From positions 1,984,001-2,048,000 of the forward strand of contig NZ_CP098415.1 of NCBI RefSeq assembly GCF_023702125.1: a stretch of 64,000 bases of DNA. Direction: 5' to 3'. The position numbers were made by a program, and so were the translations under genes. Below, piece by piece: positions 1 to 64,000 of this stretch. The stretch's first letter is position 1, and every line of letters begins with the position of its first letter. The notes beneath the pieces are model-generated. The model was not told the origin of the DNA. It made no database searches and saw only the letters and a program-made list of their open reading frames with translations. The DNA comes from Halorubrum hochsteinianum. GTDB lineage: Archaea > Halobacteriota > Halobacteria > Halobacteriales > Haloferacaceae.

Positions 1-166
1 AGAGTCCCCGATCTCCGGGCTGGAGTTCGTCGACGTCGACGAGGACAGTGAGGTAGCAGAGGTGCTGATGAAGAACGTCGAGACTGACGAGAAGATCGTC
101 GTTGCTCGGCTGCCGACTGCGAGCTCGAAGCCTGGGGTCGGCGGCCGGAGTGAGGTGGGAGCATGA
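1..166 (+). CDS. C-terminal end of an unidentified element gene (partial)
   Basis: An open frame enters from the left edge (first full codon at base 2) and ends with TGA at 164-166. About 54 residues are visible, acidic in the first half and Gly/Ser/Arg-rich at the end. The stop overlaps the ATG of the next gene (ATGA at 163-166), so the two genes are translationally coupled. No recognisable domain is left in this fragment. The coupling to a large envelope protein suggests it belongs to the same surface or secretion module of the element, which is inference only. Confidence 0.6.
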   Translation, partial: ESPISGLEFVDVDEDSEVAEVLMKNVETDEKIVVARLPTASSKPGVGGRSEVGA

Positions 167-3100
167 GCGGTATCCGGTCCAAACTCTCAGATTTCCGAGA
201 CGCCTCCCGCGCGCGCGTTTCAGGACTTGGAATCAGACGGGGGGGCCCATCCCAGGAACGGATCGGCGCGGTCGCTCTCACTCTCGTCATTCTCGTTTCG
301 ATGCTCGCGATGCCGCTCGGCGCTGCCGTCGCGACGGCCCAGAGCGGGCCGAGTGGGATGGTCGCTCTCGGTCCTGATCAGGTTGATGAGGACCTCCCGA
401 GCGACGCGGACCTACCCATCCGCGCGAGCGACCTCGAGGGCGAGGTGTACGCGTCCGACCACGCGGGCTCGCTCCAAATCACGGTCACGACGCCTGAGCG
501 TGCGAGCGACTACATGGGCCCGAATGCGAACGTGGTTGCTGACGACGAGATCGCGATTGTACTGGCCGACGACACGGTCCACGAGGGACGCGATGTCGCT
601 GTCGACCTCAACGTCCTCGAGGCTGGCGTCGGCTACGTCCCGGACGTAGCGTACGGCGTCCACGACTCCGGCGAGGAGTGGCAGTCGCCGATCGAGCAGG
701 AGGACGGCGTGGGGCGATTCTACGTGCCGGAGTTCTCCTCGAACTCGGTCACGTTCAGCGGCGGAATCGAGCTCACCGGGAGCGCCGCTGCGGACGGGAC
801 AAACTACCGGTACGAACTGGATAACTTGAACGGTGTCGAGGACTACTCGATCAATTTGACGGGCATCAATAACACCGCTTCGGAGGTCAAGACGACGACT
901 GCCACCGGTGGCGACTCGATTTCAATTGATGTCGGAGGTAACACAGCCCCAGAAAATGAAACCGTCACACTCACCGGCAAATCGGAGACGAACACCCGCA
1001 CGGTTTCGGGGACCAACAATGGTGGAACGACAACAGAGCAAATTGACGTAGACGGGACCGAAGCGCCGTCAAATGCGGAAATAACGTTTGCTCATAACTC
1101 CGGTGATGGAGAGTATGAGCCATCGGATAGGAAATATTATGTAGATCAGCAGAAAGACCGCCTCCAAGATACGTATGTTATGGATTGGTCAGACGAAGCC
1201 GGACAAGAGCCACCAGCAGTTATCCAAGAGTTTGAGACTTATATCTACGCGAGTGACGGGGAATCTATCGAGACAGAGGTCTACCTAGCGAACGGCGACA
1301 CGGACCCCTTTGCCAACGGTGAGAAAGTGGGGGCACTCACCGGAAACGTTGTTCAGGGTGAGAGTACCCACTTCAGCTTGTCCGGGTTTAATTTTGAAAC
1401 CACAGGAGAGACGGTTTCTGTTGGTCTTAGAGAGGTTGACTCCATCAGTGATAACGACCTAAAACTCGGATATAACGATTATAGATTTTCCAAGCCATAT
1501 TTCATCCGAATCTCGCAGAACACCGCCGAGGTGTCCGTAACAGACGATTCGGGGACTTCTACATATACGACACCGGCTGACGGGCAGGAGACAAAGAATA
1601 TCGATATATCGAGATCGACAGATTCCGTAGAAGTATCTGGTGCGACTTCGGAAAGTCTGGACTACGACATCTCATGGACAGAAACCTCGGTCACGACAGA
1701 CCCATCAATTGAGATCGCAGGGACCACTGTATCCCACTCAGGAAAGCTCTCGGGTGGCGAAACTGTCACCGAGTCTGTCACCCTTTCTACGGGCTCGAAT
1801 GGCGCAGACGTGTCGGTTACTGGACCGGTTGGCGTTTCTGTGTCATGGACGGAGGTCAGTCGGACGCGCGATCCCGTCGTGGAGGTTAACGGATACGAGA
1901 CTGAATATAACGGTGTCCTGAGCGAGGGTGAGACGACCTCGCTCGCGACGAACGAGGCGTGGCTCCAGGAGGGCACCAACAACGTGACCGTCCGGACGAA
2001 CACGCCCTCGAACGGCCCCGAGTCGCTGGTCGACATGACCTACAGCCACGACGCCTCCGGGGTCACGAAGTCGGTGGACGCCGAGGCGACCTCGTGGACC
2101 GAGTCGTTCAACGTTTCGCACACGTTCCCGTCCGCGGTCGCCGATGCAGACGCGACCCTCACCTTCGATGAGCAGGTCGCGGAGATACACGACGTCGAGT
2201 ACCGAACCAATGGGGGCAGCTGGCAGACACCGCCCGATTACGAGCTCAACGGGACCGACCTCCACGTCGGTCTCGGAGACGTCGAGGCGGACACAGAGAT
2301 CGACGTCCGGGCGACCGGCCACAAGGTGCGCGCGTACGACGGGGCGGTGAAGGTCACCGAGCCGACCGTCGAAGGCGACGACCTCTCCACCGAGGTCGAG
2401 ATCACCGATATCAACCCGGACGGGATGTTCGGCCTGCGCGTCGACGAGACCGTTCTGGGCGACCGGCTCCACTACGCCAGCGAGGAGTCGTGGACAGGTG
2501 AGTCTGCCTACGCGAGTATCACGTCCACCGGGACGCAGATTCTTCGCGCTCCGGATGCCAACGAGGGATCGACAATGCGCGTCTCGACGGCACCCGTCTC
2601 AGTGTCACCATCTAGCGGTGCTATCGAGGCAGAAGTCGAAGACGGAAGCGAGCCGACGTTCTCGCTGAGGAAGGGCAACACGACTGGTTCCGACCGTATC
2701 GAGGTGACGTACTACAACACGGTGACCGGAGACCGCTACGTTCTCTGGTCCGAGACTCGTGAGGTTGAGGTCGATGCTGATCGCGCTCAGTCCCCAGTGA
2801 GCTTCGTTACTGACGGCTCCTCGGAGACCTACAGCATCCTCCAACGGGACTCCAGCGTGGGACCGAACCCTCCGCCTGGACCGACGGAGACCGAGGACGT
2901 GTTCCCGCTGCTACTCGCGTTCGGTGGCATCGGGGGCGTCCTCGTTGGGTCAACACTCGTGAGCCGGCGCTTCAACATCGGAGGATGGCTCCTGCCGGTA
3001 ACGGCGACGTCGCTGACGGCCGTCGCGATTCAGGTTCTGGCTCCGGGGTCACCGCTGCTCCGCGTCGCCCAGCTGGCATCGGAGTCGAACGCGGTGACGA

Positions 3101-3387
3101 TCGCTGCGGTCGCCGCACTGCTCATCGGCATGTGGCAGCTGGACGAACGGACGCAGGGAAGCGTTCCGTGGTACGTTAGAGGCATCATCGGCGTCCTCTC
3201 GGTCGTGTGGGCGCTTGAGACCATCTCTCCGGGCGTCATCCTCGGTGGGCTGCGCTCCGGCGTCGAGTCGATGGGGCCGGTCATCGTCATCGTGATCGTC
3301 GGCGGGGGCGCGTACCTGGTCCGCGAGTGGATACAGGCACGGCGCGCTCCGGACACCGTCGTCGAATTCCAAGCGGGGAATCAGTAG
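163..3387 (+). CDS. Large envelope-anchored surface protein of an integrative element
   Basis: A 1074-aa protein with one hydrophobic segment near residues 36-60 (signal or anchor), then about 850 residues rich in Thr, Ser, Asp and Gly that look like extracellular beta-sandwich domains, and a C-terminal block of four to five membrane segments (about residues 905-1060). Two imperfect repeats of about 60 residues share the motif SWTE-x-S-x-T-x-DP around residues 505-625. The middle of the gene (about 830-1900) is clearly AT-richer than the ends; bases 1081-1140 are 40% G+C. It overlaps the preceding gene by ATGA and is followed by a small membrane protein. No known family was recognised. A virus-like spike, an adhesin or a conjugation-channel subunit are all possible; the single N-terminal plus clustered C-terminal membrane segments favour a membrane-embedded complex over a simple S-layer-type protein. 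Confidence 0.75.
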   Translation: MSGIRSKLSDFRDASRARVSGLGIRRGGPSQERIGAVALTLVILVSMLAMPLGAAVATAQSGPSGMVALGPDQVDEDLPSDADLPIRASDLEGEVYASDHAGSLQITVTTPERASDYMGPNANVVADDEIAIVLADDTVHEGRDVAVDLNVLEAGVGYVPDVAYGVHDSGEEWQSPIEQEDGVGRFYVPEFSSNSVTFSGGIELTGSAAADGTNYRYELDNLNGVEDYSINLTGINNTASEVKTTTATGGDSISIDVGGNTAPENETVTLTGKSETNTRTVSGTNNGGTTTEQIDVDGTEAPSNAEITFAHNSGDGEYEPSDRKYYVDQQKDRLQDTYVMDWSDEAGQEPPAVIQEFETYIYASDGESIETEVYLANGDTDPFANGEKVGALTGNVVQGESTHFSLSGFNFETTGETVSVGLREVDSISDNDLKLGYNDYRFSKPYFIRISQNTAEVSVTDDSGTSTYTTPADGQETKNIDISRSTDSVEVSGATSESLDYDISWTETSVTTDPSIEIAGTTVSHSGKLSGGETVTESVTLSTGSNGADVSVTGPVGVSVSWTEVSRTRDPVVEVNGYETEYNGVLSEGETTSLATNEAWLQEGTNNVTVRTNTPSNGPESLVDMTYSHDASGVTKSVDAEATSWTESFNVSHTFPSAVADADATLTFDEQVAEIHDVEYRTNGGSWQTPPDYELNGTDLHVGLGDVEADTEIDVRATGHKVRAYDGAVKVTEPTVEGDDLSTEVEITDINPDGMFGLRVDETVLGDRLHYASEESWTGESAYASITSTGTQILRAPDANEGSTMRVSTAPVSVSPSSGAIEAEVEDGSEPTFSLRKGNTTGSDRIEVTYYNTVTGDRYVLWSETREVEVDADRAQSPVSFVTDGSSETYSILQRDSSVGPNPPPGPTETEDVFPLLLAFGGIGGVLVGSTLVSRRFNIGGWLLPVTATSLTAVAIQVLAPGSPLLRVAQLASESNAVTIAAVAALLIGMWQLDERTQGSVPWYVRGIIGVLSVVWALETISPGVILGGLRSGVESMGPVIVIVIVGGGAYLVREWIQARRAPDTVVEFQAGNQ

Positions 3388-3391
3388 GACC

Positions 3392-3706
3392 ATGTTCGCC
3401 GCTACGGATTTCCTTTCGACTCTGGGGTTCGGTTCGCAGGTGGTCGTAGCGGCCAGCCTCGTTGTTGTCGCGTTCTACGTCTACCGAGCTGTGTCGATTG
3501 GAAGTATCGTAGTTAGCGTACTGAGTCTCATGGCCACGCACGCACTCGTGCTTCTAGTCGCGTTCGCTGTCGTCATCGCGCTCGGTTGGGTAGCACCGAA
3601 CGCCGGCACGATGCTCGAACACGTACGACTCGTCTGGGACTTCGCGAGCGGTCGGGGTGTCTCATTCGCGCGTTCACTGGTCGAAGGCGTCGGTCTACTC
3701 GGATAG
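3392..3706 (+). CDS. Small membrane protein of the element
   Basis: A 104-aa protein starting five bases after the stop of the large surface protein, so almost certainly co-transcribed with it. It has two to three hydrophobic segments (about residues 15-33, 37-48 and 49-70) and an amphipathic C-terminal tail without cysteines. Length and position next to a multi-membrane-segment surface protein suggest an accessory membrane subunit of the same complex. No family was recognised. Confidence 0.6.
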   Translation: MFAATDFLSTLGFGSQVVVAASLVVVAFYVYRAVSIGSIVVSVLSLMATHALVLLVAFAVVIALGWVAPNAGTMLEHVRLVWDFASGRGVSFARSLVEGVGLLG

Positions 3707-4043
3707 CCGCTTTCTCTGGAGGGGATGGAGATCGTCAAAACATTCCGTTTCTATTAGCGTTCAATTTTCGCGCGGGTCGAACCCCTGTTTCGGGTGCTTC
3801 AACTGGAACTCTGCTGAGCGGTTGCTGTGTATTTTCCCCCGAAGGGGGTGCCCTTAGGCACACTCCCTAAGGGGTCTGTCCCAGCCCGTGGGATCGAACC
3901 CTGACCAACCGCAGCGCTCGCGACGACGTCGAGGTCGGTCGCGACCGCGATCGAGAGCAAAATCGGCTCAGATACCGCTCAAAACATTACGAGATCGACA
4001 TGAAACAGGGGGAAGGATAGTGTTGCCACTCAGCTGTCGGTGG
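3707..4043. other. Hairpin-rich convergent intergenic region
   Basis: About 340 bases between two genes that end towards each other, with no convincing coding frame. Three perfect inverted repeats follow one another: a 5-base C/G stem with GAA loop at 3836-3848, an 8-base stem with 7-base loop at 3851-3873, and a 5-base stem at 3879-3893. A further GC-rich stretch with repeated TCGCGAC words follows at 3915-3955. It may be a bidirectional terminator or a replication origin of the element; the sequence alone does not decide. Confidence 0.55.
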
Positions 4044-5936
4044 TCAGCGGGGGAGCTTCGACGAAAAGAGAACGTCCCCGTTGCGGTTGATCGGGCGCTG
4101 ACCCGTCCGACGTCCCTTCTCCTTCTCCGCCCAGGAGAACTCACCGCTGATGAACTTGCGGTACGCCATCGAGCCGGTGTCCTCAGCCGCGTCAACGCCG
4201 GCGCGGATGAGCTTCACGAGCTCGACGCGGGAGAGGGGCTGGCCGCCGAGATCGACGACCATCCCGTCGACGGACTCAGTGATTGAGATACCGTGGCGCC
4301 GAGCCCAGCGTGCGAGTGCGGAGTCCTGGTCGATCATCTCCGTCTCCGCCGACGCCAGCTGCCGAACACCGCCGACGACCCAGTCCGTAACGTCCTCGAA
4401 AGTGCTCAGCAGGTCCTGAAACTTCTCGCGGATCAGGCTGTCCTCGAACGACATCTTCGCGTTCGCGACCTCAACGAGGTCGTCGAACTTCTCCGCGGCA
4501 CGGTAGACCGTCGAGCGAGACGTGTCCGAGAACTCGGCCAGCTGCTCGACGTCGGCGCCGTCGCCGCCGTCGGTCAGCGCGGCCAGCACAGATCGCTCGG
4601 ACTCAGTCGCGTCGCCACGTGCGAAATGCGCGACCGCCTGCTGCTCTTCGCCCTCCTGGACGCTGGGCATCTTGTTGTCCACGAGGTCGAGATCTCGCTC
4701 TGACTCTGTCGCCTCGAAGTAGTGATCCGCTGTGTAGACGCGTGGATCGGCGCGCGTCGGGAGCCCTGCCCAGAGGAGGACGTTCAGCAGCGACTCGTCG
4801 AGCTCCTTCCGGAGCGCGTCGACGTCGAACGCGCCCTCTTCGCTCCAGGGCACTGAGGCGAGGTCGGAGTAGTCCTTCGACCACTGGAGCTCGAGTTTCG
4901 GATCCGAGAGCGGATCGTCGTTCGCCGATGTCTCCTCGGACCGGGCGAACTCGGGGTGGTAGTACTTCACCAGCTTCCCGACGCCATTCGGCTTCTCAGT
5001 GAGCTTCTTCCAGGTCGACTCGTCAAGCGCGACGGCGTTGCGATGGCCGACGACCTTCTCGTTGTCCCACTTGTACTCCCCTCTCCCGCGGTTGTTCGAT
5101 CCGAAGAGCGCGAGCTGGTCGAGGACGGCGCCCTGTCCGGCGACGTGTTGCTCGCCGGCGCCGCGGTCTAGGCGGAGGTACATCTCCATCTGGTAAGCGT
5201 TCGAGTGGTCGTGAACACACTCGTCGCGGAAGTAGTGCGTACTGATGTCGAGTTCTTCAGCGAGTCGACGGAGCAGCGGGATCACCTCTTCCGGCTCTAA
5301 GTTGCTGGAGTTCGCCTGAACGCGGAGGCCGTACGGGAGATCCTCCGGCATCGATCCGATGCGCTCGCCGTCTGCTGTGCGTGCGTTCGGAAGCGATGGC
5401 CGGAACTGGAACGACGCCTTCCGCTCGCCGAGACCGTCCTGCGCTCGGACGGCGATCTGGTACTCGTTGAACGTTTCGTAGGGGCGCGTCGGCGCCGCGA
5501 TTCCCCCGGACCAGTACTTCGTCTTGTCTGGGTTGATCTCCCAGAGCTCGCCGTCGAAGACGAACGACCCGACGTCCTCTGCGATGCTGGGCTCGTACTG
5601 CGAGACGATCGCGTCGTACGGTGACAGCGACCCGGGATGGCCGTTCTGACTCGTGTCCGGCTGCGAGAACAGCAGGTGGGCGCCGAACGCGTGAACACGC
5701 GGCTCGACGCACTCGATCGGTCCCTCGACGTCGAAGGTCCGGTACTCTGTCGACTCCGGGTTGCTGGGATGGACCTGCCGAGTGCCCTCGCTGGCGGCGT
5801 CGCGAAGCTCACGCGCCTCGTCAGAATCGACGACGCCCTCGATCGAGTCCTCGTCGTCACCGGTGACGGGCTCAGCGTCGCCCAGCAGCTCGTCGAGGTC
5901 ACCCTGCGGCCCGGGCTCTAGGTAGTCGTCGCTCAC
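4044..5936 (-). CDS. 630-aa haloarchaeal plasmid/provirus protein with winged-helix segment
   Basis: The protein starts at the ATG complementary to 5934-5936, overlapping the preceding zinc-ribbon gene by ATGA. The first 80 residues are acidic and disordered-looking. Residues about 80-400 resemble the DUF7845-type domain found in haloarchaeal plasmids and proviruses (assigned from memory, not searched). A later segment, about residues 440-500, reads as a winged helix-turn-helix (an acidic 'EQLAEFSDTSRSTVYRAAEK'-like stretch), followed by an alpha-helical C-terminus with a basic tail. It is the last gene of the element operon and its 3' end faces the hairpin region. A DNA-binding replication or maintenance role is a reasonable inference but not shown. 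Confidence 0.7.
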   Translation of the reverse strand: MSDDYLEPGPQGDLDELLGDAEPVTGDDEDSIEGVVDSDEARELRDAASEGTRQVHPSNPESTEYRTFDVEGPIECVEPRVHAFGAHLLFSQPDTSQNGHPGSLSPYDAIVSQYEPSIAEDVGSFVFDGELWEINPDKTKYWSGGIAAPTRPYETFNEYQIAVRAQDGLGERKASFQFRPSLPNARTADGERIGSMPEDLPYGLRVQANSSNLEPEEVIPLLRRLAEELDISTHYFRDECVHDHSNAYQMEMYLRLDRGAGEQHVAGQGAVLDQLALFGSNNRGRGEYKWDNEKVVGHRNAVALDESTWKKLTEKPNGVGKLVKYYHPEFARSEETSANDDPLSDPKLELQWSKDYSDLASVPWSEEGAFDVDALRKELDESLLNVLLWAGLPTRADPRVYTADHYFEATESERDLDLVDNKMPSVQEGEEQQAVAHFARGDATESERSVLAALTDGGDGADVEQLAEFSDTSRSTVYRAAEKFDDLVEVANAKMSFEDSLIREKFQDLLSTFEDVTDWVVGGVRQLASAETEMIDQDSALARWARRHGISITESVDGMVVDLGGQPLSRVELVKLIRAGVDAAEDTGSMAYRKFISGEFSWAEKEKGRRTGQRPINRNGDVLFSSKLPR

Positions 5937-6286
5937 GCGAACACCTCGCGAGCGGGGACGACGACGGGGCGCTGCGAGCCGTCAGCGAAGACGGCGCCGA
6001 TCGAGACCCACGACTCGCCCTCGTGGTCGCGAGAGGAGCCGACGTCGACGCTCGCGTCACCGGGACCGATCGCGAGGACGTACCCACACGCGCCGCAGCG
6101 GTAGCCGCGGACGCAGATGGTGTCGCCGTCGACGCGGCCCGACCACTGGTTCGCGAGCCGCATCGTCGAAAGCTGCGGGGCGCCGAGCGAGCCCTCGACC
6201 GACTCCTTACAGCGCGGGCAGGCGGCGACGCGGTCACCGTCGGTGAAGCGCGCGATCGGGCGCCGGATGGTGAGCGAGTCGCTCAT
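5933..6286 (-). CDS. Zinc-ribbon protein of the element
   Basis: A 117-aa protein when started at the ATG at 6286, chosen because its ATGA overlap with the stop of the 45-aa gene matches the tight coupling throughout this operon; a longer frame begins at 6331 but runs through the coding part of the upstream gene. It has two CxxC pairs, CPRC near residue 23 and CGAC near residue 62, as in a zinc ribbon, and is otherwise beta-rich. Function is unknown; small zinc ribbons are common cargo of haloarchaeal viruses and plasmids. Confidence 0.65.
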   Translation of the reverse strand: MSDSLTIRRPIARFTDGDRVAACPRCKESVEGSLGAPQLSTMRLANQWSGRVDGDTICVRGYRCGACGYVLAIGPGDASVDVGSSRDHEGESWVSIGAVFADGSQRPVVVPAREVFA

Positions 6287-6420
6287 CGGTCCAACCTCGC
6301 GGGCATCCGGACGCGGCGAGCGGTCGTCCAAGGCTTGACGTTGACGTCACCGCCGCCGTAGGCCCAGACCGTCGCCCCGAGCAGGTGCTCTCGGACGATC
6401 GGAGTGCGATCGCGGCTCAT
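6283..6420 (-). CDS. Small 45-aa element gene
   Basis: A short frame from ATG (6420) to TGA (6283) encodes 45 residues starting MSRDRTPIVREHL. It is not a shadow: its ATG overlaps the upstream MazG-like gene's stop and its TGA overlaps the downstream zinc-ribbon gene's ATG, both as ATGA, and without it the operon would have a gap exactly its size. It is mildly basic, with a Gly-rich turn in the middle, and no family was recognised. Confidence 0.6.
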   Translation of the reverse strand: MSRDRTPIVREHLLGATVWAYGGGDVNVKPWTTARRVRMPARLDR

Positions 6421-6701
6421 CGCTGTTCGAGCCTCCACCGGAGTTGGATACAGAGCGCTGCGAGGTCGTCGAGTTCGGCGGCGATCCGCTCCGTGTCACC
6501 GCCTTCATGCCTCGCTTCGAGGTGCGCCTGTGTGAGTTCGCCCAGCTCCTCTTGTATCGCGAGCAACAGCGTCTCGACATCTTGGACGCCCCACTCGTCG
6601 ATGTTCTCCTCGGCCTTCTCGGTCCAGTAGCCGAGCGACTGCTGAGCAGAGAGACGATCGACCTCGTCTCCGGATCGATCACTGGCGTCGACGTCAGTCA
6701 C
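6417..6701 (-). CDS. MazG-like nucleotide pyrophosphohydrolase-fold protein
   Basis: A 94-aa, alpha-helical protein. An EELGEL motif near residue 51 followed about 20 residues later by an ELDDLAAL helix has the ExxE...ExxD spacing of the all-alpha NTP pyrophosphohydrolase (MazG-like) fold, whose members hydrolyse nucleoside triphosphates to monophosphates with Mg2+. Single-domain forms are frequent in viruses and mobile elements. It overlaps the methyltransferase gene by 8 bases and the 45-aa gene by ATGA. The fold assignment rests on the motifs; the substrate is unknown. Confidence 0.6.
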   Translation of the reverse strand: MTDVDASDRSGDEVDRLSAQQSLGYWTEKAEENIDEWGVQDVETLLLAIQEELGELTQAHLEARHEGGDTERIAAELDDLAALCIQLRWRLEQR

Positions 6702-7449
6702 CGGCCGTCACCTCGGAGAGAGTGGTCTGGTTCTGCCCGAGCGCGGTCCGGCGCTCCCGGAACGCCCGGCGGGCGTCCTCGTCGATATCGATCGCGACCC
6801 ACTCGCGCCCCAGCTCCTCGGCGGCGATCGCCGCCGGCGCGGTGCCGGCACACGGGGCGAGCACGAGCTCGCCCGGCGCGGTAAGCGCCTCGACCCACTC
6901 GCGGTACGGACCGATCGGCTTGATCGAGCCGCGGCCGTAGGGGTACCCCGGTTCGACCCGGCGCGGCTGTCGTGCGAGCTGACGCGCCGACGCAGTGGCC
7001 CGCCGGTCCGTCTCCCCCTTGTGCGCGAAGATGACGGGATACCCGCCGTTGCTGAGGTACTGGCCCGCGGTGCTCTCGTCGGGTGTGCCGCTGGCGTCGA
7101 CGTAAGTCACCGAGCCGCAACGCCGGTAGCCGCCGCCCTGATAGTCGCCGTAGGCGGTCACATCGCCGTACTCCTCTCGGATGTAGGCTTCGAGGCGTGG
7201 CGCGAGCCAATCGTCGGCGTCGCAGACCAGCCAGCCGCCCGGTTCGAGCGCGTCCCAGCACGCATCGACGACCGCGGTGGTCGTCTCGAAGTCGTGTGTC
7301 GGGTACTCGACGCCGAACGCGCCGTTTCGACCGGGGCGCGCCCATGCGTCATCGAGGTGGACCAGCGACGCGCTGACCTCGAGGTCAGCCAGCATGTAGA
7401 CGGCGTCGCCGATATGATAGATCCCTCCGTCGTCTCGATCACTCGACAT
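6694..7449 (-). CDS. DNA methyltransferase-like protein of the element
   Basis: A 251-aa protein if started at the ATG at 7449 (MSSDRDDGG); the frame is open further upstream but that part overlaps the preceding gene. The C-terminal half has an AdoMet-binding motif (APCAGTAPAAIAAEELG, then VAIDID), and the order fits a permuted (beta-type) N6-adenine/N4-cytosine methyltransferase with the catalytic region first. The expected catalytic DPPY/SPPW motif is replaced by LDDAW near residue 34, so activity is uncertain. In mobile elements such enzymes usually protect DNA from host restriction or set replication timing. No restriction nuclease gene sits beside it. Confidence 0.65.
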   Translation of the reverse strand: MSSDRDDGGIYHIGDAVYMLADLEVSASLVHLDDAWARPGRNGAFGVEYPTHDFETTTAVVDACWDALEPGGWLVCDADDWLAPRLEAYIREEYGDVTAYGDYQGGGYRRCGSVTYVDASGTPDESTAGQYLSNGGYPVIFAHKGETDRRATASARQLARQPRRVEPGYPYGRGSIKPIGPYREWVEALTAPGELVLAPCAGTAPAAIAAEELGREWVAIDIDEDARRAFRERRTALGQNQTTLSEVTAGD

Positions 7450-8002
7450 CCGGCTCACCCCCGTAGAGCGCCTTGCGAGCGTCGGGGTCGAGGTCGTGGA
7501 CGCCCTCGTGTTCACGGAACCAGCTGACGAAATCGCCTGCGGACGAGCGGTCTATCTCCACTGACTCGCGTGGTTCGAGGTCCCGATCGACGGTCACGAA
7601 ACGGACGAGGCCATCCTGGTCGGGCTCGGCGCTGTCGAACAGCGCCCACCCGTCGACGCCGAGCGCGACTCGGCGCATCTTCTCGCCGCCAACGGCGATC
7701 TCTCTCGGAACCTCGTTGAGCGTCAGGAAGCGGTTGCCGACGGTCGCGTAGATCCCGGGATCGTCGACACCGTCGAGGCGGCGGACACGCCCCCAGATCT
7801 CGGGATTGTGTTCGCGGTACCGGGCGACGTGGTACTCGCAGTACGCGATGTCGCCACCGATCACGGGCCAGGGGAGGCGGTAGCGCTGCTCGCGGTCGCA
7901 GTGACCGCACTCACAGATCCCGTGCTCGTCGACGGGACCGACGTCCGGTTCAAGGGCTCGATGAGCACCCGAGTACCACGGCTGACTTCGCGGACGGCTC
8001 AT
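7439..8002 (-). CDS. Hypothetical element protein with CxCxxC zinc-binding motif
   Basis: A 187-aa protein whose ATG overlaps the stop of the preceding DUF7563-like gene by ATGA. A CECGHC cluster near residue 30 plus CEYH about 24 residues later could bind one zinc. The remainder is a mixed alpha/beta sequence with an acidic C-terminus. It runs 11 bases into the methyltransferase frame. No function could be assigned; the operon position suggests an element-specific accessory role. Confidence 0.6.
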   Translation of the reverse strand: MSRPRSQPWYSGAHRALEPDVGPVDEHGICECGHCDREQRYRLPWPVIGGDIAYCEYHVARYREHNPEIWGRVRRLDGVDDPGIYATVGNRFLTLNEVPREIAVGGEKMRRVALGVDGWALFDSAEPDQDGLVRFVTVDRDLEPRESVEIDRSSAGDFVSWFREHEGVHDLDPDARKALYGGEPDVE

Positions 8003-8259
8003 CGGTTTCCTCCGTCAGCGCGCAGCGGGGCGCCGACACGCTGGCCACGGTTACGGTTCGGGTCCTCCGCAGGATCGACGAGGTCTACGTCGACGCCTGC
8101 GGCGCTGCCGCGGCTGATGCGACGGAAGCAGTCGCATCCGAGACAGCGGTGTGCGACTCCGTCTTCGTCGCCGAATACGGCACAAAAGCGATCCGACACG
8201 TGCCGGTCGCAGTACCGGCATGATCGGCCGTCGACTGAACCGCCGATTTGGCGGTTCAT
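7999..8259 (-). CDS. DUF7563-like zinc-finger protein, first gene of the element operon
   Basis: An 86-aa protein with CRYCDRHVSDRFCAVFGD near residue 14 and CLGC about 25 residues later. The pattern CxxCxxxVsxxF...C..C matches small zinc-finger proteins (DUF7563 type, from memory) that recur in haloarchaeal viruses and plasmids. It heads the minus-strand operon directly downstream of tRNA-Pro, with a TATA-like box and an inverted repeat in front, so it could be an early or regulatory protein; that part is inference. Confidence 0.6.
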   Translation of the reverse strand: MNRQIGGSVDGRSCRYCDRHVSDRFCAVFGDEDGVAHRCLGCDCFRRISRGSAAGVDVDLVDPAEDPNRNRGQRVGAPLRADGGNR

Positions 8260-8304
8260 AGCACACCCCCCTGAATACGGTTTTCAGGCGTTTGACGGGG
8301 TTGA

Positions 8305-8338
8305 GACTGGTGGCAATGGAAACCAGTCAGAATTTTTA
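8305..8338 (-). promoter_or_regulatory. Putative promoter and operator of the element operon
   Basis: On the minus strand an A/T-rich TATA-like box (about 8332-8338) lies just beyond the tRNA-Pro 3' end. Roughly at the expected transcription start there is a perfect 7-base inverted repeat, GACTGGT at 8305-8311 and ACCAGTC at 8322-8328, with a 10-base spacer. The arrangement fits a repressor operator or a 5' stem-loop. The first start codon follows about 45 bases later. Confidence 0.4.
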
Positions 8339-8409
8339 TGGGACCGCTGAGAGTCGAACTCAGGTCATACGGACCCCATCCGCATAGGATACCACTACCC
8401 CACGGTCCC
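8339..8409 (-). tRNA. tRNA-Pro (anticodon GGG)
   Basis: The reverse complement folds as a tRNA: 7-base acceptor stem GGGACCG/CGGTCCC, anticodon stem with loop ATGGGGT (anticodon GGG, U33 present), and T arm with TTCGACT. The discriminator base is A and no CCA is encoded. A TATA-like TAATTAA lies about 30 bases upstream (8439-8445). The mobile element abuts its 3' end, the usual attachment position for tyrosine-recombinase elements, and the gene remains intact. Confidence 0.93.
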
Positions 8410-8438
8410 TGTCTGCGGTCGAAAACACGACCGACCGG

Positions 8439-8445
8439 TAATTAA
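8439..8445 (-). promoter_or_regulatory. TATA-like box for tRNA-Pro
   Basis: The palindromic TAATTAA is the only A/T-rich heptamer in the GC-rich space upstream of tRNA-Pro and lies about 30 bases before the mature 5' end, the normal distance for an archaeal TATA box. Confidence 0.45.
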
Positions 8446-8455
8446 GGACTTCGTT

Positions 8456-9676
8456 TCACTCGTCGTCGGTCTCCCTCGGGACCACGAGGTCGCCGTCGTC
8501 CCGCACCGCGAGGCTCCCGATGGGATCGCCCTCGTAGGCCGCCAGCCCCTCGGATCTACCGAGGACGTACCCGTGGCGGTCGGCCGTCACCTCGCCGCGC
8601 TCCTCGCCGGTGGCGGCAACCACGTCGGCCAGCGCGTCGCCCTCGTCGAACCGATCTCCCGCGGCGACGCGGTGGCGGACCAGTCCGGCGGCGTCGGTCG
8701 TCGGCCCGCGGTACCGGCGTACCGGGAAGTCGACCGGCGCGGGGTCGACGTGGTCGCTCGGCTCGCCGACCGCGGCCGGGGCGTCCTCGGACGCGAGCAG
8801 TCCGAGTTCGACCGCGACCGCGAAGATTCCGGCCACGCCAGCGTCGACGAGCCCGTCGTCGACGACGCTGTGCGCGCCGAGCTCGGCGGTGAACGCCGGG
8901 ATCCCCGCCTCGTTGAGGACCGCGCCCGCCGTCGACCGCTGGAGGTTCTCCTCGACGTACTCCGCGGCCGGGTACTCCCGCACGGTCGGGAACCCGAAGG
9001 CGTCGACGATCCGACCGAGTTCGTCCGAGAGCGCGGCCGCCTGGCCCTCGCTCCGGCGGTCGCCGTACAGCACGCGGTCGCGGATGGCGAACGGCTCGCT
9101 GCCGACGCCCGCGGTGTGACAGTCGATCAGCGCGTCGGCCGCGACGCCGTCGCCCGGGGCGTCTTCGGCGTCGACGCCCAAGCCGACCGACTCGTCGTCG
9201 ACCGGTTCGCCGGTGATGGCGGCGTAGAGCCGGGCGTCGATCCGCTCTTGAAGCTTCGGCGGGCGGGCCGACTCCGCGTCGGCGTCCGGGAAGTGGCGAT
9301 TCGGATCCTCGTCGGCGTAGTACGTCTCCCGCGCGTTCCGACGCAGCCCCGCCGGGGAGACGACGGGCACCGCGACGACCGCGCCGGCGAGATTGGCGAG
9401 GCGGTCGTCCTCGGCGAAGGCTGCCATCGCGTCCTGAACGACCGCGACGCCGGTGGCCTCGTCCCCGTGAACCCCGCCGGTGAGCCACAGCGTCGGCCCG
9501 TCGGCCGCTCCGTTCGCGATCGCGACCGGGAGCCGCTCGGACGCGCCGGTGGGCAGGTCCGCGACGGCCAACCAGCCCCTGTCGAACTCGCCCGGAGCGG
9601 CGCTCGCGGTGCCGAGCGCGCGTCGGTCGGTCCCGCCGGTGTCGGTGCTCGCGTCGTCGTGGCCGTCGGCGTCCAT
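8456..9676 (-). CDS. Succinylglutamate desuccinylase/aspartoacylase-family hydrolase
   Basis: A 406-aa zinc-dependent carboxypeptidase-like (M14/AstE-AspA) protein that would cleave an N-acyl amino acid or similar amide. The zinc ligands are visible: His70 and Glu73 in GGVHGDE, and His187 in DCHTAG; the substrate-carboxylate motif DPNRHFP starts near residue 124. The C-terminal 100 residues form a second beta-rich domain typical of the family. The first 25 residues look like a disordered acidic extension. A TATA box (9699-9706) is about 27 bases upstream, so the transcript is probably leaderless. The true substrate cannot be read from sequence. Confidence 0.85.
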   Translation of the reverse strand: MDADGHDDASTDTGGTDRRALGTASAAPGEFDRGWLAVADLPTGASERLPVAIANGAADGPTLWLTGGVHGDEATGVAVVQDAMAAFAEDDRLANLAGAVVAVPVVSPAGLRRNARETYYADEDPNRHFPDADAESARPPKLQERIDARLYAAITGEPVDDESVGLGVDAEDAPGDGVAADALIDCHTAGVGSEPFAIRDRVLYGDRRSEGQAAALSDELGRIVDAFGFPTVREYPAAEYVEENLQRSTAGAVLNEAGIPAFTAELGAHSVVDDGLVDAGVAGIFAVAVELGLLASEDAPAAVGEPSDHVDPAPVDFPVRRYRGPTTDAAGLVRHRVAAGDRFDEGDALADVVAATGEERGEVTADRHGYVLGRSEGLAAYEGDPIGSLAVRDDGDLVVPRETDDE

Positions 9677-9698
9677 ACGCGGGACGGCGAGCGGACGA

Positions 9699-9706
9699 TT
9701 ATAAAA
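9699..9706 (-). promoter_or_regulatory. TATA box embedded in the stop codon of cbf5
   Basis: On the minus strand TTTTATAA overlaps the TAA stop of the upstream pseudouridine synthase gene and sits about 25 bases before the aspartoacylase start, so the two genes are separately transcribed despite their closeness. Confidence 0.55.
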
Positions 9707-10742
9707 GGACGCGCTCTAGCGAGACGACCGCGCCCGACTCGGCGTCGGGGTCGCCGGCGACCCGGCCGAGACAGACCGCGACGCTGTCGGGCGTGAAGCA
9801 CGCGACGAGCGGCGGGTCGGCGTCGTCGCCGGGGGTCGCCTCGTCGTCTCCCGCCGGCGGGACGGCCGCGTCGTCGACATCGATCACGCCGGGGGCGTAC
9901 ACCGGCGCGCCGGTCGCGACGTTGCGCGCGGCCGACCGCGCGACCGTCACCGCGGGGAGGTGCGCGAGGGCGTCCTCTGCGGGGCGGACCACGTCGCGGA
10001 GGAGCGCGTCGTCGCCGTCCTCGGCCCACGCGAGCGCGTCCACGAGGTCCTGGAGCGTCCGCAGGTCGCGGTCGTCGAACGGGTCGGTAGCGGTCCGGCG
10101 GAGGTGGCCCATGTGCGCGCCGACGCCGGTCGCGAGGCCGAGGTCGTGACACAGCTTTCGGACGTACGTCCCCGACTCACACCGGACCCGGATGAGTGCC
10201 TTCCGGTCGGCGACCTCCAGCACGTCGAGGTCGTGGACCGTCCGCGTGCGGAGCCGGCGGCTCACGGCGCTCTTCCGCGGCGGCTTCTGGTAGATCTCGC
10301 TTTCAAACTCCGCGACCACCTCGCGGAAGTCGGCCGGGGGCGACCCGTGGAGTTCCAGCACCGCGACGTACTCCTTGGCCCCTTCGAGGAACACCTGCGC
10401 CATGCGCGTCGCGTCGCCGGTCAGCGTGGGCAGACAGCCGGTCACCTTCGGGTCGAGCGTGCCGGAGTGCGCGACGCCGCCGGTGGGGGGGCCCTCCGGA
10501 TCGAGCGCCGCGAGCGTCTCGTCGATCGCGTCCCGAATCCACGCCGACACCTGATGCGAGGAGGGTCCGGCGGGCTTGTCGAGGTTGACGACGCCGAATC
10601 GGAGCAGCTCCGGCACCGAGCGCTCGCCGGGCGGGGCTCTGAGCGGGTCGTCGCCGCTCGCGGAGCCGTCACCGCCGGCGGGGGCGTCGGCGGGGCCGTT
10701 GCCGGGAGCGTCGCGGCCGGTGTCGTCGGGTGTGCCTGTCAT
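9699..10742 (-). CDS. truB: RNA-guided pseudouridine synthase subunit Cbf5/TruB
   Basis: The catalytic subunit of the archaeal H/ACA ribonucleoprotein, converting uridine to pseudouridine in rRNA and also able to act on tRNA U55. It is 347 aa with a disordered acidic N-terminus of about 45 residues. The TruB core begins at FGVVNLDKPAGPSSHQ, with the catalytic Asp97 in HSGTLDPKVTG; the conserved YQKPPRKSAVSRR and RCESGTYVRKLCHDLG motifs follow, and a PUA domain occupies the C-terminus. It lies 18 bases after the cytidylate kinase gene, the usual archaeal pairing, and shares its promoter. Confidence 0.93.
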   Translation of the reverse strand: MTGTPDDTGRDAPGNGPADAPAGGDGSASGDDPLRAPPGERSVPELLRFGVVNLDKPAGPSSHQVSAWIRDAIDETLAALDPEGPPTGGVAHSGTLDPKVTGCLPTLTGDATRMAQVFLEGAKEYVAVLELHGSPPADFREVVAEFESEIYQKPPRKSAVSRRLRTRTVHDLDVLEVADRKALIRVRCESGTYVRKLCHDLGLATGVGAHMGHLRRTATDPFDDRDLRTLQDLVDALAWAEDGDDALLRDVVRPAEDALAHLPAVTVARSAARNVATGAPVYAPGVIDVDDAAVPPAGDDEATPGDDADPPLVACFTPDSVAVCLGRVAGDPDAESGAVVSLERVLL

Positions 10743-10760
10743 GGTCGGGGGAGCCGCCGC

Positions 10761-11339
10761 TCAGAAGTCGTACACGACGCCCTCGACGGGCGCTTTCCCC
10801 TCGTCGGTCGCGGAGTCGTACGCCTCCACCGTCGCGACGAGGACGTCGAGGAACGGTTCGGGGCCCCACCGGGCGGTGTTGTACGCGGCGTCGTAGATGG
10901 AGAGGTCCTCGATGTCGATGTTGTAGTACTCCTCGTAGCGCTTGCGCTCGGAGGCCTCCCGGCGCTCCGTCTCGGTTCGCGCGCGGTCGACCGGCTTCGA
11001 CTCGCGCTCGGCGATCCGCTCCGCGCGGACCGACAGCGGGGCGTCGAACCAGAACCGGAAGTCCGCGTGGTCGGCCGCGAGCCAGCCGGCGAGCCGCGAT
11101 TCGAGGACGACGTCGTCGCGCTCGACGGCGATCTCGCGGAGCCGGCGGTCGAGGTCGCGGTCGATCTGCGGATCCTCCTCGGCGAACTCGTTGAACTCGA
11201 CGGGCGTCATGTCGCGTTCGGCCGCCATCTCGCGGAAGATGTCGCCGCCCGAGACGTGCCCGAGGCCGAGCGCGTCGGCGAGCTGGACGGCGTTGGTGCT
11301 CTTCCCGCTCCCCGGCGGGCCGGAGACGGTGATCAACAT
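10761..11339 (-). CDS. cmk: Cytidylate kinase
   Basis: A 192-aa archaeal-type cytidylate kinase that phosphorylates CMP/dCMP with ATP. The P-loop GPPGSGKST starts at residue 7, followed by [13 protein letters not shown] (nucleotide-binding helix) and [12 protein letters not shown]. The length is typical of the short archaeal form. A TATA-like TTTTGAA is about 27 bases upstream (near 11362-11370), consistent with a leaderless cmk-cbf5 transcript. Confidence 0.93.
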
Positions 11340-11443
11340 AGCCTCACTCCGCGGGTGTCGTTCAAAACGGTTGTCGTTCGCCGTCGTGCGGGACCGACCG
11401 GCGGCGGCCGCCGGGGCGAGAGCGGTTCACGCCTCGCCGTCCC

Positions 11444-11854
11444 TCACGCCTCGTCGTCCGCGGTCGCGGCCGTCATCGACCAGACCGCGACGACCCCGAG
11501 GAGGAGCGCGGGGACGAGCGGGAGCGCGAGGTACGTCGCGAAGAACGTGAGACCGAACGCGCCGGCTGCGTACGGGTAAGCGTAGATGATCCCCGGGATC
11601 ACCAGCACGCAGGTGAACAGCACGGCGGTCAGCGCCCACCCCTTGCGGCCGAAGCCGTCGGCCGTCGGGTCGTCGGCCGACGGCGTCTCGTCCCGCGGGC
11701 CGTCGCCGCGGTCGGGCGCGTCGCCGTCGCGGACGCTGTGGGGCCCGGCGTCGTCCGTCCCGCCGTCGCCCTCGGTCTCGGGGACGTGAACGTAGCCGCC
11801 GTCGGTGGTGCCGTCGGGGGACTCGTCCGCATCGGCGTCGGTCTCAGAGCTCAC
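11444..11854 (-). CDS. Hypothetical two-helix membrane protein
   Basis: A 136-aa protein with an acidic, disordered first 75 residues and two membrane segments (about residues 79-97 and 103-125), then a short acidic tail. It begins with GTG inside the last codons of the upstream dehydrogenase gene (11-base overlap), so it is probably translated from that transcript. Its place next to cmk resembles where other archaea carry a membrane-insertion protein (DUF106), but the sequence is too short and unlike that family. Function unknown. Confidence 0.65.
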   Translation of the reverse strand: MSSETDADADESPDGTTDGGYVHVPETEGDGGTDDAGPHSVRDGDAPDRGDGPRDETPSADDPTADGFGRKGWALTAVLFTCVLVIPGIIYAYPYAAGAFGLTFFATYLALPLVPALLLGVVAVWSMTAATADDEA

Positions 11855-12884
11855 TGTCGGGCTTTACGACCACTTTGCCAAAGCCCTCACGGTTCTCGAT
11901 CATCTCGTGTGCGCGCGCGGCCTCGCTCATCGGGAGGACCTCGCGGACGCGGGGTTCGAAGGTGCCGTCCCAGACGAGTTCCAGGACGTCGTCGACCTCG
12001 CCGGGCGTCGCCATCGTTGAGCCGAGCACCGACAGCTGGTTCCAGAAGATGCGGTTGAGCCCGGCACCGGGGTTCCCGCCGGTCGTCGCGCCGCAGGTGA
12101 CGAGCCGGCCGCCCTTCGCCATCGACTTCAGCGAGTCCGGGTAGGTGGCCTCGCCGACGTGATCGACGACGACGTCGACGCCGCGTTTGCCGGTTAGCGC
12201 GCTGATCTCGTCGGCGAAGTCGTTCGCCTCGTAGTCGATCACGTGGTCCGCACCGCAGTCCTCGGCGTGCGAGAGCTTCTCCTCGGTGGAGGCGGTCGCG
12301 AACACCTCACACCCCGCGTGGTCGGCGATCTGGACGGCGGCGTGGCCGACGCCGCCGGAGGCACCGAGGACGAGCACCGTCTCGCCCGCCTCGATGTCGG
12401 CGCGCGTGTGGAGCATGCGCCACGCGGTCTGGAACACGAGCGACGCGGAGCCGGCCACCTCCCAGTCGACGCCGTCCGGGACCGGGACGAGGTTCGCCTC
12501 GGGGACGACGGCCTTCTCGGCGTGGACGCCGCGGACGTGTTCGCCGATGATGTGGAAGGAGACGCACAGCGACTCCTCGCCGTTGCGGCAGAACTCGCAG
12601 TTCCCGCAGGAGACGCCGGCGCTCACCGCGACGCGGTCGCCCGGCTCGAAGCGCGTCACGCCCTCGCCGACGGACTCGACGACACCAGCCGCGTCGCTGC
12701 CGGGGATGTGTGGCATCTCCAGGTCGATGCCGGGCATCCCGCGTCGCGTCCAGATGTCGAGGTGGTTCAGGGCACCGGCCTTGACCTCGATCACCACCTC
12801 GCCGCGGTCCGGTTCGGGGTCAGGGAACTCGCCGTACTCGATCACGTCGCGGTCGCCGTGGTCGCCGAACTGAACGGCCTTCAT
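11844..12884 (-). CDS. Zinc-binding dehydrogenase of the medium-chain family
   Basis: A 346-aa NAD(P)-dependent oxidoreductase of the alcohol dehydrogenase/quinone reductase superfamily. The GroES-like N-terminal domain carries the structural-zinc cysteines C93, C96, C99 and C107. The usual catalytic-zinc Cys-His pair is replaced by Asn40-His41 (GALNHLDIW), as in members that lack catalytic zinc, so a classical alcohol dehydrogenase role is doubtful. The Rossmann motif GASGGVG lies near residue 175. A TATA box (12908-12914) about 27 bases upstream implies a leaderless transcript, and five tandem repeats lie beyond it. Confidence 0.85.
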   Translation of the reverse strand: MKAVQFGDHGDRDVIEYGEFPDPEPDRGEVVIEVKAGALNHLDIWTRRGMPGIDLEMPHIPGSDAAGVVESVGEGVTRFEPGDRVAVSAGVSCGNCEFCRNGEESLCVSFHIIGEHVRGVHAEKAVVPEANLVPVPDGVDWEVAGSASLVFQTAWRMLHTRADIEAGETVLVLGASGGVGHAAVQIADHAGCEVFATASTEEKLSHAEDCGADHVIDYEANDFADEISALTGKRGVDVVVDHVGEATYPDSLKSMAKGGRLVTCGATTGGNPGAGLNRIFWNQLSVLGSTMATPGEVDDVLELVWDGTFEPRVREVLPMSEAARAHEMIENREGFGKVVVKPDSEL

Positions 12885-12907
12885 GATCGGTCCCTCCCGC
12901 GGGACCC

Positions 12908-12914
12908 ACTAAAC
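12908..12914 (-). promoter_or_regulatory. TATA box of the dehydrogenase gene
   Basis: GTTTAGT on the minus strand lies 24-30 bases before the dehydrogenase ATG, with only seven bases separating it from the tandem repeats at 12922-13035. Confidence 0.5.
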
Positions 12915-12921
12915 AGTACGC

Positions 12922-13035
12922 CTCACGGAACCCGATGCGACGCTCACGGAACCCGATGCGACGTTCACGGAACCCGACGATGCGACGTTCATGGAACCTG
13001 ATGATGCGACGTTCACGGAACCCGACGATGTGACG
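12922..13035. repeat. Five tandem 21/24-base repeats upstream of the dehydrogenase promoter
   Basis: Five consecutive copies of a unit whose core reads TTCACGGAACCCGACGATGC followed by GACG: 12922-12942, 12943-12963 (21 bases), 12964-12987, 12988-13011, 13012-13035 (24 bases). Copies differ by a three-base deletion and single substitutions. They fill the gap between the dehydrogenase TATA box and the ribosomal operon. A small peptide could be read across them on either strand, but neither reading continues into a plausible protein, so a regulatory or replication-slippage origin is more likely. Confidence 0.75.
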
Positions 13036-13140
13036 CTTGCGGGACCGCGCGGGACCGACCTGACGGGGGCAGTCCGCCGCCGTGAGGGTGTCGACGACGA
13101 CCGTGGGAACCCCCCACAGCGACCCGACCGATTCGTGATG

Positions 13141-13148
13141 TTTAAGTA
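13141..13148 (+). promoter_or_regulatory. Promoter of the tRNA-Ser/ribosomal-protein operon
   Basis: TTTAAGTA is a strong haloarchaeal TATA-like box and the only one between the tandem repeats and tRNA-Ser. A start about 27 bases downstream would leave a leader of roughly 55 bases with a GC hairpin (13181-13197) before the tRNA. Confidence 0.55.
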
Positions 13149-13226
13149 CCGAAAGCGGGAGATAACGAACGCACGAACTGTAGGGGCGTCGGGCCCCGAG
13201 TCCGCAAGGGCGATGATACAACGCGG

Positions 13227-13312
13227 GTTGCGGTAGCCAAGCCTGGCCCAAGGCGCAGGGTTGCTAACTCTGTGGCGTCACTGCCTCCGGGGTTCGAATC
13301 CCCGCCGCAACG
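13227..13312 (+). tRNA. tRNA-Ser (anticodon GCT)
   Basis: Acceptor stem GTTGCGG/CCGCAAC, anticodon stem CAGGG/CTCTG with loop TTGCTAA (anticodon GCT), a long variable arm as expected for serine, and a T arm with TTCGAAT. The discriminator is G, the serine identity base. It heads the ribosomal-protein operon, a conserved archaeal arrangement, and lies 56 bases before the S13 start. Confidence 0.95.
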
Positions 13313-13368
13313 CTCGAACGGACGAGTACCGCCGGATTCGCGCCGGTAGGACTCACCACAACCAACAC

Positions 13369-13890
13369 ATGAGCACGGAAGAATCACAGGACGACTCACC
13401 GGAGGAGGAGGAAGACCTCCAGTACTTCGTTCGGATCGGGGGCGCGGACCTCGACGGGACGAAGACGGTCGAGCGAAGCCTGTCCGAACTCGACGGCATC
13501 GGCACGCGCACGGCGCGGCTGGTCGCCGAGAAGGCCGACGTGGACCGAAGCGCCACGTTCGGGCTCCTCGACGAGGAGGACATCGACGCGGTGGTCGACA
13601 TCGCCGAGAACCTCGAAGACCACGTCCCGTCGTGGATGACGAACAGACAGAACGACTTCTTCACCGGAGAGACGACGCACCTCGTCGGCACCGACGTCGA
13701 CGAGAAGCGCCGCCACGACATCAACCGGATGAAGATCATCGAATCGTACAAGGGCGTGCGTCACAAGCGCGGACAGAAGGTCCGCGGCCAGCGCACCAAG
13801 TCCACGGGTCGCTCGGAGGGGACCATCGGGGTCAACGTCGAGGAGATCCGCGAGGAGATGGCCGACGACGAAGGCGGTGACGACGAATGA
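13369..13890 (+). CDS. rps13: 30S ribosomal protein S13
   Basis: A 173-aa archaeal S13 of the small-subunit head, contacting the P-site tRNA region. The ATG at 13369 gives the usual haloarchaeal acidic N-terminus (MSTEESQDD); the longer open frame runs back through tRNA-Ser and is not coding. The core starts at [12 protein letters not shown], and the basic [18 protein letters not shown] segment that contacts rRNA lies near residue 130. The stop overlaps the S4 start (ATGA). Confidence 0.95.
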
Positions 13891-14414
13891 GCACCGGGAA
13901 AAACACCAAGGGCTACGAGACGCCGAACCACCCGTACCAGGGCGAGCGCATCGCCGAGGAGTCCGACCTCCTCTCGCGGTACGGTCTGAAGAACAAAGAG
14001 GAGTTCTGGCGCGCCCAGTCCGAACTGCGCAACATGCGCCGGGAGGCCCGACGGCTCCTCGGCGAGGCGCAGGGCGACGTCGACGCCGCCCAAGACGCCG
14101 GCGCGGAGTTCGTCGCACGGCTCCGCCGCATCGGCATCCTCGGCGACAACGACGACATCTCGACGGTCCTGTCGCTCGACGTGACCGACCTGCTGGAGCG
14201 TCGTCTCCAGACGGTCGTCTACCGGCAGGGATTCGCCTCCTCGACCCAGCAGGCCCGCCAGTTCATCGTCCACGGCCACATCACCGTCAACGGCGCTCGC
14301 GTCACGCGCCCGTCGGTGAAGGTGGACGTCGACGACGAAGGTGCCATCGCCTTCGACGAGAACAGTCCGCTCGCGGACGATCTCCACCCCGAGCGCGCGG
14401 AGTCACAGGAGTAA
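13887..14414 (+). CDS. rps4: 30S ribosomal protein S4
   Basis: A 175-aa primary 16S rRNA-binding protein of the small subunit. It begins [17 protein letters not shown], as in other archaeal S4 proteins, followed by the helical domain and an S4 RNA-binding domain ([15 protein letters not shown], then [14 protein letters not shown]) in the C-terminal third. It is coupled to S13 by ATGA and lies five bases before S11. Confidence 0.95.
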
Positions 14415-14418
14415 CACC

Positions 14419-14811
14419 ATGAGTGAATCCGAAGACGGAGGAAAGTGGGGCATCGCCCACGTGTACGCGTCGTTCAACAACACGCTCATCACGGTCACCG
14501 ACGAGACGGGTGCCGAGACGATCGCCAAGTCGTCCGGCGGCACCGTGGTGAAGCAGAACCGCGACGAGGCGTCGCCGTACGCCGCCATGCAGATGGCGGA
14601 GGTCGTCGCCGAGCGCGTCAAGGACGCCGGTCTGGAGGGCGTACACGTTCGCGTGCGCGGCCCCGGCGGCAACCTCAACAAGTCCACCGGTCCCGGTGCG
14701 CAGGCGACGATCCGCGCGCTCTCGCGTGCGGGCGTCGAGATCGGACGGATCGAGGACGTCACGCCCATCCCGCACGACGGGACGAAGGCACCGAAGAACA
14801 AGCGAGTCTGA
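14419..14811 (+). CDS. rps11: 30S ribosomal protein S11
   Basis: A 130-aa small-subunit platform protein. The start at 14419 ([19 protein letters not shown]) follows the S4 stop by five bases; a longer frame overlapping S4 is rejected. The conserved [12 protein letters not shown] and [21 protein letters not shown] segments and the basic C-terminal tail near GTKAPKNKR are present. Confidence 0.95.
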
Positions 14812-14812
14812 C

Positions 14813-15565
14813 ATGACCGAAGACGAATTCGACGTCCAGTACGTCGAACGGGACGAACGCAGCGCGCGGGTGCTCATCCGCGGGCTCACGCCGGCGCTCG
14901 CCAACGGCATCCGCCGGGCGATGATCGCCGATGTCCCGACGTTCTCGATCGACACCGTCCGGTTCGTCGAGAACTCCTCGGTCATGTTCGACGAGATGAT
15001 CGGCCTGCGTCTGGGGCTCATCCCCCTGACGACGCCGCTCGACGACTTCGAGGTCGGCGACGAGGTCACACTCGCGCTCGACGTCGAGGGCCCGGCGACG
15101 GCGTACTCCGGCGACATCGAAAGCAGCGACCCGCTCGTCGAGGTCGCCGACGAGAACGTCCCGATCATCGAGCTGAAGGAGGGACAGCGGTTGGAGTTCG
15201 AGGCCGACGCGGTCCTCGACACCGGCAAGGAGCACGCCAAACACCAGGGCGGCGTCTCCGTCGGTTACCGCCACCTCCAGCGCGTCACGGTCGAGGGCGA
15301 CCGCGGCGAGTTCGACGACGACGAGCCGAACATCCTCCGCGGCGTCATCGAGACGCCGGACGGGGAGATCGAGCTCACGGACGAGTTCGACAACGACCTC
15401 TCGGAACGGTTCCCCGGGAAGGAGGTCGCGGTCGAGGACGTGCCGGGCGCGTTCGTCTTCCACATCGAGACGGACGGCTCGTTCGACGTCGAGGAACTGC
15501 TGCTCCGCGCGATCGACTCCATCGAGGAGCGCGCGGACGAACTACAGACGAAAGTCGCGGTATAA
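14813..15565 (+). CDS. rpoD: DNA-directed RNA polymerase subunit D (Rpo3)
   Basis: A 250-aa assembly-platform subunit, homologous to eukaryotic Rpb3 and bacterial alpha. The dimerisation domain is seen at [17 protein letters not shown] and again at the C-terminus ([17 protein letters not shown]). The protein contains no cysteine, so the [4Fe-4S] cluster found in domain 3 of some archaeal D subunits is absent. It follows S11 by one base. Confidence 0.94.
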
Positions 15566-15714
15566 GGAAATGACGGCCCTTCGAACCAACCCCCTGACCG
15601 TCGCCCCCGTCGACAGCCGCGGTGCCGCCTCGATGGCCGAGGCGGCCGCCGCGGGGTCGGCGGACGGCGGGACCGAAAGTGGTTTGAAGGGAGCCGGAAT
15701 ACGAAGGAGTGCAC
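15566..15714 (+). other. Spacer between rpoD and tRNA-Leu
   Basis: About 150 bases separate the RNA polymerase subunit gene from tRNA-Leu. A frame opens at 15570 but runs straight through the tRNA, so it is not regarded as a gene. A GGTTTGAA box about 35 bases upstream of the tRNA is a weak promoter candidate. Confidence 0.4.
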
Positions 15715-15799
15715 GCAGGGATAGCCAAGTCAGGCCAACGGCGCAGCGTTCAGGGCGCTGTCCTGTAGAGGTCCGCAGGTTCAAATCCTGCTCCCTGCA
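15715..15799 (+). tRNA. tRNA-Leu (anticodon CAG)
   Basis: Acceptor stem GCAGGGA/TCCCTGC, anticodon stem CAGCG/CGCTG with loop TTCAGGG (anticodon CAG, decoding CUG), a long variable arm, T arm with TTCAAAT, and discriminator A, the leucine identity base. It interrupts the operon between rpoD and L18e, an arrangement shared by many archaea. Confidence 0.95.
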
Positions 15800-15838
15800 C
15801 TCCGTTTTCCACGAACTCTCCGTTCAGGAGGGACAGCT

Positions 15839-16192
15839 ATGAGTAGCAAGACGAACCCGAAACTACAGAACCTCATCGCCGATCTGAAGTCGGTCTCGCG
15901 AGATTCCGGTGCCAACGTGTGGCAGGATGTCGCCGACCGATTAGAGAAGCCACGGCGCACGCACGCTGAGGTCAACCTGGGCCGCATCGAACGGTACGCT
16001 CAGGAAGACGAGACGGTCGTCGTCCCCGGCAAGGTGCTGGGCAGCGGTGTGCTCGAAACGAACGTCACCGTCGCCGCCGTCGACTTCTCCGGGACCGCCC
16101 GGACGAAGATCGATCAGGCCGGCGAAGCGGTGACGCTTGAACAGTACGTCGAACAGAACCCCGAAGGAAGCAACGTGAGGATCATCCGATGA
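15839..16192 (+). CDS. rpl18e: 50S ribosomal protein L18e
   Basis: A 117-aa large-subunit protein related to bacterial L15. It begins [19 protein letters not shown]; the central [14 protein letters not shown] and the C-terminal EGSNVRIIR ending are family hallmarks. Its stop overlaps the L13 start by ATGA, and it lies 39 bases after tRNA-Leu. Confidence 0.95.
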
Positions 16193-16638
16193 GTCTCGCG
16201 AAGATAGACGCGGACGTCGTCGTCGACGCCCGCGACTGTATCCTCGGTCGCGTCTCCTCGGAGGTCGCCCAGCGCGCCCTCGCCGGGGAGACCGTCGCCG
16301 TCGTCAACGCCGAGCGCGCCGTCATCACCGGCAACGAGGAGGCGACGATGGAGACATACAACAAGCGCGCGGAGCTCGGCTCGGACAGCGGGCCGTACTA
16401 CCCCAAGCGCCCCGACCGGATCTTCAAGCGCGCCATCCGCGGCATGCTGCCGTACAAGTCCGAGGACGGCCGCGAGGCCTTCTCGAACGTGCGCGTGTAC
16501 GTCGGGAACCCCTACGAGCGCGACGAGGACGTCGAGAGCGTCGTCCTCGACGGCACCTCGCTCGACCGCCTCTCGAACATCAAATTCACGACGCTCGGAT
16601 CGATCTCCGAGTCTCTGGGAGCCAACGTCACATGGTAA
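16189..16638 (+). CDS. rpl13: 50S ribosomal protein L13
   Basis: A 149-aa large-subunit assembly protein. It has the archaeal L13 pattern, with [19 protein letters not shown] near the N-terminus, [12 protein letters not shown], and the [14 protein letters not shown] segment. It is overlapped by seven bases by the S9 gene, giving strong translational coupling. Confidence 0.95.
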
Positions 16639-17030
16639 CGAACACCTCAGGCAAGAAGAAGACGGCCGTCGCCCGCGCCACCGTGCGCGAGGGCGAGGGT
16701 CGCGTTCGCATCAACTCCCAGCCAGTCGAGCTGGTCGAACCGGAGCAGGCGCGGCTCAAGATGCTGGAGCCGTTCCGCATCGCCGGCGAGGACCTCCGCG
16801 ACGGCGTCGACATCGACATCGACGTCGAGGGCGGCGGGTTCAGTGGCCAGGCCGACGCGGCGCGGACCGCCATCGCGCGCGGTCTCGTCCAGCACCTCGG
16901 CGACGCCGAGCTGCGGGACGCGTACATGAGCTTCGACCGCACCCTGCTGGTCAACGACGTGCGCCAGTCCGAACCCAAGAAGTGGGGCGGACCCGGCGCG
17001 CGCGCTCGCTACCAGAAGTCCTACCGCTGA
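16632..17030 (+). CDS. rps9: 30S ribosomal protein S9
   Basis: A 132-aa small-subunit protein whose C-terminal tail reaches the P-site tRNA anticodon. It has the [17 protein letters not shown]-terminus and ends with the basic [14 protein letters not shown] tail, in which the terminal Lys-Ser-Tyr-Arg is characteristic. Confidence 0.95.
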
Positions 17031-17042
17031 GGTGATCCAGTC

Positions 17043-17237
17043 ATGATGATCCCCGTCCGGTGTTTCACGTGCGGCAACGTCGTGGGTGAACACTGGGAAG
17101 AGTTCAAAGAGCGGGCTCGCGAGGGCGACGAAGATCCCGGCGAGGTGCTCGACGACCTCGGGGTCGACCGGCACTGCTGCCGGCGCATGCTGGTGAGCCA
17201 CCGCGACCTCGTCGACGTCGTCTCACCGTACCAGTAA
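17043..17237 (+). CDS. rpoN: DNA-directed RNA polymerase subunit N (Rpo10)
   Basis: A 64-aa zinc-bundle subunit, equivalent to eukaryotic Rpb10. The zinc ligands are C7 and C10 (RCFTCG) and the adjacent pair C45-C46 (RHCCRRM). The short archaeal length and position after S9 are conserved. It is three bases before rpoK. Confidence 0.95.
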
Positions 17238-17240
17238 CCC

Positions 17241-17417
17241 ATGTCAGGACAGCGATACAACCGATACGAGAAGGCACGCATCCTCGGCGCGCGAGCGCTA
17301 CAGGTGTCCTACGGGGCACCCGTGCTGATCGACACGGACCAGACGGAGCCGATCCTCGTCGCCGCGGAGGAGTACGACGCGGGCGCGCTCCCCTTCACGG
17401 TACGGAGGGAGAGCTGA
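17241..17417 (+). CDS. rpoK: DNA-directed RNA polymerase subunit K (Rpo6)
   Basis: A 58-aa gene beginning [20 protein letters not shown] and ending with a [11 protein letters not shown]-type tail. It corresponds to bacterial omega and eukaryotic Rpb6, which help fold and clamp the largest polymerase subunit. The [13 protein letters not shown] helix and the P-x-LI-D-T segment are the recognisable signature. The TGA stop shares its last base with the enolase ATG (TGATG), so the two are coupled. Confidence 0.93.
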
Positions 17418-18619
17418 TGACGCGGATCACGAGCGTCTCGCTGCGTCGCGTGCTCGACTCGCGGGGCAACCCGACCGTCGAGGCCGACGTGCTCACCGAG
17501 TCCGGCGGCTTCGGCCGCGGTGCGGCCCCGAGCGGGGCCTCGACCGGCGAGTACGAGGCGATCGAACTGCCCGCGGGCGAGTCGATCGCGAAGGCCCGCG
17601 AACACGCGGTGCCGCGGCTCGAAGGCGTCTACGCGGGCGACCAGCGCGCCGTCGACAACGCGCTCCGCGCCGCCGACGGGACGGACGACTTCTCCGCCAT
17701 CGGCGCGAACAGCGCCGTCGCCATCTCGATGGCGGCCGCGAAGGCCGCCGCCGACGTGCTCGGCGCGCCGTTATACCAGCACCTCGGCGGCGCGTTCCGC
17801 GGGGAGAACTTCCCCGTTCCGCTCGGCAACGTCGTCGGCGGCGGGGAACACGCCAAGGAGGCGACCCACATCCAGGAGTTCCTCGCCGCGCCGGTGGGGG
17901 CGCCGAGCGTCTCGGAGGCCGTCTTCGCGAACGCCGCGGTCCACGCGGCGGTCGCGGACGTGCTCGACGAGCGCGGCGTCCCCGCGGCGAAGGGCGACGA
18001 GGGCGCGTGGGCACCCCCGATCTCGGACGCGGAGGCGTTCGAGGTCGTCGACGAGGCGGTCGACCGCGTCGAGGACGAGGTCGGATTCGAGATCCGCTTC
18101 GGGCTCGACATGGCCGCCGCGGAGCTGTACGACGGCGACCGGGAGGCGTACGTGTACGGCGACGAGACGAAGTCGGCCGACGAGCAGATCGAGTACGTCG
18201 CCGGACTCGTCGACGAGTACGACCTCGCGTACGTCGAGGACCCGCTCGACGAGAACGACTACGAGGCGTTCGCGGAGCTGACCGACCGGGTCGGCGACCG
18301 GACGCTGATCTGCGGCGACGACCTGTTCGTCACCAACGTCGAGCGGCTTCGGGACGGGATCGACGCGGGCGCGGCCAACAGCATCCTGATCAAGCCGAAC
18401 CAGATCGGGACGCTGTCGGACGCGTTCGACGCGGTCGAACTCGCCGCCCGCAACGGGTACGAGACGGTCATCTCGCACCGCTCGGGCGAGACCGAGGACA
18501 CGACCATCGCACACCTCGCCGTGGCGACCGACGCCGGATACATCAAGACCGGTACGGTCGGCGGCGAGCGAACGGCCAAGCTGAACGAACTGGTCCGCAT
18601 CGCGGACGACGCGGTATGA
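17417..18619 (+). CDS. eno: Enolase (phosphopyruvate hydratase)
   Basis: A 400-aa glycolytic enzyme interconverting 2-phosphoglycerate and phosphoenolpyruvate with Mg2+. It has [19 protein letters not shown] at the start, the catalytic KGDEGAWAP loop, metal ligands in the [24 protein letters not shown] and [10 protein letters not shown] strands, and the [18 protein letters not shown] signature. Linkage with rpoK and S2 is a standard archaeal arrangement. Confidence 0.95.
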
Positions 18620-18635
18620 CGGACCGACACCACGC

Positions 18636-19454
18636 ATGAGCGAAGACAACGACGCGGTCGAACTCGACGACGACGCGGAGACCGAGGCGGTCGACGCGGC
18701 GGTCGAGGAGGAGGCCGACACGACCGAGGAACCGACCGCCGACGCGGCCGCCGAGGGGGCGTCCGCCGACGCCGAAACTGGGACCGCCGACGCCGAGAGC
18801 GCGGCCGCCGAAGAAACGACCGAGGAGGAGGAGGACGCCTCCCCGTTCGACGACGACGTCATGCCGGACGACGACGTCGACCTGCTGATCCCCGTCGAGG
18901 ACTACCTCTCCGCCGGTGTCCACATCGGGACCCAGCAGAAGACGAAGGACATGGAGCGGTTCATCCACCGCGTCCGCGACGACGGGCTGTACGTCCTCGA
19001 CGTGAGCCTGACTGACCAGCGGATCCGCACGGCCGCGGACTTCCTCTCGAACTACAACCCCGAGCAGATCCTCGTCACGTCCTCGCGGCAGTACGGCCGG
19101 TTCCCGGCCGAGAAGTTCGCGGACGCCATCGGTGCCCGCGCCCGGACCGGCCGGTTCATCCCGGGCACGCTGACGAACCCCGACTACGCCGGCTACATCG
19201 AGCCGGACGTCGTCGTGGTGACCGACCCGATCGGCGACGCGCAGGCCGTCAAGGAGGCCATCACCGTCGGCATCCCGGTCATCGCGATGTGTGACTCCAA
19301 CAACCAGCTGTCGAACGTCGACCTCGTCATCCCGACGAACAACAAGGGTCGTCGCGCGCTGTCGGTCGTCTACTGGCTCCTCGCCAACGAGACGCTCGAC
19401 CGCCGCGGCACCGACACCGTGTTCGCCCTCGAAGACTTCGAGGACGAGCTCTAA
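18636..19454 (+). CDS. rps2: 30S ribosomal protein S2
   Basis: A 272-aa protein. The first 75 residues are a haloarchaeal extension made almost entirely of Asp, Glu, Ala and Thr. The S2 core follows: [14 protein letters not shown], the [12 protein letters not shown] helix, and the C-terminal [19 protein letters not shown] signature. It is the last gene of the operon; a five-T run follows the stop. Confidence 0.94.
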
Positions 19455-19463
19455 CGCGGTCGC

Positions 19464-19468
19464 TTTTT
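19464..19468 (+). terminator. T-run after the ribosomal-protein operon
   Basis: Five consecutive T residues in otherwise GC-rich DNA, ten bases after the S2 stop, match the simple oligo-T termination signal of archaea. The next gene is on the opposite strand. Confidence 0.45.
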
Positions 19469-19536
19469 GAGTTCTCGGTTCCGTTTCGGTCACCGCCCGG
19501 GAGCGACCGGTGTCTCGCCCGCGAGGGGACGCCGGG

Positions 19537-19875
19537 TTAGACGAGGTCCGGCGTGTAGGGGTACGCGTAGACCTCCCCGTCGTTCGCCCGCACGGTCGCG
19601 ATGAGCACCAGGATGAGGTCCGCGATCCCGATGATCGGGAACAGCAGGAGCCCGATGAACACGAAGCTCAGGACCCCCGCGATCATGAGCGCGACGAAGA
19701 CGACGATCTGGAAGTTCAGCGAGTTCTTCGCGTTCTGTTTGACGAGTTCGTCGTCGTCGTCCGCGAGGACCAGAAACAGGATCGGCCCGAGGAAGGAGGC
19801 GAAAAGCGCCGACGCGTGCGACAGCGCCGCGAGCGTCGTGTCGCCCTCGACGGTGTTGCTATCAGGTATTGACAT
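19537..19875 (-). CDS. DUF4870/Tic20-like membrane protein
   Basis: A 112-aa protein with three to four membrane segments. The pattern LAALSHASALFASFLGPILFL, then DDELVKQNAKNSLNFQIV and a closing IADLILVLIATVRANDG strand, is that of DUF4870 proteins, whose function is not established. The hydrophilic loop with two Asn residues (QNAKNSLNFQ) is the family hallmark. A TATA-like CTTATG lies about 30 bases upstream. Confidence 0.85.
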   Translation of the reverse strand: MSIPDSNTVEGDTTLAALSHASALFASFLGPILFLVLADDDDELVKQNAKNSLNFQIVVFVALMIAGVLSFVFIGLLLFPIIGIADLILVLIATVRANDGEVYAYPYTPDLV

Positions 19876-19933
19876 AGCGGGAGAGCGGTTTCGGAGCTAA
19901 CTCATAAGCTTTGGGACAACTGTTCGGCCGCGC

Positions 19934-20515
19934 TCAGTCGGCCGTCGACGACCCGTCGTCAGGCGCTTCCTCGGGCACGTCGTGGGTCCAGCGCGGCTCT
20001 ATCTCGCGGTTCGCCAAGACGACGCGGTCGCCGGCGTCCGTGTCGATCCGCGTCTTCCGGAGTTCGATGGCGGCGACGGTGCCGGTCACGCCCTTCGCCT
20101 CGACGCGGTAGCCGACGTTGAAGTCGGGATCGCGGAGGAGGTAGACGCCGGCAACGGTGTCCTCGATCATCTCGGAGAGCGCGTACGAGACGCCGAGCGC
20201 GATGAAGCCGACCGCGGTGCCGAGGCTCGCCGCGATGTCGCCCATCCCCAGGACCTTCAGGAACGTGAGCGCGACGCCGAACCACAGGAAGATCGCCACG
20301 AGCGTGACGATGAGGTCGCCGACGAGCTCGCGGTCCCCGACGTACACCCGGTTGATCGACGACCGGAGGACCGCGAGGACGACCCTGACCGTCGCGTACG
20401 CCAGCGCGAGGAACACCAGTCCCGAGAGCAGCCGCGGGATGGCGACCGCCAACCCCTCGACGAAGTTCGTGAACGAGCGGGTCAGAAGCGACGGGAGCGC
20501 GGGCATGGCCCGCAC
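19934..20515 (-). CDS. Small-conductance mechanosensitive channel (MscS family)
   Basis: A 193-aa short MscS-type protein with three membrane segments (about residues 22-45, 62-85 and 95-118). The pore helix carries small Ala/Gly residues (GDIAASLGTAVGFIALGVSYALS), and the beta domain follows (PDFNVGYRVEAKGVTGTVAAI). It releases solute under membrane tension. The large C-terminal cage domain of E. coli MscS is largely absent, as in many archaeal members. It is divergent from mevalonate kinase. Confidence 0.85.
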   Translation of the reverse strand: MRAMPALPSLLTRSFTNFVEGLAVAIPRLLSGLVFLALAYATVRVVLAVLRSSINRVYVGDRELVGDLIVTLVAIFLWFGVALTFLKVLGMGDIAASLGTAVGFIALGVSYALSEMIEDTVAGVYLLRDPDFNVGYRVEAKGVTGTVAAIELRKTRIDTDAGDRVVLANREIEPRWTHDVPEEAPDDGSSTAD

Positions 20516-20633
20516 GACGGCGGCCGCCGGTGAAAAACTGACGGGGAACGGGGTCGCCGTCCCGCGTCCGCTCCCCGCCGCGGCCGACCCCGCAAGCGCA
20601 ACGCCTGTAAGCGCGGGGAGAGAGGTGTCTCGT

Positions 20634-21650
20634 ATGACCGTTTGCGAAGCGCCGGGGAAGGTGTACCTCTTCGGCGAACACGCCGTCGTCTACGGCGAAC
20701 CGGCCGTGCCGGCGGCCATCGAGCGGCGCGCCACGGTGACCGCCGAGCCCCGCGAGGACGACCACGTGCGCGTCGAGGCCGAGGACCTCTCCTTGGACGG
20801 GTTCACGGTGGAGTACTCCGGCGGCACCGGCGACCGCCCGGACGTGGACGTGCCGACCCCGCTCGTCGAGGCCGCGATGGGCTACGTCGACGCCGCGGTC
20901 GAGCAGGCGCGGGCGGCGGCCGACGCCCCCGACGCCGGCTTCGACATCACCGTCGAGAGCGACATCCCGCTCGGGGCGGGGCTGGGGTCGTCGGCGGCCG
21001 TGGTCGTGGCCGGCATCGACGCCGCGACCCGCGCGCTCGGCGAGCCGCTCGACCGCCGCGAACTCGCCGACCGGGCGTTCCGGGCCGAGTACGACGTTCA
21101 GGACGGGCAGGCCTCCCGCGCCGACACGTTCTGCTCGGCGATGGGCGGCGCGGTCCGCGTCGAGGGCGACGACTGCGAGCGGATCGGCGCGCCGAACCTC
21201 CCGTTCGTCGTCGGCTTCGACGGGGGCGCGGGCGACACGGGCGAGCTCGTCGCCGGCGTCCGCGAACTGCGGGCGGAACACGAGTTCGCCGCGGACACGG
21301 TGGCGTCCATCGGAGACCTCGTCCGGACGGGCGAGGGGCTGCTCGCCGAGGCCGACGCCGACGCGGAGCCGGAGCCGGCGCTGCTCGCGGAGCTGGGCGA
21401 GCTGATGGACTTCAACCACGGGCTGCTCGCGGCGCTCGGCGTCTCCGCCCGGTCGCTCGACGCGATGGTCTGGGCGGCGCGGGACGCGGGCGCACACGGC
21501 GCGAAGCTCACCGGCGCGGGCGGCGGCGGCTGCGTCGTCGCGCTCGACGAGAGCGACGCGAGCGAGACCGCCCTCTCCTTTACGCAGGGCTGTGAGGAGG
21601 CGTTCCGAGCCGAGCTGGCGACGGAGGGCGTTCGGGTGGTGGAGCCGTGA
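20634..21650 (+). CDS. mvk: Mevalonate kinase
   Basis: A 338-aa GHMP kinase phosphorylating mevalonate in the pathway to archaeal isoprenoid lipids. It starts with APGKVYLFGEHAVVYG, the ATP-binding motif is IPLGAGLGSSAAVVVAG, and the C-terminal GAKLTGAGGGGCVVAL loop closes the active site. The ATG at 20634 is chosen over a longer in-frame extension that overlaps the divergent channel gene. Its TGA overlaps the GTG start of the next kinase. Confidence 0.94.
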   Translation: MTVCEAPGKVYLFGEHAVVYGEPAVPAAIERRATVTAEPREDDHVRVEAEDLSLDGFTVEYSGGTGDRPDVDVPTPLVEAAMGYVDAAVEQARAAADAPDAGFDITVESDIPLGAGLGSSAAVVVAGIDAATRALGEPLDRRELADRAFRAEYDVQDGQASRADTFCSAMGGAVRVEGDDCERIGAPNLPFVVGFDGGAGDTGELVAGVRELRAEHEFAADTVASIGDLVRTGEGLLAEADADAEPEPALLAELGELMDFNHGLLAALGVSARSLDAMVWAARDAGAHGAKLTGAGGGGCVVALDESDASETALSFTQGCEEAFRAELATEGVRVVEP

Positions 21651-22426
21651 CGGACGCCCGAGCGGGGTCGGATCCCCCCGTCGTTCTCAAGCTCGGCGGG
21701 AGCCTGATCACCAAGAAGGACCGCCCGGAGACGCTGGACGAGGCGTCGCTCGACGCCGCCTGCGACGCCGTCGCCGACGCGCTCGCGGCGGGCGACATCG
21801 ACCGGCTCGTCGTCGTCCACGGCGGCGGGAGCTTCGGTCACCACCACGCCAGCGAGCACGGCGTGTCGACGACTGAGGGGACCCGCGACGCGGAGGCGGT
21901 GGCCGCGATCCACGGCGCGATGAAGCGGCTGAACGCGCGCGTGTTAGAGCGGCTCCGCGAGCGGGGCGTCCCCGCGGTCCCCGTCCACCCGCTGTCGCTC
22001 GCGGCGCGGGCCGACGGAGCGGACGGCGACCTCGACCTCCCGCTCGGGTCGACGGCGACGCTGCTCGGCGAGGGGTTCGTCCCCGTCCTCCACGGCGACG
22101 GCGTCGCGACCGCCGGCGACGGGGTCACGGTCGTCTCGGGCGACGAACTGGTCGTCGAACTCGCGACCGGACTGGGCGCACGCCGCGTCGGGGTCTGTTC
22201 GACGGTTCCCGGCGTGCTCGACTCCGACGGGGAGGTGATCCGCGAGATCGACGCGTTCGCGGCGGTCGCGGACGCGCTCGGCGCGAGCGACGCGACGGAC
22301 GTCTCGGGCGGGATGGCAGCGAAAGTGCGGGAGCTGCTCGGGCTCGACGCGCCGGCGTACGTGTTCGGCGGCGAGGACCTGGTCCCGTTCCTGCGGGGCG
22401 AGGACGCCGGGACCCGGATCGACTGA
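21647..22426 (+). CDS. ipk: Isopentenyl phosphate kinase
   Basis: A 259-aa amino-acid-kinase-fold enzyme making isopentenyl diphosphate from isopentenyl phosphate, the last step of the archaeal mevalonate route. It has VVLKLGGSLITKKD at the N-terminus, HGGGSFGHHHA with the catalytic histidine, and a C-terminal TDVSGGMAAKVRELL helix. It starts with GTG overlapping the mevalonate kinase stop (GTGA), so the two pathway enzymes are co-translated. Confidence 0.92.
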   Translation: MTDARAGSDPPVVLKLGGSLITKKDRPETLDEASLDAACDAVADALAAGDIDRLVVVHGGGSFGHHHASEHGVSTTEGTRDAEAVAAIHGAMKRLNARVLERLRERGVPAVPVHPLSLAARADGADGDLDLPLGSTATLLGEGFVPVLHGDGVATAGDGVTVVSGDELVVELATGLGARRVGVCSTVPGVLDSDGEVIREIDAFAAVADALGASDATDVSGGMAAKVRELLGLDAPAYVFGGEDLVPFLRGEDAGTRID

Positions 22427-22477
22427 TCGGGTGACCCCGGGCGCGTCAGGAACGGCGGTCCGCCCGGGTACAGAACC

Positions 22478-22484
22478 CTTATTC
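22478..22484 (+). promoter_or_regulatory. TATA box for the mrp gene
   Basis: CTTATTC lies 24-30 bases before the mrp ATG, giving a predicted leaderless transcript. Confidence 0.5.
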
Positions 22485-22507
22485 GCGCCACGGCCCTCCC
22501 TGCCGGC

Positions 22508-23551
22508 ATGAACGAATCGGACGTGCGGGAGCGGCTCGCAGACGTGCGGGACCCGGACCTCGGAGACGACATCGTCTCGCTCGGGTTAGTGAACGGCATC
22601 GACCTCGACGACGGGGCGGGGACGGTCCACGTGTCGCTGGCGCTCGGCGCGCCGTTCTCGCCGACGGAGTCGTCGATCGCCGACGACGTGCGGGACGCGC
22701 TCGACGACACGGGGCTCGACGTCGAGCTGTCGGCGTCGATCCCGGACGACCTCTCGGCGGACGAGCAGGTGCTGCCGGGCGTGAAGAACGTGATCGCGGT
22801 CGCCTCCGGGAAGGGGGGAGTCGGCAAGTCGACGACTGCGGTCAACCTCGCGGCCGGGCTCTCGGAGCTGGGCGCGCGCGTCGGCCTGTTCGACGCCGAC
22901 GTGTACGGGCCGAACGTCCCGCGGATGGTGTCGGCCGAGCAGCGCCCGGAGACCGACGGCGAGACGATCGTCCCGCCCGAGCAGTTCGGCCTGAAGCTGA
23001 TGAGCATGGACTTTCTCACGGGCGAGGACGACCCCGTCATCTGGCGCGGCCCGATGGTCCACAAGATCATCACGCAGCTCGTCGAGGACGTCGAGTGGGG
23101 CGAGCTGGACTACCTGATCATGGACCTCCCGCCGGGGACCGGCGACACTCAGCTCACGATCCTCCAGACGCTGCCGCTGACCGGGGCCGTGATCGTCACG
23201 ACCCCGCAGGACGTCGCGCTCGACGACGCGACGAAGGGGCTCCGGATGTTCGGCAAACACGACACGAACGTCCTCGGCATCGCGGAGAACATGTCCGGGT
23301 TCAAGTGTCCCGACTGCGGCGGGTTCCACGAGATCTTCGGCTCCGGCGGCGGGAAGGCGCTCGCCGCCGACCACGACCTCCCCTACCTCGGCGGCGTCCC
23401 GCTCGACCCGTCCGTCCGGACCGGCGGCGACGACGGCGAGCCGATCGTCTTAGAGGACGGCGAGACCGCGGACGCGTTCAAGGTGATCGTCGAGAACGTC
23501 GCGGACAACGCCGGCGTGGTCCAGCGCCGGAAGGTGTCGCGGAGCCGATGA
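22508..23551 (+). CDS. mrp: Mrp/NBP35-family iron-sulfur cluster carrier ATPase
   Basis: A 347-aa protein that carries and transfers Fe-S clusters to target proteins. An N-terminal MIP18/DUF59 domain (about residues 1-85) precedes the P-loop ATPase with the deviant Walker A GKGGVGKST near residue 101. The bridging cluster ligands are the CPDC pair near residue 262 (FKCPDCGGFHEIFG). The MIP18-ATPase fusion is common in archaea. It overlaps the next gene by ATGA. Confidence 0.93.
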   Translation: MNESDVRERLADVRDPDLGDDIVSLGLVNGIDLDDGAGTVHVSLALGAPFSPTESSIADDVRDALDDTGLDVELSASIPDDLSADEQVLPGVKNVIAVASGKGGVGKSTTAVNLAAGLSELGARVGLFDADVYGPNVPRMVSAEQRPETDGETIVPPEQFGLKLMSMDFLTGEDDPVIWRGPMVHKIITQLVEDVEWGELDYLIMDLPPGTGDTQLTILQTLPLTGAVIVTTPQDVALDDATKGLRMFGKHDTNVLGIAENMSGFKCPDCGGFHEIFGSGGGKALAADHDLPYLGGVPLDPSVRTGGDDGEPIVLEDGETADAFKVIVENVADNAGVVQRRKVSRSR

Positions 23552-23910
23552 CCGACGCGGACGACGGGCCGAGCGCCGCCGGGGGGAGCGACGCGGAAGG
23601 AACCGACGCGGAAGGGAGCGACGCCGACGGGGACGGTCCCGAGGACGGCCTCGCAGCCGCCGGCGTCGACCCGGTCGTCCCGGACGGCGTCGACGCGGGC
23701 GAGTTCGCGGACGACGAGGAGGTCCGGGCGTTCCTGCGCGAGGTCGCCGAGGACGTCCGCGGGGACAGCTCGGAGAGCAAGCAGCTCTCGGCGGTGCTGT
23801 ACCGCGTGTCGGACCTGTACGACCCCGACGAGGAGACCTCGCCGGAGGAGATCTACCTCAACGTCCGCCACATCATGCGGATCAAAGCCGAGGGCGGACT
23901 GCGTCGCTGA
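23548..23910 (+). CDS. Hypothetical acidic protein coupled to Mrp
   Basis: A 120-aa protein whose ATG overlaps the mrp stop. The first 45 residues are Gly/Asp/Glu-rich and disordered-looking; a compact alpha-helical domain follows, with repeated EEVRAFLREVAEDVRG and SKQLSAVLYRVSDLYDP helices and a basic end. There are no cysteines, so it is not a cluster scaffold. Coupling to mrp suggests a partner, but no function is known. Confidence 0.75.
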   Translation: MTDADDGPSAAGGSDAEGTDAEGSDADGDGPEDGLAAAGVDPVVPDGVDAGEFADDEEVRAFLREVAEDVRGDSSESKQLSAVLYRVSDLYDPDEETSPEEIYLNVRHIMRIKAEGGLRR

Positions 23911-23992
23911 GAGACCTCGGGGGATTCGCGGCGTCCCCCGACGTCCGAGTGCGACCGCCAGAGTGAGGCCCCCGGCGACCGACCGGCCGAAC

Positions 23993-24724
23993 ATGGACCT
24001 GACGACCGCGCTCGACGCCCGCGACGCGACCGTCTGCGTCGTCGGCGCGGGCGGCAAGAAGTCGACGCTGTTCGCGCTCGCCGACCGGCTGGACCGGGCG
24101 GTGGTGACGGCGAGCGTCCGGATACCGATCTTCGACGACCGGGTTGCCGCGGTGCGGGTGACGGAGGACCCGGTGGCCGCGATCGAGGAGGCCGGAGACG
24201 GCGACTGGCCGCTCGGGCTGGTCCCGGAGCGCGACCGGTCGGACCGCTACCTCGGATACGAGGCGGAGACCGTCTCCGAGATCGCCGACGCCGCCCCGGG
24301 CGCGACGCTCGTGAAGGCGGACGGCGCGCGCCTCCGGGAGTTCAAAGCGCCGGGCGACCACGAGCCGCAGATCCCGTCGGCCGCGGACGTGGTCGCCCCG
24401 ATCGCGAGCGCGCACGTCGTCGGCGAACCGCTCACCGAGGACCTCGTCCACCGACCGGAGGAGGTCGCGGCGATCACGGGCCGCGAGATCGGGTCGGAGA
24501 TCCGTCCCGCGGATGTCGCGACCGTGCTCGCCAGCCCGGCGGGCGGGCTGAAGGGCGTCCCGAGCGACGCGACGGCGATCCCGGTCGTGAACAAGGTCGA
24601 CGACGAGGCGGACGCGGTCGCGGCCCGGAAGATCGCGGGAGAGATCACGTTCCGCGCGAACGTGCCGCGCGTCCTCCTCACGCGCCTGATCGCGGACGAT
24701 CCGGTCGTCGAGATCGTCGAGTAG
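23993..24724 (+). CDS. yqeC: YqeC-like selenium/molybdenum hydroxylase accessory protein
   Basis: A 243-aa P-loop-type protein with VVGAGGKKSTLFALADRL at residues 13-30, VKADGARLREFKAPGDHEPQIP in the middle and a nucleotide-specificity-like VVNKVDDEADA segment. This is the pattern of YqeC, linked by genome context to selenium-dependent molybdenum hydroxylases. It lies just before a molybdopterin formate dehydrogenase gene here, supporting a cofactor-maturation role. Its stop faces the next gene's stop with a four-base gap. Confidence 0.8.
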   Translation: MDLTTALDARDATVCVVGAGGKKSTLFALADRLDRAVVTASVRIPIFDDRVAAVRVTEDPVAAIEEAGDGDWPLGLVPERDRSDRYLGYEAETVSEIADAAPGATLVKADGARLREFKAPGDHEPQIPSAADVVAPIASAHVVGEPLTEDLVHRPEEVAAITGREIGSEIRPADVATVLASPAGGLKGVPSDATAIPVVNKVDDEADAVAARKIAGEITFRANVPRVLLTRLIADDPVVEIVE

Positions 24725-24728
24725 CGGG

Positions 24729-25145
24729 CTACGTGGACTCCTCCGGGAGATCCTCGAACGACCGCCAGAGCGCCCGGTACAGCGTCCACGCGTCGACGCC
24801 GTCGAGCGCGGTGAGGGCGGCGAGCGCGGCGTCGGCGTCGCCGTCGGTCGGGTCGGACTCGGTCGCTCCCGCCGTCTCGACGGCCGCGTCGATCGCGTCG
24901 ACCACGTCGTCGAACGCGTTGTCCCGGAACGCCTCCTCGCGCTCGCGCCGCTCCCGGTCCGGATACTCGCCGAGGTACCGGCGGAAGTACCACCGGACGA
25001 TCCACTGGGCGTCCCGCCGCCCGTACTCGTCGCCCGCGAACGCCCTCGGGACCGTCTCGACGTGCTGGCGCTCCACGTCGTACAGGGGCTCCCGCTCCGC
25101 GTACTCGCGGGCGCGGTCGCGGACCGTCGACTCGCTCAGATCCAT
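24729..25145 (-). CDS. Hypothetical haloarchaeal protein
   Basis: A 138-aa protein started at the ATG at 25145 (MDLSESTVRDRAREYAERE). It is alpha-helical, charged, with several Trp and Tyr residues (AQWIVRWYFRRYLGEYPD near residue 45) and an Ala/Asp-rich segment before a final helix. The open frame continues upstream but that part has unusual Arg-rich composition and is rejected. No family was recognised. It ends four bases from the yqeC stop. Confidence 0.65.
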   Translation of the reverse strand: MDLSESTVRDRAREYAEREPLYDVERQHVETVPRAFAGDEYGRRDAQWIVRWYFRRYLGEYPDRERREREEAFRDNAFDDVVDAIDAAVETAGATESDPTDGDADAALAALTALDGVDAWTLYRALWRSFEDLPEEST

Positions 25146-25319
25146 CGGCCCCCGGTACGACGGCGGCCGGGATGAACGTTCGTCTCGGCGGGGCCGCCCG
25201 CGTCGGGGTCCGGGGGCCCCGCTCGACGGCCTCGGTTCCGAGCGGGACGGACCACCGGTACACTCATGGAGTCCACGACGGATCGTGCGGTATGTGCCCA
25301 CAGGAGGGCGGTGAGACCG

Positions 25320-27506
25320 ATGTCCAGTGAACCGGGGGACGCGACGAAGACGATCTGTCCGTACTGCGGCGTGGGATGCGGGATCCGCGTACTGGAGGGG
25401 GACGACCCGGGCGAGATGCGGTTCATGCCGTGGGGCGACGCGCCGGTGAACGAGGGGAGCGTCTGTATCAAGGGCGGCGCGGCGACGCAGGTCGTCGACC
25501 ACGAGGACCGACTGACCGAGCCGCTGATCAAGGAGGACAGCGAGGAGCGAAGCTCCTCTGGCAGCCGGACGCAGTCCGGCGACGGCGAGTTCCGCGAGGC
25601 GACGTGGGACGAGGCGCTGACGAGGGTCGTCGACGAGATGGAGGGAATCCGCGAGGATCACGGCCCCGACGGGATGGGATTCTTCGGCTCCTCGAAGACG
25701 TTCAACGAGGAGAACTACCTCATCCAGAAGCTGGCGCGACGGTACGGAACCAATCAGGTCGACAACTGCACGCGGATGTGTCACGCCTCCACCGTCTGGG
25801 CGCTGCGGACCAGCCTCGGGATGGGCGCGATGACGAACAGCATGGCCGACCTGGAGGATTCCGCGGACGTGCTGTGGATCCAGGGCGCGAACCCGGGCGA
25901 GCAGCACCCGATCGCCAACAGCCAGTACTTCCGGCAGGCCGTTCTGGAGGGGGCGACCGTCATTCAGGTCGACCCGCACGCGAACAAGACCACCCGGTCG
26001 TTCGAGACCGACGACACCGACCGGCACATACACCTCCAGTTGAAGCCCGGCACCGACATCCCCCTCCTGAACGTCGTCCTCAAGACGATACTGGAGCGCC
26101 ACGAGGCGGAGCCGGACGCGGGCTGGATCGACGAGGCGTTCGTCGAAGCGCGCACCGAGGGGATCGACCACCTGAGGGAGACCCTCGCGGACTTCGACAG
26201 GGAGGCGGCCGCCGAGGAGTGCGGCGTGCCGCTGGCCGACATCGAACTCGCCGCCGAGAAGTACGCGATGGCCAACGACGCCGCGGTCTTCACCGGGATG
26301 GGGATGAGCCAGCACACCTGCGGCGTCGACAACGTCCAAAACGAGATCAACCTCGCGCTGGTCACGGGGAACCTCGGTCGCCCGGGAACCGGGGTCAACC
26401 CCCTGCGCGGGCAGAACAACGTTCAGGGGACCTGCGACGTGGGCGCGATGCCGAACGTCCTCCCGGGGTACCAGCTCGTCGACGACGACGAGGCCCGCGA
26501 GTCAGTCGAGGACGTGTGGGGCTTCGAGATACCGTCCGAGCCGGGGCTGACGAACGTCGAGATCTCCCACGCCATCGGCGACACCGTCCACGGGCTCTAC
26601 GTCATGGGCGAGAACCCGATCATGAGCGAGCCGGACGGGAACCGGACGGAAGAGCGGTTCCGCGAGGAACTGGACTTCATGGTGGTTCAGGACATCTTCA
26701 TGACCGAGACCGCCAAGCTCGCGGACGTGGTCCTCCCCGCGACGACGTGGGCCGAGCGCGACGGCACCGTCACCAACACCGACCGCCGCGTCCAGCGCAT
26801 GCGCGGCGTCCACAAGGTCCACGAGAACACGCGCCACGATCTCGACATCCTCTGTGAGGTCGGGACGCGGCTGTTCGACGGGGACGAGTTCGCCTTCGAC
26901 GGCCCAGAGGACGTGTTCGAGGAGCTGCGCGAGGTCTGCCCGATCATGCACGGGATGACCTACGACGCGCTCGGCGAGACGGGGATCCACTGGCCCTGCT
27001 ACGAGGAGGGCGACGAGGGCGACTCGTACCTCTACGAGGACTCCTTCGAGACCGAGAACGGGCTCGGCCGCATCGAGGGCGTCGTCCATCAGGAGCCGAA
27101 AGAGGTCCCGGACGAGGAGTACCCGCTCGTGTTGACCACGGCGCGGCTCGAAGAGCACTACAACACCGGGACGATGAGCCGGCGCTCGCCCACGCTCTCG
27201 AAACAGCACCCGGAGAACTTCGTCGACGTCCACCCGAACGACGCCGAGCGGTACGGCATCGAGGACGGCGACCACGTGAACCTCAAGTCACGGCGCGGGG
27301 AGATCACGGTCCGCGCCGACGTCACCGAGGACATCAAGGAGGGCGTCGTCTGGACCACGCCGCACTTCGCGGCCGCCTCCGCGAACCACCTCACCAACGA
27401 CGTGCTCGACGAGCGCTCGAAGATCCCCGAGTACAAGGCCGCGTCGGCCGAGATCGAGGTCGACATCGAGCCCGCGGGCGACGCGGCGGCGTCGGCGGAC
27501 GACTGA
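25320..27506 (+). CDS. Formate dehydrogenase alpha-type molybdopterin oxidoreductase
   Basis: A 728-aa protein with an N-terminal [4Fe-4S] motif (C13, C16, C20, C49) and the bis-molybdopterin domains. The active-site residue is Cys near residue 154 (DNCTRMCHASTV), where E. coli FdhF has selenocysteine; the following His is kept. MGMGMSQHTCGVDNVQ and the C-terminal NLKSRRGEITVRADVT segment fit formate dehydrogenases. The start MSSEPGD at 25320 is preferred over an earlier ATG at 25266. Residues about 73-88 are encoded by a double-hairpin insertion. It probably oxidises formate in the cytosol; no electron-transfer partner gene is adjacent. Confidence 0.87.
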   Translation: MSSEPGDATKTICPYCGVGCGIRVLEGDDPGEMRFMPWGDAPVNEGSVCIKGGAATQVVDHEDRLTEPLIKEDSEERSSSGSRTQSGDGEFREATWDEALTRVVDEMEGIREDHGPDGMGFFGSSKTFNEENYLIQKLARRYGTNQVDNCTRMCHASTVWALRTSLGMGAMTNSMADLEDSADVLWIQGANPGEQHPIANSQYFRQAVLEGATVIQVDPHANKTTRSFETDDTDRHIHLQLKPGTDIPLLNVVLKTILERHEAEPDAGWIDEAFVEARTEGIDHLRETLADFDREAAAEECGVPLADIELAAEKYAMANDAAVFTGMGMSQHTCGVDNVQNEINLALVTGNLGRPGTGVNPLRGQNNVQGTCDVGAMPNVLPGYQLVDDDEARESVEDVWGFEIPSEPGLTNVEISHAIGDTVHGLYVMGENPIMSEPDGNRTEERFREELDFMVVQDIFMTETAKLADVVLPATTWAERDGTVTNTDRRVQRMRGVHKVHENTRHDLDILCEVGTRLFDGDEFAFDGPEDVFEELREVCPIMHGMTYDALGETGIHWPCYEEGDEGDSYLYEDSFETENGLGRIEGVVHQEPKEVPDEEYPLVLTTARLEEHYNTGTMSRRSPTLSKQHPENFVDVHPNDAERYGIEDGDHVNLKSRRGEITVRADVTEDIKEGVVWTTPHFAAASANHLTNDVLDERSKIPEYKAASAEIEVDIEPAGDAAASADD
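25542..25580 (+). repeat. Double-hairpin repeat inserted inside the formate dehydrogenase gene
   Basis: Two perfect hairpins in a row: 7-base stem with GAA loop at 25542-25558 and 7-base stem with GCA loop at 25564-25580. They are in frame and encode a Ser/Arg/Gly-rich stretch (about ERSSSGSRTQSGD) between two conserved segments. This looks like a mobile repeat tolerated in a surface loop. Confidence 0.65.
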
Positions 27507-27544
27507 GGCGTCGCCCGGTTTTCGCGCCCGGACGGGAGTCCGGA

Positions 27545-30178
27545 TCAGTCGTCGCCGGCCGCGGTCTCGGCGTCGTCGACCCCGCCGTCGGCCGCCGTTT
27601 CGCCGGCGTCGGTCGCGGCGGCGTCCGCGTTCGCGTCGGTGTTCGCGGTCGCGGTCTCGACCGCGTCGTCTCCGTCCGAGTCGACTTCGACCGCGTCGTA
27701 GTCGGCCGGCTCGCCCGCAGCCGGTTCGTCTTCGGCGTCGTCCGCGGTGTCGGCGTCAATTTCGGCGTCGTCCGCGGTGTCGGCGTCGTCGTCCGCGTCC
27801 GTGGCGTCCGGACCGAACTCGAACCCGGTTCCGGCGGCCGCCTCCGACGGTCCGTCGAGGTCGGCTTCGGCGTCCTCGGCGTCGGCCGCGTCCGCGACCG
27901 CCGACTCGGCGGCCGCCGCCTCGCGCGCCTCGAACTCGTCGGCGAGCGCGCGGAGTTCGTCGGCGCGCGTCGACAGCGACTCGGCGCTCGTCGATATCTG
28001 GCCGATCGCGGCCGTCTGCTCCTCGGCGGCCGCGGAGACGTTCTGCGCCTCGCTCGCCGTCTCGACGCTCACCTCGGCGACCTCGTCGATCATCGAGACG
28101 GCCTCCTGCGTCGACTCCGCCTGCTGGTCGGTGGCGTCGTTGATCGACTGGATCCCGGCGTTGGCGTCCTCCACGTCCTCGACGATCGATTCGAGGGTGC
28201 CGACGGTCTCCTCGACGACCTCCCGGCCGGCCTCGACGTCGTCCTCCATCGAGAACAGGCCGTCCGCGACCGACTCGGTGGAGCCCTCGACGCCCGCGAT
28301 CAGCTCCTCGACCTCGGTGGTCGCCTCCGCGGTCTCCTCCGCGAGGTCCTTCACCTCGCGGGCGACGACCGCGAACCCCTCGCCGGCCTCGCCCGCGCGC
28401 GCGGCCTCGATCGAGGCGTTCAGCGCGAGGATGTTCGTCTGCTCGGCGATGTCGTCGATGAGCTCGACCACCTCGCCGATGCGCTCGACCTCGTCGCGCA
28501 GGTCGCGCATCTCGTCGACGGTCCGGCCGACCTCGTCGTCGATCCGGTCCATGCGCTCGATCGCCGCGCCGGCCTCCTCGCGGCCCGCCTCGCCGGCCTC
28601 GGCGGTCGCGGCAGACCGCTCCGCCAGCTCGTCCGTCGAGGAGGCGATCTCCTCGACCGTGGCCGAGAGGTCGTCGAGTTCGGCGGCCGCGGTCGAGAGC
28701 GTCTCCTCCTGCCGTTCCGTGCCGACCGATATCTCCTCGACGCTCTCGGCGACGCCGACGCTGGTGGACTCGACCTCCGCGGCGGAGTCCGTCACCTCCG
28801 CGCTGCGCTCGTCGACCGTCTCGGCGGCGTCCTGAATGGCGACGACGAGCGCCTCCAGCCGGTCGAGCGTCTCGTTGAGCGACTCGGCGATGGCCGTCAT
28901 CGCCTCGCTCTCGCTCTCCGGGTCGAGCCGGCGGGTGAGGTCGCCCTCGGCGACCGCGTCGATCGTCGCCTCGTACTCGTCGGCCTTCGTCTCCAGGTGC
29001 GCCGAGAGCGCCTCCGCCTCCTCGCGGGCCGCGGCGGCCTCGTCGGCGGACTCCTCGACCGCGGCGATCTGCTCGCGCATCGTCTCGCGGATGCGGTCGA
29101 ACAGCGCCGAGAGCTGCCCGAACTCGTCGGCGCGCTCGCGGTCGATCTCGACGTCGAAATCGCCGGCCTCGATCGCCTCCGCGTACCCGCGCAAGTCGTC
29201 GACGGAGCCGTTCACGTCGCGGACGACGAACGCGCCCACGGCGAGCAGACCGACGATAGAGATGCCGATCAGGACCAAGACGGTCCGCGTCACGTCGCCG
29301 ACCGTGCCGTACACCGAGCGCTGCGGGGCCGCGACGACGACCGCCCACGACTTCCCCTCGACCGGCGCGGTCGCCGTGGCGAGGTCGGAGCCGTCTACGA
29401 CCGTCTGCTCGGCGTTCGAGACGTCGGTCGTCGTCGACTCCGTCACGTCGCTCCGGAGGTGCGACAGCTCCTCGATCAGGAAGTAGTCGCGCAAGATCGC
29501 GTCGCTGTTCGACGCCAGCGCGACCTGTCCGGTGGCGGTGGAGACGACCTGCATGTTGCCGCCGTCCACCGGGGCGGTCAGGAGCGAACCGCGCTCCGAC
29601 AGGTCGACCGTGATCACGATCGCCTTGCCGGGCACGTTGTTGATCGGGCTGACGAACCCGAGGTGATTCTCGCCGTCGGCCTTGTACGGCTCGAAGGATC
29701 GCACCTCGTTGGCGTGCGCGAACGCCGCCGGCCCGACCGCCCACGGCCGCTCCTCCTCGGAGAACGTCGTCCCCTCCGTCATGGGCGAGGTGCTCACGGC
29801 GACCTCGTTGGTCACCATGTTGTAGTAGTGGACGTCGACCACGTACTCGGGGAGCATGTCTGCGTTCTGCCGGAGTTCGTCGCGTATCCGTCCATCGCTC
29901 GACGACTGGACGCCGGAGGCCGACGAGACCCGGTTCGTGTACCCGTTCATCTCGCTGAGGAAGCCGTTGATCCCCTCGGCCTCCCGTTCGGCGGCGCTCG
30001 TCATCGTCTCTCGCGCGTCGGACTCGACGCTCGCCTGAACCTGATCGACGGCGAGCGCGCCCGTGCCGAGCAACACCGTCGACACGACGATGACCGCCGC
30101 CGCGATCTTGAAGAGGTACCGGCCGCGCAGTCGATGAGAGAGACGCCGGAGGATGCCGTCTCGGTCGTCAGCGGACAT
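27545..30178 (-). CDS. Methyl-accepting chemotaxis (transducer) protein
   Basis: An 877-aa membrane receptor for taxis. It has one membrane segment at about residues 25-45, an extracellular sensor of about 250 residues (Cache-like), a second segment near 306-326, HAMP regions, and a long coiled-coil signalling domain with the hairpin-tip sequence IAEQTNILALNASIEAARAG and VVAREVKDLAEET, which binds CheA/CheW. The last 150 residues are an acidic Ala/Asp/Glu tail with a tandem duplication in the DNA. It is leaderless by its TATA box at 30201-30208. The ligand is unknown. Confidence 0.92.
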   Translation of the reverse strand: MSADDRDGILRRLSHRLRGRYLFKIAAAVIVVSTVLLGTGALAVDQVQASVESDARETMTSAAEREAEGINGFLSEMNGYTNRVSSASGVQSSSDGRIRDELRQNADMLPEYVVDVHYYNMVTNEVAVSTSPMTEGTTFSEEERPWAVGPAAFAHANEVRSFEPYKADGENHLGFVSPINNVPGKAIVITVDLSERGSLLTAPVDGGNMQVVSTATGQVALASNSDAILRDYFLIEELSHLRSDVTESTTTDVSNAEQTVVDGSDLATATAPVEGKSWAVVVAAPQRSVYGTVGDVTRTVLVLIGISIVGLLAVGAFVVRDVNGSVDDLRGYAEAIEAGDFDVEIDRERADEFGQLSALFDRIRETMREQIAAVEESADEAAAAREEAEALSAHLETKADEYEATIDAVAEGDLTRRLDPESESEAMTAIAESLNETLDRLEALVVAIQDAAETVDERSAEVTDSAAEVESTSVGVAESVEEISVGTERQEETLSTAAAELDDLSATVEEIASSTDELAERSAATAEAGEAGREEAGAAIERMDRIDDEVGRTVDEMRDLRDEVERIGEVVELIDDIAEQTNILALNASIEAARAGEAGEGFAVVAREVKDLAEETAEATTEVEELIAGVEGSTESVADGLFSMEDDVEAGREVVEETVGTLESIVEDVEDANAGIQSINDATDQQAESTQEAVSMIDEVAEVSVETASEAQNVSAAAEEQTAAIGQISTSAESLSTRADELRALADEFEAREAAAAESAVADAADAEDAEADLDGPSEAAAGTGFEFGPDATDADDDADTADDAEIDADTADDAEDEPAAGEPADYDAVEVDSDGDDAVETATANTDANADAAATDAGETAADGGVDDAETAAGDD
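27731..27787. repeat. Tandem 27-base repeat in the transducer tail
   Basis: A 27-base unit is repeated exactly with a 30-base period (27731-27757 and 27761-27787), separated by AAT. It encodes the DADTADDAE-type acidic repeat, showing recent slippage expansion of the receptor's C-terminal tail. Confidence 0.8.
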
Positions 30179-30200
30179 GATTCGCAGTTTTCACTATCAC

Positions 30201-30208
30201 TAATAAAC
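30201..30208 (-). promoter_or_regulatory. TATA box of the transducer gene
   Basis: GTTTATTA on the minus strand lies about 25 bases before the transducer ATG in an A/T-rich patch; the transcript should be leaderless. Confidence 0.55.
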
Positions 30209-30408
30209 GTCGGTGGCAAGATATCAGTCGTGATAGCTCGCGGGACAGACGCCGACCGAGCGTCACGTTCGACGAGTGGTTTCGGGGTCGAACTGGACGT
30301 TCGAAGAGGCGCGTCGCGGTGCCGGCGGGAGTGGGCCGCGGTCCCGTCGGGATCGGGGGCGACCGCCCCATTCGAAACCACTATCCCCGATCCGGCGGAT
30401 CGTTCGGT

Positions 30409-30726
30409 ATGGACTGGCCACACGACCCCGACGGCGAGCAGGGGAGCGAGGGCATGCGGCAGTACGGCCACGCCGTGCTCGCGAAGAAGATCGACGAGGA
30501 GGAGGACTTCCCGCTCACGGCGGCGGAGTACGTCGAGCAGTACGGCGACCACCCGATCCGGATCGACTACGAGACGGTCGTCTCGGTCGAGGAGATCTTC
30601 GAGAACGTCGAGCAGGAGGAGTTCGCTGACTTCGTCGAGTTCCACCAGGAACTCGGCCGCGCGATGCGCGAGAACGGCTACTGGTTCTACGAGGGCGCGG
30701 AGCAGTTCGTCGACGGCAGCGCCTGA
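30409..30726 (+). CDS. DUF5785-type conserved haloarchaeal protein
   Basis: A 105-aa soluble acidic protein starting MDWPHDPDGEQGSEGMRQYG. The sequence matches my memory of the DUF5785 family of conserved haloarchaeal proteins, with GHAVLAKKIDEEEDFPL and a closing MRENGYWFYEGAEQF. The function is not known. It is divergent from the chemotaxis receptor; the 230-base gap holds the receptor promoter. Confidence 0.82.
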   Translation: MDWPHDPDGEQGSEGMRQYGHAVLAKKIDEEEDFPLTAAEYVEQYGDHPIRIDYETVVSVEEIFENVEQEEFADFVEFHQELGRAMRENGYWFYEGAEQFVDGSA

Positions 30727-31192
30727 CTACGAAGTTGCCTTTTAAGCTGCGGTAGTTCGTGAATTCGCGGTCGATCAGGCGGACATCTCTGATCTGACCG
30801 AGACAGTCGAATCCCCGGTCGCTCGGCTGTACGTTGCGGTGATTGCTGTTTATAGATCACCGACCGATACGAACACCGCCGAAGCCCCAGTCGCGAAGCG
30901 GGCGCACGCTCGGGGCGCTCCTCACTCGGTCGCTCCGCTTCCTCGTTGCGGTGCTGCCGTCGCCTGCGCCCGCTTCGCGACTGCCCCTTCGAATCCCGCC
31001 CCCGCCCCGCACAGCACCTCGGGCCTCCCCAGCCTCGCGGCTCGCGCTCTCCGAGCGCTCGCCGCGTCCCTCGCGCGTGCGACTCGCGGCCTTCGGCCGC
31101 TCGTCGGCACGCGCCACCGCAATTCAGATCGGAATATGATCGGCGGCCGACCACCCGACCGGTTTAAGAACGCCGAGGGCGAGCGACTCCGC
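30727..31192. other. Intergenic region holding repeat element copy A
   Basis: About 466 bases between DUF5785 and dgcN. Its central part is repeat copy A (30855-31121). The right flank has the TATA-like TTTAAG near 31164, about 29 bases before dgcN. Open frames across the repeat are artefacts of high GC content. Confidence 0.6.
30855..31121 (+). repeat. Modular non-coding repeat element, copy A
   Basis: Begins near an ACCGCCGAAGCCCC block and ends at CGCCACCGCA. Inside are shared blocks: CGCGACTGCCCCTTCGA, CCTCCCCAGCCTCGCGGCT and CCGCGTCCCTCGCGCGTG, separated by short palindromes such as GGCCTTCGGCC. The same ordered blocks occur at 52039-52370 in the same orientation and at 51181-51438 inverted. 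No protein is encoded. Confidence 0.75.
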
Positions 31193-32290
31193 ATGGACAC
31201 AGAGCGGATCGCGGTGCTGGCCCACGAGAAGTTCCCCGACCGCGCGAAGACGGCGCTCGGCGTGATGCGCTACGGCGACCAAGAGGTTCGGGCGGTCCTC
31301 GACCGCGACCGCGCCGGCGGCCGCGTTCGCGACCACGTCCCGGACGTGGCGGACGCGCCGATCGTCGAGTCGTTCGCGGACGCGCACGCGGCCGCGGACG
31401 GCGATCTGGACGCCTTATATATCGGGATCGCGCCGATCGGCGGCGGCTTCGACGAGTCGTGGCGGTCGGACGTCGAGGCGGCGATCGAGGCCGGCTGCGA
31501 CGTGGTGAGCGGCCTCCACTACTTCCTGAACGAGGACGAGGAGTTCGCGGCGCTGGCCGACGAACACGGCGTCGACCTCGTCGACGTCCGGCGGCCGGAC
31601 GACGATCTGACGGTGGCCACCGGAGCCTCGGCCGACGTGGACGCCGACGTGCTGCTCACCGTGGGGACCGACTGCTCGGTCGGCAAGATGACCGCCTCGC
31701 TGGAGATCGTCGCGGCCGCCCGCGAGCGGGGGATCGACGCCGCCTTCGTCCCGACGGGCCAGACCGGGATCATGATCGCCGGGTGGGGGAACCCGATCGA
31801 CCGCGTCGTCTCCGACTTCGCCGCGGGCGCGGTCGAGGAGATGCTCGTCGCGGTCGGCGACGACCACGACCTGCTCGTCGTCGAGGGGCAGGGAAGCATC
31901 GTCCACCCCGCATACTCGGCGGTCACCTGCGGCATCCTCCACGGCGCGATGCCGGACGGGCTCGTCCTCTGTCACGCCGCGGGCCGGGAGGTCGTCCACG
32001 GTTACGAGTCGTTCGACCTCCCGCCGATCGCGGAGTACGTCGACCTCTACGAGGGGCTGGCGAACCCCGTCCACGAGACCGCGGTCGTCGCCGGCGCGGT
32101 CAACACGAAGGACGTGGCCGACGACGAGGCGGCCGCGGACGCGGTCGCCGCGGTCGCCGAGGCGGCGGGCGTGCCCGCGGCCGACCCGGTGCGCCACGGC
32201 GCGGACGAAATCGTCGACGCCGCGCTCGACGCTGGACTCGGCGTGGACGAGGACGGGAACGAGGACGACGAGGAGGCGGCCGACGAATGA
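31193..32290 (+). CDS. dgcN: DUF1611 protein, DgcN type (D-glutamate catabolism)
   Basis: A 365-aa protein of the DUF1611 family: a Rossmann-like N-terminal domain, then a P-loop-like segment LTVGTDCSVGKMTASLEI near residue 155 and the QTGIMIAGWG motif. The family includes DgcN, which acts with DgcA to interconvert N-acetylated glutamate enantiomers so that D-glutamate can be used; this is literature knowledge. Its stop overlaps the dgcA start (ATGA), and the pair is the reason for the assignment. The acidic tail of about 25 residues is typical of halophiles. Confidence 0.82.
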   Translation: MDTERIAVLAHEKFPDRAKTALGVMRYGDQEVRAVLDRDRAGGRVRDHVPDVADAPIVESFADAHAAADGDLDALYIGIAPIGGGFDESWRSDVEAAIEAGCDVVSGLHYFLNEDEEFAALADEHGVDLVDVRRPDDDLTVATGASADVDADVLLTVGTDCSVGKMTASLEIVAAARERGIDAAFVPTGQTGIMIAGWGNPIDRVVSDFAAGAVEEMLVAVGDDHDLLVVEGQGSIVHPAYSAVTCGILHGAMPDGLVLCHAAGREVVHGYESFDLPPIAEYVDLYEGLANPVHETAVVAGAVNTKDVADDEAAADAVAAVAEAAGVPAADPVRHGADEIVDAALDAGLGVDEDGNEDDEEAADE

Positions 32291-33333
32291 GCCTCGACGC
32301 CGAGTTCGAGCGGGTGTCCATGCCCTTGGAGAACCCGTTCACGATCTCGCGGGGGACCCAGACGGCGGCCGAGAACGTGGTCGTCCGGGTGACCGACGAG
32401 GCGGGGATGACCGGCGTCGGCGGCGCGGCCCCCTCGTCGCACTACGGCGAGACGGCCGACACGGTCGAAGCGGTCATGCCGGACCTGCTCGACGCGGTCG
32501 AGCGCGTCGGCGACCCCCACGCGCTCCACGCGATCGAGTCCGAACTGCGCGCGGTCGTCGAGGGGAACCCCGCCGCCCGCTGTGCCGTCTCGATCGCGGT
32601 CCACGACCTCGCGGCGAAGCGGCTCGGCGTCCCCCTCCACCGCCTGTGGGGGCTCGATCCGAGCGACGCGCCGAAGACGTCGTTCACGATCGGACTCGAC
32701 GACACCGACCGCGTGCGGGAGAAGGCCGCCGACGCCGTCGAGGCCGGCCACTCGGTGCTGAAGATCAAGCTCGGCACCGTCCGCGACCGGGAACTGGTCG
32801 ACGCGGTCCGCGAGGCCGCGCCCGACGCCCGCCTCCGCGTCGACGCGAACGAGGCGTGGACGCCGAAGGAGGCGGTGCGGAAGGCCGAGTGGCTCGCCGA
32901 CCGCGACGTGGAGTTCGTCGAGCAGCCCGTTCCGGCGGAGAACCCCGAGGGCCTCCGGTACGTCTACGAGCGCTCCGAACTGCCCGTCGCCGCCGACGAG
33001 TCCTGCGTCACCGCCGCGGACGTGCCCGCGATCGCCGACCGCTGTGACATCGCGAACCTGAAGCTGATGAAGACGGGTGGCCTGCTGGAGGCGCGCCGCG
33101 CGATCGCCGCCGCGCGGGCGCACGGCCTCGAAGTGATGTGCGGCTGTATGGTCGAGTCGAACGCCTCCATCGCGGCCGCCGCGCAGCTCGCGCCGCTCTT
33201 AGATTACGCCGACCTCGACGGGTCGCTGCTGCTCGCCGAGGACCCGTACGCTGGGATCAACCTGTCGGACGGCGAGATACGGCTCGCCGAGCAAGACCGC
33301 GCGGGGACCGGCGCGCGGCCGGCGGAGGAGTGA
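32287..33333 (+). CDS. dgcA: Enolase-superfamily epimerase, DgcA type
   Basis: A 348-aa member of the enolase superfamily, often annotated as dipeptide (Ala-Glu) epimerase. It has the acid/base lysines K159 and K161 (SVLKIKLG), the metal ligand D186 in RVDANEAW, EQPVPAENPEG, the third ligand in AADESC, and LKLMKTGGLLEA. Coupled to the DUF1611 gene, a racemase for N-acetyl-glutamate is more likely than a cell-wall dipeptide epimerase, since haloarchaea lack murein. Confidence 0.83.
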   Translation: MSLDAEFERVSMPLENPFTISRGTQTAAENVVVRVTDEAGMTGVGGAAPSSHYGETADTVEAVMPDLLDAVERVGDPHALHAIESELRAVVEGNPAARCAVSIAVHDLAAKRLGVPLHRLWGLDPSDAPKTSFTIGLDDTDRVREKAADAVEAGHSVLKIKLGTVRDRELVDAVREAAPDARLRVDANEAWTPKEAVRKAEWLADRDVEFVEQPVPAENPEGLRYVYERSELPVAADESCVTAADVPAIADRCDIANLKLMKTGGLLEARRAIAAARAHGLEVMCGCMVESNASIAAAAQLAPLLDYADLDGSLLLAEDPYAGINLSDGEIRLAEQDRAGTGARPAEE

Positions 33334-33370
33334 AACGGGGACGGCAAACGGTCGCTGCGGACGATCGGCG

Positions 33371-34258
33371 TCAGTTCCGCTTCTCGTCGGCCTCGGACTC
33401 CGATTCCTCTAACTCGACGTCGAGCTCCTCGTCGAGGTTCGCCTCGGCGTCACCGTCGAGGTCGGCTTCCAGATCGTCCGCGTTCATCTCGCTCTCGATG
33501 TCCTCCAGCTCGGCGTCTATCTCCTCGTTGGTCGCGCCGCCGTCGCCGTTCGCCGGCTCCCCCTTCCCGAGTTCGCCCTTGAGCGTCTCCAGTTCGGCGT
33601 CGACCTCGCTGTTCGTCGAGAGCCCCTCTAACTCGCGGTCGATGCTGTCCTTGTCCGAGAGCGCGTCCTCGAACGCGCCGGAGTCCTCCAGCTCGTCCAT
33701 CGCCTCCGCGCGCGCCTCCATCTCCTCGGTGCGCTCCTCGGCGCGCTCGATGGAGCGGCTCACGTCCTCCATCTCGTCGCCCACGCCGGTCATCGCCTCG
33801 GAGACGCGCGAGGAGGCCTCGGCGGCCTCGTAGCGGGCCTTCATCGTCTCCTTCTTCGTGCGGAACTCCTCGATGCGGTTCTGGAGCTTGTTCTTCTTCT
33901 CGACGAGCTGGTCCTGCGTGTCGTTGAGGTCCGCGATCTGTCCTTCCAGCTCCTCGATCTGGCTCATCTTCGACTTCTTCTTTTCGAGCGCCTTCCGCGC
34001 GAGGTCGTCGCGGTCCTGCTGGACCGCCTCGCGGGCCTGCCGGTTGTGCTTCTCGACGTTCTCTTCGAGCTTGCGCTTTTGAATCTCCAGCCGCTTCTTC
34101 TGGGTCGTCAGGTCCGCGATCCCCTGTTTGACGTCCTGGAGTTCGTCGCGCATCTGCTCGTACGAGTAGTCGAGCGACTCGGTCGGGTCCTCGGCCCGAT
34201 TGAGGAGGGCGTTCACCTTCGAGCGGATGACGTAGGAGGCGCGAGAGAGGATTCCCAT
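33371..34258 (-). CDS. pspA: PspA/IM30-family membrane-stress protein
   Basis: A 295-aa protein starting MGILSRASYVIRSKVNALL, the amphipathic membrane-binding helix of PspA/Vipp1 proteins, chosen over an earlier in-frame ATG. Residues 25-195 form a long coiled coil rich in Glu, Lys and Arg; the C-terminus is an acidic disordered haloarchaeal extension. Such proteins form ESCRT-III-like rings that stabilise damaged membranes. It is convergent with dgcA, with a leaderless promoter at 34282-34289. Confidence 0.88.
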   Translation of the reverse strand: MGILSRASYVIRSKVNALLNRAEDPTESLDYSYEQMRDELQDVKQGIADLTTQKKRLEIQKRKLEENVEKHNRQAREAVQQDRDDLARKALEKKKSKMSQIEELEGQIADLNDTQDQLVEKKNKLQNRIEEFRTKKETMKARYEAAEASSRVSEAMTGVGDEMEDVSRSIERAEERTEEMEARAEAMDELEDSGAFEDALSDKDSIDRELEGLSTNSEVDAELETLKGELGKGEPANGDGGATNEEIDAELEDIESEMNADDLEADLDGDAEANLDEELDVELEESESEADEKRN

Positions 34259-34281
34259 ATCACCGTGTACGCGTTCCACCC

Positions 34282-34289
34282 GTTAAAAC
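34282..34289 (-). promoter_or_regulatory. TATA box of pspA
   Basis: GTTTTAAC on the minus strand, about 28 bases before the chosen ATG. It excludes the longer frame start at 34279 and so supports the MGILSR start. Confidence 0.5.
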
Positions 34290-34467
34290 CTCATGCGGTT
34301 CGCGACCGTGAGACGCACTCCGCGGCCGGGAGACGCGGGTCGCGGGAGGGGCACGGCGCGCGCCGAGGACGGGGATCCGGCGGAACGACGCGCGGGCCCC
34401 GCGGACAGGGCTCTCCGTGGCGGCGCGTACCTGAACACTTATTCGGCGGGTCGATGTAGCCCGGCGC

Positions 34468-35439
34468 ATGGACATCGGCGTCTTGACCGTTCCCCTCGGC
34501 GGCGAACCGATCGACGACGCGGCCGCGTACCTCGCCGGGCTCGGCGTCGACGCCGTCGAACTCGGCGTCGGCGGGTGGCCCGGACAGGACCACGTCGACC
34601 GCGAGCGGCTCCTTGACGACGAGGCGGCGCGGCAGGAACTCCGGGGAGTTCTCGACGACCACGGGCTCCGGATCTCCGCGCTCGCGACGCACAACAACCC
34701 GCTTCACCCCGACGAGGAGCGGGCCGCGACGGCGGACCGCGAACTGCGCGAGGCGATCGGACTGGCCGACCTGCTCGGCGTCGACACGGTGACGTGCTTC
34801 TCGGGACTCCCCGCGGGCGCGCCGGGCGACTCGACGCCGAACTGGGTCACGGCCCCGTGGCCGAGCGAACACGCCGACGCGCTCGACTACCAGTGGGACG
34901 AGGTCGCGGTCCCGTACTGGTCGGACCTCGCCGAACACGCCGCGCACCACGGCGTCGACGTGGCTATCGAGATGCACCCGAACATGCTCGTGTACGAGCC
35001 GACCGGCATGCTCGCGCTCCGGGAGGCGACGAACGAGCGGATCGGCGCGAACTTCGACCCGTCGCACCTCTACTGGCAGGGGATCGACGTGCCCGAGGCG
35101 ATCCGCTTCCTCGGCGAGCGCGACGCGATCCACCACGTCCACGCCAAGGACACGAGGGTGTACGAGTCCAACTCGCGGGTGAAGGGCGTCCTCGACACGA
35201 CGGGGTACGCCGACGAGGCGGACCGCTCGTGGCTGTTCCGCTCGATCGGCTACGGTCACGGGGAGGACCACTGGAAGGACGTGGTCTCGACGCTCCGGAT
35301 GGTCGGCTACGAGGGCGCGCTGTCGATCGAACACGAGGACTCGCTCACCTCCTCGCGCGAGGGGTTGGAGAAGGCGGTCGACGTGTTGGACCGAGCCGTC
35401 TTCGAGACCGAACCGGGCGACGCGTACTGGGCTGAGTGA
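34468..35439 (+). CDS. Sugar phosphate isomerase/epimerase (TIM barrel)
   Basis: A 323-aa AP-endonuclease-2-like TIM-barrel protein. Metal-ligand type residues appear in IEMHPNMLVYEP, GANFDPSHLYWQG, HHVHAKDTRV and SIEHEDSLTS. Members isomerise sugars or inositols. It is followed 27 bases later by a Gfo/Idh/MocA oxidoreductase, the usual pairing in sugar or inositol breakdown, so the two probably act on the same polyol or sugar. The TATA-like ACTTATTC at 34437-34444 gives a leaderless start. Confidence 0.85.
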   Translation: MDIGVLTVPLGGEPIDDAAAYLAGLGVDAVELGVGGWPGQDHVDRERLLDDEAARQELRGVLDDHGLRISALATHNNPLHPDEERAATADRELREAIGLADLLGVDTVTCFSGLPAGAPGDSTPNWVTAPWPSEHADALDYQWDEVAVPYWSDLAEHAAHHGVDVAIEMHPNMLVYEPTGMLALREATNERIGANFDPSHLYWQGIDVPEAIRFLGERDAIHHVHAKDTRVYESNSRVKGVLDTTGYADEADRSWLFRSIGYGHGEDHWKDVVSTLRMVGYEGALSIEHEDSLTSSREGLEKAVDVLDRAVFETEPGDAYWAE

Positions 35440-35466
35440 GGCGGCGGCGACCAACAGATCCACGAC

Positions 35467-36618
35467 ATGACACATGAAACACAGAAGGTCGGCGTGCTGG
35501 GGTATCGATTCATGGGAAGAGCGCACGCGAACGCGCTCGCGCGCCTCCCGATGTTCTTCCCGGACGCCCCCGAGGTCGAGCGGCACACGCTCGTCGGGCG
35601 CGACGAAAACGCCCTCGCAGAGGCGGCCGACCGGTTCGGCTTCGCGCACACCGCGACCGACTGGGAGGCGGCGATAGACGCGGTGGACGTCTTCTACAAC
35701 CTCGGCCCGAACCACGTCCACGCGGAGCCGTCGATCGCGGCCCTCGAAGCGGGGGTCCCCGTCCTCTGTGAGAAGCCGCTCGCGCCGACGCTGGAGGAGG
35801 CCGCGGCGATGCGCGACGCCGCGGCCGCGACCGGCGCGACCGCCGGCACCGCGTTCAACTACCGGTTCGTCCCCGCGATCCGGTACGCGAAGGGACTGAT
35901 CGAGGACGGCGAACTCGGCGAGATACGACAGGTCCGCGGGCGCTACCTCCAGGACTGGCTCGTCGACCCGGAGGCCCCGTGGGCGTGGCGGATGGACGCC
36001 GACATGGCCGGATCGGGCGCGCTCGGCGACCTCGGCGCGCACACGATCGACCTCGCGAACTTCCTCGTGGGCGAGGCGGTCGGGGGGATCGACCGCGTCT
36101 CCGGGCAGTTGACGACGTTCGTCGACGAGCGCCCGGTGTACGCCGACGACGACGCGGCGGGCGAAGCCGACGCCGAGGTCGCGGAGTACCGCGACGTGAC
36201 CGTCGACGACGCCTACAGCGCGCAGGTCGCCTACGAGTCGGGCGCGACCGGGACCTTCGAGGCCACGCGGGTCGCCGAGGGGCACAAGAACGACCACACG
36301 ATCGCGGTCCACGGCTCGAAGGGGAGCGTGAAGTTCTCCTTGGAGCGCCTCAACGAACTGGAGGTGCTCCGCGAGGGGAACCGCGGCTACGAGACGGTGT
36401 TAGTCACCGAGGAGACGGACCCGTACGTGGACCGCTGGTGGCCCCCCGGCCACGTGATCGGGTGGGAGCACACGTTCGTCCACGAGAGCTACGAGTACCT
36501 CTCGGCGGTCGCGGAAGGCGGGTCGTTCGAGCCGTCGTTCGCTGACGGGTACGAGGTCCAGAAGGTACTCGCGGCGATCGAGCGGGCCGACGAGCGCGGC
36601 GAGTGGGTCGAAGTCTAA
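35467..36618 (+). CDS. Gfo/Idh/MocA-family oxidoreductase
   Basis: A 383-aa NAD(P)-dependent sugar/inositol dehydrogenase. The Rossmann motif GVLGYRFMGRAHANAL is at residues 9-24, the EKPLAPTLEEA motif with the conserved Lys is near residue 100, and the catalytic-region GDLGAHTIDLANFLVG lies near residue 190, with the His of the family. The substrate cannot be read. It is co-transcribed with the isomerase upstream. Confidence 0.87.
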   Translation: MTHETQKVGVLGYRFMGRAHANALARLPMFFPDAPEVERHTLVGRDENALAEAADRFGFAHTATDWEAAIDAVDVFYNLGPNHVHAEPSIAALEAGVPVLCEKPLAPTLEEAAAMRDAAAATGATAGTAFNYRFVPAIRYAKGLIEDGELGEIRQVRGRYLQDWLVDPEAPWAWRMDADMAGSGALGDLGAHTIDLANFLVGEAVGGIDRVSGQLTTFVDERPVYADDDAAGEADAEVAEYRDVTVDDAYSAQVAYESGATGTFEATRVAEGHKNDHTIAVHGSKGSVKFSLERLNELEVLREGNRGYETVLVTEETDPYVDRWWPPGHVIGWEHTFVHESYEYLSAVAEGGSFEPSFADGYEVQKVLAAIERADERGEWVEV

Positions 36619-36729
36619 TTCCCAGTTCTCCCGGATCTGTCGAGATCAGCCGGAACTGATACGAACGTCGTATTAGATATGTAGGGCGGACACAATACCT
36701 GGTGACCTTCTCTTCGGGCGTGACTTCAT

Positions 36730-38289
36730 TCAGTCGTCGGTCGAGAGGTACCGATCGATCAAGTACCCGATCCCACCTACTGCCATGAGCGTTTGTACGA
36801 CGCCGAATCCGGGCGCTTCGTCAGCGGCCACTCCGCCTTGATCCGTGACTGCGTCGCCTTCCGAGGTTTCAGTACCCGTCCCGTTAACTTCCTCAGTTGG
36901 TTCTTCGGTTACGACGACGGAGTCTTCGATAGCCGTCCCGTTTATACGCAGGGTGAATTCTCCGGTCTCTTCGAAGACCGTCTCCAGTTCAACGGTTTCT
37001 GCGCTTTTTGAATCCACCTGAACCTCTGTTGTCTCAATTTCGGTCGTCTCACCTTCGGGTCCGTCGACCGCGAAGGAGACCGTCGTCGATGACTCGACGC
37101 CGGTTGCGTTTTCTACGGTCACGCGTGCGGTCACGGTGTCTCCGACATATGCCTCGCTATCGGATTCTGTGAGCGTCACGTGGAGTAGCTCAAACTCATC
37201 TTCGATCCGTTCTTTGTGGAACTCGGCTGCCTCCGACCTGTATTCCCAAGCTGGAGAGTGAGGTTGTCCCTCAAACGTTCTGAACGTGGCAGGGACATCG
37301 AGGTGGTCGTAAATTTTTCGGCTGGTCTCGAACCGGTCGTCAACTTGTAACGTCCCGAAAAATTCCTCGACTACTTGATCCATCTCGTCGTCACCTTTGA
37401 ACCGTTTGCGAACGTAATTATCAGGGTCCTCGGGGTCCTGATCTTTACCGCCGATCCACCGGAACTGCTCGATGTCCATCCACGCCTCTTCGTTGAATGC
37501 CTCGCCGGTGAGTTCTTCCAAATTTCCGGCTCCGATCGGCCATGGGACGGTTGTTCGGTCGGGATCGCCATGAACCGGGAGGTCATCGGTGAGCCCAGTA
37601 AATGGGAGGAAGGCATACCCATTCGCACCGGAAGAGTATGCGTTGATGTGTTCCGGATGAAGTGGAGCGATTCTTTCGATAAAATCACCAGCAGACGACG
37701 CTCCATCGTAATGGATTCCATCCGCAATTGTATAGCTGCCAGCGTTCAGTCGGGATTTGGCGTCCTCGATCATCGCGATGAACTGTAGGTCGACGCGCTC
37801 ACGTCGAGGGTCGGTGATCTCCAATTCCGGGGCTAAGGTCAACTCCTGTGGTTCCAAGCCGAGGTGTCCGCGTGTCAATGTGAGGGGAACACTCAGTACG
37901 GGGCAATTCATCGCATCTGCAATGCGTCCCGTGATGCCGCGATCAGGGTCTTGGGCCCCCGCAACTCGTTCTTCAAAGTCACCCCATGGATACGTTGTAA
38001 CCACCAACGGTCGCACTTTGGAGTCGTTTAGAGACTCTTCAACAGAGCGGAAAGACGGCGTATAGAGGAAATACGGAGAGTGGAACCCGGCGTCGGGGTC
38101 TGCTTCGATCTTTTGAACCCCCGGCTCGGTTCCGTAACTGTTCACACCGGTTTCAGCGCCGTCAACTGCCTCAGTAGCGTGAACTTCTTCAGCCAGAGTT
38201 CGTCCACTGAATCCGATGATGCCGGCTGTAGAAACCCCCGCTGTCTGGAGTATTCGCCGCCGCCTCGCTTCGATTTGCTGTGAATCCAT
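36730..38289 (-). CDS. Tat-exported hydrolase-like protein with PGF-CTERM-like tail
   Basis: A 519-aa exported protein. It begins with a twin-arginine signal (RRRRILQTAGVSTAGIIGFSG). Residues about 60-340 read like an alpha/beta-hydrolase (esterase or PHB-depolymerase-like) with a possible nucleophile elbow YSSGANGY, followed by a CARDB-like beta domain at about 345-440, a Thr/Glu linker, and a C-terminal APGFGVVQTLMAVGGIGYL helix, resembling the PGF-CTERM signal that archaeosortase A replaces with a lipid anchor. Codon use is AT-richer than its neighbours, suggesting transfer. Enzyme class is tentative. Confidence 0.68.
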   Translation of the reverse strand: MDSQQIEARRRRILQTAGVSTAGIIGFSGRTLAEEVHATEAVDGAETGVNSYGTEPGVQKIEADPDAGFHSPYFLYTPSFRSVEESLNDSKVRPLVVTTYPWGDFEERVAGAQDPDRGITGRIADAMNCPVLSVPLTLTRGHLGLEPQELTLAPELEITDPRRERVDLQFIAMIEDAKSRLNAGSYTIADGIHYDGASSAGDFIERIAPLHPEHINAYSSGANGYAFLPFTGLTDDLPVHGDPDRTTVPWPIGAGNLEELTGEAFNEEAWMDIEQFRWIGGKDQDPEDPDNYVRKRFKGDDEMDQVVEEFFGTLQVDDRFETSRKIYDHLDVPATFRTFEGQPHSPAWEYRSEAAEFHKERIEDEFELLHVTLTESDSEAYVGDTVTARVTVENATGVESSTTVSFAVDGPEGETTEIETTEVQVDSKSAETVELETVFEETGEFTLRINGTAIEDSVVVTEEPTEEVNGTGTETSEGDAVTDQGGVAADEAPGFGVVQTLMAVGGIGYLIDRYLSTDD

Positions 38290-38316
38290 TGGTGTCAGAG
38301 TTATCCGAAAACGGAG

Positions 38317-38784
38317 TCAGACGCCGACGCCGCCGCCCGGCGTGCTGCCGCCGTTCTCCTCGCTCCACTCGTCGATCGCGGAGTCCTCGCCGTCGTAGCT
38401 GCCGAGCGTCTCGCGGGTGTCGAACGCAACCGGCTCCCAGACCACGTCGAAGTTCTCGTTGCCGGTGGCGTTGGGGACGGGGACCCGATCGCCCGGCCGG
38501 ACCACGCCGTCGCCGGGCCACGCGCCGAACTGGACGTTCCCGTCCGGGTCCTCGCCGCGGACGTACAGCTCCTCGGCGGGGACCGGGTCGGGACCGATCG
38601 CGACGACGACGAGTTCGCCGTCCTCCTGTTGGGCCTCGAACTCGGCGTCCGGCGGGGCGACGCCGTCGATGAGCCCGAACACCGCCGCGCCGACGATCGC
38701 CAGCAGCAACACGACGATCCCAACGAGCAGCCCCGTCCCCGCCAGCGGGGTGAACCCTCGCTCGTCGTCTCGGAACGCAGCCAT
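38317..38784 (-). CDS. Type IV pilin-like protein
   Basis: A 155-aa protein with a prepilin-type N-terminus: ERGFTPLAGTG followed by a hydrophobic helix (about residues 17-40), as in haloarchaeal pilin-N proteins cleaved by the prepilin peptidase PibD. The remainder is a beta-rich globular domain with a Gly-rich end and no cysteine. It would assemble into a surface pilus or remain membrane-anchored. The gene is monocistronic, with a TATAAG box at 38810-38815. Confidence 0.8.
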   Translation of the reverse strand: MAAFRDDERGFTPLAGTGLLVGIVVLLLAIVGAAVFGLIDGVAPPDAEFEAQQEDGELVVVAIGPDPVPAEELYVRGEDPDGNVQFGAWPGDGVVRPGDRVPVPNATGNENFDVVWEPVAFDTRETLGSYDGEDSAIDEWSEENGGSTPGGGVGV

Positions 38785-38809
38785 TCGACCGTCAGTCAGA
38801 CGGCACCGG

Positions 38810-38815
38810 TATAAG
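38810..38815 (-). promoter_or_regulatory. TATA box of the pilin gene
   Basis: CTTATA on the minus strand lies 26-31 bases before the pilin ATG, matching a leaderless start. Confidence 0.5.
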
Positions 38816-38959
38816 GGTTTACGCGCCGCGTATCAGCGCTGATAAGTTTGGGCGCGTCGGGAGCGGGATCCCCGTGGAGCGGGCCGGGGCCACCGGAGCG
38901 GGACCGACGCTCCGGGACCGAACCGGAAGCGGGTTATTCCGCGCGACCCAACGCCGACC

Positions 38960-39580
38960 GTGACGTCTCGGACAGGCGGTTCGACGGGCGGTCGCCCGCG
39001 CGGGCTGCGCGGCATCGCGCGCACGTGGGCCGAGGTGCTCGTTCGGCCGCGGCGAGCGTTCGCAAACTCGATCACGCCCGGCGATCAGGCCCCGGCACTG
39101 ACGTTCGCGGTCGCGGTCGTCGCGGCGTTCGCGTTCGGCCTGATCGCGACCGACCCCGGCGCGGTGCCGGCCGTCGTCCCCTCGTCGCGGGCGCTGTCCG
39201 GACTGGTGGTCTTCGTCGTCGCGGTCGTGATCGGGACCCCCGTCGGCCTCCACCTGACCGGCGCGGTCGCGACGGTGTCGGTCGTGGTCGCGAGCCTCGA
39301 ACTCGCGGACGGGATCGGGTTCCGCGACCGCGGCGGCGTGAGCGAGACGGTTCAGGCCGTCGCGTACGCCAGTTCGCCGATGGCGCTCGCGGGACCGGCG
39401 ATACCCGAGCTCAGGGTCGTCTGCGGCGCGTACGCGGCGGTGCTGCTGTTCGTCGGGCTCCGCTCGGTTCACGGGCTGGGGGCGCTCCGGACGGCTGTCG
39501 CCGCGCTCCCGCCGGCCGCGCTCGGCTACGGCGTGGGGTACCGCGTCGTGGCGGCGGCGCGGACGCTTTTCGCCGCGTGA
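38960..39580 (+). CDS. Yip1-family membrane protein
   Basis: A 206-aa protein starting with GTG. An N-terminal hydrophilic segment ends in TWAEVLVRPRRAFANSITPGDQ, the typical entrance of Yip1-domain proteins, followed by four to five membrane segments up to residue 205. The function of archaeal Yip1-domain proteins is unknown. It is 74 bases before the next gene, which has its own promoter. Confidence 0.78.
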   Translation: MTSRTGGSTGGRPRGLRGIARTWAEVLVRPRRAFANSITPGDQAPALTFAVAVVAAFAFGLIATDPGAVPAVVPSSRALSGLVVFVVAVVIGTPVGLHLTGAVATVSVVVASLELADGIGFRDRGGVSETVQAVAYASSPMALAGPAIPELRVVCGAYAAVLLFVGLRSVHGLGALRTAVAALPPAALGYGVGYRVVAAARTLFAA

Positions 39581-39654
39581 GCCGCCGACGGCCCGCGCCG
39601 CCGCCAGCGGGCTTTCGACAACCGTTTTAGGCCCGAGACTCTCGGTGTATTCAA

Positions 39655-41820
39655 ATGGGATCCTGTATCATTTGTGGCACCGACATCGGGGGCGGTCGCG
39701 TCTGCGACTCGCACCAGGAAGACGTCGTGTTCGACTTCCGCGGCGACTCCCCGAACGGTCTCGTCCCGAGCCGGTTCTACCGTGGCGTCGTCGACGGGTA
39801 CGCCGAGTTCGGCGTGTTCGTCGACCTCGCGCCGGGCGTCACCGGCCTGCTCCACCGCTCCGAACTCGACCAGCGGCTCGACAGCCTCGACTGGGAACCG
39901 GGCGACGAGGTGTTCGTCCAGGTGAAGGGCGTCCGCGACAACGGCAACGTCGACCTCGGCTGGTCGATCCGACAGGCCGACCGCGAGTTCCGCGGCGTCC
40001 TCGTCCAAGCGCCCTCCGGCGAGCGCCTCCCCGACGAGGACCCGGACGACGAGGAGACCGAAGCGCGGACCGAGACGGAAGAGCGGGCGGACGACGCCGG
40101 GGACGAAGACGCGGGCTCCGACGCCGACGAAGCCGCCGAGGCCGACGAGACCGACGACGGACCCGAGCCGACCGACGGGGGCGACGACGCGGAGGGCGTC
40201 GCGTCCGCCGACGGCGAGTCCGTTGACGCCGGCACGTCCGAGGAAAACGCCGACGATTCCGCCGACGAGGGCGGCGAGGAGGCCGCCGCCGCCGCGGACG
40301 AGGAGACCGACGAGGACCGCGAGCGCGCGTCGATCACGACGCTCGGAGACGCGGTCGGCGAATCGGTCTGGATCGAGGGCGAGGTCGTCGGCGTCCGTCA
40401 GACCGGCGGCCCGACGGTGTTCGAGGTCAGCGACGAGACGGGCGCGGTCGATGTGGCCGCGTTCGTCGAGCCGGGCGTCCGGGCGTACCCGGACGTCGAG
40501 GTGGGCGACGCGGTGCGGGTCGACGGCGAGGTCGAGAGCCACCGCGGCGACATCCAAGTCGAGTCGGACGCGCTCGTCCTCCTCGACGGCGAGGCGGCGG
40601 AGGCGGTCCGCCGCCGGATCGCCGACGCGCTCACCGACGAGGCGCGCCCCGAGGGGCTCCAGCCGCTCGCCGGCGACGAGACGGTCGCCGAGCTCGCCGA
40701 CGGCCTCCTCGACGCCGCGGAGGCGGTCCGCCGCGCGGTCCTCGAATCGCGCCCCATCGTCGTCCGCCACCCGGCGACCGCCGACGGCTACGTCGCGGGC
40801 GCTGCGGTCGAGCGCGCGGTCCTCCCGCTGATCCGCGACGAGCACGCGAAGAGCGACGCCGAGTACCACTACTTCACCCGCCGCCCGCTCGACGAGCCGG
40901 TGTACGGGATGGACGCGGCGACCAACGACGCGACCCGCATGCTTCAGGACCGCGACCGCCACGACGAGAAGCTCCCGCTGTTCCTGCTCGTCGGGGCCGG
41001 CTCGACGACCGAGTCCGTCGACGGCATCGACCTGCTGTCGGTGTACGGCGTCGACGCGGTCGTCGTCGACGCCGCGGTCGCCGACCCGGAGACCCGGGAG
41101 GCGGTCGACACGCTCGTCTCGCCGGAACTGGCCGACGTCGGCGGCGACGAGACGCTCTCGACCGGCACGCTCGTCGCCTCGCTCGCGTCGGCGATCAACG
41201 ACGAGGTCCGCGCGGACCTCGAACACCTCCCCGCGGTGAGCTACTGGGCGGACGCCCCGGATCGGTACGTGAACCTCGCGCGGGACGCGGGCTGCGACGC
41301 CGAGCGCGTCGCGGAGCTCCGCGAGGCGGTCGCGCTGGAAGCGTACTACCAGTCGTATCAGGACAAGCGCGAACTGATCGCTGATCTCCTGTTCTCGGAC
41401 GGCGGTAACCTCGCGGCGCACGTCTCCGAGCAGTTCCGCGAGAAGCTGGAGACCGAGGTCGAGACGGCGGACGCGAACGTCGCCACGGAGGCGGTCGACG
41501 GCGTCGAGTTCGCGCTCCTCGACACCGACGGCTACACCCACCGCTACGACTTCCCGCCGACGCCGCTGCTCCTGGACGACCTCCACCGCCGGCGCGCCGA
41601 CGGCGAGCCGTTCGCGACGGTCGGCGTCGGCACCGACGAACTGTACGTGCGCACGACGGCCGACGTGTCGGTCCGCGACGTGGCCGAGCGCGCGGCCGAG
41701 CTCGCGCCGGCGGCCGACATCGCCACCGCGGGCGTCCGCGAGGGGAAAATCGAGTTCCTCTCCGGCGAGCGCGACGCCGTCGAGGACGCGGTCGTCGCCG
41801 CCGTCGCCGAGGCGTTCTGA
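39655..41820 (+). CDS. RecJ-like DHH-family protein with zinc finger, S1 and OB domains
   Basis: A 721-aa protein. An N-terminal zinc finger (C4, C7, C17, H20) is followed by an S1 RNA-binding domain (about residues 38-100), a very acidic linker (about 125-225), an OB-fold nucleic-acid-binding domain (ESVWIEGEVVGVRQTG onward), and a DHH-type phosphoesterase fold. The usual HxDxDG reads HPATADGY and the DHH motif reads VVDAAVAD, so the nuclease centre looks lost. In archaea RecJ/Cdc45 relatives associate with GINS at forks; a structural role is inferred. A TTTTAGG box lies about 27 bases upstream. Confidence 0.78.
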   Translation: MGSCIICGTDIGGGRVCDSHQEDVVFDFRGDSPNGLVPSRFYRGVVDGYAEFGVFVDLAPGVTGLLHRSELDQRLDSLDWEPGDEVFVQVKGVRDNGNVDLGWSIRQADREFRGVLVQAPSGERLPDEDPDDEETEARTETEERADDAGDEDAGSDADEAAEADETDDGPEPTDGGDDAEGVASADGESVDAGTSEENADDSADEGGEEAAAAADEETDEDRERASITTLGDAVGESVWIEGEVVGVRQTGGPTVFEVSDETGAVDVAAFVEPGVRAYPDVEVGDAVRVDGEVESHRGDIQVESDALVLLDGEAAEAVRRRIADALTDEARPEGLQPLAGDETVAELADGLLDAAEAVRRAVLESRPIVVRHPATADGYVAGAAVERAVLPLIRDEHAKSDAEYHYFTRRPLDEPVYGMDAATNDATRMLQDRDRHDEKLPLFLLVGAGSTTESVDGIDLLSVYGVDAVVVDAAVADPETREAVDTLVSPELADVGGDETLSTGTLVASLASAINDEVRADLEHLPAVSYWADAPDRYVNLARDAGCDAERVAELREAVALEAYYQSYQDKRELIADLLFSDGGNLAAHVSEQFREKLETEVETADANVATEAVDGVEFALLDTDGYTHRYDFPPTPLLLDDLHRRRADGEPFATVGVGTDELYVRTTADVSVRDVAERAAELAPAADIATAGVREGKIEFLSGERDAVEDAVVAAVAEAF

Positions 41821-41935
41821 GACGGACGAGATATTCGCGGTAGTTTTCCTTCTAATCCGTTTGAAAACTCCCGCGCATCGGATCGGCCGGTAGATTATTC
41901 TACTCGTGTGAGATTCCCTCGCGTGGGTGTCACCG

Positions 41936-42517
41936 ATGGCTACACAACCGTCCGAACGGACGCTTCGCTCGGAGCTGCTCGGGAGAGACGTGGAGTTCAA
42001 CTACTCGGAGACGTGGCTGGCGTACTCGATGCTTGGGCTCCGGGTCGTGATGGCGTGGGTGTTCCTCCAGGCCGGGTTAGAGAAGCTGTTCGAGGGCGGT
42101 ATCGGCGACCCGCTCGCGTGGAGCTCCGTGGGGTTCCTTCGGAACGCCATTGCCGAGGCGAACCCGTTGCGAGAGCTGTTCCTCTTTTTCGCCGACTTCG
42201 CGGCGATAATCGACCCGATGGTGGTGTTCGGGCAGATCCTGATCGGGCTGGCGCTGCTGTTCGGCGTCTTCTTCCGGTTCGCCGCGCTGATGGGCGCGAT
42301 CATGATGTCGCTGTTCTGGACCGCCGCGTGGCAGGGCGGACTGCTGGCGGGGTTCCCGGTGGACCACGGCTACTTCGTCGACAGCTCGCTCGTCTACATG
42401 CTGATCCTGTTCGGGCTGGGCGCGTGGGGTGCCGGCCGGATCGTCGGGGTCGATCGGGCGCTAGAGGAGACGGAACTGGTCAGGAACGCCCCGGGGCTGC
42501 GGTTCCTGCTCGGGTGA
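41936..42517 (+). CDS. DoxX-family membrane protein
   Basis: A 193-aa protein with four membrane segments. It has the DoxX features: LRVVMAWVFLQAGLEKL in the first helix, GQILIGLALLFGVFFRFAALMGAIMM in the centre and VYMLILFGLGAWGAGR near the end. DoxX relatives are linked to quinone-dependent oxidation of thiosulfate or to redox defence, but most haloarchaeal members are uncharacterised. ATG at 41936 is used; a GTG nine bases upstream is possible. Confidence 0.85.
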   Translation: MATQPSERTLRSELLGRDVEFNYSETWLAYSMLGLRVVMAWVFLQAGLEKLFEGGIGDPLAWSSVGFLRNAIAEANPLRELFLFFADFAAIIDPMVVFGQILIGLALLFGVFFRFAALMGAIMMSLFWTAAWQGGLLAGFPVDHGYFVDSSLVYMLILFGLGAWGAGRIVGVDRALEETELVRNAPGLRFLLG

Positions 42518-42544
42518 CCGGACGCCGCGGACGGCGTCGCGACG

Positions 42545-42550
42545 TTTTTT
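42545..42550. terminator. T-run between convergent genes
   Basis: Six consecutive T residues after the DoxX stop in GC-rich surroundings, placed between two convergent genes; the orientation suits termination of the DoxX transcript. Confidence 0.45.
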
Positions 42551-42565
42551 GACGCTCGCCCCGAT

Positions 42566-43222
42566 TCAGCGGCGCGTGAACGGGCCGGGCGGCAGGATGA
42601 GGTCGTCGAGTTCGGGCCGCTGTTTCACGTTGAACACGACCGACAGCTCGTCTGTCAGCGGGTAGCCGTTACAGGAGAGGCGGAACCCCCGCTCGGCGAG
42701 GTCGTCGGGCATGATGTGGTCGGTCGGCTGCGAGAGTTTCCCCTCGGCGAGGTACACCGCGCAGTTCGCGCAGGCACCGCCGCGACAGGAGAACGGCCAC
42801 GCGAAGCCGCTCCGCTCGGCGGCCTCCAGCAGGCTCTCGTCGGGGTGGACGAGCAGGCGGCCGTGGGCGTCGGGACCGAGGTCGGCGTGGGACGCCTTCC
42901 GGAACAGCTCGTCGTCGTCCAGCGACCAGCCGTAGTCGACGATGGCCTCGTAGTCGAGGAACTCGACGCGGGTCGACGCGGGCGCGCGCGCCTCGCCGTC
43001 CTCGGTGAGGTCGACGTCGGCGGGGTCGACGCCGTCGCCGCTCTCGTCCCCGTCCGCGTCGCGCTCCGACAGCTCCCGGTACGCCCGGCGGACGAGCTGG
43101 AACTCCTCGACCGATCCCCCCTGATCGGGGTGGGCGCGCTTCACGCGCTCGCGGTACGCCCGTTCGACCGCCTCGTCGTCGGCGTCCTCGTCGACGTCCA
43201 ACACCTCGAACGGGGAGACCAT
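42566..43222 (-). CDS. J-domain/[2Fe-2S] ferredoxin fusion protein
   Basis: A 218-aa fusion. Residues 1-55 form a J domain with the HPD motif at 31-33 (VKRAHPDQGGS), normally stimulating Hsp70. After an acidic linker, a plant-type halophilic ferredoxin follows with cluster ligands C146, C151, C154 and C184 (CRGGACANC, LSC). It starts at MVSPFEVLDV, 43222; a longer frame upstream is Arg/Ser-rich and rejected. The pairing suggests a ferredoxin recruited to chaperones, or cluster loading helped by DnaK. Such fusions are known in haloarchaea; their function is not established. Confidence 0.82.
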   Translation of the reverse strand: MVSPFEVLDVDEDADDEAVERAYRERVKRAHPDQGGSVEEFQLVRRAYRELSERDADGDESGDGVDPADVDLTEDGEARAPASTRVEFLDYEAIVDYGWSLDDDELFRKASHADLGPDAHGRLLVHPDESLLEAAERSGFAWPFSCRGGACANCAVYLAEGKLSQPTDHIMPDDLAERGFRLSCNGYPLTDELSVVFNVKQRPELDDLILPPGPFTRR

Positions 43223-43331
43223 CCGGTTACCCGACGTAGGCGCGTGAGACACATAAACTGCCCAGAAGTCGGCAGGCGGATCATTCCGGCGAGAGTCGGC
43301 GAACGGACGGGCGGCCGCGGACCGGTCAGCG

Positions 43332-43337
43332 TTTAAG
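43332..43337 (+). promoter_or_regulatory. TATA box of the FEN1 gene
   Basis: TTTAAG lies 25-30 bases before the fen ATG in GC-rich DNA, indicating a leaderless transcript. Confidence 0.5.
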
Positions 43338-43361
43338 AGCGGCGCGCCCCAGAGACCGACA

Positions 43362-44339
43362 ATGGGAAACGCCGACCTGCGCGATCTCGCGTCGATTCGC
43401 GACGTGCCCTTCGCGGAGATCGAGGGGAGCGTCGTCGCCGTCGACGCCCACAACTGGCTGTACCGTTACCTCACGACGACGGTCAAGTGGACGAGCGACG
43501 AGAAGTACACCACCGCGGACGGCGTCGAGGTCGCCAACCTGATCGGGGTGGTTCAGGGGCTCCCGAAGTTCTTCGAGCACGACCTGATCCCGGTGATGGT
43601 GTTCGACGGGGCCGTCACCGACCTGAAGGCCGACGAGGTCGCCGAGCGTCGCGAGAAGCGCGAGCGGGCGGAGGAGCGCCGGGCCGCCGCGGAGGAGCGC
43701 GGCGACGCTGTCGAGGCGGCCCGGCTGGAGGCCCGCACGCAGCGGCTCACCGACACGATACAGGAGACCACGCGGGAGCTGCTCCGCCTGCTCGACGTGC
43801 CGATCGTCGAGGCCCCCGCGGAGGGGGAGGCCCAGTGCGCGCACATGGCCGCGACCGGGACGGTCGACCACGCCGGCAGCGAGGACTACGACACACTGCT
43901 GTTCGGCGCGCCCACCACGCTCCGCCAGCTGACGAGCAAGGGCGACCCGGAGCTGATGGACCTGGCGGCGACGCTGTCCGACCTCGACCTCGACAGGCAG
44001 GGGCTCGTCGACGCCGCGATGCTCTGTGGCACGGACTTCAACGAGGGCGTCCGCGGGATCGGCCCGAAGACCGCGGTGACGGCGGTCAGGGAACACGGCG
44101 ACCTGTGGGGCGTCCTCGACGCCCGCGACGCCGAGATCCCGAACGCCGAGGCGATCCGCGAGCTGTTCATGGACCCGCCCGCGACGGACGTCGCGGTCGA
44201 CGCGGACGTGAACCCGGACGTCGAGGCCGCCCGCGAGTACGTCGTCGACGAGTGGGGCGTCGACGGCGACGAGGTGGAGCGCGGGTTCGAGCGCATCGCG
44301 GAGTCGCAGGTCCAGACCGGCTTGGACCGCTGGACCTGA
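43362..44339 (+). CDS. fen: Flap endonuclease 1
   Basis: A 325-aa structure-specific nuclease removing 5' flaps in Okazaki-fragment maturation and repair. The N-terminal ([22 protein letters not shown]) and internal ([40 protein letters not shown]) nuclease regions contain the acidic metal ligands and the helix-hairpin-helix. The C-terminal QTGLDRWT resembles a PCNA-interacting peptide. The Met1-Gly2 start is as in the family, where the free N-terminal Gly enters the active site. Confidence 0.93.
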
Positions 44340-44565
44340 GGAGGCGGGCGCGACGGCCGGGAGACGACCGGCGTCCGTCCGCTCGACCGCCGCGAACACA
44401 CCTTTTATTTCCTCGTCGCGGGAAGGGTGACACACACGTGTCGCGGACCGCCTTTCGATCGCGGACGACGCCCGTAACCGGCCGGGAGATCGCATCTCCC
44501 GCCGATCCCGACGGCGCGGCGCTCCCGCGGACCGAGCCCCGAGCGGGCCGCGGCGACCCTGACCA
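44340..44565 (+). promoter_or_regulatory. gcv operon promoter and long leader
   Basis: After the fen stop, TTTTATTT at 44403-44410 is a TATA-like box, placing transcription start near 44435 and leaving a leader of about 130 bases before gcvH, unusually long for a haloarchaeon. The leader is GC-rich with a perfect 7-base stem (GGGAGAT...ATCTCCC, 44481-44500). A frame from GTG at 44438 reaches the gcvH start, but its Arg/Pro-rich translation looks non-coding. Confidence 0.4.
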
Positions 44566-44949
44566 ATGAGCTTCGACGTTCCCGACGACAGACGGTACTT
44601 GGAATCGCACGAGTGGGCGACGACCGGCGGCGACCCCGTCCGGGTCGGCGTCTCCGACTTCGCGCAGGACGAACTGGGCGACGTGGTGTTCGTCGAACTC
44701 CCCGAGGTCGGCGACGAGGTCGCCGCCGGCGAGGCGTTCGGCGTCGTCGAGTCGATCAAGGCCGTCTCGGACCTGTACGCCCCCGTCTCGGGCGAGGTCG
44801 TCGCGGTCAACGAGGCGCTGTTCGACCGCCCGGAGCTCGTCAACGAGGACCCGTACGGCGACGGGTGGATGCTCGAAGTCGCCCCCGCCGAGGGCGGCGA
44901 GGCGGACGGACTGCTCGACGCCGACGGGTACGACGACCAGATCGCCTGA
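44566..44949 (+). CDS. gcvH: Glycine cleavage system H protein
   Basis: A 127-aa lipoyl carrier shuttling the aminomethyl group between P and T proteins. It has the [14 protein letters not shown] start, the hairpin [17 protein letters not shown], and the lipoylated Lys within [19 protein letters not shown] near residue 65. It is followed 72 bases later by gcvPA. Confidence 0.94.
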
Positions 44950-45021
44950 CCCGACCATGAACGCGACACTTTCACGCGGGCGGCGCGGCACCGGACGGGC
45001 GGGCGACGCCGGGGTGGGCCG

Positions 45022-46350
45022 ATGAGCCGGGCGGACGGGACGCCGTACGCCCCCCACACCGACGAGGAGACCGCGGCGATGCTGGCGGCGATCGGCGTCG
45101 ACGACGAGGAGGAGCTGTTCGACATCCCCGACGCCGTGGCGTTCGACGGCGACTTCGGCATCGAGCCGCGCACCGAACGCGAGATCCGCGACGAGTGCGC
45201 CCGCATCCTGAACCGCAACGACGACCTCACGGAGTTCCTCGGGCGGGGCCACTACGGGCACTACGTGCCGAGCGTCGTCGACCACCTCGCCGACCGGACG
45301 GAGTTCCTCACGAGCTACACCCAGTACCAGCCGGAGGTGTCTCAGGGGTTCCTCCAGGCGCTGTTCGAGTACCAGTCGATGCTGGTGGAGCTGACCGGGC
45401 TCGACGTGGCGAACTGCTCGATGTACGACGCCGCGACCGCGCTCGGCGAGGCCGCGACCCTCGCGGACCGCGTCCGGTCGACCTCGGGCGACGTGGTCCT
45501 CGTCCCCGAACAGCTCCGGGAGGGGAAGCGGGCCGTCCTGGAGAACTACTGCGCCGGCGCGGACCTGACCGTCGAGGAGTACCCGATGGCCGACGGGACC
45601 GCCGACGTCGACGCGCTCGCCGAGCGCGCCGGCGAGGACGCGGTGATGCTGTACGCGGAGAGCCCGACCGTGCGCGGGTGTATCGAGGAGCGGCTCGCGG
45701 CGATCGGCGACCTCGCCGACGAGACGGACGCGCTGTTCACGCTCGGCTCGGACGTGGTCGCGCTGTCGGTGCTGGAGTCGCCGGCCGCGGTCGGCGCTGA
45801 CGTCGTCGTCGGCGAGGCCGGCGCGCTCGGCCTGCCGACCGCCTACGGCATGGGATTGGGGATCTTCGCCTGTCGCGACGACTTCCTGCGCCAGGTCCCC
45901 GGGCGGCTCGTCGGCGCGAGCGAGGACGCGAACGGCGACCGGGCGTACACGCTGACGCTCCAGACCCGCGAACAGCACATCCGCAAGGAGCGCGCCACCT
46001 CGAACATCTGCACGAATCAGGCGTGGGTCGCGCTCCGGGCGGCGATCCACGCGGCGACGCTCGGGCCGGACGGCCTCGTCGACCTCGCGAACGACTGCGT
46101 CCGCGAGGCCGAGTCGCTCGCGGCGCGGATCGACGACCTGTCGGGCGCGGCCGCGCCCGTCCACGACCGCCACCACTTCCGTGAGTTCGCGGTGCGCGTC
46201 GACCAGCCCGCCCCGGCCGTCGCGGAGGACCTGGAGGCGGAGGGGTTCGCGGTCCACGCGGTCGACGACCACCTGCTTCAGGTGTGCGTCACCGACCTCA
46301 ACGCGGGGAAGACGGACGGACTCGTCGCGGCCTTCGAGGAGGTGCTCTGA
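45022..46350 (+). CDS. gcvPA: Glycine dehydrogenase (decarboxylating) subunit 1
   Basis: A 442-aa N-terminal half of glycine decarboxylase, with the archaeal/Gram-positive split arrangement. It has [21 protein letters not shown] and [21 protein letters not shown] motifs and a fold-type I aminotransferase body without the cofactor lysine, which is in subunit 2. Its stop shares a base with the gcvPB start. Confidence 0.93.
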
Positions 46351-47780
46351 TGATCCACGACCAAGCGAACTACGAGCGCGACGGCGAGGGGGTCCGGGAG
46401 CCGCTGCTCTCGGAGAAGGGCGAGGAGACGGTCGACGTGCGCGAGGACTCGCCGCTCCCCGACGACCTGACGCGGGAGGAGCTGACGCTTCCGAACCCGT
46501 CGGAGCCGGAGACGGCGCGCCACTACACCCGGCTCTCGCAGATGAACTGGTCGATCGACTCGGGCCCGTACCCGCTGGGGAGCTGTACGATGAAGTACAA
46601 CCCCAAGTTCACCGAGGACGTGGCCGCCGACCCGAACGCGGCTGTCCACCCCGACCGCTCCGCGCGCTCGGCGCAGGGGATCTTGGAGCTCCAGTACCGG
46701 CTTCAGGAGGCGCTCGCGGACATCGGCGGGATGGACGCGGTCACCCTCCAGCCGCCCGCGGGCGCGGCCGGCGAGCTGACGGGGATCCTCGTCGCGAAGG
46801 CGTACCACGAACACCACGGCAACGACCGCTCGGAGGTCGTGATCCCGGCGTCGGCCCACGGGACGAACTTCGCGACCGCCGCGACCGCCGGCTACGACGT
46901 GGTCGAACTGCCGTCCGGCGAGGACGGTCGGGTCGATCTGGAGGCGCTGGAGGCGGCCGTCGGCGACGACACCGCCGCGCTCATGCTCACGAACCCGAAC
47001 ACGGTCGGGCTCTTCGAGCGCGACATCACGGAGATCGCCGAGATCGTCCACGACGCGGGCGGGCTGCTCTACTACGACGGCGCGAACCTCAACGCGCTGC
47101 TCGGCCGCGGCCGCCCGGGCGACATGGGGTTCGACGTGATGCACTACAACGTCCACAAGACGTTCGCGACCCCGCACGGCGGCGGCGGCCCGGGCGCAGG
47201 GCCGGTCGGCGTCGTCGACGAGCTGGCCCCGTTCCTCCCGACGCCGCGGGTCCGCGAGGCCGACGAGGGGTCGGGCTACGAGCGGTTCGAGCCGGCGAAC
47301 ACCATCGGCAAGGTCCACGGCTTCGCCGGCAACTGGCTCGTGCTGATCAAGGCGTACGCGTACGTCGCCCGCCTCGGCGACGAGGGGCTCGCGGACGCCG
47401 CCGCGAAGGCCGTCCTCAACGCGAACTACCTCGCGGAACGGCTCGACCTCGACGTGCCCTTCGGCCCGTTCCACCACGAGTTCGCGGCGACCGCGGGCGA
47501 CCGCGACGCCGCCGACGTGGCGAAGCGCATGCTCGACTTCGGCGTTCACCCGCCGACGACGAAGTGGCCGGAGATGGTGCCGGAGGCGATGCTGACGGAG
47601 CCGACCGAGATCGAGGGGCAGTCGTCGCTCGACGACCTCGCGGAGGCGTTCAACCTCGCGTACGCCGACACCGACGAGGCGCTCGATTCGGCACCGAACC
47701 GGACCGCCGCCGCCCGGATCGATCAGGTCGGTGCCGCGCGGAACCCGCGGCTCTCGTGGCAGGCGCTCGAAGAGGAGTAG
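46350..47780 (+). CDS. gcvPB: Glycine dehydrogenase (decarboxylating) subunit 2
   Basis: A 476-aa pyridoxal-phosphate-carrying half of glycine decarboxylase. The cofactor lysine lies in MHYNVHKTFATPHGGGGPG near residue 270, and MKYNPKF, HGTNFATAA and NTVGLF are the conserved substrate/cofactor segments. It forms the P protein with gcvPA; together with the upstream H protein it releases CO2 from glycine. The T protein (aminomethyltransferase) is not in this cluster. Confidence 0.94.
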   Translation: MIHDQANYERDGEGVREPLLSEKGEETVDVREDSPLPDDLTREELTLPNPSEPETARHYTRLSQMNWSIDSGPYPLGSCTMKYNPKFTEDVAADPNAAVHPDRSARSAQGILELQYRLQEALADIGGMDAVTLQPPAGAAGELTGILVAKAYHEHHGNDRSEVVIPASAHGTNFATAATAGYDVVELPSGEDGRVDLEALEAAVGDDTAALMLTNPNTVGLFERDITEIAEIVHDAGGLLYYDGANLNALLGRGRPGDMGFDVMHYNVHKTFATPHGGGGPGAGPVGVVDELAPFLPTPRVREADEGSGYERFEPANTIGKVHGFAGNWLVLIKAYAYVARLGDEGLADAAAKAVLNANYLAERLDLDVPFGPFHHEFAATAGDRDAADVAKRMLDFGVHPPTTKWPEMVPEAMLTEPTEIEGQSSLDDLAEAFNLAYADTDEALDSAPNRTAAARIDQVGAARNPRLSWQALEEE

Positions 47781-47827
47781 CGCCTCGACGGGGTGTAGGA
47801 GTCGACGGCGGAAACCCGCCGCTCGGG

Positions 47828-48682
47828 TCAGGGCTCGGTCGCGGCGGAGCGCACCGGCTCCTCGCCGTCGAACTCGGTCGCGTCGCGGTCGCCGTCAAAC
47901 TCGGTCGCGTCGCGGTCGCCGCCGAACTCGCCGGCCTCGAAGGAAGCCGAGCCCGCGTCGGAGCCGCCGACGGTCGCGGCGTCCTCGGCGTCCGACCCCG
48001 CGTCGAACGGTCCCGCGCAGTCCACGAACCGCCGCATCACGCGCCCCTCGGCGCGGTGGAGTGTCTCGCTACAGGTCGACTTGGCGATGTCGTTCGCCTC
48101 GGCCAGTTCCGTGAGCGTACAGCGGCGCGGCGTGTCGTAGTACCCCGAGCGGACCGCCTCGAAGACGAGTTCCCGCTGCGCCTCCGTGAGCGTTCGGTCC
48201 GGGTCCTCGCCGCCGGTCGCGGCGACGCCGACCGTCACCCCGTCGCCCGCGAGCCGCCGGCCGAACGCCTCGATCCGGTCGCGGTCGCCGACGACCGTCA
48301 CGGTGGCGCGGCCGTCGACGACCTCGACCGCCGACTCGATCGGCAGGCCGACCGCCCGCGCCGCGGAGAGGTACGCGGGCCGGCGGCCGACCACCCGGAG
48401 CGTGCGGACCTCGCCGCGGCGCGCGACGACCCGCTCGCGGGCGACGCGGTCGTGGTCGCCGAGCGCGTCCTCGACGCGGTCCCTGTCGGTGCCGGCGACG
48501 CGGACGGTCGCGACCGCCTCCGCGCCGGTCTCGGACGACTCGTCGACGAGGGAGTCGGAGGGCCCCTCCCCGTCGACGGAGACGGTCTCGTCGACCCGGA
48601 GCGTCGCCGACGGGACGCGCCGGGAGACGTCGCCGAGCCACGATCCGGTCGGGAGGTCCAATCGTAGCGCGGTCCGACTCAT
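47828..48682 (-). CDS. HTH-10/Bat-type transcriptional regulator
   Basis: A 284-aa haloarchaeal regulator. The C-proximal helix-turn-helix (LTEAQRELVFEAVRSGYYD then LTELAEANDIAKSTCSETL, about residues 185-225) is the HTH-10 domain of the bacterio-opsin activator family, preceded by a beta-rich sensing domain. The last 55 residues are an acidic tail containing a DRDATEFDG repeat. It starts at 48682; a longer frame is possible but less natural. Its target cannot be read; it is convergent with gcvPB. Confidence 0.8.
   Translation of the reverse strand: MSRTALRLDLPTGSWLGDVSRRVPSATLRVDETVSVDGEGPSDSLVDESSETGAEAVATVRVAGTDRDRVEDALGDHDRVARERVVARRGEVRTLRVVGRRPAYLSAARAVGLPIESAVEVVDGRATVTVVGDRDRIEAFGRRLAGDGVTVGVAATGGEDPDRTLTEAQRELVFEAVRSGYYDTPRRCTLTELAEANDIAKSTCSETLHRAEGRVMRRFVDCAGPFDAGSDAEDAATVGGSDAGSASFEAGEFGGDRDATEFDGDRDATEFDGEEPVRSAATEP
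47867..47920. repeat. Tandem 27-base repeat in the regulator tail
   Basis: Two adjacent 27-base units (47867-47893 and 47894-47920) differing by one base, with a partial third, encode the DRDATEFDG repeats in the acidic C-terminal tail. In-frame slippage is the likely cause. Confidence 0.8.
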
Positions 48683-48875
48683 CGCTTCCACCCCGATTCG
48701 CCCGGCGGACCGACCGCCCCGACGGTCGCTGGTACACACATCTCCCCTGAGCGTACGGACGCGGTCCCCGTCGGCGTGCCCCTTCATACGTTTCGAACCT
48801 AAGTACCCGCGCGCCGGTTCGGGGCGGACCGCCGGGACCACAGCACCGAAGTCCCCGGCGGGCGAGCGCGTCCCC

Positions 48876-50108
48876 ATGGAGACGACAGACGCGTTCGTCG
48901 GCCTGACCTGCGTCGACTGCGGGGAGACGTTCGACGCGGAGGCGGCGACCCACCGCTGCCCCGACTGCGACGGGATCTTGGACCCCGACTACGACTACGA
49001 CCGGATCGACCTGACCCCGGAGACGCTCGATTCCCGCCCCGACGGGTCGATGTGGCGGTACGCGGAGCTGCTCCCGTTCCCGGCCGAGGCGGCCGTGTCG
49101 CTCGGCGAGGGCGCGACGCCGCTCGTCGAGTGCCCGGCGCTCGCGGACGCGATGGGCGTCGGGCGCGTCCTCCTGAAAGACGAGGGCGCGAACCCCACGG
49201 GGACGTTCAAGGACCGCGGGCAGTCGGCCGCGATGACGGCCGCGCGCGAACACGGCGCGAGCGAGGTCGCGCTGAACAGCGCCGGCAACGCGGGACAGGC
49301 GGCCGCGGCGTACGCGGCGCGCGCGGGTCTGGACGCGCACGTGTTTCTCCCCTCGCGGGCGGGGTTCACCCAGAAGGCGATGACGGAGGTCCACGGAGCC
49401 GACCTGACGGTCACCGACCCCGTGGACGGGAACTCGCAGATCGGCGACGCCGGGAAGGCGTACGCCGCGGCGATGGAGGAGAATCCCGACTGGTACTCGA
49501 CGAAGACGTTCGTCACCCCGTACCGCCACGAGGGCAAGAAGACGATGGCGCTAGAGCTCTTGGCGCAGCTCGACTGGAACCCGCCGGACGCGGTCGTCTA
49601 CCCGACCGGCGGCGGGGTCGGACTCGTCGGGATGCACAAGGCGGCCCGGGAGGCGCGCGACCTCGGCTGGACCGACGAGTTGGTCCCGATGTACGCCGCA
49701 CAGGCCACGGGCTGTGCGCCCGTCGTCGACGCCTACGAGTCCGGCGCGGAGCGCCACGAGCCGCTCGCCGACGACGAGGTCGACACGGCGTGTAACGGGA
49801 TCGCGATCCCGGACCCCGGGGCGAGCCACCTCATCTTGGAGGCGATCCGCGAGTCCGACGGCGGGGCGGTGGCGACGACGGACCGGAAGATCTTAGACGC
49901 CGCGATCGAGGTGGCGCGGGCGGAGGGGTTAGAGATGGGCGCGACCTGCGCCGCCGCCGCCTCCGGCGCGTTCGCGCTCGCGGAGTCGGGCGAGTTCGGG
50001 CCGGACGACACCGTCGTCCTCCTGAACACCGGCGCGGGCAACAAGGACGTGGACGCGCTGCGCGCGCACCTCGGCGAGCGCGAGGCTGAGGCGGACGCCG
50101 CGGAGTAG
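48876..50108 (+). CDS. thrC: Threonine synthase
   Basis: A 410-aa pyridoxal-phosphate enzyme converting O-phosphohomoserine to threonine. An N-terminal zinc-ribbon-like CVDC...CPDC motif precedes the catalytic domain with the cofactor lysine K112 in GTFKDRGQS. ALNSAGNAGQAAAAYAARA and YPTGGGVGLVGMHKA complete the fold-type II signature. It is preceded by a divergent regulator gene and followed 78 bases later by gnd. Confidence 0.9.
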   Translation: METTDAFVGLTCVDCGETFDAEAATHRCPDCDGILDPDYDYDRIDLTPETLDSRPDGSMWRYAELLPFPAEAAVSLGEGATPLVECPALADAMGVGRVLLKDEGANPTGTFKDRGQSAAMTAAREHGASEVALNSAGNAGQAAAAYAARAGLDAHVFLPSRAGFTQKAMTEVHGADLTVTDPVDGNSQIGDAGKAYAAAMEENPDWYSTKTFVTPYRHEGKKTMALELLAQLDWNPPDAVVYPTGGGVGLVGMHKAAREARDLGWTDELVPMYAAQATGCAPVVDAYESGAERHEPLADDEVDTACNGIAIPDPGASHLILEAIRESDGGAVATTDRKILDAAIEVARAEGLEMGATCAAAASGAFALAESGEFGPDDTVVLLNTGAGNKDVDALRAHLGEREAEADAAE

Positions 50109-50186
50109 TCGCCGTGCGGTCGGCGGCGAGGAGGCGAGGAGAGCCGAACCGGAACCACTACGGCGGGCGGTCGCCACCCCTCGCGC

Positions 50187-51089
50187 ATGGAACTCGGGGT
50201 CATCGGACTCGGGCGGATGGGGCAGATCGTCGCGAACCGGTCCGTCGAGGCGGGCCACGACGTGGTCGCGTTCGACCTCTCGGCGGAGGCGACCGCGACG
50301 GCGGCGGAGAACGGCGCGGAGCCCGCCGACTCAGTCGCGGACCTCTGCGAGCGGTTGGGCGAGGAAAAGCGGATCTGGTTGATGGTGCCCGCCGGCGACG
50401 CGGTCGACGCGACGCTCGCGGACTTGGAACCCCACCTCGACGGCGACGACGTGGTCGTCGACGGCGGGAACTCGCACTTCGAGGCGTCGACCCGTCGAGC
50501 GGAGGAGACGGACGCGGCCTACCTCGACTGCGGCACGTCGGGCGGCCCGGCCAGCGCCGAGGCGGGCTTCTCGCTGATGGTCGGCGGGCCGGCGTGGGCC
50601 TACGAGGCGATGGTCCCCGTCTTCGACGCGGTGGCGACCGGGCCCGACGGCCACGACCGCATGGGCGAGTCGGGGTCGGGCCACTACGTGAAGATGGTCC
50701 ACAACGGCGTCGAGTACGCGCTGATGCAGGCGTACGGCGAGGGGTTCGAACTGCTCGCCGACGGGCGCTACGACCTCGACATGGAGTCCGTCGCGCGCAC
50801 GTGGAACAACGGCGCGGTGATCCGGTCGTGGCTGCTGGAACTGTGCGAGGAGGCGTTCCGCGAGGAGGGCTCCGACCTCGGCGACGTGGCGGACCACGTC
50901 GCGGGCGGGTCGACGGGGACGTGGACGGTCGAGGAGGCGCTCGAACAGGAGGTCCCCGTGCCGATCATCTATCAGGCGCTCGCGGAGCGGTTCGACTCCC
51001 GGAACGAGGGCCGCTTCTCGCGCCGCCTCGCGAACCGACTCCGGTACGGCTTCGGCCGCCACGAGGTCGCGCGGCGCTCGGACGACTGA
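50187..51089 (+). CDS. gnd: 6-phosphogluconate dehydrogenase (decarboxylating, short form)
   Basis: A 300-aa short dehydrogenase related to GndA, converting 6-phosphogluconate to ribulose 5-phosphate. The cofactor motif GLGRMGQIVANR is at residues 6-17, DCGTSGGPASAEAGFSLMVGG near residue 114 and KMVHNGVEYALMQAYGEG with the catalytic Lys near residue 170. The short length fits the NAD-preferring archaeal/Gram-positive group. It belongs to the oxidative pentose phosphate route of haloarchaea. Confidence 0.92.
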   Translation: MELGVIGLGRMGQIVANRSVEAGHDVVAFDLSAEATATAAENGAEPADSVADLCERLGEEKRIWLMVPAGDAVDATLADLEPHLDGDDVVVDGGNSHFEASTRRAEETDAAYLDCGTSGGPASAEAGFSLMVGGPAWAYEAMVPVFDAVATGPDGHDRMGESGSGHYVKMVHNGVEYALMQAYGEGFELLADGRYDLDMESVARTWNNGAVIRSWLLELCEEAFREEGSDLGDVADHVAGGSTGTWTVEEALEQEVPVPIIYQALAERFDSRNEGRFSRRLANRLRYGFGRHEVARRSDD

Positions 51090-51180
51090 TCGCGCGGCGG
51101 CGTTTCCGCCCGGTAGCGTCTCGGAGAGGCTCTTGCGGCGAAGCGGGATTCGCTCGATACGGATGGAGTAGCGGCCGATC

Positions 51181-51438
51181 TGCGGTGGCGCGTGCCTGCG
51201 AGCGTGCCGCCGAAGGCGGCCGCGAGGAGCACGCGCGAGGGACGCGGTGAGCGCCCGGAGGGCGCGAACCGCGAGGCTGGGGAGGTGTGAGGCTGCGGTC
51301 GCTGTGCGTTCCCGCGAGCGAAGCGAGCGGGAGCACGGAAGTCGCAGCCCGCGCAGCGAAGCGAGCAGGAACGTCTTCCGGTGGGGCGGGACCCGAAGAG
51401 ACGGCCGGGGCTTCGGCGGTCTCCGTGTCGACCGCTAG
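51181..51438 (-). repeat. Modular non-coding repeat element, copy B (inverted)
   Basis: Read on the minus strand it begins CTAGCGGTCGACACGGAGAC followed by CGCCGAAGCCCC, and ends CACGCGCCACCGCA. The inner blocks match copy C closely, including CCCCACCGGAAGACGTTCC, TCGCTTCGCTCGCGGGAACG and CCTCCCCAGCCTCGCGG. Small palindromes such as GCCGCCTTCGGCGGC vary between copies. It faces copy C across the DUF5802 gene. Confidence 0.8.
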
Positions 51439-51550
51439 TTTACAAGCGAATTTCTTCTATCGGGTCCGTCAGATGGGAAATTCGGAACTGACGTCTCGTG
51501 ACGCCCGCGTCCCGCCCGATTATCACGGTCGACCACGTCCGAGAAAGGCT

Positions 51551-51559
51551 TATTTATAG
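51551..51559 (+). promoter_or_regulatory. TATA box of the DUF5802 gene
   Basis: TATTTATAG, a strong TATA-like box, lies 27-35 bases before the ATG of the DUF5802 gene. Confidence 0.55.
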
Positions 51560-51585
51560 TCGTGGTAGAGTGTCTCACGCACAGA

Positions 51586-51930
51586 ATGTTCGAGCGATTC
51601 TCAAGCGGCTACTACCTGGGGGAACTGTACGTGGAACCCCACGACGGCGAGCGCGCCGTCATCCAGCGGGCGGACCACGAACACGTCAACGAGCAGTTGT
51701 ACGCGGACGGCGAGGGGGTCGAGCGACTCGACGCCCCGCTGGTGATGAAGGTCGGCGGGAGTCACATTCCGGTCGCCGGCGACGACGACGTGGCGAGCGG
51801 AACGCTCGCGATTCCCCGGGAGATCGCCGACGAGACGCTTCCGGACCGCAAGAACGTCCTGCTGGCGGACGCGGACCGCGCCGAGACGCTGCTCCGCTGG
51901 GAGGGGTGGGAGCCGCGCGTGAACGCGTAG
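51586..51930 (+). CDS. DUF5802-type conserved haloarchaeal protein
   Basis: A 114-aa protein starting MFERFSSGYYLGELYVEPHDG. The sequence matches the DUF5802 family of conserved haloarchaeal proteins as remembered (VNEQLYADGEGVERLDAPLVMK, then HIPVAGDDDVASGTL). No function is established. It stands alone between two inverted copies of a repeat element, with its own promoter. Confidence 0.82.
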   Translation: MFERFSSGYYLGELYVEPHDGERAVIQRADHEHVNEQLYADGEGVERLDAPLVMKVGGSHIPVAGDDDVASGTLAIPREIADETLPDRKNVLLADADRAETLLRWEGWEPRVNA

Positions 51931-52450
51931 TACTCGGTCGATTTCGGCTTTCAGTTATGTGCTGGTAACGCGGAATCGACTGCGGACGGGTCCGATTTCG
52001 CAGTTGTTCGGGTAAATGATGAGATCGGTAGTTACAACCTAGCGATCGGCACGGAGACCGCCGAAGCCCCAGCCGCGAGGACTCCCGCGGCTCGTTGCGC
52101 TCCTCGCTCGTTCACCTCGTTCACCCGCTGTGGTGTCGCCGCCGGCGACCCGTGGCGCGTAGCGCTACGCTGCTTACGTCGCCGGGGTTCGTCCTCGCGA
52201 CTGCCCCTTCGAGTCCCGCCCCACCGGAAGACGTTCCTGCTCGCTTCGCTCGCGGGAACGCACAGCGACCGCACCTCACGCCTCCCCAGCCTCGCGGCTC
52301 CCTTCGGTCGCCGCGTCCCTCGCGCGCGCTCCTCGCGCCCTTCGGGCGCTCGGAGGCGCGCGCCACCGCACACAGCTCAGTTATACCGGATGTCAGCTGT
52401 ATCGCCGTCGCAGACGCACCTTTTAGGTCGCCGGGAGTCGCCGTTCGGGT
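51931..52450. other. Intergenic region holding repeat element copy C
   Basis: About 520 bases between the DUF5802 gene and the Vms1-type gene, mostly repeat copy C (52039-52370). After it lies the TATA-like CTTTTAGG at 52420-52427 for the next gene. Confidence 0.6.
52039..52370 (+). repeat. Modular non-coding repeat element, copy C
   Basis: Starts CTAGCGATCGGCACGGAGAC followed by CGCCGAAGCCCC and ends CGCGCGCCACCGCA. It has the same inner blocks as copies A and B in the same order and carries an extra segment (about 52085-52195) lacking in B. Short palindromes include GTAGCGCTAC and GCCCTTCGGGC. No coding potential is evident. Confidence 0.8.
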
Positions 52451-53359
52451 ATGATCGACAGGCTGCTCGGGCGCGCCGAGCTGAAGGAGCGCATCGAGGA
52501 GTTAGAGGAGGAGAAGCGCCACCTCGAACGCCGCGCCGAGGCCGAAGAGGAGCGCCGCTCCGACGCGGTCGCGGACCGCCAGCGCGCCGAGGAGCGCGTC
52601 AACGAGCTCGAACACCGGATCGAGTCGTTAGAGGAACGCCTCGACCGCGCCGAGGGGACCGAGGAGTCGCTGGAGTTCCGGCGCGTGACCGACCTCCGAG
52701 GGGCGCGCGTCGCCGACGTGCTGGACCGCTTCCGCGCCGTCGAGAGCGACGACCCGGAGGGGCTGCTCACGGCGTACGTCCCCGACGCCGACGCGCTCCC
52801 GGCGACCGTCGCGGACTGGTTCGGCGACCGCGCGGGACTCATCCGGCGGGCGGCCCCCGCGGTCGTCCTCGCCGACGACACGGGCGCGGTGAGCGCGGCG
52901 CTGACCCCGCCGATCGGGCCGGACCCGTTCGACGGGTGGGACGACGCGTTCCGGCTCGACGAGTCGTGGTTCCGCCCGACCGGCCGGTTCGCGTTCGCCG
53001 TCGTCCGGTCGGACACCTTCGCGCTCGGCGTCTACGAGGGGGACGAACGGGTCGCGTTCGAGGGGTTCACCTCCGAGGTGAAGTCGGCCCACTCGAAGGG
53101 CGGGTTCTCGCAGGGGCGCTTCGAGCGCCGCCGCGACGGGCAGATCGACGACCACCTCGACCGGGCGAACGATGCGCTCGCCGACGTCTCGGAGGCGGAG
53201 GACGTCGACCGCGTGATCGCCGTGGGCGAGCGGAGCGTCCTCGGGCGCGTGCGCGACCGCGCCGACCGCACCGACGTCTCGGACGCGACCGGGAAGCCGG
53301 AGGCGGCGCTCGACGACGCGTTCCGCGACTTCTGGCGGGTCCGCCTCCGGGCGCTGTAG
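52451..53359 (+). CDS. Vms1/Ankzf1-type peptidyl-tRNA hydrolase
   Basis: A 302-aa protein. Residues about 8-75 form a coiled coil, followed by a release-factor-like domain. EVKSAHSKGGFSQGRFERRR near residue 212 is the VLRF1/Vms1 catalytic loop with its conserved Gly-Gln, as in proteins that cleave peptidyl-tRNA on stalled ribosomes or act in ribosome-associated quality control. It lacks the zinc finger and ankyrin repeats of eukaryotic members. It is leaderless by CTTTTAGG upstream. Confidence 0.83.
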   Translation: MIDRLLGRAELKERIEELEEEKRHLERRAEAEEERRSDAVADRQRAEERVNELEHRIESLEERLDRAEGTEESLEFRRVTDLRGARVADVLDRFRAVESDDPEGLLTAYVPDADALPATVADWFGDRAGLIRRAAPAVVLADDTGAVSAALTPPIGPDPFDGWDDAFRLDESWFRPTGRFAFAVVRSDTFALGVYEGDERVAFEGFTSEVKSAHSKGGFSQGRFERRRDGQIDDHLDRANDALADVSEAEDVDRVIAVGERSVLGRVRDRADRTDVSDATGKPEAALDDAFRDFWRVRLRAL

Positions 53360-53386
53360 GCGCGCAGCCGGGCGGTCCGTCCCGCC

Positions 53387-53782
53387 TCAGAACGGGGACT
53401 CGGGACCCTCGTCGCCGTCGGACTCGTCGTCCGGCGCGTCAGTCGCCGTCAGTTCGCCGATCGCCTGTTCCCACGCCTCGACGCCGCCGCGGAGGCTCTC
53501 GACGCGCGCGTCCTGTGTCCCCTCGTAGCTCCCGATCAGCTGGGCCGCCTGCTGGCTCGCGACGCCGTGCGGGCAGACGGTGACGATCCGGTCGGCCCCT
53601 TCGAGCTCCGTGACCCGGCTCGTCAGCTCCGGGAACGGGATACACTCGCTGTCGGGGAGGTGGCCGCGGTCGAACGCGCGCTGGTCGCGGATGTCGACGA
53701 TTCGGAGCGTCTCGTCGGCGGAGCCGTCGGCGCGCTCGGACAGCAGCGCGGACAGCTCCTCGGGGTCGATCTCTCCGTCCAT
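53387..53782 (-). CDS. Rhodanese-like domain protein
   Basis: A 131-aa single rhodanese domain that may carry sulfane sulfur. The VDIRDQRAFDRGHLPDSE entry and the active-site Cys70 in VCPHGVASQQAAQ are present. The acidic C-terminal tail is halophilic. Its start shares a base with the stop of the upstream cupin gene. Confidence 0.88.
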   Translation of the reverse strand: MDGEIDPEELSALLSERADGSADETLRIVDIRDQRAFDRGHLPDSECIPFPELTSRVTELEGADRIVTVCPHGVASQQAAQLIGSYEGTQDARVESLRGGVEAWEQAIGELTATDAPDDESDGDEGPESPF

Positions 53783-54108
53783 CAGTTGAGCGGGGCGAGG
53801 GTGGCCGTGAGGACGGCCCGGTCGGTCGTGTCGTTGCGCGCGCCGTGGACCGCGCCGCGCTCGTTGGGCACCACCGCCGGGGCCGCGAGCGCCTCCTCGT
53901 CGCCGTCGCGGATCACGGTCGGTTCGCCCTCGACCACGTGGAACACGTTCGTGGCGTCGGCGTGTTCGTGCGGGTCCACGGCCGCGTCTGGGCCGAGGAC
54001 GAACGCCTTCACGAGCGCGTCGTCGGTGACGACGAGCTCGGCCGTCTCGACCTCCCCGGGGGCGGGGTCGAGGTCGGCGACCGCCGTCGCGTAGCTGTCG
54101 AGCGTCAT
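53782..54108 (-). CDS. Small cupin-domain protein
   Basis: A 108-aa single cupin beta-barrel. The metal-ligand motif is PHEHADATNVFHVVEGEP, with the two His near residues 47 and 49, followed by a second, weaker cupin motif ending in GAVHGARN. The function is unknown; it is coupled to the rhodanese gene by stop/start overlap. Confidence 0.82.
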   Translation of the reverse strand: MTLDSYATAVADLDPAPGEVETAELVVTDDALVKAFVLGPDAAVDPHEHADATNVFHVVEGEPTVIRDGDEEALAAPAVVPNERGAVHGARNDTTDRAVLTATLAPLN

Positions 54109-54150
54109 ACCCGCACCTCGCGCGGGACGGGGAAAAATCGCGCGTTCCCG

Positions 54151-54684
54151 TCAGTACGAGGGCGACTCCTCCGGCTCGCCGTCGCGCGCGTTGACGAGGC
54201 GGCCGAGGGTGAAGAGGAGGTCCGAGAGGCGGTTGAGGTAGGTGACGACCGCCTCGTTTATCGGCTCCGAGCGCGCGAGGTCGACGACGCGGCGCTCCGC
54301 GCGCCGCGCCACGGCGCGGGCGTGGTGGAGCGCGGCCCCCGCCTCGCCGCCGCCCGGGAGGATGAACGACCGCAGCGGCTCGAGCTCCTCGTCGAACGCG
54401 TCGATGTGCTCCTCTAACTCCTCGGTGTGCTTGCTCTCGACCTGCGGGTCGTCCGGGTCGGGGTCGGGGTTCGCGAGGTCGGCCTGAACGACGTGGAGGT
54501 GGTTCTGTATCGTCTCCAGCAGCTCGTCCACGTCTTCGTGACCGGTCGGTCGGATTGTCCCGAGGAGCGCGTTCGCCTCGTCGACGGAGCCGTACGCCTC
54601 GATGCGGTGGCTCGACTTCGACACCCGGCTCATGTCCCGGAGGTCGGTCTCGCCCTCGTCGCCGCGGCCGGTGTAGATGCTCAT
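54151..54684 (-). CDS. pduO: Cob(I)alamin adenosyltransferase (PduO type)
   Basis: A 177-aa four-helix ATP:cob(I)alamin adenosyltransferase that makes adenosylcobalamin. It has YTGRGDEGETDL at the start, SHRIEAYGSVDEANALLGTI, and the Arg-rich active-site helix HHARAVARRAERRVVDLARSE. It begins at ATG 54684, overlapping the glutaredoxin-like gene stop by ATGA; longer in-frame starts are rejected. Confidence 0.92.
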   Translation of the reverse strand: MSIYTGRGDEGETDLRDMSRVSKSSHRIEAYGSVDEANALLGTIRPTGHEDVDELLETIQNHLHVVQADLANPDPDPDDPQVESKHTEELEEHIDAFDEELEPLRSFILPGGGEAGAALHHARAVARRAERRVVDLARSEPINEAVVTYLNRLSDLLFTLGRLVNARDGEPEESPSY

Positions 54685-54920
54685 GCGAGGGTCCTCTCGA
54701 CGTACTCGACGATGTTCGCGCTCTCGGCCATCGTCACGCCGCGCTCGTCGTCGACGAGGACGGGCACGCCGCGCTGGCCGCTGACCCGCTTGACCTCGTT
54801 CCGCTCGGAGTGGAGCGCCTCGACCCACTCGGTCTCGTAGTCGACGCCGGCGTCGTCCAGCGCGTCGGCCGCCTTCTCGCACCACGGACACCCGTCGAGG
54901 GCGTACAGTCGAACGCTCAT
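54681..54920 (-). CDS. Glutaredoxin-like protein
   Basis: A 79-aa thioredoxin-fold protein with the redox motif CPWC at residues 11-14, the cis-Pro segment RGVPVLVDDE, and the glutathione-binding-like TMAESANIVEY. Haloarchaea use gamma-glutamylcysteine rather than glutathione, so the natural partner is probably that thiol. It is coupled to the adenosyltransferase gene. Confidence 0.88.
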   Translation of the reverse strand: MSVRLYALDGCPWCEKAADALDDAGVDYETEWVEALHSERNEVKRVSGQRGVPVLVDDERGVTMAESANIVEYVERTLA

Positions 54921-54995
54921 ACCGATCGATCCGTCCGCGGCGTCAAGAAGGTGTGCGTCCGCGCCGTCCGGTCGCGGGGTCGACCGCCCGACCGC

Positions 54996-55394
54996 CTACA
55001 GGTCGTGGTACGACTCCATTGCGTCCCGGAGTTCCTCGGAGATCGGCGTCGGCTCTCCGGTGTCGGGGTCCAGCGAGACGAGCGTCGCCTCGGCCTCGGC
55101 GGCGACGGCGTCGCCGACCCGGACTTCGTGGGTCATCGTCGCGCTCGACCGACCCAGCTCGGCCAGGTCGACGGTAACGGTGACCCGGTCGTCGGACAGC
55201 TCGACGGGGCGACGGAAGTCGATCGATATCGACGCCAGCACGTTCGAGGACTGCGAGATGTCCATCTCGAGGACGTCCCGGAAGTACCGCGTCCGCGCCT
55301 GCTCGATGTACGTCGCGTAGACGGCGTTGTTGACGTGGCCCAGCGCGTCGATGTCGCGGAACCGCACGTCGATGTCAACGGTGTAGGGTGCCAT
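54996..55394 (-). CDS. Hotdog-fold acyl-CoA thioesterase
   Basis: A 132-aa protein of the 4-hydroxybenzoyl-CoA thioesterase type. The catalytic-loop motif VRFRDIDALGHVNNAVYATYIEQ with the conserved Asp is at residues 10-32. It hydrolyses an acyl-CoA; the substrate is unknown. The start at 55394 is preferred over the longer frame. Confidence 0.85.
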   Translation of the reverse strand: MAPYTVDIDVRFRDIDALGHVNNAVYATYIEQARTRYFRDVLEMDISQSSNVLASISIDFRRPVELSDDRVTVTVDLAELGRSSATMTHEVRVGDAVAAEAEATLVSLDPDTGEPTPISEELRDAMESYHDL

Positions 55395-55506
55395 ATCCGA
55401 CCCACTGGCGGAGACCGTATGTAGGCGTCGGGATCGGAGCGGGGAGCGTCGACGCCGGGGCGGGTCGGTAAGCCTCACGCCGGTCCGGGCCGGCGGCCCG
55501 ACAACC

Positions 55507-55512
55507 TATAAA
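55507..55512 (+). promoter_or_regulatory. TATA box of the Lrp-family gene
   Basis: TATAAA, a canonical TATA box, lies 25-30 bases before the ATG, giving a leaderless transcript. Confidence 0.55.
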
Positions 55513-55536
55513 GACGGCAGGCGTCTATCCGGGACT

Positions 55537-56076
55537 ATGGGCAACGAGGCGATAGACGATGTCGATAAGGCGATCCTGTACGCGCTCCAGGAGGACGCCC
55601 GGAACACGTCGTCCGGGGACATCGCGGAGCGGACCGGGACCTCCGACAGCACCGTCCGCAAGCGCATCGGACGCCTCGAATCCGACGGCGTGATCAAGGG
55701 GTACAGCGCCAGCGTCGACTACCAGCGGTCGGGGTATCCGCTCCGGATGCTGCTGTACTGCACCGCGTCGATCCCGGAGCGCGGCGAACGCATCCCGGAG
55801 ATCCTCGACATCGACGGCGTCGTATCGGTCCAAGAGCTGGTGACCGGCGAGGAGAACCTCCTCGTGACGGTCGTCGGCGAGTCGGACAACGACATCACGC
55901 CCGTGGCGCAGGAGCTGCTCGACATGGGCGTCACCGTGGCCGACGAGGTCCTCGTGCGGACCCACGAGACGACCCCGTTCGGGCGGTTCGACGCGGGTCG
56001 GGACGACGAGGCCGACGGCGACCGAGGGGAAGCCGGCGACCCGAGCGAAGACGGCGGCCGGAGCGGGGACGACTAG
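55537..56076 (+). CDS. Lrp/AsnC-family transcriptional regulator
   Basis: A 179-aa regulator. The N-terminal winged helix (DDVDKAILYALQEDARNTS, then TSDSTVRKRIGRLESDGVIKGY) is followed by a short ligand-binding/RAM domain and an acidic tail. Its target may include itself. Its TAG stop overlaps the convergent amidohydrolase stop on the other strand (CTAG at 56073-56076). Confidence 0.9.
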   Translation: MGNEAIDDVDKAILYALQEDARNTSSGDIAERTGTSDSTVRKRIGRLESDGVIKGYSASVDYQRSGYPLRMLLYCTASIPERGERIPEILDIDGVVSVQELVTGEENLLVTVVGESDNDITPVAQELLDMGVTVADEVLVRTHETTPFGRFDAGRDDEADGDRGEAGDPSEDGGRSGDD

Positions 56077-57089
56077 GCCACGACGCGCTCGACGTCGAGC
56101 GCGGTCGCTCGCCGGACGACCGCGCGGACCGGGTCGACCGAGCCGGACAGGTTGTCCGAGTCGCCGTCGAGGACGACGAGCGCCGCCCGCCGGCCGGGGG
56201 CGATGACGCCGCAGTCGAGGTCGGCGATCTCCGCCCCGGCGGCGGTGGCCATCCGCAGCACCTCGCGGGCGCTCACGTCGAACCGCTTCGCCGCGAACGC
56301 CATCTCCCGGAACATCGACGGCGGGTTCAACATGACGTTGTCCGTGCCGAGCGCGACCGTCGTGTGGTCGAGCAGTTCGCGCACCGGCGGCGTGCCGACG
56401 TCGAGGACCTCGTTCGCGCGCGGGCACACCGCGATCGGGACCGACCCGTCCGCGACCCGTTCGAGGTGCTCGCGCTCGGCGTGGACCATGTGGACGAGGA
56501 GGTCCGGGTCCAGGTCGAGCGCCGGGTGGATGTCGGTCGCGTCCGGCTCGCCGGCGTGGATCGCGAAGGGGCGGCCGCGCTCCTCGCAGGCGGCGCGCTC
56601 CGCGGCGAACGCGTCGTCGTTCGCACCGGAGGCACCGTAGCCGTCGGCCACGTCCAACACGGACGCGTCGCCGCTGCCGAAGATGAACGGGTCGACCTCG
56701 GCGTCCGCTCCCGCCTCGCGGAGCGCTCGCGCCCCCTCGACGCCCGACTCGCGGAAGTCGAGACACGAGACGGTCCCGGTCCGCCGCATGAACCGGAGCG
56801 TCCGACGCATCGCCGACACCAGTTCCCCGCGGTCGGCGGCCGCGAGCCGTCGGTGTTTCAGGCTGTCCGGCGGCGCGACGGCCTCGTCGAGCGAGAGACC
56901 CACGGCCGCCTCCTTCGCCACGGAGTCCCCGAGGTGGGTGTGCGCGTTGACGAACGCCGGTATCACGATGTCCGTCGACTCGGTGTCCGTCTCCTCGACC
57001 GCCTCGATCCGACCGTCCTCGACGACGACGCGCCCCCGGACGGGTTCGAGGGACCTCCCGGCGAGGACGGTCCCGGTGATCGGCTCCAT
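56073..57089 (-). CDS. Amidohydrolase-family protein
   Basis: A 338-aa metal-dependent hydrolase of the cytosine-deaminase/TrzA-like type. It has the metal-binding HxH at residues 50-52 (VNAHTHLGD), IHAGE and the terminal-region metal Asp in LGTDNVM. Starting at ATG 57089 (MEPITG) removes an upstream Arg-rich extension. The substrate, probably a deaminated heterocycle or amide, cannot be read. Confidence 0.85.
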   Translation of the reverse strand: MEPITGTVLAGRSLEPVRGRVVVEDGRIEAVEETDTESTDIVIPAFVNAHTHLGDSVAKEAAVGLSLDEAVAPPDSLKHRRLAAADRGELVSAMRRTLRFMRRTGTVSCLDFRESGVEGARALREAGADAEVDPFIFGSGDASVLDVADGYGASGANDDAFAAERAACEERGRPFAIHAGEPDATDIHPALDLDPDLLVHMVHAEREHLERVADGSVPIAVCPRANEVLDVGTPPVRELLDHTTVALGTDNVMLNPPSMFREMAFAAKRFDVSAREVLRMATAAGAEIADLDCGVIAPGRRAALVVLDGDSDNLSGSVDPVRAVVRRATALDVERVVA

Positions 57090-57180
57090 ACGGCCACTCC
57101 GCGCTCGGGACCGATATGGTTTCGTGAGACGACCCGAAGCGACGAGCAGCCCTCGGCGGCCGCGGCCGCGACGAGTGATA

Positions 57181-57251
57181 AACATAACGTTCTATAACAA
57201 CAGTTCTTCGAACGATTTGTGAATACAAGCAGATTTAATACACGTTATGTT
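57181..57251. promoter_or_regulatory. dabB promoter with flanking 10-base inverted repeat
   Basis: AACATAACGT at 57181-57190 and its exact reverse complement ACGTTATGTT at 57242-57251 bracket an A/T-rich stretch that contains the only TATA-like box, TTTAATA (57234-57240). The repeat flanks the promoter of the carbon-uptake operon and could be an operator. GTTCTTCGAAC at 57203-57213 is a further small palindrome. Confidence 0.5.
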
Positions 57252-57330
57252 CTCAAAGTGGCTTAGAGACGACCGAAATCGGATCTCGGTGTCGGACGGG
57301 TCCGAAACGGGTCGTGCGACGAGTCGAACG

Positions 57331-58812
57331 ATGTCAGGACACAGCTCGAAGCCGACGGTCGGAGCGCTCGGGGAGACGGACGGGTCGTCGTCCGTCCCCG
57401 CCGTATTGACGCTGCTCGCGTGGTCGCTGTTCGCCGCGAGCGTCGCCGCGCTCGTTGGCCGAGTCCGACTCGGCGGCGCGTGGGAGCTCCCCGGCGTGAT
57501 CGCCGTCGACGGGCTGACCGTCCTGTTGTGGGTGGTCGTCACGTTCTTCAGCGGGATCGTCCACAGCTACTCGCGGCGCTACATGGCGGGCAGCGCCCAC
57601 GAGACGCGCTTTTTCCTCGCCGTCTTCTCGTTCACGCTCGCCGTGATGGCGCTGGCGGCGGCCGACCACGTCGCGCTGTTCTGGCTCTGCTGGCTGGCGA
57701 TGGGCCTGCTGATGGCGCGGCTCATCGGGACCGTCGAGGGCTGGCGGCAGGCGCGGGCCGCCGCGAGCGTCGCGCGGACCCACTTCCTCGCGAGCAGCGC
57801 GCTCCTCGGCGTCGCCGTGACGGCGCTGTGGTGGGCGACGGGCGCGACGACGGTCTCCGGGATCGCCGCGAGCGCCGACGCGCTCGGCGGGCCCGCGTGG
57901 GTCGTCGCCGCGGCCGCGCTCGTCCTCGCGGCGATGATCCAGTCGGCGCTCGTCCCGTTCCACGGCTGGCTGCTCTCCTCGATGACCGCGCCGACGCCGG
58001 CCTCGGCGCTGATGCACGCCGGGTTCGTCAACGCGGGCGGCATCCTGCTGGCCCGCTTCGCCCCGGTCGTGACCGTCGACACTGCGCTCATGCTCGGGAT
58101 CGTGGCCGTGGGAGCGACGAGCGCCCTACTCGGCAAACTGCTCAAGACGGTCCAGCCGGACGTGAAGAGCGAACTGGGCTGCTCGACGGTCGGGCAGATG
58201 GGGTTCATGATCATGCAGGCGGGCCTCGGCTTCTTCGGGGCCGCGATCACGCACCTCATCGTCCACGGCTTCTACAAGGCGTACCACTTCCTCAGCGCGG
58301 GCGAGGAGGTCGAGCGCTCGGTCCCGACCGAGGCGGAATCGGGGCGGACGAGTGCCGTCGGCGCGCTCGTCGTGCTGGCGACCGGGGTGGCCGGCGGCGC
58401 GACGTTCGCGCTGCTCACCGGGAAGGGGACGAGCGTCGACAGCGGCCTGCTGCTCGCGGGGCTCGTCGCGCTCACGACGCTCCACGCGGCCCGGAGCGCC
58501 CTCCGGCATACCGCGCTGTCACCGGCTGCCCGCTACGGGTCGATCCCGCTGGTCTTCCTGCCGGCCATCGCGGGCTACGCGCTCGTCTACGAGGCCGTCT
58601 CGGGCGTCCTCTACGGGCTGCCGATGGTCTCCGCGCCGACCGAACTGACCGCGCTCCACGCGCTCGTCGCCGCCGCGTTCCTCGCGGCGTACGTCGCGAT
58701 CGAGACCGGCGTCCACGAGCGCAGCGAGCGCCTCTACGTCGCGCTGCTGAACGCGGGGCAACCCGCGTCGGAGACGCTGTTGACCGCCACGGAGGAGTAC
58801 AATGAGTACTGA
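57331..58812 (+). CDS. dabB: DabB: proton-conducting NuoL-like subunit of the inorganic-carbon transporter
   Basis: A 493-aa (521 aa if started at 57247) membrane protein of the NuoL/MrpA family with about 12 membrane segments. Typical residues are seen at VPFHGWLLSSMTAPTPASALMHAG and KLLKTVQPDVKSELGCSTVGQMGFM. With DabA downstream (11-base overlap) it forms the Dab complex that couples ion flow to CO2 hydration. The start at 57331 is preferred because the only TATA-like box (57234-57240) lies too close to 57247 for a leaderless start there, and the extra residues are basic, unlike the rest. Confidence 0.85.
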   Translation: MSGHSSKPTVGALGETDGSSSVPAVLTLLAWSLFAASVAALVGRVRLGGAWELPGVIAVDGLTVLLWVVVTFFSGIVHSYSRRYMAGSAHETRFFLAVFSFTLAVMALAAADHVALFWLCWLAMGLLMARLIGTVEGWRQARAAASVARTHFLASSALLGVAVTALWWATGATTVSGIAASADALGGPAWVVAAAALVLAAMIQSALVPFHGWLLSSMTAPTPASALMHAGFVNAGGILLARFAPVVTVDTALMLGIVAVGATSALLGKLLKTVQPDVKSELGCSTVGQMGFMIMQAGLGFFGAAITHLIVHGFYKAYHFLSAGEEVERSVPTEAESGRTSAVGALVVLATGVAGGATFALLTGKGTSVDSGLLLAGLVALTTLHAARSALRHTALSPAARYGSIPLVFLPAIAGYALVYEAVSGVLYGLPMVSAPTELTALHALVAAAFLAAYVAIETGVHERSERLYVALLNAGQPASETLLTATEEYNEY

Positions 58813-61264
58813 ACCCGCTATCAGCGACAGCATCGACGAGGCCGCGGAGACCGTCGGGTCCGTCTGGCCGATCCACTCGTTCGTGACGGCCAACCCGCTC
58901 TCCGGCTTCGAGGACGAGCCGTTCGCCGAGGCCGTGCCGCGGGCGGCCGACCGCCTCGGCGGTCGCGGCTATCCGAGCCCGGAGACGTTCCGGGCCGCCC
59001 TCGACGACGGCCGGATCGACCGCGGCCTGCTCGACGCGGAACTGGCCGAGCGCGGGTACGAGCGCGACCCCGGGGCGCTGCTGGAGCGGATGGCGGCCGC
59101 CGAGGAGGACGGAGACGCGGCGGACGATCCGACGCCCGGCCCGACGGAGCGGGCCGACCGCGTCTTGACCAAGTGGCTGTCGGCGTTCCTCGACGAGGGG
59201 CAGGCCGAGTGGTCGATGCCGAACGCCGAGGACGGGTTCTACGACGCGTTCCGGTCCGTGGCCGCGCACGACGATCGGATCCCGGACGGCGTCGCGACCG
59301 ACCTCCCGGCGTCGCCGATAGAAGCGATCGAGTCCGTGTTGGAGCCGTGTCCCGAGGGGCGGTGGAGCGCCGTCTTCGAGGCGCAGTTCGCCGCGCTCCC
59401 CGGCTGGACCGGGCTGATCAAGCGCCGCGTCGACGACGGCGGGGCGTGGCAGTCCGCGCGTCCGATCACGCTTGAGGGGTACGTCGCCGTCCGGCTCGCG
59501 CTGCTCGACGCCTTCGGCGTCGACGTCACCGACGTTTCCGACGCGGACGACGCGGGCCCCGAGGCGGCGGACGAGCTGGCCGACGCGTTCCTGAGCGCGT
59601 GGGAGGCGAGCTATCGCGGCGAACTCGTCGACCGGGTCGCGGCAGAGGGCGAGGCGCGCGCCGAGGCGAGCGAAGCCCGCGCCGACGGCGGCGACTCGGC
59701 CCGGCCGGCCGCGCAGCTGGTGTTCTGTATCGACACGCGCTCGGAGGTCATCCGGCGGCACGTCGAGGCGACCGGCGACTACGAGACCCACGGGTACGCC
59801 GGCTTCTTCGGCGTGCCGATGGAGTACCGTGGGTACGACTCCGATGTGTCGGTCGACGCCTGTCCCCCCATCGTCGACGCGCAACACCGCGTCTCCGAGG
59901 CCCCGACCGACGACGACGCGCGGGGCGTTCGCGACCGGTGGGGAGCCCTCCGCGAGGCCGCCGGCGAGGTGGTCGAGACGCTGAAGTCCAACCCCGCCAC
60001 CGCGTTCAGCTTCGTCGAGGGGGCCGGGAGCGGGTACGGGGTCGCGCTCGCGGCCCGCACGCTCGTCCCCGACCGGGTGTCCGACCTGCTCGACGCGGCC
60101 GGCGACTCGGTCCCCGACGACCACGAGTTCTGCGAGCCGGACCTCCACCGCCACGAGCGCTCCGACGACGGGCTCCCGGTCGGCCTGACCCGCGAGGAGC
60201 GGGTCGAGTACGCCGCGACCGCCTTCGAGTTGATGGGCTGGGAGGCGTTCGGTCGGCTCGTCGTCTTCACCGGCCACGCGGCGGAGACGGCGAACAACCC
60301 CTACGGGTCGAGCCTCGACTGCGGTGCCTGCGCCGGCAACCCCGGCGGGCCGAACGCCCGCGTCCTCGCCGCGATCTGTAACGACCCCGAGGTCAGGGAC
60401 GGCCTGCGCGAGCGGGGCCACGACGTGCCGGACGACACCGTCTTCCTCGCGGCCGAACACAACACGACGACCGACGAGATAGAGCTGTACGATGGCGGCG
60501 TCCCCGACTCGCACGCGGACGACCTCGCTCGGCTGCGCGCGGACCTCGAGACCGCCCGCGAGACCGCGGCCGCCGAGCGCGTCGGGACCCTGACCGGCGA
60601 CGGCCCGACGAGCCGCGGCGACTCGGCGGCCGCGAGGGAGGCGGAGCGCCGCGCGGGCGACTGGGCCGAGACCCGTCCCGAGTGGGGGCTGGCCGGCAAC
60701 GCGGGGTTCGTGATCGGTCCCCGCGAACTGACGAGCGGCCTCGACCTCGACGGGCGCGCGTTCCTCCACTCGTACGACTGGACGACCGACCCCGACGGGG
60801 AGGCGCTCGAAGCGATCCTCGCCGGACCGATGGTCGTCACCCAGTGGATCAACGCGCAGTACTACTTCTCGACGGTCGACAACGCGGCGTACGGGAGCGG
60901 GTCGAAGGTGACCCACAACCCGGTCGGGAACGTCGGCGTCTACCAGGGCAACGGCGGCGACCTGATGACCGGGCTCCCGCTCCAGTCGGTCATGGCCGCG
61001 GCCGACGAGCCGTACCACCAGCCGCTCCGGCTGTCGACGGTCGTTCACGCGCCCGTCGACCGCGTCACGGAGGTCTTGGCCGACAACGAGGCGGTGGCCG
61101 GACTGCTGGACAACGACTGGCTCTCGCTGACGGTCGTCGACCCGACGCGGGACCACCGCGCGTTCCGTTACGAGGCGGAGTTGGAGTGGACGCCGCTGGC
61201 CGAGTCGGAACGGACCGAGCCGCCGTCGGAGACGGCGACGGCTCCCACCGCCGCGGACGACTGA
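58802..61264 (+). CDS. dabA: DabA: DUF2309 carbonic-anhydrase-like subunit of the inorganic-carbon transporter
   Basis: An 820-aa cytoplasmic DUF2309 protein. The zinc site of characterised DabA is conserved: C309 and D311 in VFCIDTRSE, H492 in FTGHAAETANNPYG and C507 in LDCGACAGN, with the His-to-Cys spacing of 15 residues found in Halothiobacillus. It should hydrate CO2 to bicarbonate when driven by ion flow through DabB. The acidic tail is halophile-type. The gene overlaps dabB by 11 bases. Confidence 0.9.
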   Translation: MSTEPAISDSIDEAAETVGSVWPIHSFVTANPLSGFEDEPFAEAVPRAADRLGGRGYPSPETFRAALDDGRIDRGLLDAELAERGYERDPGALLERMAAAEEDGDAADDPTPGPTERADRVLTKWLSAFLDEGQAEWSMPNAEDGFYDAFRSVAAHDDRIPDGVATDLPASPIEAIESVLEPCPEGRWSAVFEAQFAALPGWTGLIKRRVDDGGAWQSARPITLEGYVAVRLALLDAFGVDVTDVSDADDAGPEAADELADAFLSAWEASYRGELVDRVAAEGEARAEASEARADGGDSARPAAQLVFCIDTRSEVIRRHVEATGDYETHGYAGFFGVPMEYRGYDSDVSVDACPPIVDAQHRVSEAPTDDDARGVRDRWGALREAAGEVVETLKSNPATAFSFVEGAGSGYGVALAARTLVPDRVSDLLDAAGDSVPDDHEFCEPDLHRHERSDDGLPVGLTREERVEYAATAFELMGWEAFGRLVVFTGHAAETANNPYGSSLDCGACAGNPGGPNARVLAAICNDPEVRDGLRERGHDVPDDTVFLAAEHNTTTDEIELYDGGVPDSHADDLARLRADLETARETAAAERVGTLTGDGPTSRGDSAAAREAERRAGDWAETRPEWGLAGNAGFVIGPRELTSGLDLDGRAFLHSYDWTTDPDGEALEAILAGPMVVTQWINAQYYFSTVDNAAYGSGSKVTHNPVGNVGVYQGNGGDLMTGLPLQSVMAAADEPYHQPLRLSTVVHAPVDRVTEVLADNEAVAGLLDNDWLSLTVVDPTRDHRAFRYEAELEWTPLAESERTEPPSETATAPTAADD

Positions 61265-61372
61265 GTCCGCGGTCGCGGAGACGACGGTCCGGGGGTCGTG
61301 ACGGACCGGAGGTCGACGCGATCGGTTTCGGTATCGCTCTATAGTCCTCTATAACAGTCCGAAGTAACGGCT

Positions 61373-61855
61373 ATGTCGGTGCCGCCCGCACGGAGAGTCG
61401 TGACTCAACACAGCGAACAGTCGAGCCGTCGGATCGCGTTCGTCTGCGTCCAGAACGCCGGACGGAGCCAGATGGCCGCCGCGTTCGCCGAACGGGAGCG
61501 CGACCGCCGGAACGCGGGCGACCGGATCGAGATCGTCACCGGCGGGACGCGGCCCGCCGACCACGTTCACGAGGTCGTCGTCGAGGCGATGGCGGAAGTT
61601 GACATCGACATCAGCGACCAAACGCCCCGGGAGGTGACGCCCGACGAGCTACGGGCGGTCGACCTCGTCGTCACGATGGGCTGTTCGGCGTCGGACGTGT
61701 GCCCGGCGACGTGGAACGGCGAGAACCGCGACTGGGGACTCGACGACCCGCACGGGCGACCGATCGAGGAGGTCCGCGAGATCCGTGACGAGGTCGAGGC
61801 GCGCGTCGTCGCGCTGTTCGACGAACTCCTGTCGGAGCCGCCCTCCGCGGAGTGA
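61373..61855 (+). CDS. Low-molecular-weight phosphatase/arsenate-reductase-like protein
   Basis: A 160-aa protein of the LMW tyrosine-phosphatase/ArsC fold. The active-site loop is CVQNAGRSQMAAAFAE with the catalytic Cys near residue 27; VTMGCSASDVCP near the C-terminus offers a second Cys pair as in thioredoxin-linked arsenate reductases, and a DDPHGR aspartate. A GTG at 61400 is an alternative start. It is not adjacent to arsA in the same direction, though a nearby ArsA operon supports an arsenic role. Confidence 0.82.
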   Translation: MSVPPARRVVTQHSEQSSRRIAFVCVQNAGRSQMAAAFAERERDRRNAGDRIEIVTGGTRPADHVHEVVVEAMAEVDIDISDQTPREVTPDELRAVDLVVTMGCSASDVCPATWNGENRDWGLDDPHGRPIEEVREIRDEVEARVVALFDELLSEPPSAE

Positions 61856-61899
61856 GGCGGCAAGAATAATCGGCCGGGGCCAGTTCGGGGCGGACGCCG

Positions 61900-62124
61900 C
61901 TAACAGCAGCCGTCGTCGTCAGCGCCGCAGACGTCGCCGTAGTCGATCCCCGTCTCGTCGCCGATCGCCTCGTTACACTGCATCACCATCGTGGTGAACG
62001 CGAACTCCGCCGACGATTCCTTCGCGGCGGCGAGTTCCTCGCCCAGGGCCTCGGCGGCCGCGACGACCTCGTCATCGGTGGCCCCGTCCGCGTCGGAACC
62101 GCGTTCGGAGGCGCTCAACAGCAC
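61900..62124 (-). CDS. Small Cys-Cys-tailed haloarchaeal protein (HcsS-like)
   Basis: About 74 aa, starting at GTG 62124 or, more tightly coupled, at TTG 62118, which overlaps the preceding stop as TTGA. It is mostly helical and ends with DVCGADDDGCC, two adjacent cysteines at the very C-terminus, plus two further internal cysteines. From memory, this fits the small partner of the pair named halo-CC-star proteins (HcsS). It is the last gene downstream of arsA. A metal- or thiol-binding role is inferred. Confidence 0.7.
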   Translation of the reverse strand: MLLSASERGSDADGATDDEVVAAAEALGEELAAAKESSAEFAFTTMVMQCNEAIGDETGIDYGDVCGADDDGCC

Positions 62125-62543
62125 CCACCTCCGGTGGACCGCGCGAACTCCTCGCCGATCGCCTCGCTGATTACGTCGTTCGTCTGCTGGAGGAGGTCGA
62201 CGAGATCGCTCTGTGCGGCCTGGTGCCGCTGGATCGTTTCGTCGTTCGACATCTCAGCCTGAAGCTGCTTCAACTCGGCCATCACCGACTGATCGAACCC
62301 GCCGCGTTGCATCTGTTGTTGCTTTCGTCGGTACTCGCGGAGTAGCGCCATCGCGTCGTCGTCCGCCTGAAGCGCCTCGTCGGATTCGACGAACCGCCGG
62401 TACGTTTCCGACTCGCCGAGGACGTCGAGGAACTCGCGGAGCGCCGCCTCGACGTTCTCCCCCGCGCCCGCTTCGGCGGCCTCGTCGCTCGCCGGGTCCG
62501 CGACGCTCTCCGTCGCGTCGTCGGAGTTCCGCGCGTCGCTCAC
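62115..62543 (-). CDS. YlbF-family protein with Cys-Cys tail (HcsL-like)
   Basis: A 142-aa protein starting with GTG that overlaps the arsA stop (GTGA). Residues about 35-130 are the YlbF/YmcA helical domain (AALREFLDVLGESETYRRFVES, DDDAMALLREYRRKQQQM), followed by FARSTGGGCC at the C-terminus. YlbF relatives regulate RNA processing in Bacillus, but here the Cys-Cys tail and arsA coupling point to a different task. It resembles the large halo-CC-star protein (HcsL) as remembered. Confidence 0.72.
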   Translation of the reverse strand: MSDARNSDDATESVADPASDEAAEAGAGENVEAALREFLDVLGESETYRRFVESDEALQADDDAMALLREYRRKQQQMQRGGFDQSVMAELKQLQAEMSNDETIQRHQAAQSDLVDLLQQTNDVISEAIGEEFARSTGGGCC

Positions 62544-64000
62544 GAGGGAGTCACCTCCGGCGCGTCCGCGTCGGCGACGTCCGCCAGCCCGGTAACCTCG
62601 TCGCCGAAGGCGGTCAGCTCGTCGAGGCCGATCGGCTCGTCCCGGCGGAGCGGGGCGAGCATGAGCGGCGCGTCGAACCGGTCGCGGATCTCCGTCAGGT
62701 ACTGCGCCTGCTGCGCGCGTCGATCGGCGAAGAAGGCGTTGTCGCCGTACTCCTCGGGGAGGAGGTAGTTGGCGACGACCAGCGAGGTCTCGATGCCGAC
62801 CTGGTCTCTCAGGTCGGCGGCCGCGCGGTACGCCTCCATCATGGGCGTGTACTCGGGGTACATCACGAACGCGAAGGTGCTCTGCTCGGGGTCTTTCATC
62901 GTCTCGATGACTTCGTCGTACTGGTCGCCCTTCGCAGGCGCGGCACCTTTCGTCAGCGAGCCGAGGTCCATGAACCCCTTCCAGTCGGATGGGAGTTCGA
63001 GCAAGCGGAGGGTGTGACCCGTGGGTGCCGTGTCGAAGACGACGACGTCGTAGCCGTCCTCGTCGAAGTAGCTCACGAACTTCTCTAAGGCGGCCATCTC
63101 TTCGGCGCACGGCGACTCCAGCTCCTCCTCGACGTTCGCGATCGCGGCGTCGACGTCTATCTGGGTGTCCTCCTTGTTCTCGTACATCTCGGTGACGTGG
63201 TCGAGGACCTGCTCGCGGTACTCCGCAAGCGCTTTTTCCTGATCGATCCGCGCCGCGTCGAGGTTGGCCTGGCCGACCGAGGTGGGCTCATGGCTTACGG
63301 GCTCGCCGAAGATGTCCTCCAAGTGCGCGGCCGGGTCGGTCGTCACCACGAGCGTCTCGTGGCCCGCCTCGGCGAGCTTCGTCGCTGCCGTCGCGGCGAC
63401 CGTGCTCTTGCCGACGCCGCCCTTCCCGGTGAAGAAGAGGTACTGCGTCTCCTCGCCGGGCGTCAGCTGTTCGACGACTGCGTCGGTGTCAGCGGTCCCG
63501 TCGAAGTCGACCGTCCCGTCGGCGTCCGCGTCGGTCGCCGCGCCGATGTCGACCGTCGCCTCGTCGCCGTCGTAGAGGACGCCGGCCACGTCGGCAAGCA
63601 GGTCGAGCCCCGCGATCTCGCCGGGCTGGAGCGGGTACGTCGCGGTCGCGTCGGCGTCGAACTCCTCGCGGGCGCGCTCGATGACGGCCTGCTCGTCCGC
63701 GCGCTTCCCCTCGAAGAACGGGTCCTCGCACACCGACTCGGGGTGGTAGCCGTTGAGGATCAACAGCTGCGACTCGATGCCGAGGTCGCCGAGGTCGCCC
63801 GCGCTGCGCTCGATCTCGTCGATCGAGGAGTCCTCGGGCTTGCCGACGAACGCGAACGAGGTGCGCTCGCCGTCCTGAAGCGCGTCGATGGCGCGCTCGT
63901 AGTCCTGCTTGCGCTCTCCCATCGACGCGGCGGGGCCGATACAGGTCGATCCGCCCTTCTCCAGTTCGGCGTTCCAGTCGGAGGGGAGCTCCATCAGCCG
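62540..64000 (-). CDS. arsA: ArsA/Get3-type transport-energising ATPase, two-domain form (5' end off window)
   Basis: About 486 residues are visible and the frame continues past the right edge, since codons before the ATG at 63994 read on. Two half-molecules are present: the end of the first (RLMELPSDWNAELEKGG) and a complete second half with the P-loop FTGKGGVGKSTVAA, VVTTDPAAHLEDIFG and VFDTAPTGHTLRLLELPSDW. The duplicated architecture is that of arsenite-pump ArsA. Metal-site cysteines of E. coli ArsA are not clearly preserved; the visible Cys are CIGP, CEDP and SPCAEEM. It is coupled to two Cys-Cys-tailed genes. Confidence 0.87.
   Translation of the reverse strand, partial: RLMELPSDWNAELEKGGSTCIGPAASMGERKQDYERAIDALQDGERTSFAFVGKPEDSSIDEIERSAGDLGDLGIESQLLILNGYHPESVCEDPFFEGKRADEQAVIERAREEFDADATATYPLQPGEIAGLDLLADVAGVLYDGDEATVDIGAATDADADGTVDFDGTADTDAVVEQLTPGEETQYLFFTGKGGVGKSTVAATAATKLAEAGHETLVVTTDPAAHLEDIFGEPVSHEPTSVGQANLDAARIDQEKALAEYREQVLDHVTEMYENKEDTQIDVDAAIANVEEELESPCAEEMAALEKFVSYFDEDGYDVVVFDTAPTGHTLRLLELPSDWKGFMDLGSLTKGAAPAKGDQYDEVIETMKDPEQSTFAFVMYPEYTPMMEAYRAAADLRDQVGIETSLVVANYLLPEEYGDNAFFADRRAQQAQYLTEIRDRFDAPLMLAPLRRDEPIGLDELTAFGDEVTGLADVADADAPEVTPS

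Follow-up and report, generated by a model that had tools for sequence, protein, structure and literature searches.

A 64,000-nt stretch of the Halorubrum hochsteinianum genome (positions 1,984,001 to 2,048,000 of contig NZ_CP098415.1, hereafter “the window”) contains a long, gene-free sequence that occurs there three times, which raises the question of what kind of element this is, how it spread, and how it changes. The question reaches beyond one locus: the element is present across a widely studied archaeal genus, occupies ~1% of the chromosome, and can mislead gene calling and assembly. The block ACCGCCGAAGCCCC is found at exactly three places in the window (30875 on the plus strand, 51420 on the minus strand, and 52057 on the plus strand), and each time it is followed by an identical order of blocks that closes with CGCCACCGCA or a similar sequence, as a preliminary description of the locus had claimed. 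The three copies are unequal, with copy A being canonical and copies B and C altered (Table 1). The preliminary description placed copy A at 30855–31121. The end of that interval is right, but its start cuts into a leader unit, with the core beginning 20 nt further on; because the leader unit is part of the element in many copies, the 5′ boundary lies upstream of 30855.

Table 1. Copies of the element in the window, and the parts of copy A (window coordinates).
Feature	Position	Strand	Remarks
Leader unit of copy A	30807..30874 (about)	+	GTCGAATCCCCGGTCGCTCGGCTGTACG ... TTTATAG ... ACGAAC; one unit, tandem at other loci
Core of copy A, canonical element	30875..31121	+	
Hairpin H1 of copy A	30880..30991	+	
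H1 basal helix, copy A	30880-30884 with 30987-30991	+	
H1 internal loop, copy A	CCC 30885-30887 with CCC 30984-30986	+	19-bp helix inside
Conserved linker CCTCGGGCCTCCCCAGCCTCG, copy A	31017..31037	+	
Hairpin H2 of copy A	31036..31066	+	Variable palindrome; the sister genome G020 has a replaced H2 at the same site
Conserved linker TCCCTCGCGC, copy A	31067..31076	+	Overlaps the foot of H3
Hairpin H3 of copy A	31073..31114	+	
Copy B	51181..51421	-	Most of H1 gone; extra insert before the CCTCCCCAGCC linker
Copy C	52057..52370	+	Two-hairpin insert in the H1 loop and a second insert before the CCTCCCCAGCC linker

The element is ~245 bp long, lies in gene-free intergenic DNA, and consists of hairpin H1, a linker, hairpin H2, a second linker, and hairpin H3. 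H1 has a 5-bp basal helix, a near-invariant internal loop of three C residues on each side (“3C × 3C”), and a 19-bp helix. The internal loop reads CCC/CCC in 209 of 222 H1 sequences. For the basal helix, three forms with compensating changes were seen: CGAAG/CTTCG (127 cases), CAAAG/CTTTG (81), and GAAAG/CTTTC (7), the last of them in other genera. H2 and H3 are palindromic, with sequences that vary, and are flanked by fixed linkers. Upstream of the core are leader units of 51–69 bp that have ~15 bases in common with the left arm of H1 and are often arranged in tandem (e.g., at L012, L017, and L019). Four identical tandem units precede the copy at site A in G008 (L062), an identity that suggests a very recent unit expansion. 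There are no terminal inverted repeats; on direct reading, the 5′ ACCGCCGAAGCCCC and the 3′ CGCCACCGCA are not inverted copies of each other. With its ordered hairpins and linkers, no gene, and no inverted ends, the element is indeed a long, modular, non-coding repeat. It is also, as first described, unlike an insertion sequence in having no gene: copies of the ~245-bp core diverge in an indel-rich, non-coding manner.

A genome-wide search revealed a family far larger than the three copies in the window. Using blastn, at least 40 places scored in the same genome, and the best non-self copies reach E = 1e-75, which excludes chance. A covariance model (R1), built on the H2–H3 part of the element, identified 126 places at E ≤ 0.01, and 115 of these have E < 1e-3; all are on the 2.96-Mb contig, with none on the 101-kb second contig. 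The copies are intergenic, and both their positions and their strands are random, so regular spacing or strand polarity can be rejected. The orientation relative to the neighboring genes is likewise not fixed (++ 18, +− 15, −− 14, −+ 11), and a role as a regulatory leader or terminator was rejected because the copies have no orientation preference relative to genes. The same covariance model detected the family in all 22 congeners, with 15 to at least 101 copies each, and gave a single weak match in one of 16 genomes of other genera. An exact 20-base pattern, searched over named genomes, was found almost only in Halorubrum among the matches listed; these also included Haloparvum sedimenti, Halobellus captivus, Halorussus litoreus, and other haloarchaea. 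Haloparvum, Halobellus, and Halorussus have the CCTCCCCAGCC – H2 – TCCCTCGCGCG – H3 part in common with the Halorubrum family, and G024 and G029 have the complete order GAAAGCCCCC – H1 – GGCCCCTTTCAGTCCCGCCCC – CCTCCCCAGCC – H2 – TCCCTCGCGCG – H3. Since this block order is shared with other haloarchaeal genera, the family extends past the genus Halorubrum. Outside chromosomes, it was seen in one plasmid record and in no phage, and carriage by phage or plasmid was rejected on these grounds.

Comparison of occupied and empty sites indicates that gains or losses of copies have taken place within the genus. At site A, an element is present in H. hochsteinianum and ten congeners (in reduced form in the case of G002) but is lacking from G001, G011, G014, and G018, though all four of these genomes carry the family; G006 and G013 lack an element at site B. 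Comparisons with the sister genome, G020, and other congeners turned up no insertion that was both recent and clean, with ends or a duplication that could be defined. Three G020 copies without a counterpart (L124, L127, and L129, compared with L307, L310, and L312) were rejected as clean empty-site cases because H. hochsteinianum has a different gene at each of these places. Three shared copies (L117/L005, L118/L147, and L122/L167) have a gene-sized indel nearby. It is possible that elements flag places of gene turnover, a link for which the baseline is too small. Comparing the 5-mer at the 3′ end with that at each of the 5′ starts considered, the 5′ boundary being uncertain, gave no excess of identity of the kind that a target duplication would leave. 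A search with PF01797 returned no candidate Y1 (REP/IS200) transposase in H. hochsteinianum (G000) or in five congeners (G002, G004, G005, G017, and G018), all carriers of the family. Mobilization by a REP/RAYT or IS200 system of the present genome is thereby rejected, and the spreading enzyme is not a Y1 transposase encoded there. The remark that the dispersal enzyme is not obvious has held up: a REP-associated tyrosine transposase, for which a check had been proposed, is absent from the genome.

Evidence for ongoing change comes from the hairpin modules. In 58 copies of the H. hochsteinianum genome for which all modules could be parsed, the similarities of the H1 loop, H2, and H3 are uncorrelated (Mantel r of −0.02, −0.00, and −0.09), meaning that these modules reassort freely among copies. 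The sister genome allows the same site to be compared between two genomes, since H. hochsteinianum has an element at the corresponding site for 17 of the 20 G020 copies sampled. Across 15 parsed shared sites, including that of copy A, identity is <80% for H2 in 11 and for H3 in 5, and the H1 loop is replaced at about half (the L098/L114 H1 loop was left out of this comparison). A replacing module often has a near-identical match at other loci, which are candidate donors on the strength of that similarity. The clearest swap is L026/L115, where 500 bp are nearly identical and the difference is almost only H2. Six of 222 H1 sequences are flipped at their site, and in three of these the inversion takes in the internal loop, so that it reads GGG/GGG; H1-less and half-H1 forms also occur. 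Gene conversion, which is efficient in Haloferax volcanii (PMC8223754), would be the agent of the module swaps, judging from sequence comparison. With >100 natural replicates of module exchange per genome, ectopic gene conversion and palindrome dynamics become measurable in an archaeon.

The reading we favor, with a probability of roughly 0.65, is that the element belongs to an old, non-autonomous, dispersed palindromic DNA family of haloarchaea that was amplified in Halorubrum and now evolves mainly by ectopic gene conversion. Under this model, (i) the hairpins would matter as DNA; (ii) the conserved linkers would provide the homology at which ectopic gene conversion from copy to copy is anchored; (iii) inversion and deletion of H1 would result from recombination or slippage between its arms; and (iv) the original spread would have been due to an enzyme that worked in trans on the strand in its folded state and possibly recognized the 3C × 3C loop. 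The helices could equally be maintained by selection for a structural or regulatory function.

The first of these steps bears on whether the family acts as DNA or as RNA. Among 44 H1 sequences, 94.6% of cells are paired, versus 83.2% in shuffled and about 40% in slid controls, and changes in the helix are two-sided in 140 cases versus one-sided in 3. RNA helices normally tolerate G·U. Here, G·T and A·C mismatches number 28 versus 46 in H1 and 9 versus 10 in H2, with no G·T excess. The two-sided changes, the near-absence of wobble, and the lack of a G·T excess argue for a fold at the DNA level rather than in RNA; the counts are small, and the helices may matter as folded DNA, or the palindromes may be copied and corrected as DNA. 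We consider it unlikely that the family is instead a structured non-coding RNA, or an RNA-level regulatory family, whose transcription a TATA box in the leader unit would drive. Such an RNA would fit the strong covariation of the helices and the TTTATAA located ~25 bp before the core in some leaders. However, this TATA box is absent from many copies, the orientation relative to neighboring genes is not fixed, one-sided changes are almost absent, and Rfam has no match to copy A at E ≤ 1 or to five other loci at the gathering score. A known RNA family, which the preliminary description had left to be checked, is rejected by the Rfam result together with the lack of wobble excess.

Some copies carry additional material. 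Inserts of ~47–60 bp, each with two small hairpins, fall into several types, and most of them occupy fixed points within H1 or within the linkers (L018, L022, L029, L074, L082, L084, L087, L093, L094, and window copies B and C). The type AGCGAG...GGCGAC has identical ends at the two separate points where it is found, and one insert present in L084 is missing at the same site in G020. A relative of one insert type lies outside the main element, at positions 189–245 of L135 in G009, 1.3 kb from an IS200-type transposase gene. The two-hairpin inserts resemble the terminal-only PATEs of Haloquadratum (PMC3119063), a likeness that may provide a lead. These inserts lend some weight to the idea that the whole element is a PATE-like remnant of IS605/IS1341-type transposons, formerly moved in trans by such a transposase. 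The PATEs and SMRs of Haloquadratum walsbyi are, like the Halorubrum element, haloarchaeal, transposase-free, palindromic (near the ends in PATEs), and numerous, with small elements nested in palindromes (PMC3119063). The ends of PATEs resemble IS605-type ends, whereas no such ends were found here in comparison with six Y1 loci; beyond the insert, nothing in the main element matches these loci convincingly. Given also that six genomes carry the family and no Y1 transposase, an origin as such a remnant is improbable. SMRs have inverted ends, which are absent from the Halorubrum element, and a different architecture.

In kind, the element resembles dispersed palindromic elements of the REP/ERIC/BOX type; the family itself was found neither in Rfam nor in the literature searched for Halorubrum repeats and for haloarchaeal MITEs and REP. 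Insertion sequences code for a transposase, and this element codes for none. MITEs are similarly small, dispersed, and non-autonomous, but the Halorubrum element lacks terminal inverted repeats, and a target duplication was not detected. The ERIC and BOX elements of bacteria are intergenic and gene-free, being built as a long imperfect palindrome or as ordered modules, and are not known to have a mover of their own; the Halorubrum element shares all of these properties. It is unrelated to them in sequence and domain of life, and differs in its three-hairpin order, 3C × 3C loop, and free module reassortment. REP sequences are short, non-coding, intergenic, palindromic, non-autonomous, and present in many copies (PMC3116915). 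Except for shortness, this also describes the Halorubrum element, with its ~115 copies, and the likeness extends to BIMEs and REPINs. REP sequences are far shorter and are associated with a RAYT, whereas the Halorubrum element has ~245 bp, three hairpins, exchangeable modules, and no RAYT in its own genome; it is thus larger and more complex than REP, as initially proposed.

It is quite doubtful that a nucleoid, segregation, or repair protein binds the copies on the chromosome, with selection maintaining them as its sites and dispersal being secondary. Consistent with binding sites, the linkers and the internal loop are conserved across families, and the location is almost exclusively chromosomal, the second contig, plasmids, and phages contributing one plasmid record in all. 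On the other hand, the copies are distributed at random over positions and strands, congeners differ in copy number (15 to >100), and single sites are gained or lost. There is also a slim chance that a dedicated haloarchaeal system recognizes the folded hairpins via the 3C × 3C loop and the linkers and actively swaps and flips hairpin cassettes between dispersed sites; if true, this would be a palindrome-cassette exchange without a described counterpart.

Two further features of the window are separate from the element. Positions 12955–13046 contain three to four tandem copies of the 24-bp unit GATGCGACGTTCACGGAACCCGAC. At 33321–33368, distant from any element, G020 is longer by about 320 bp.
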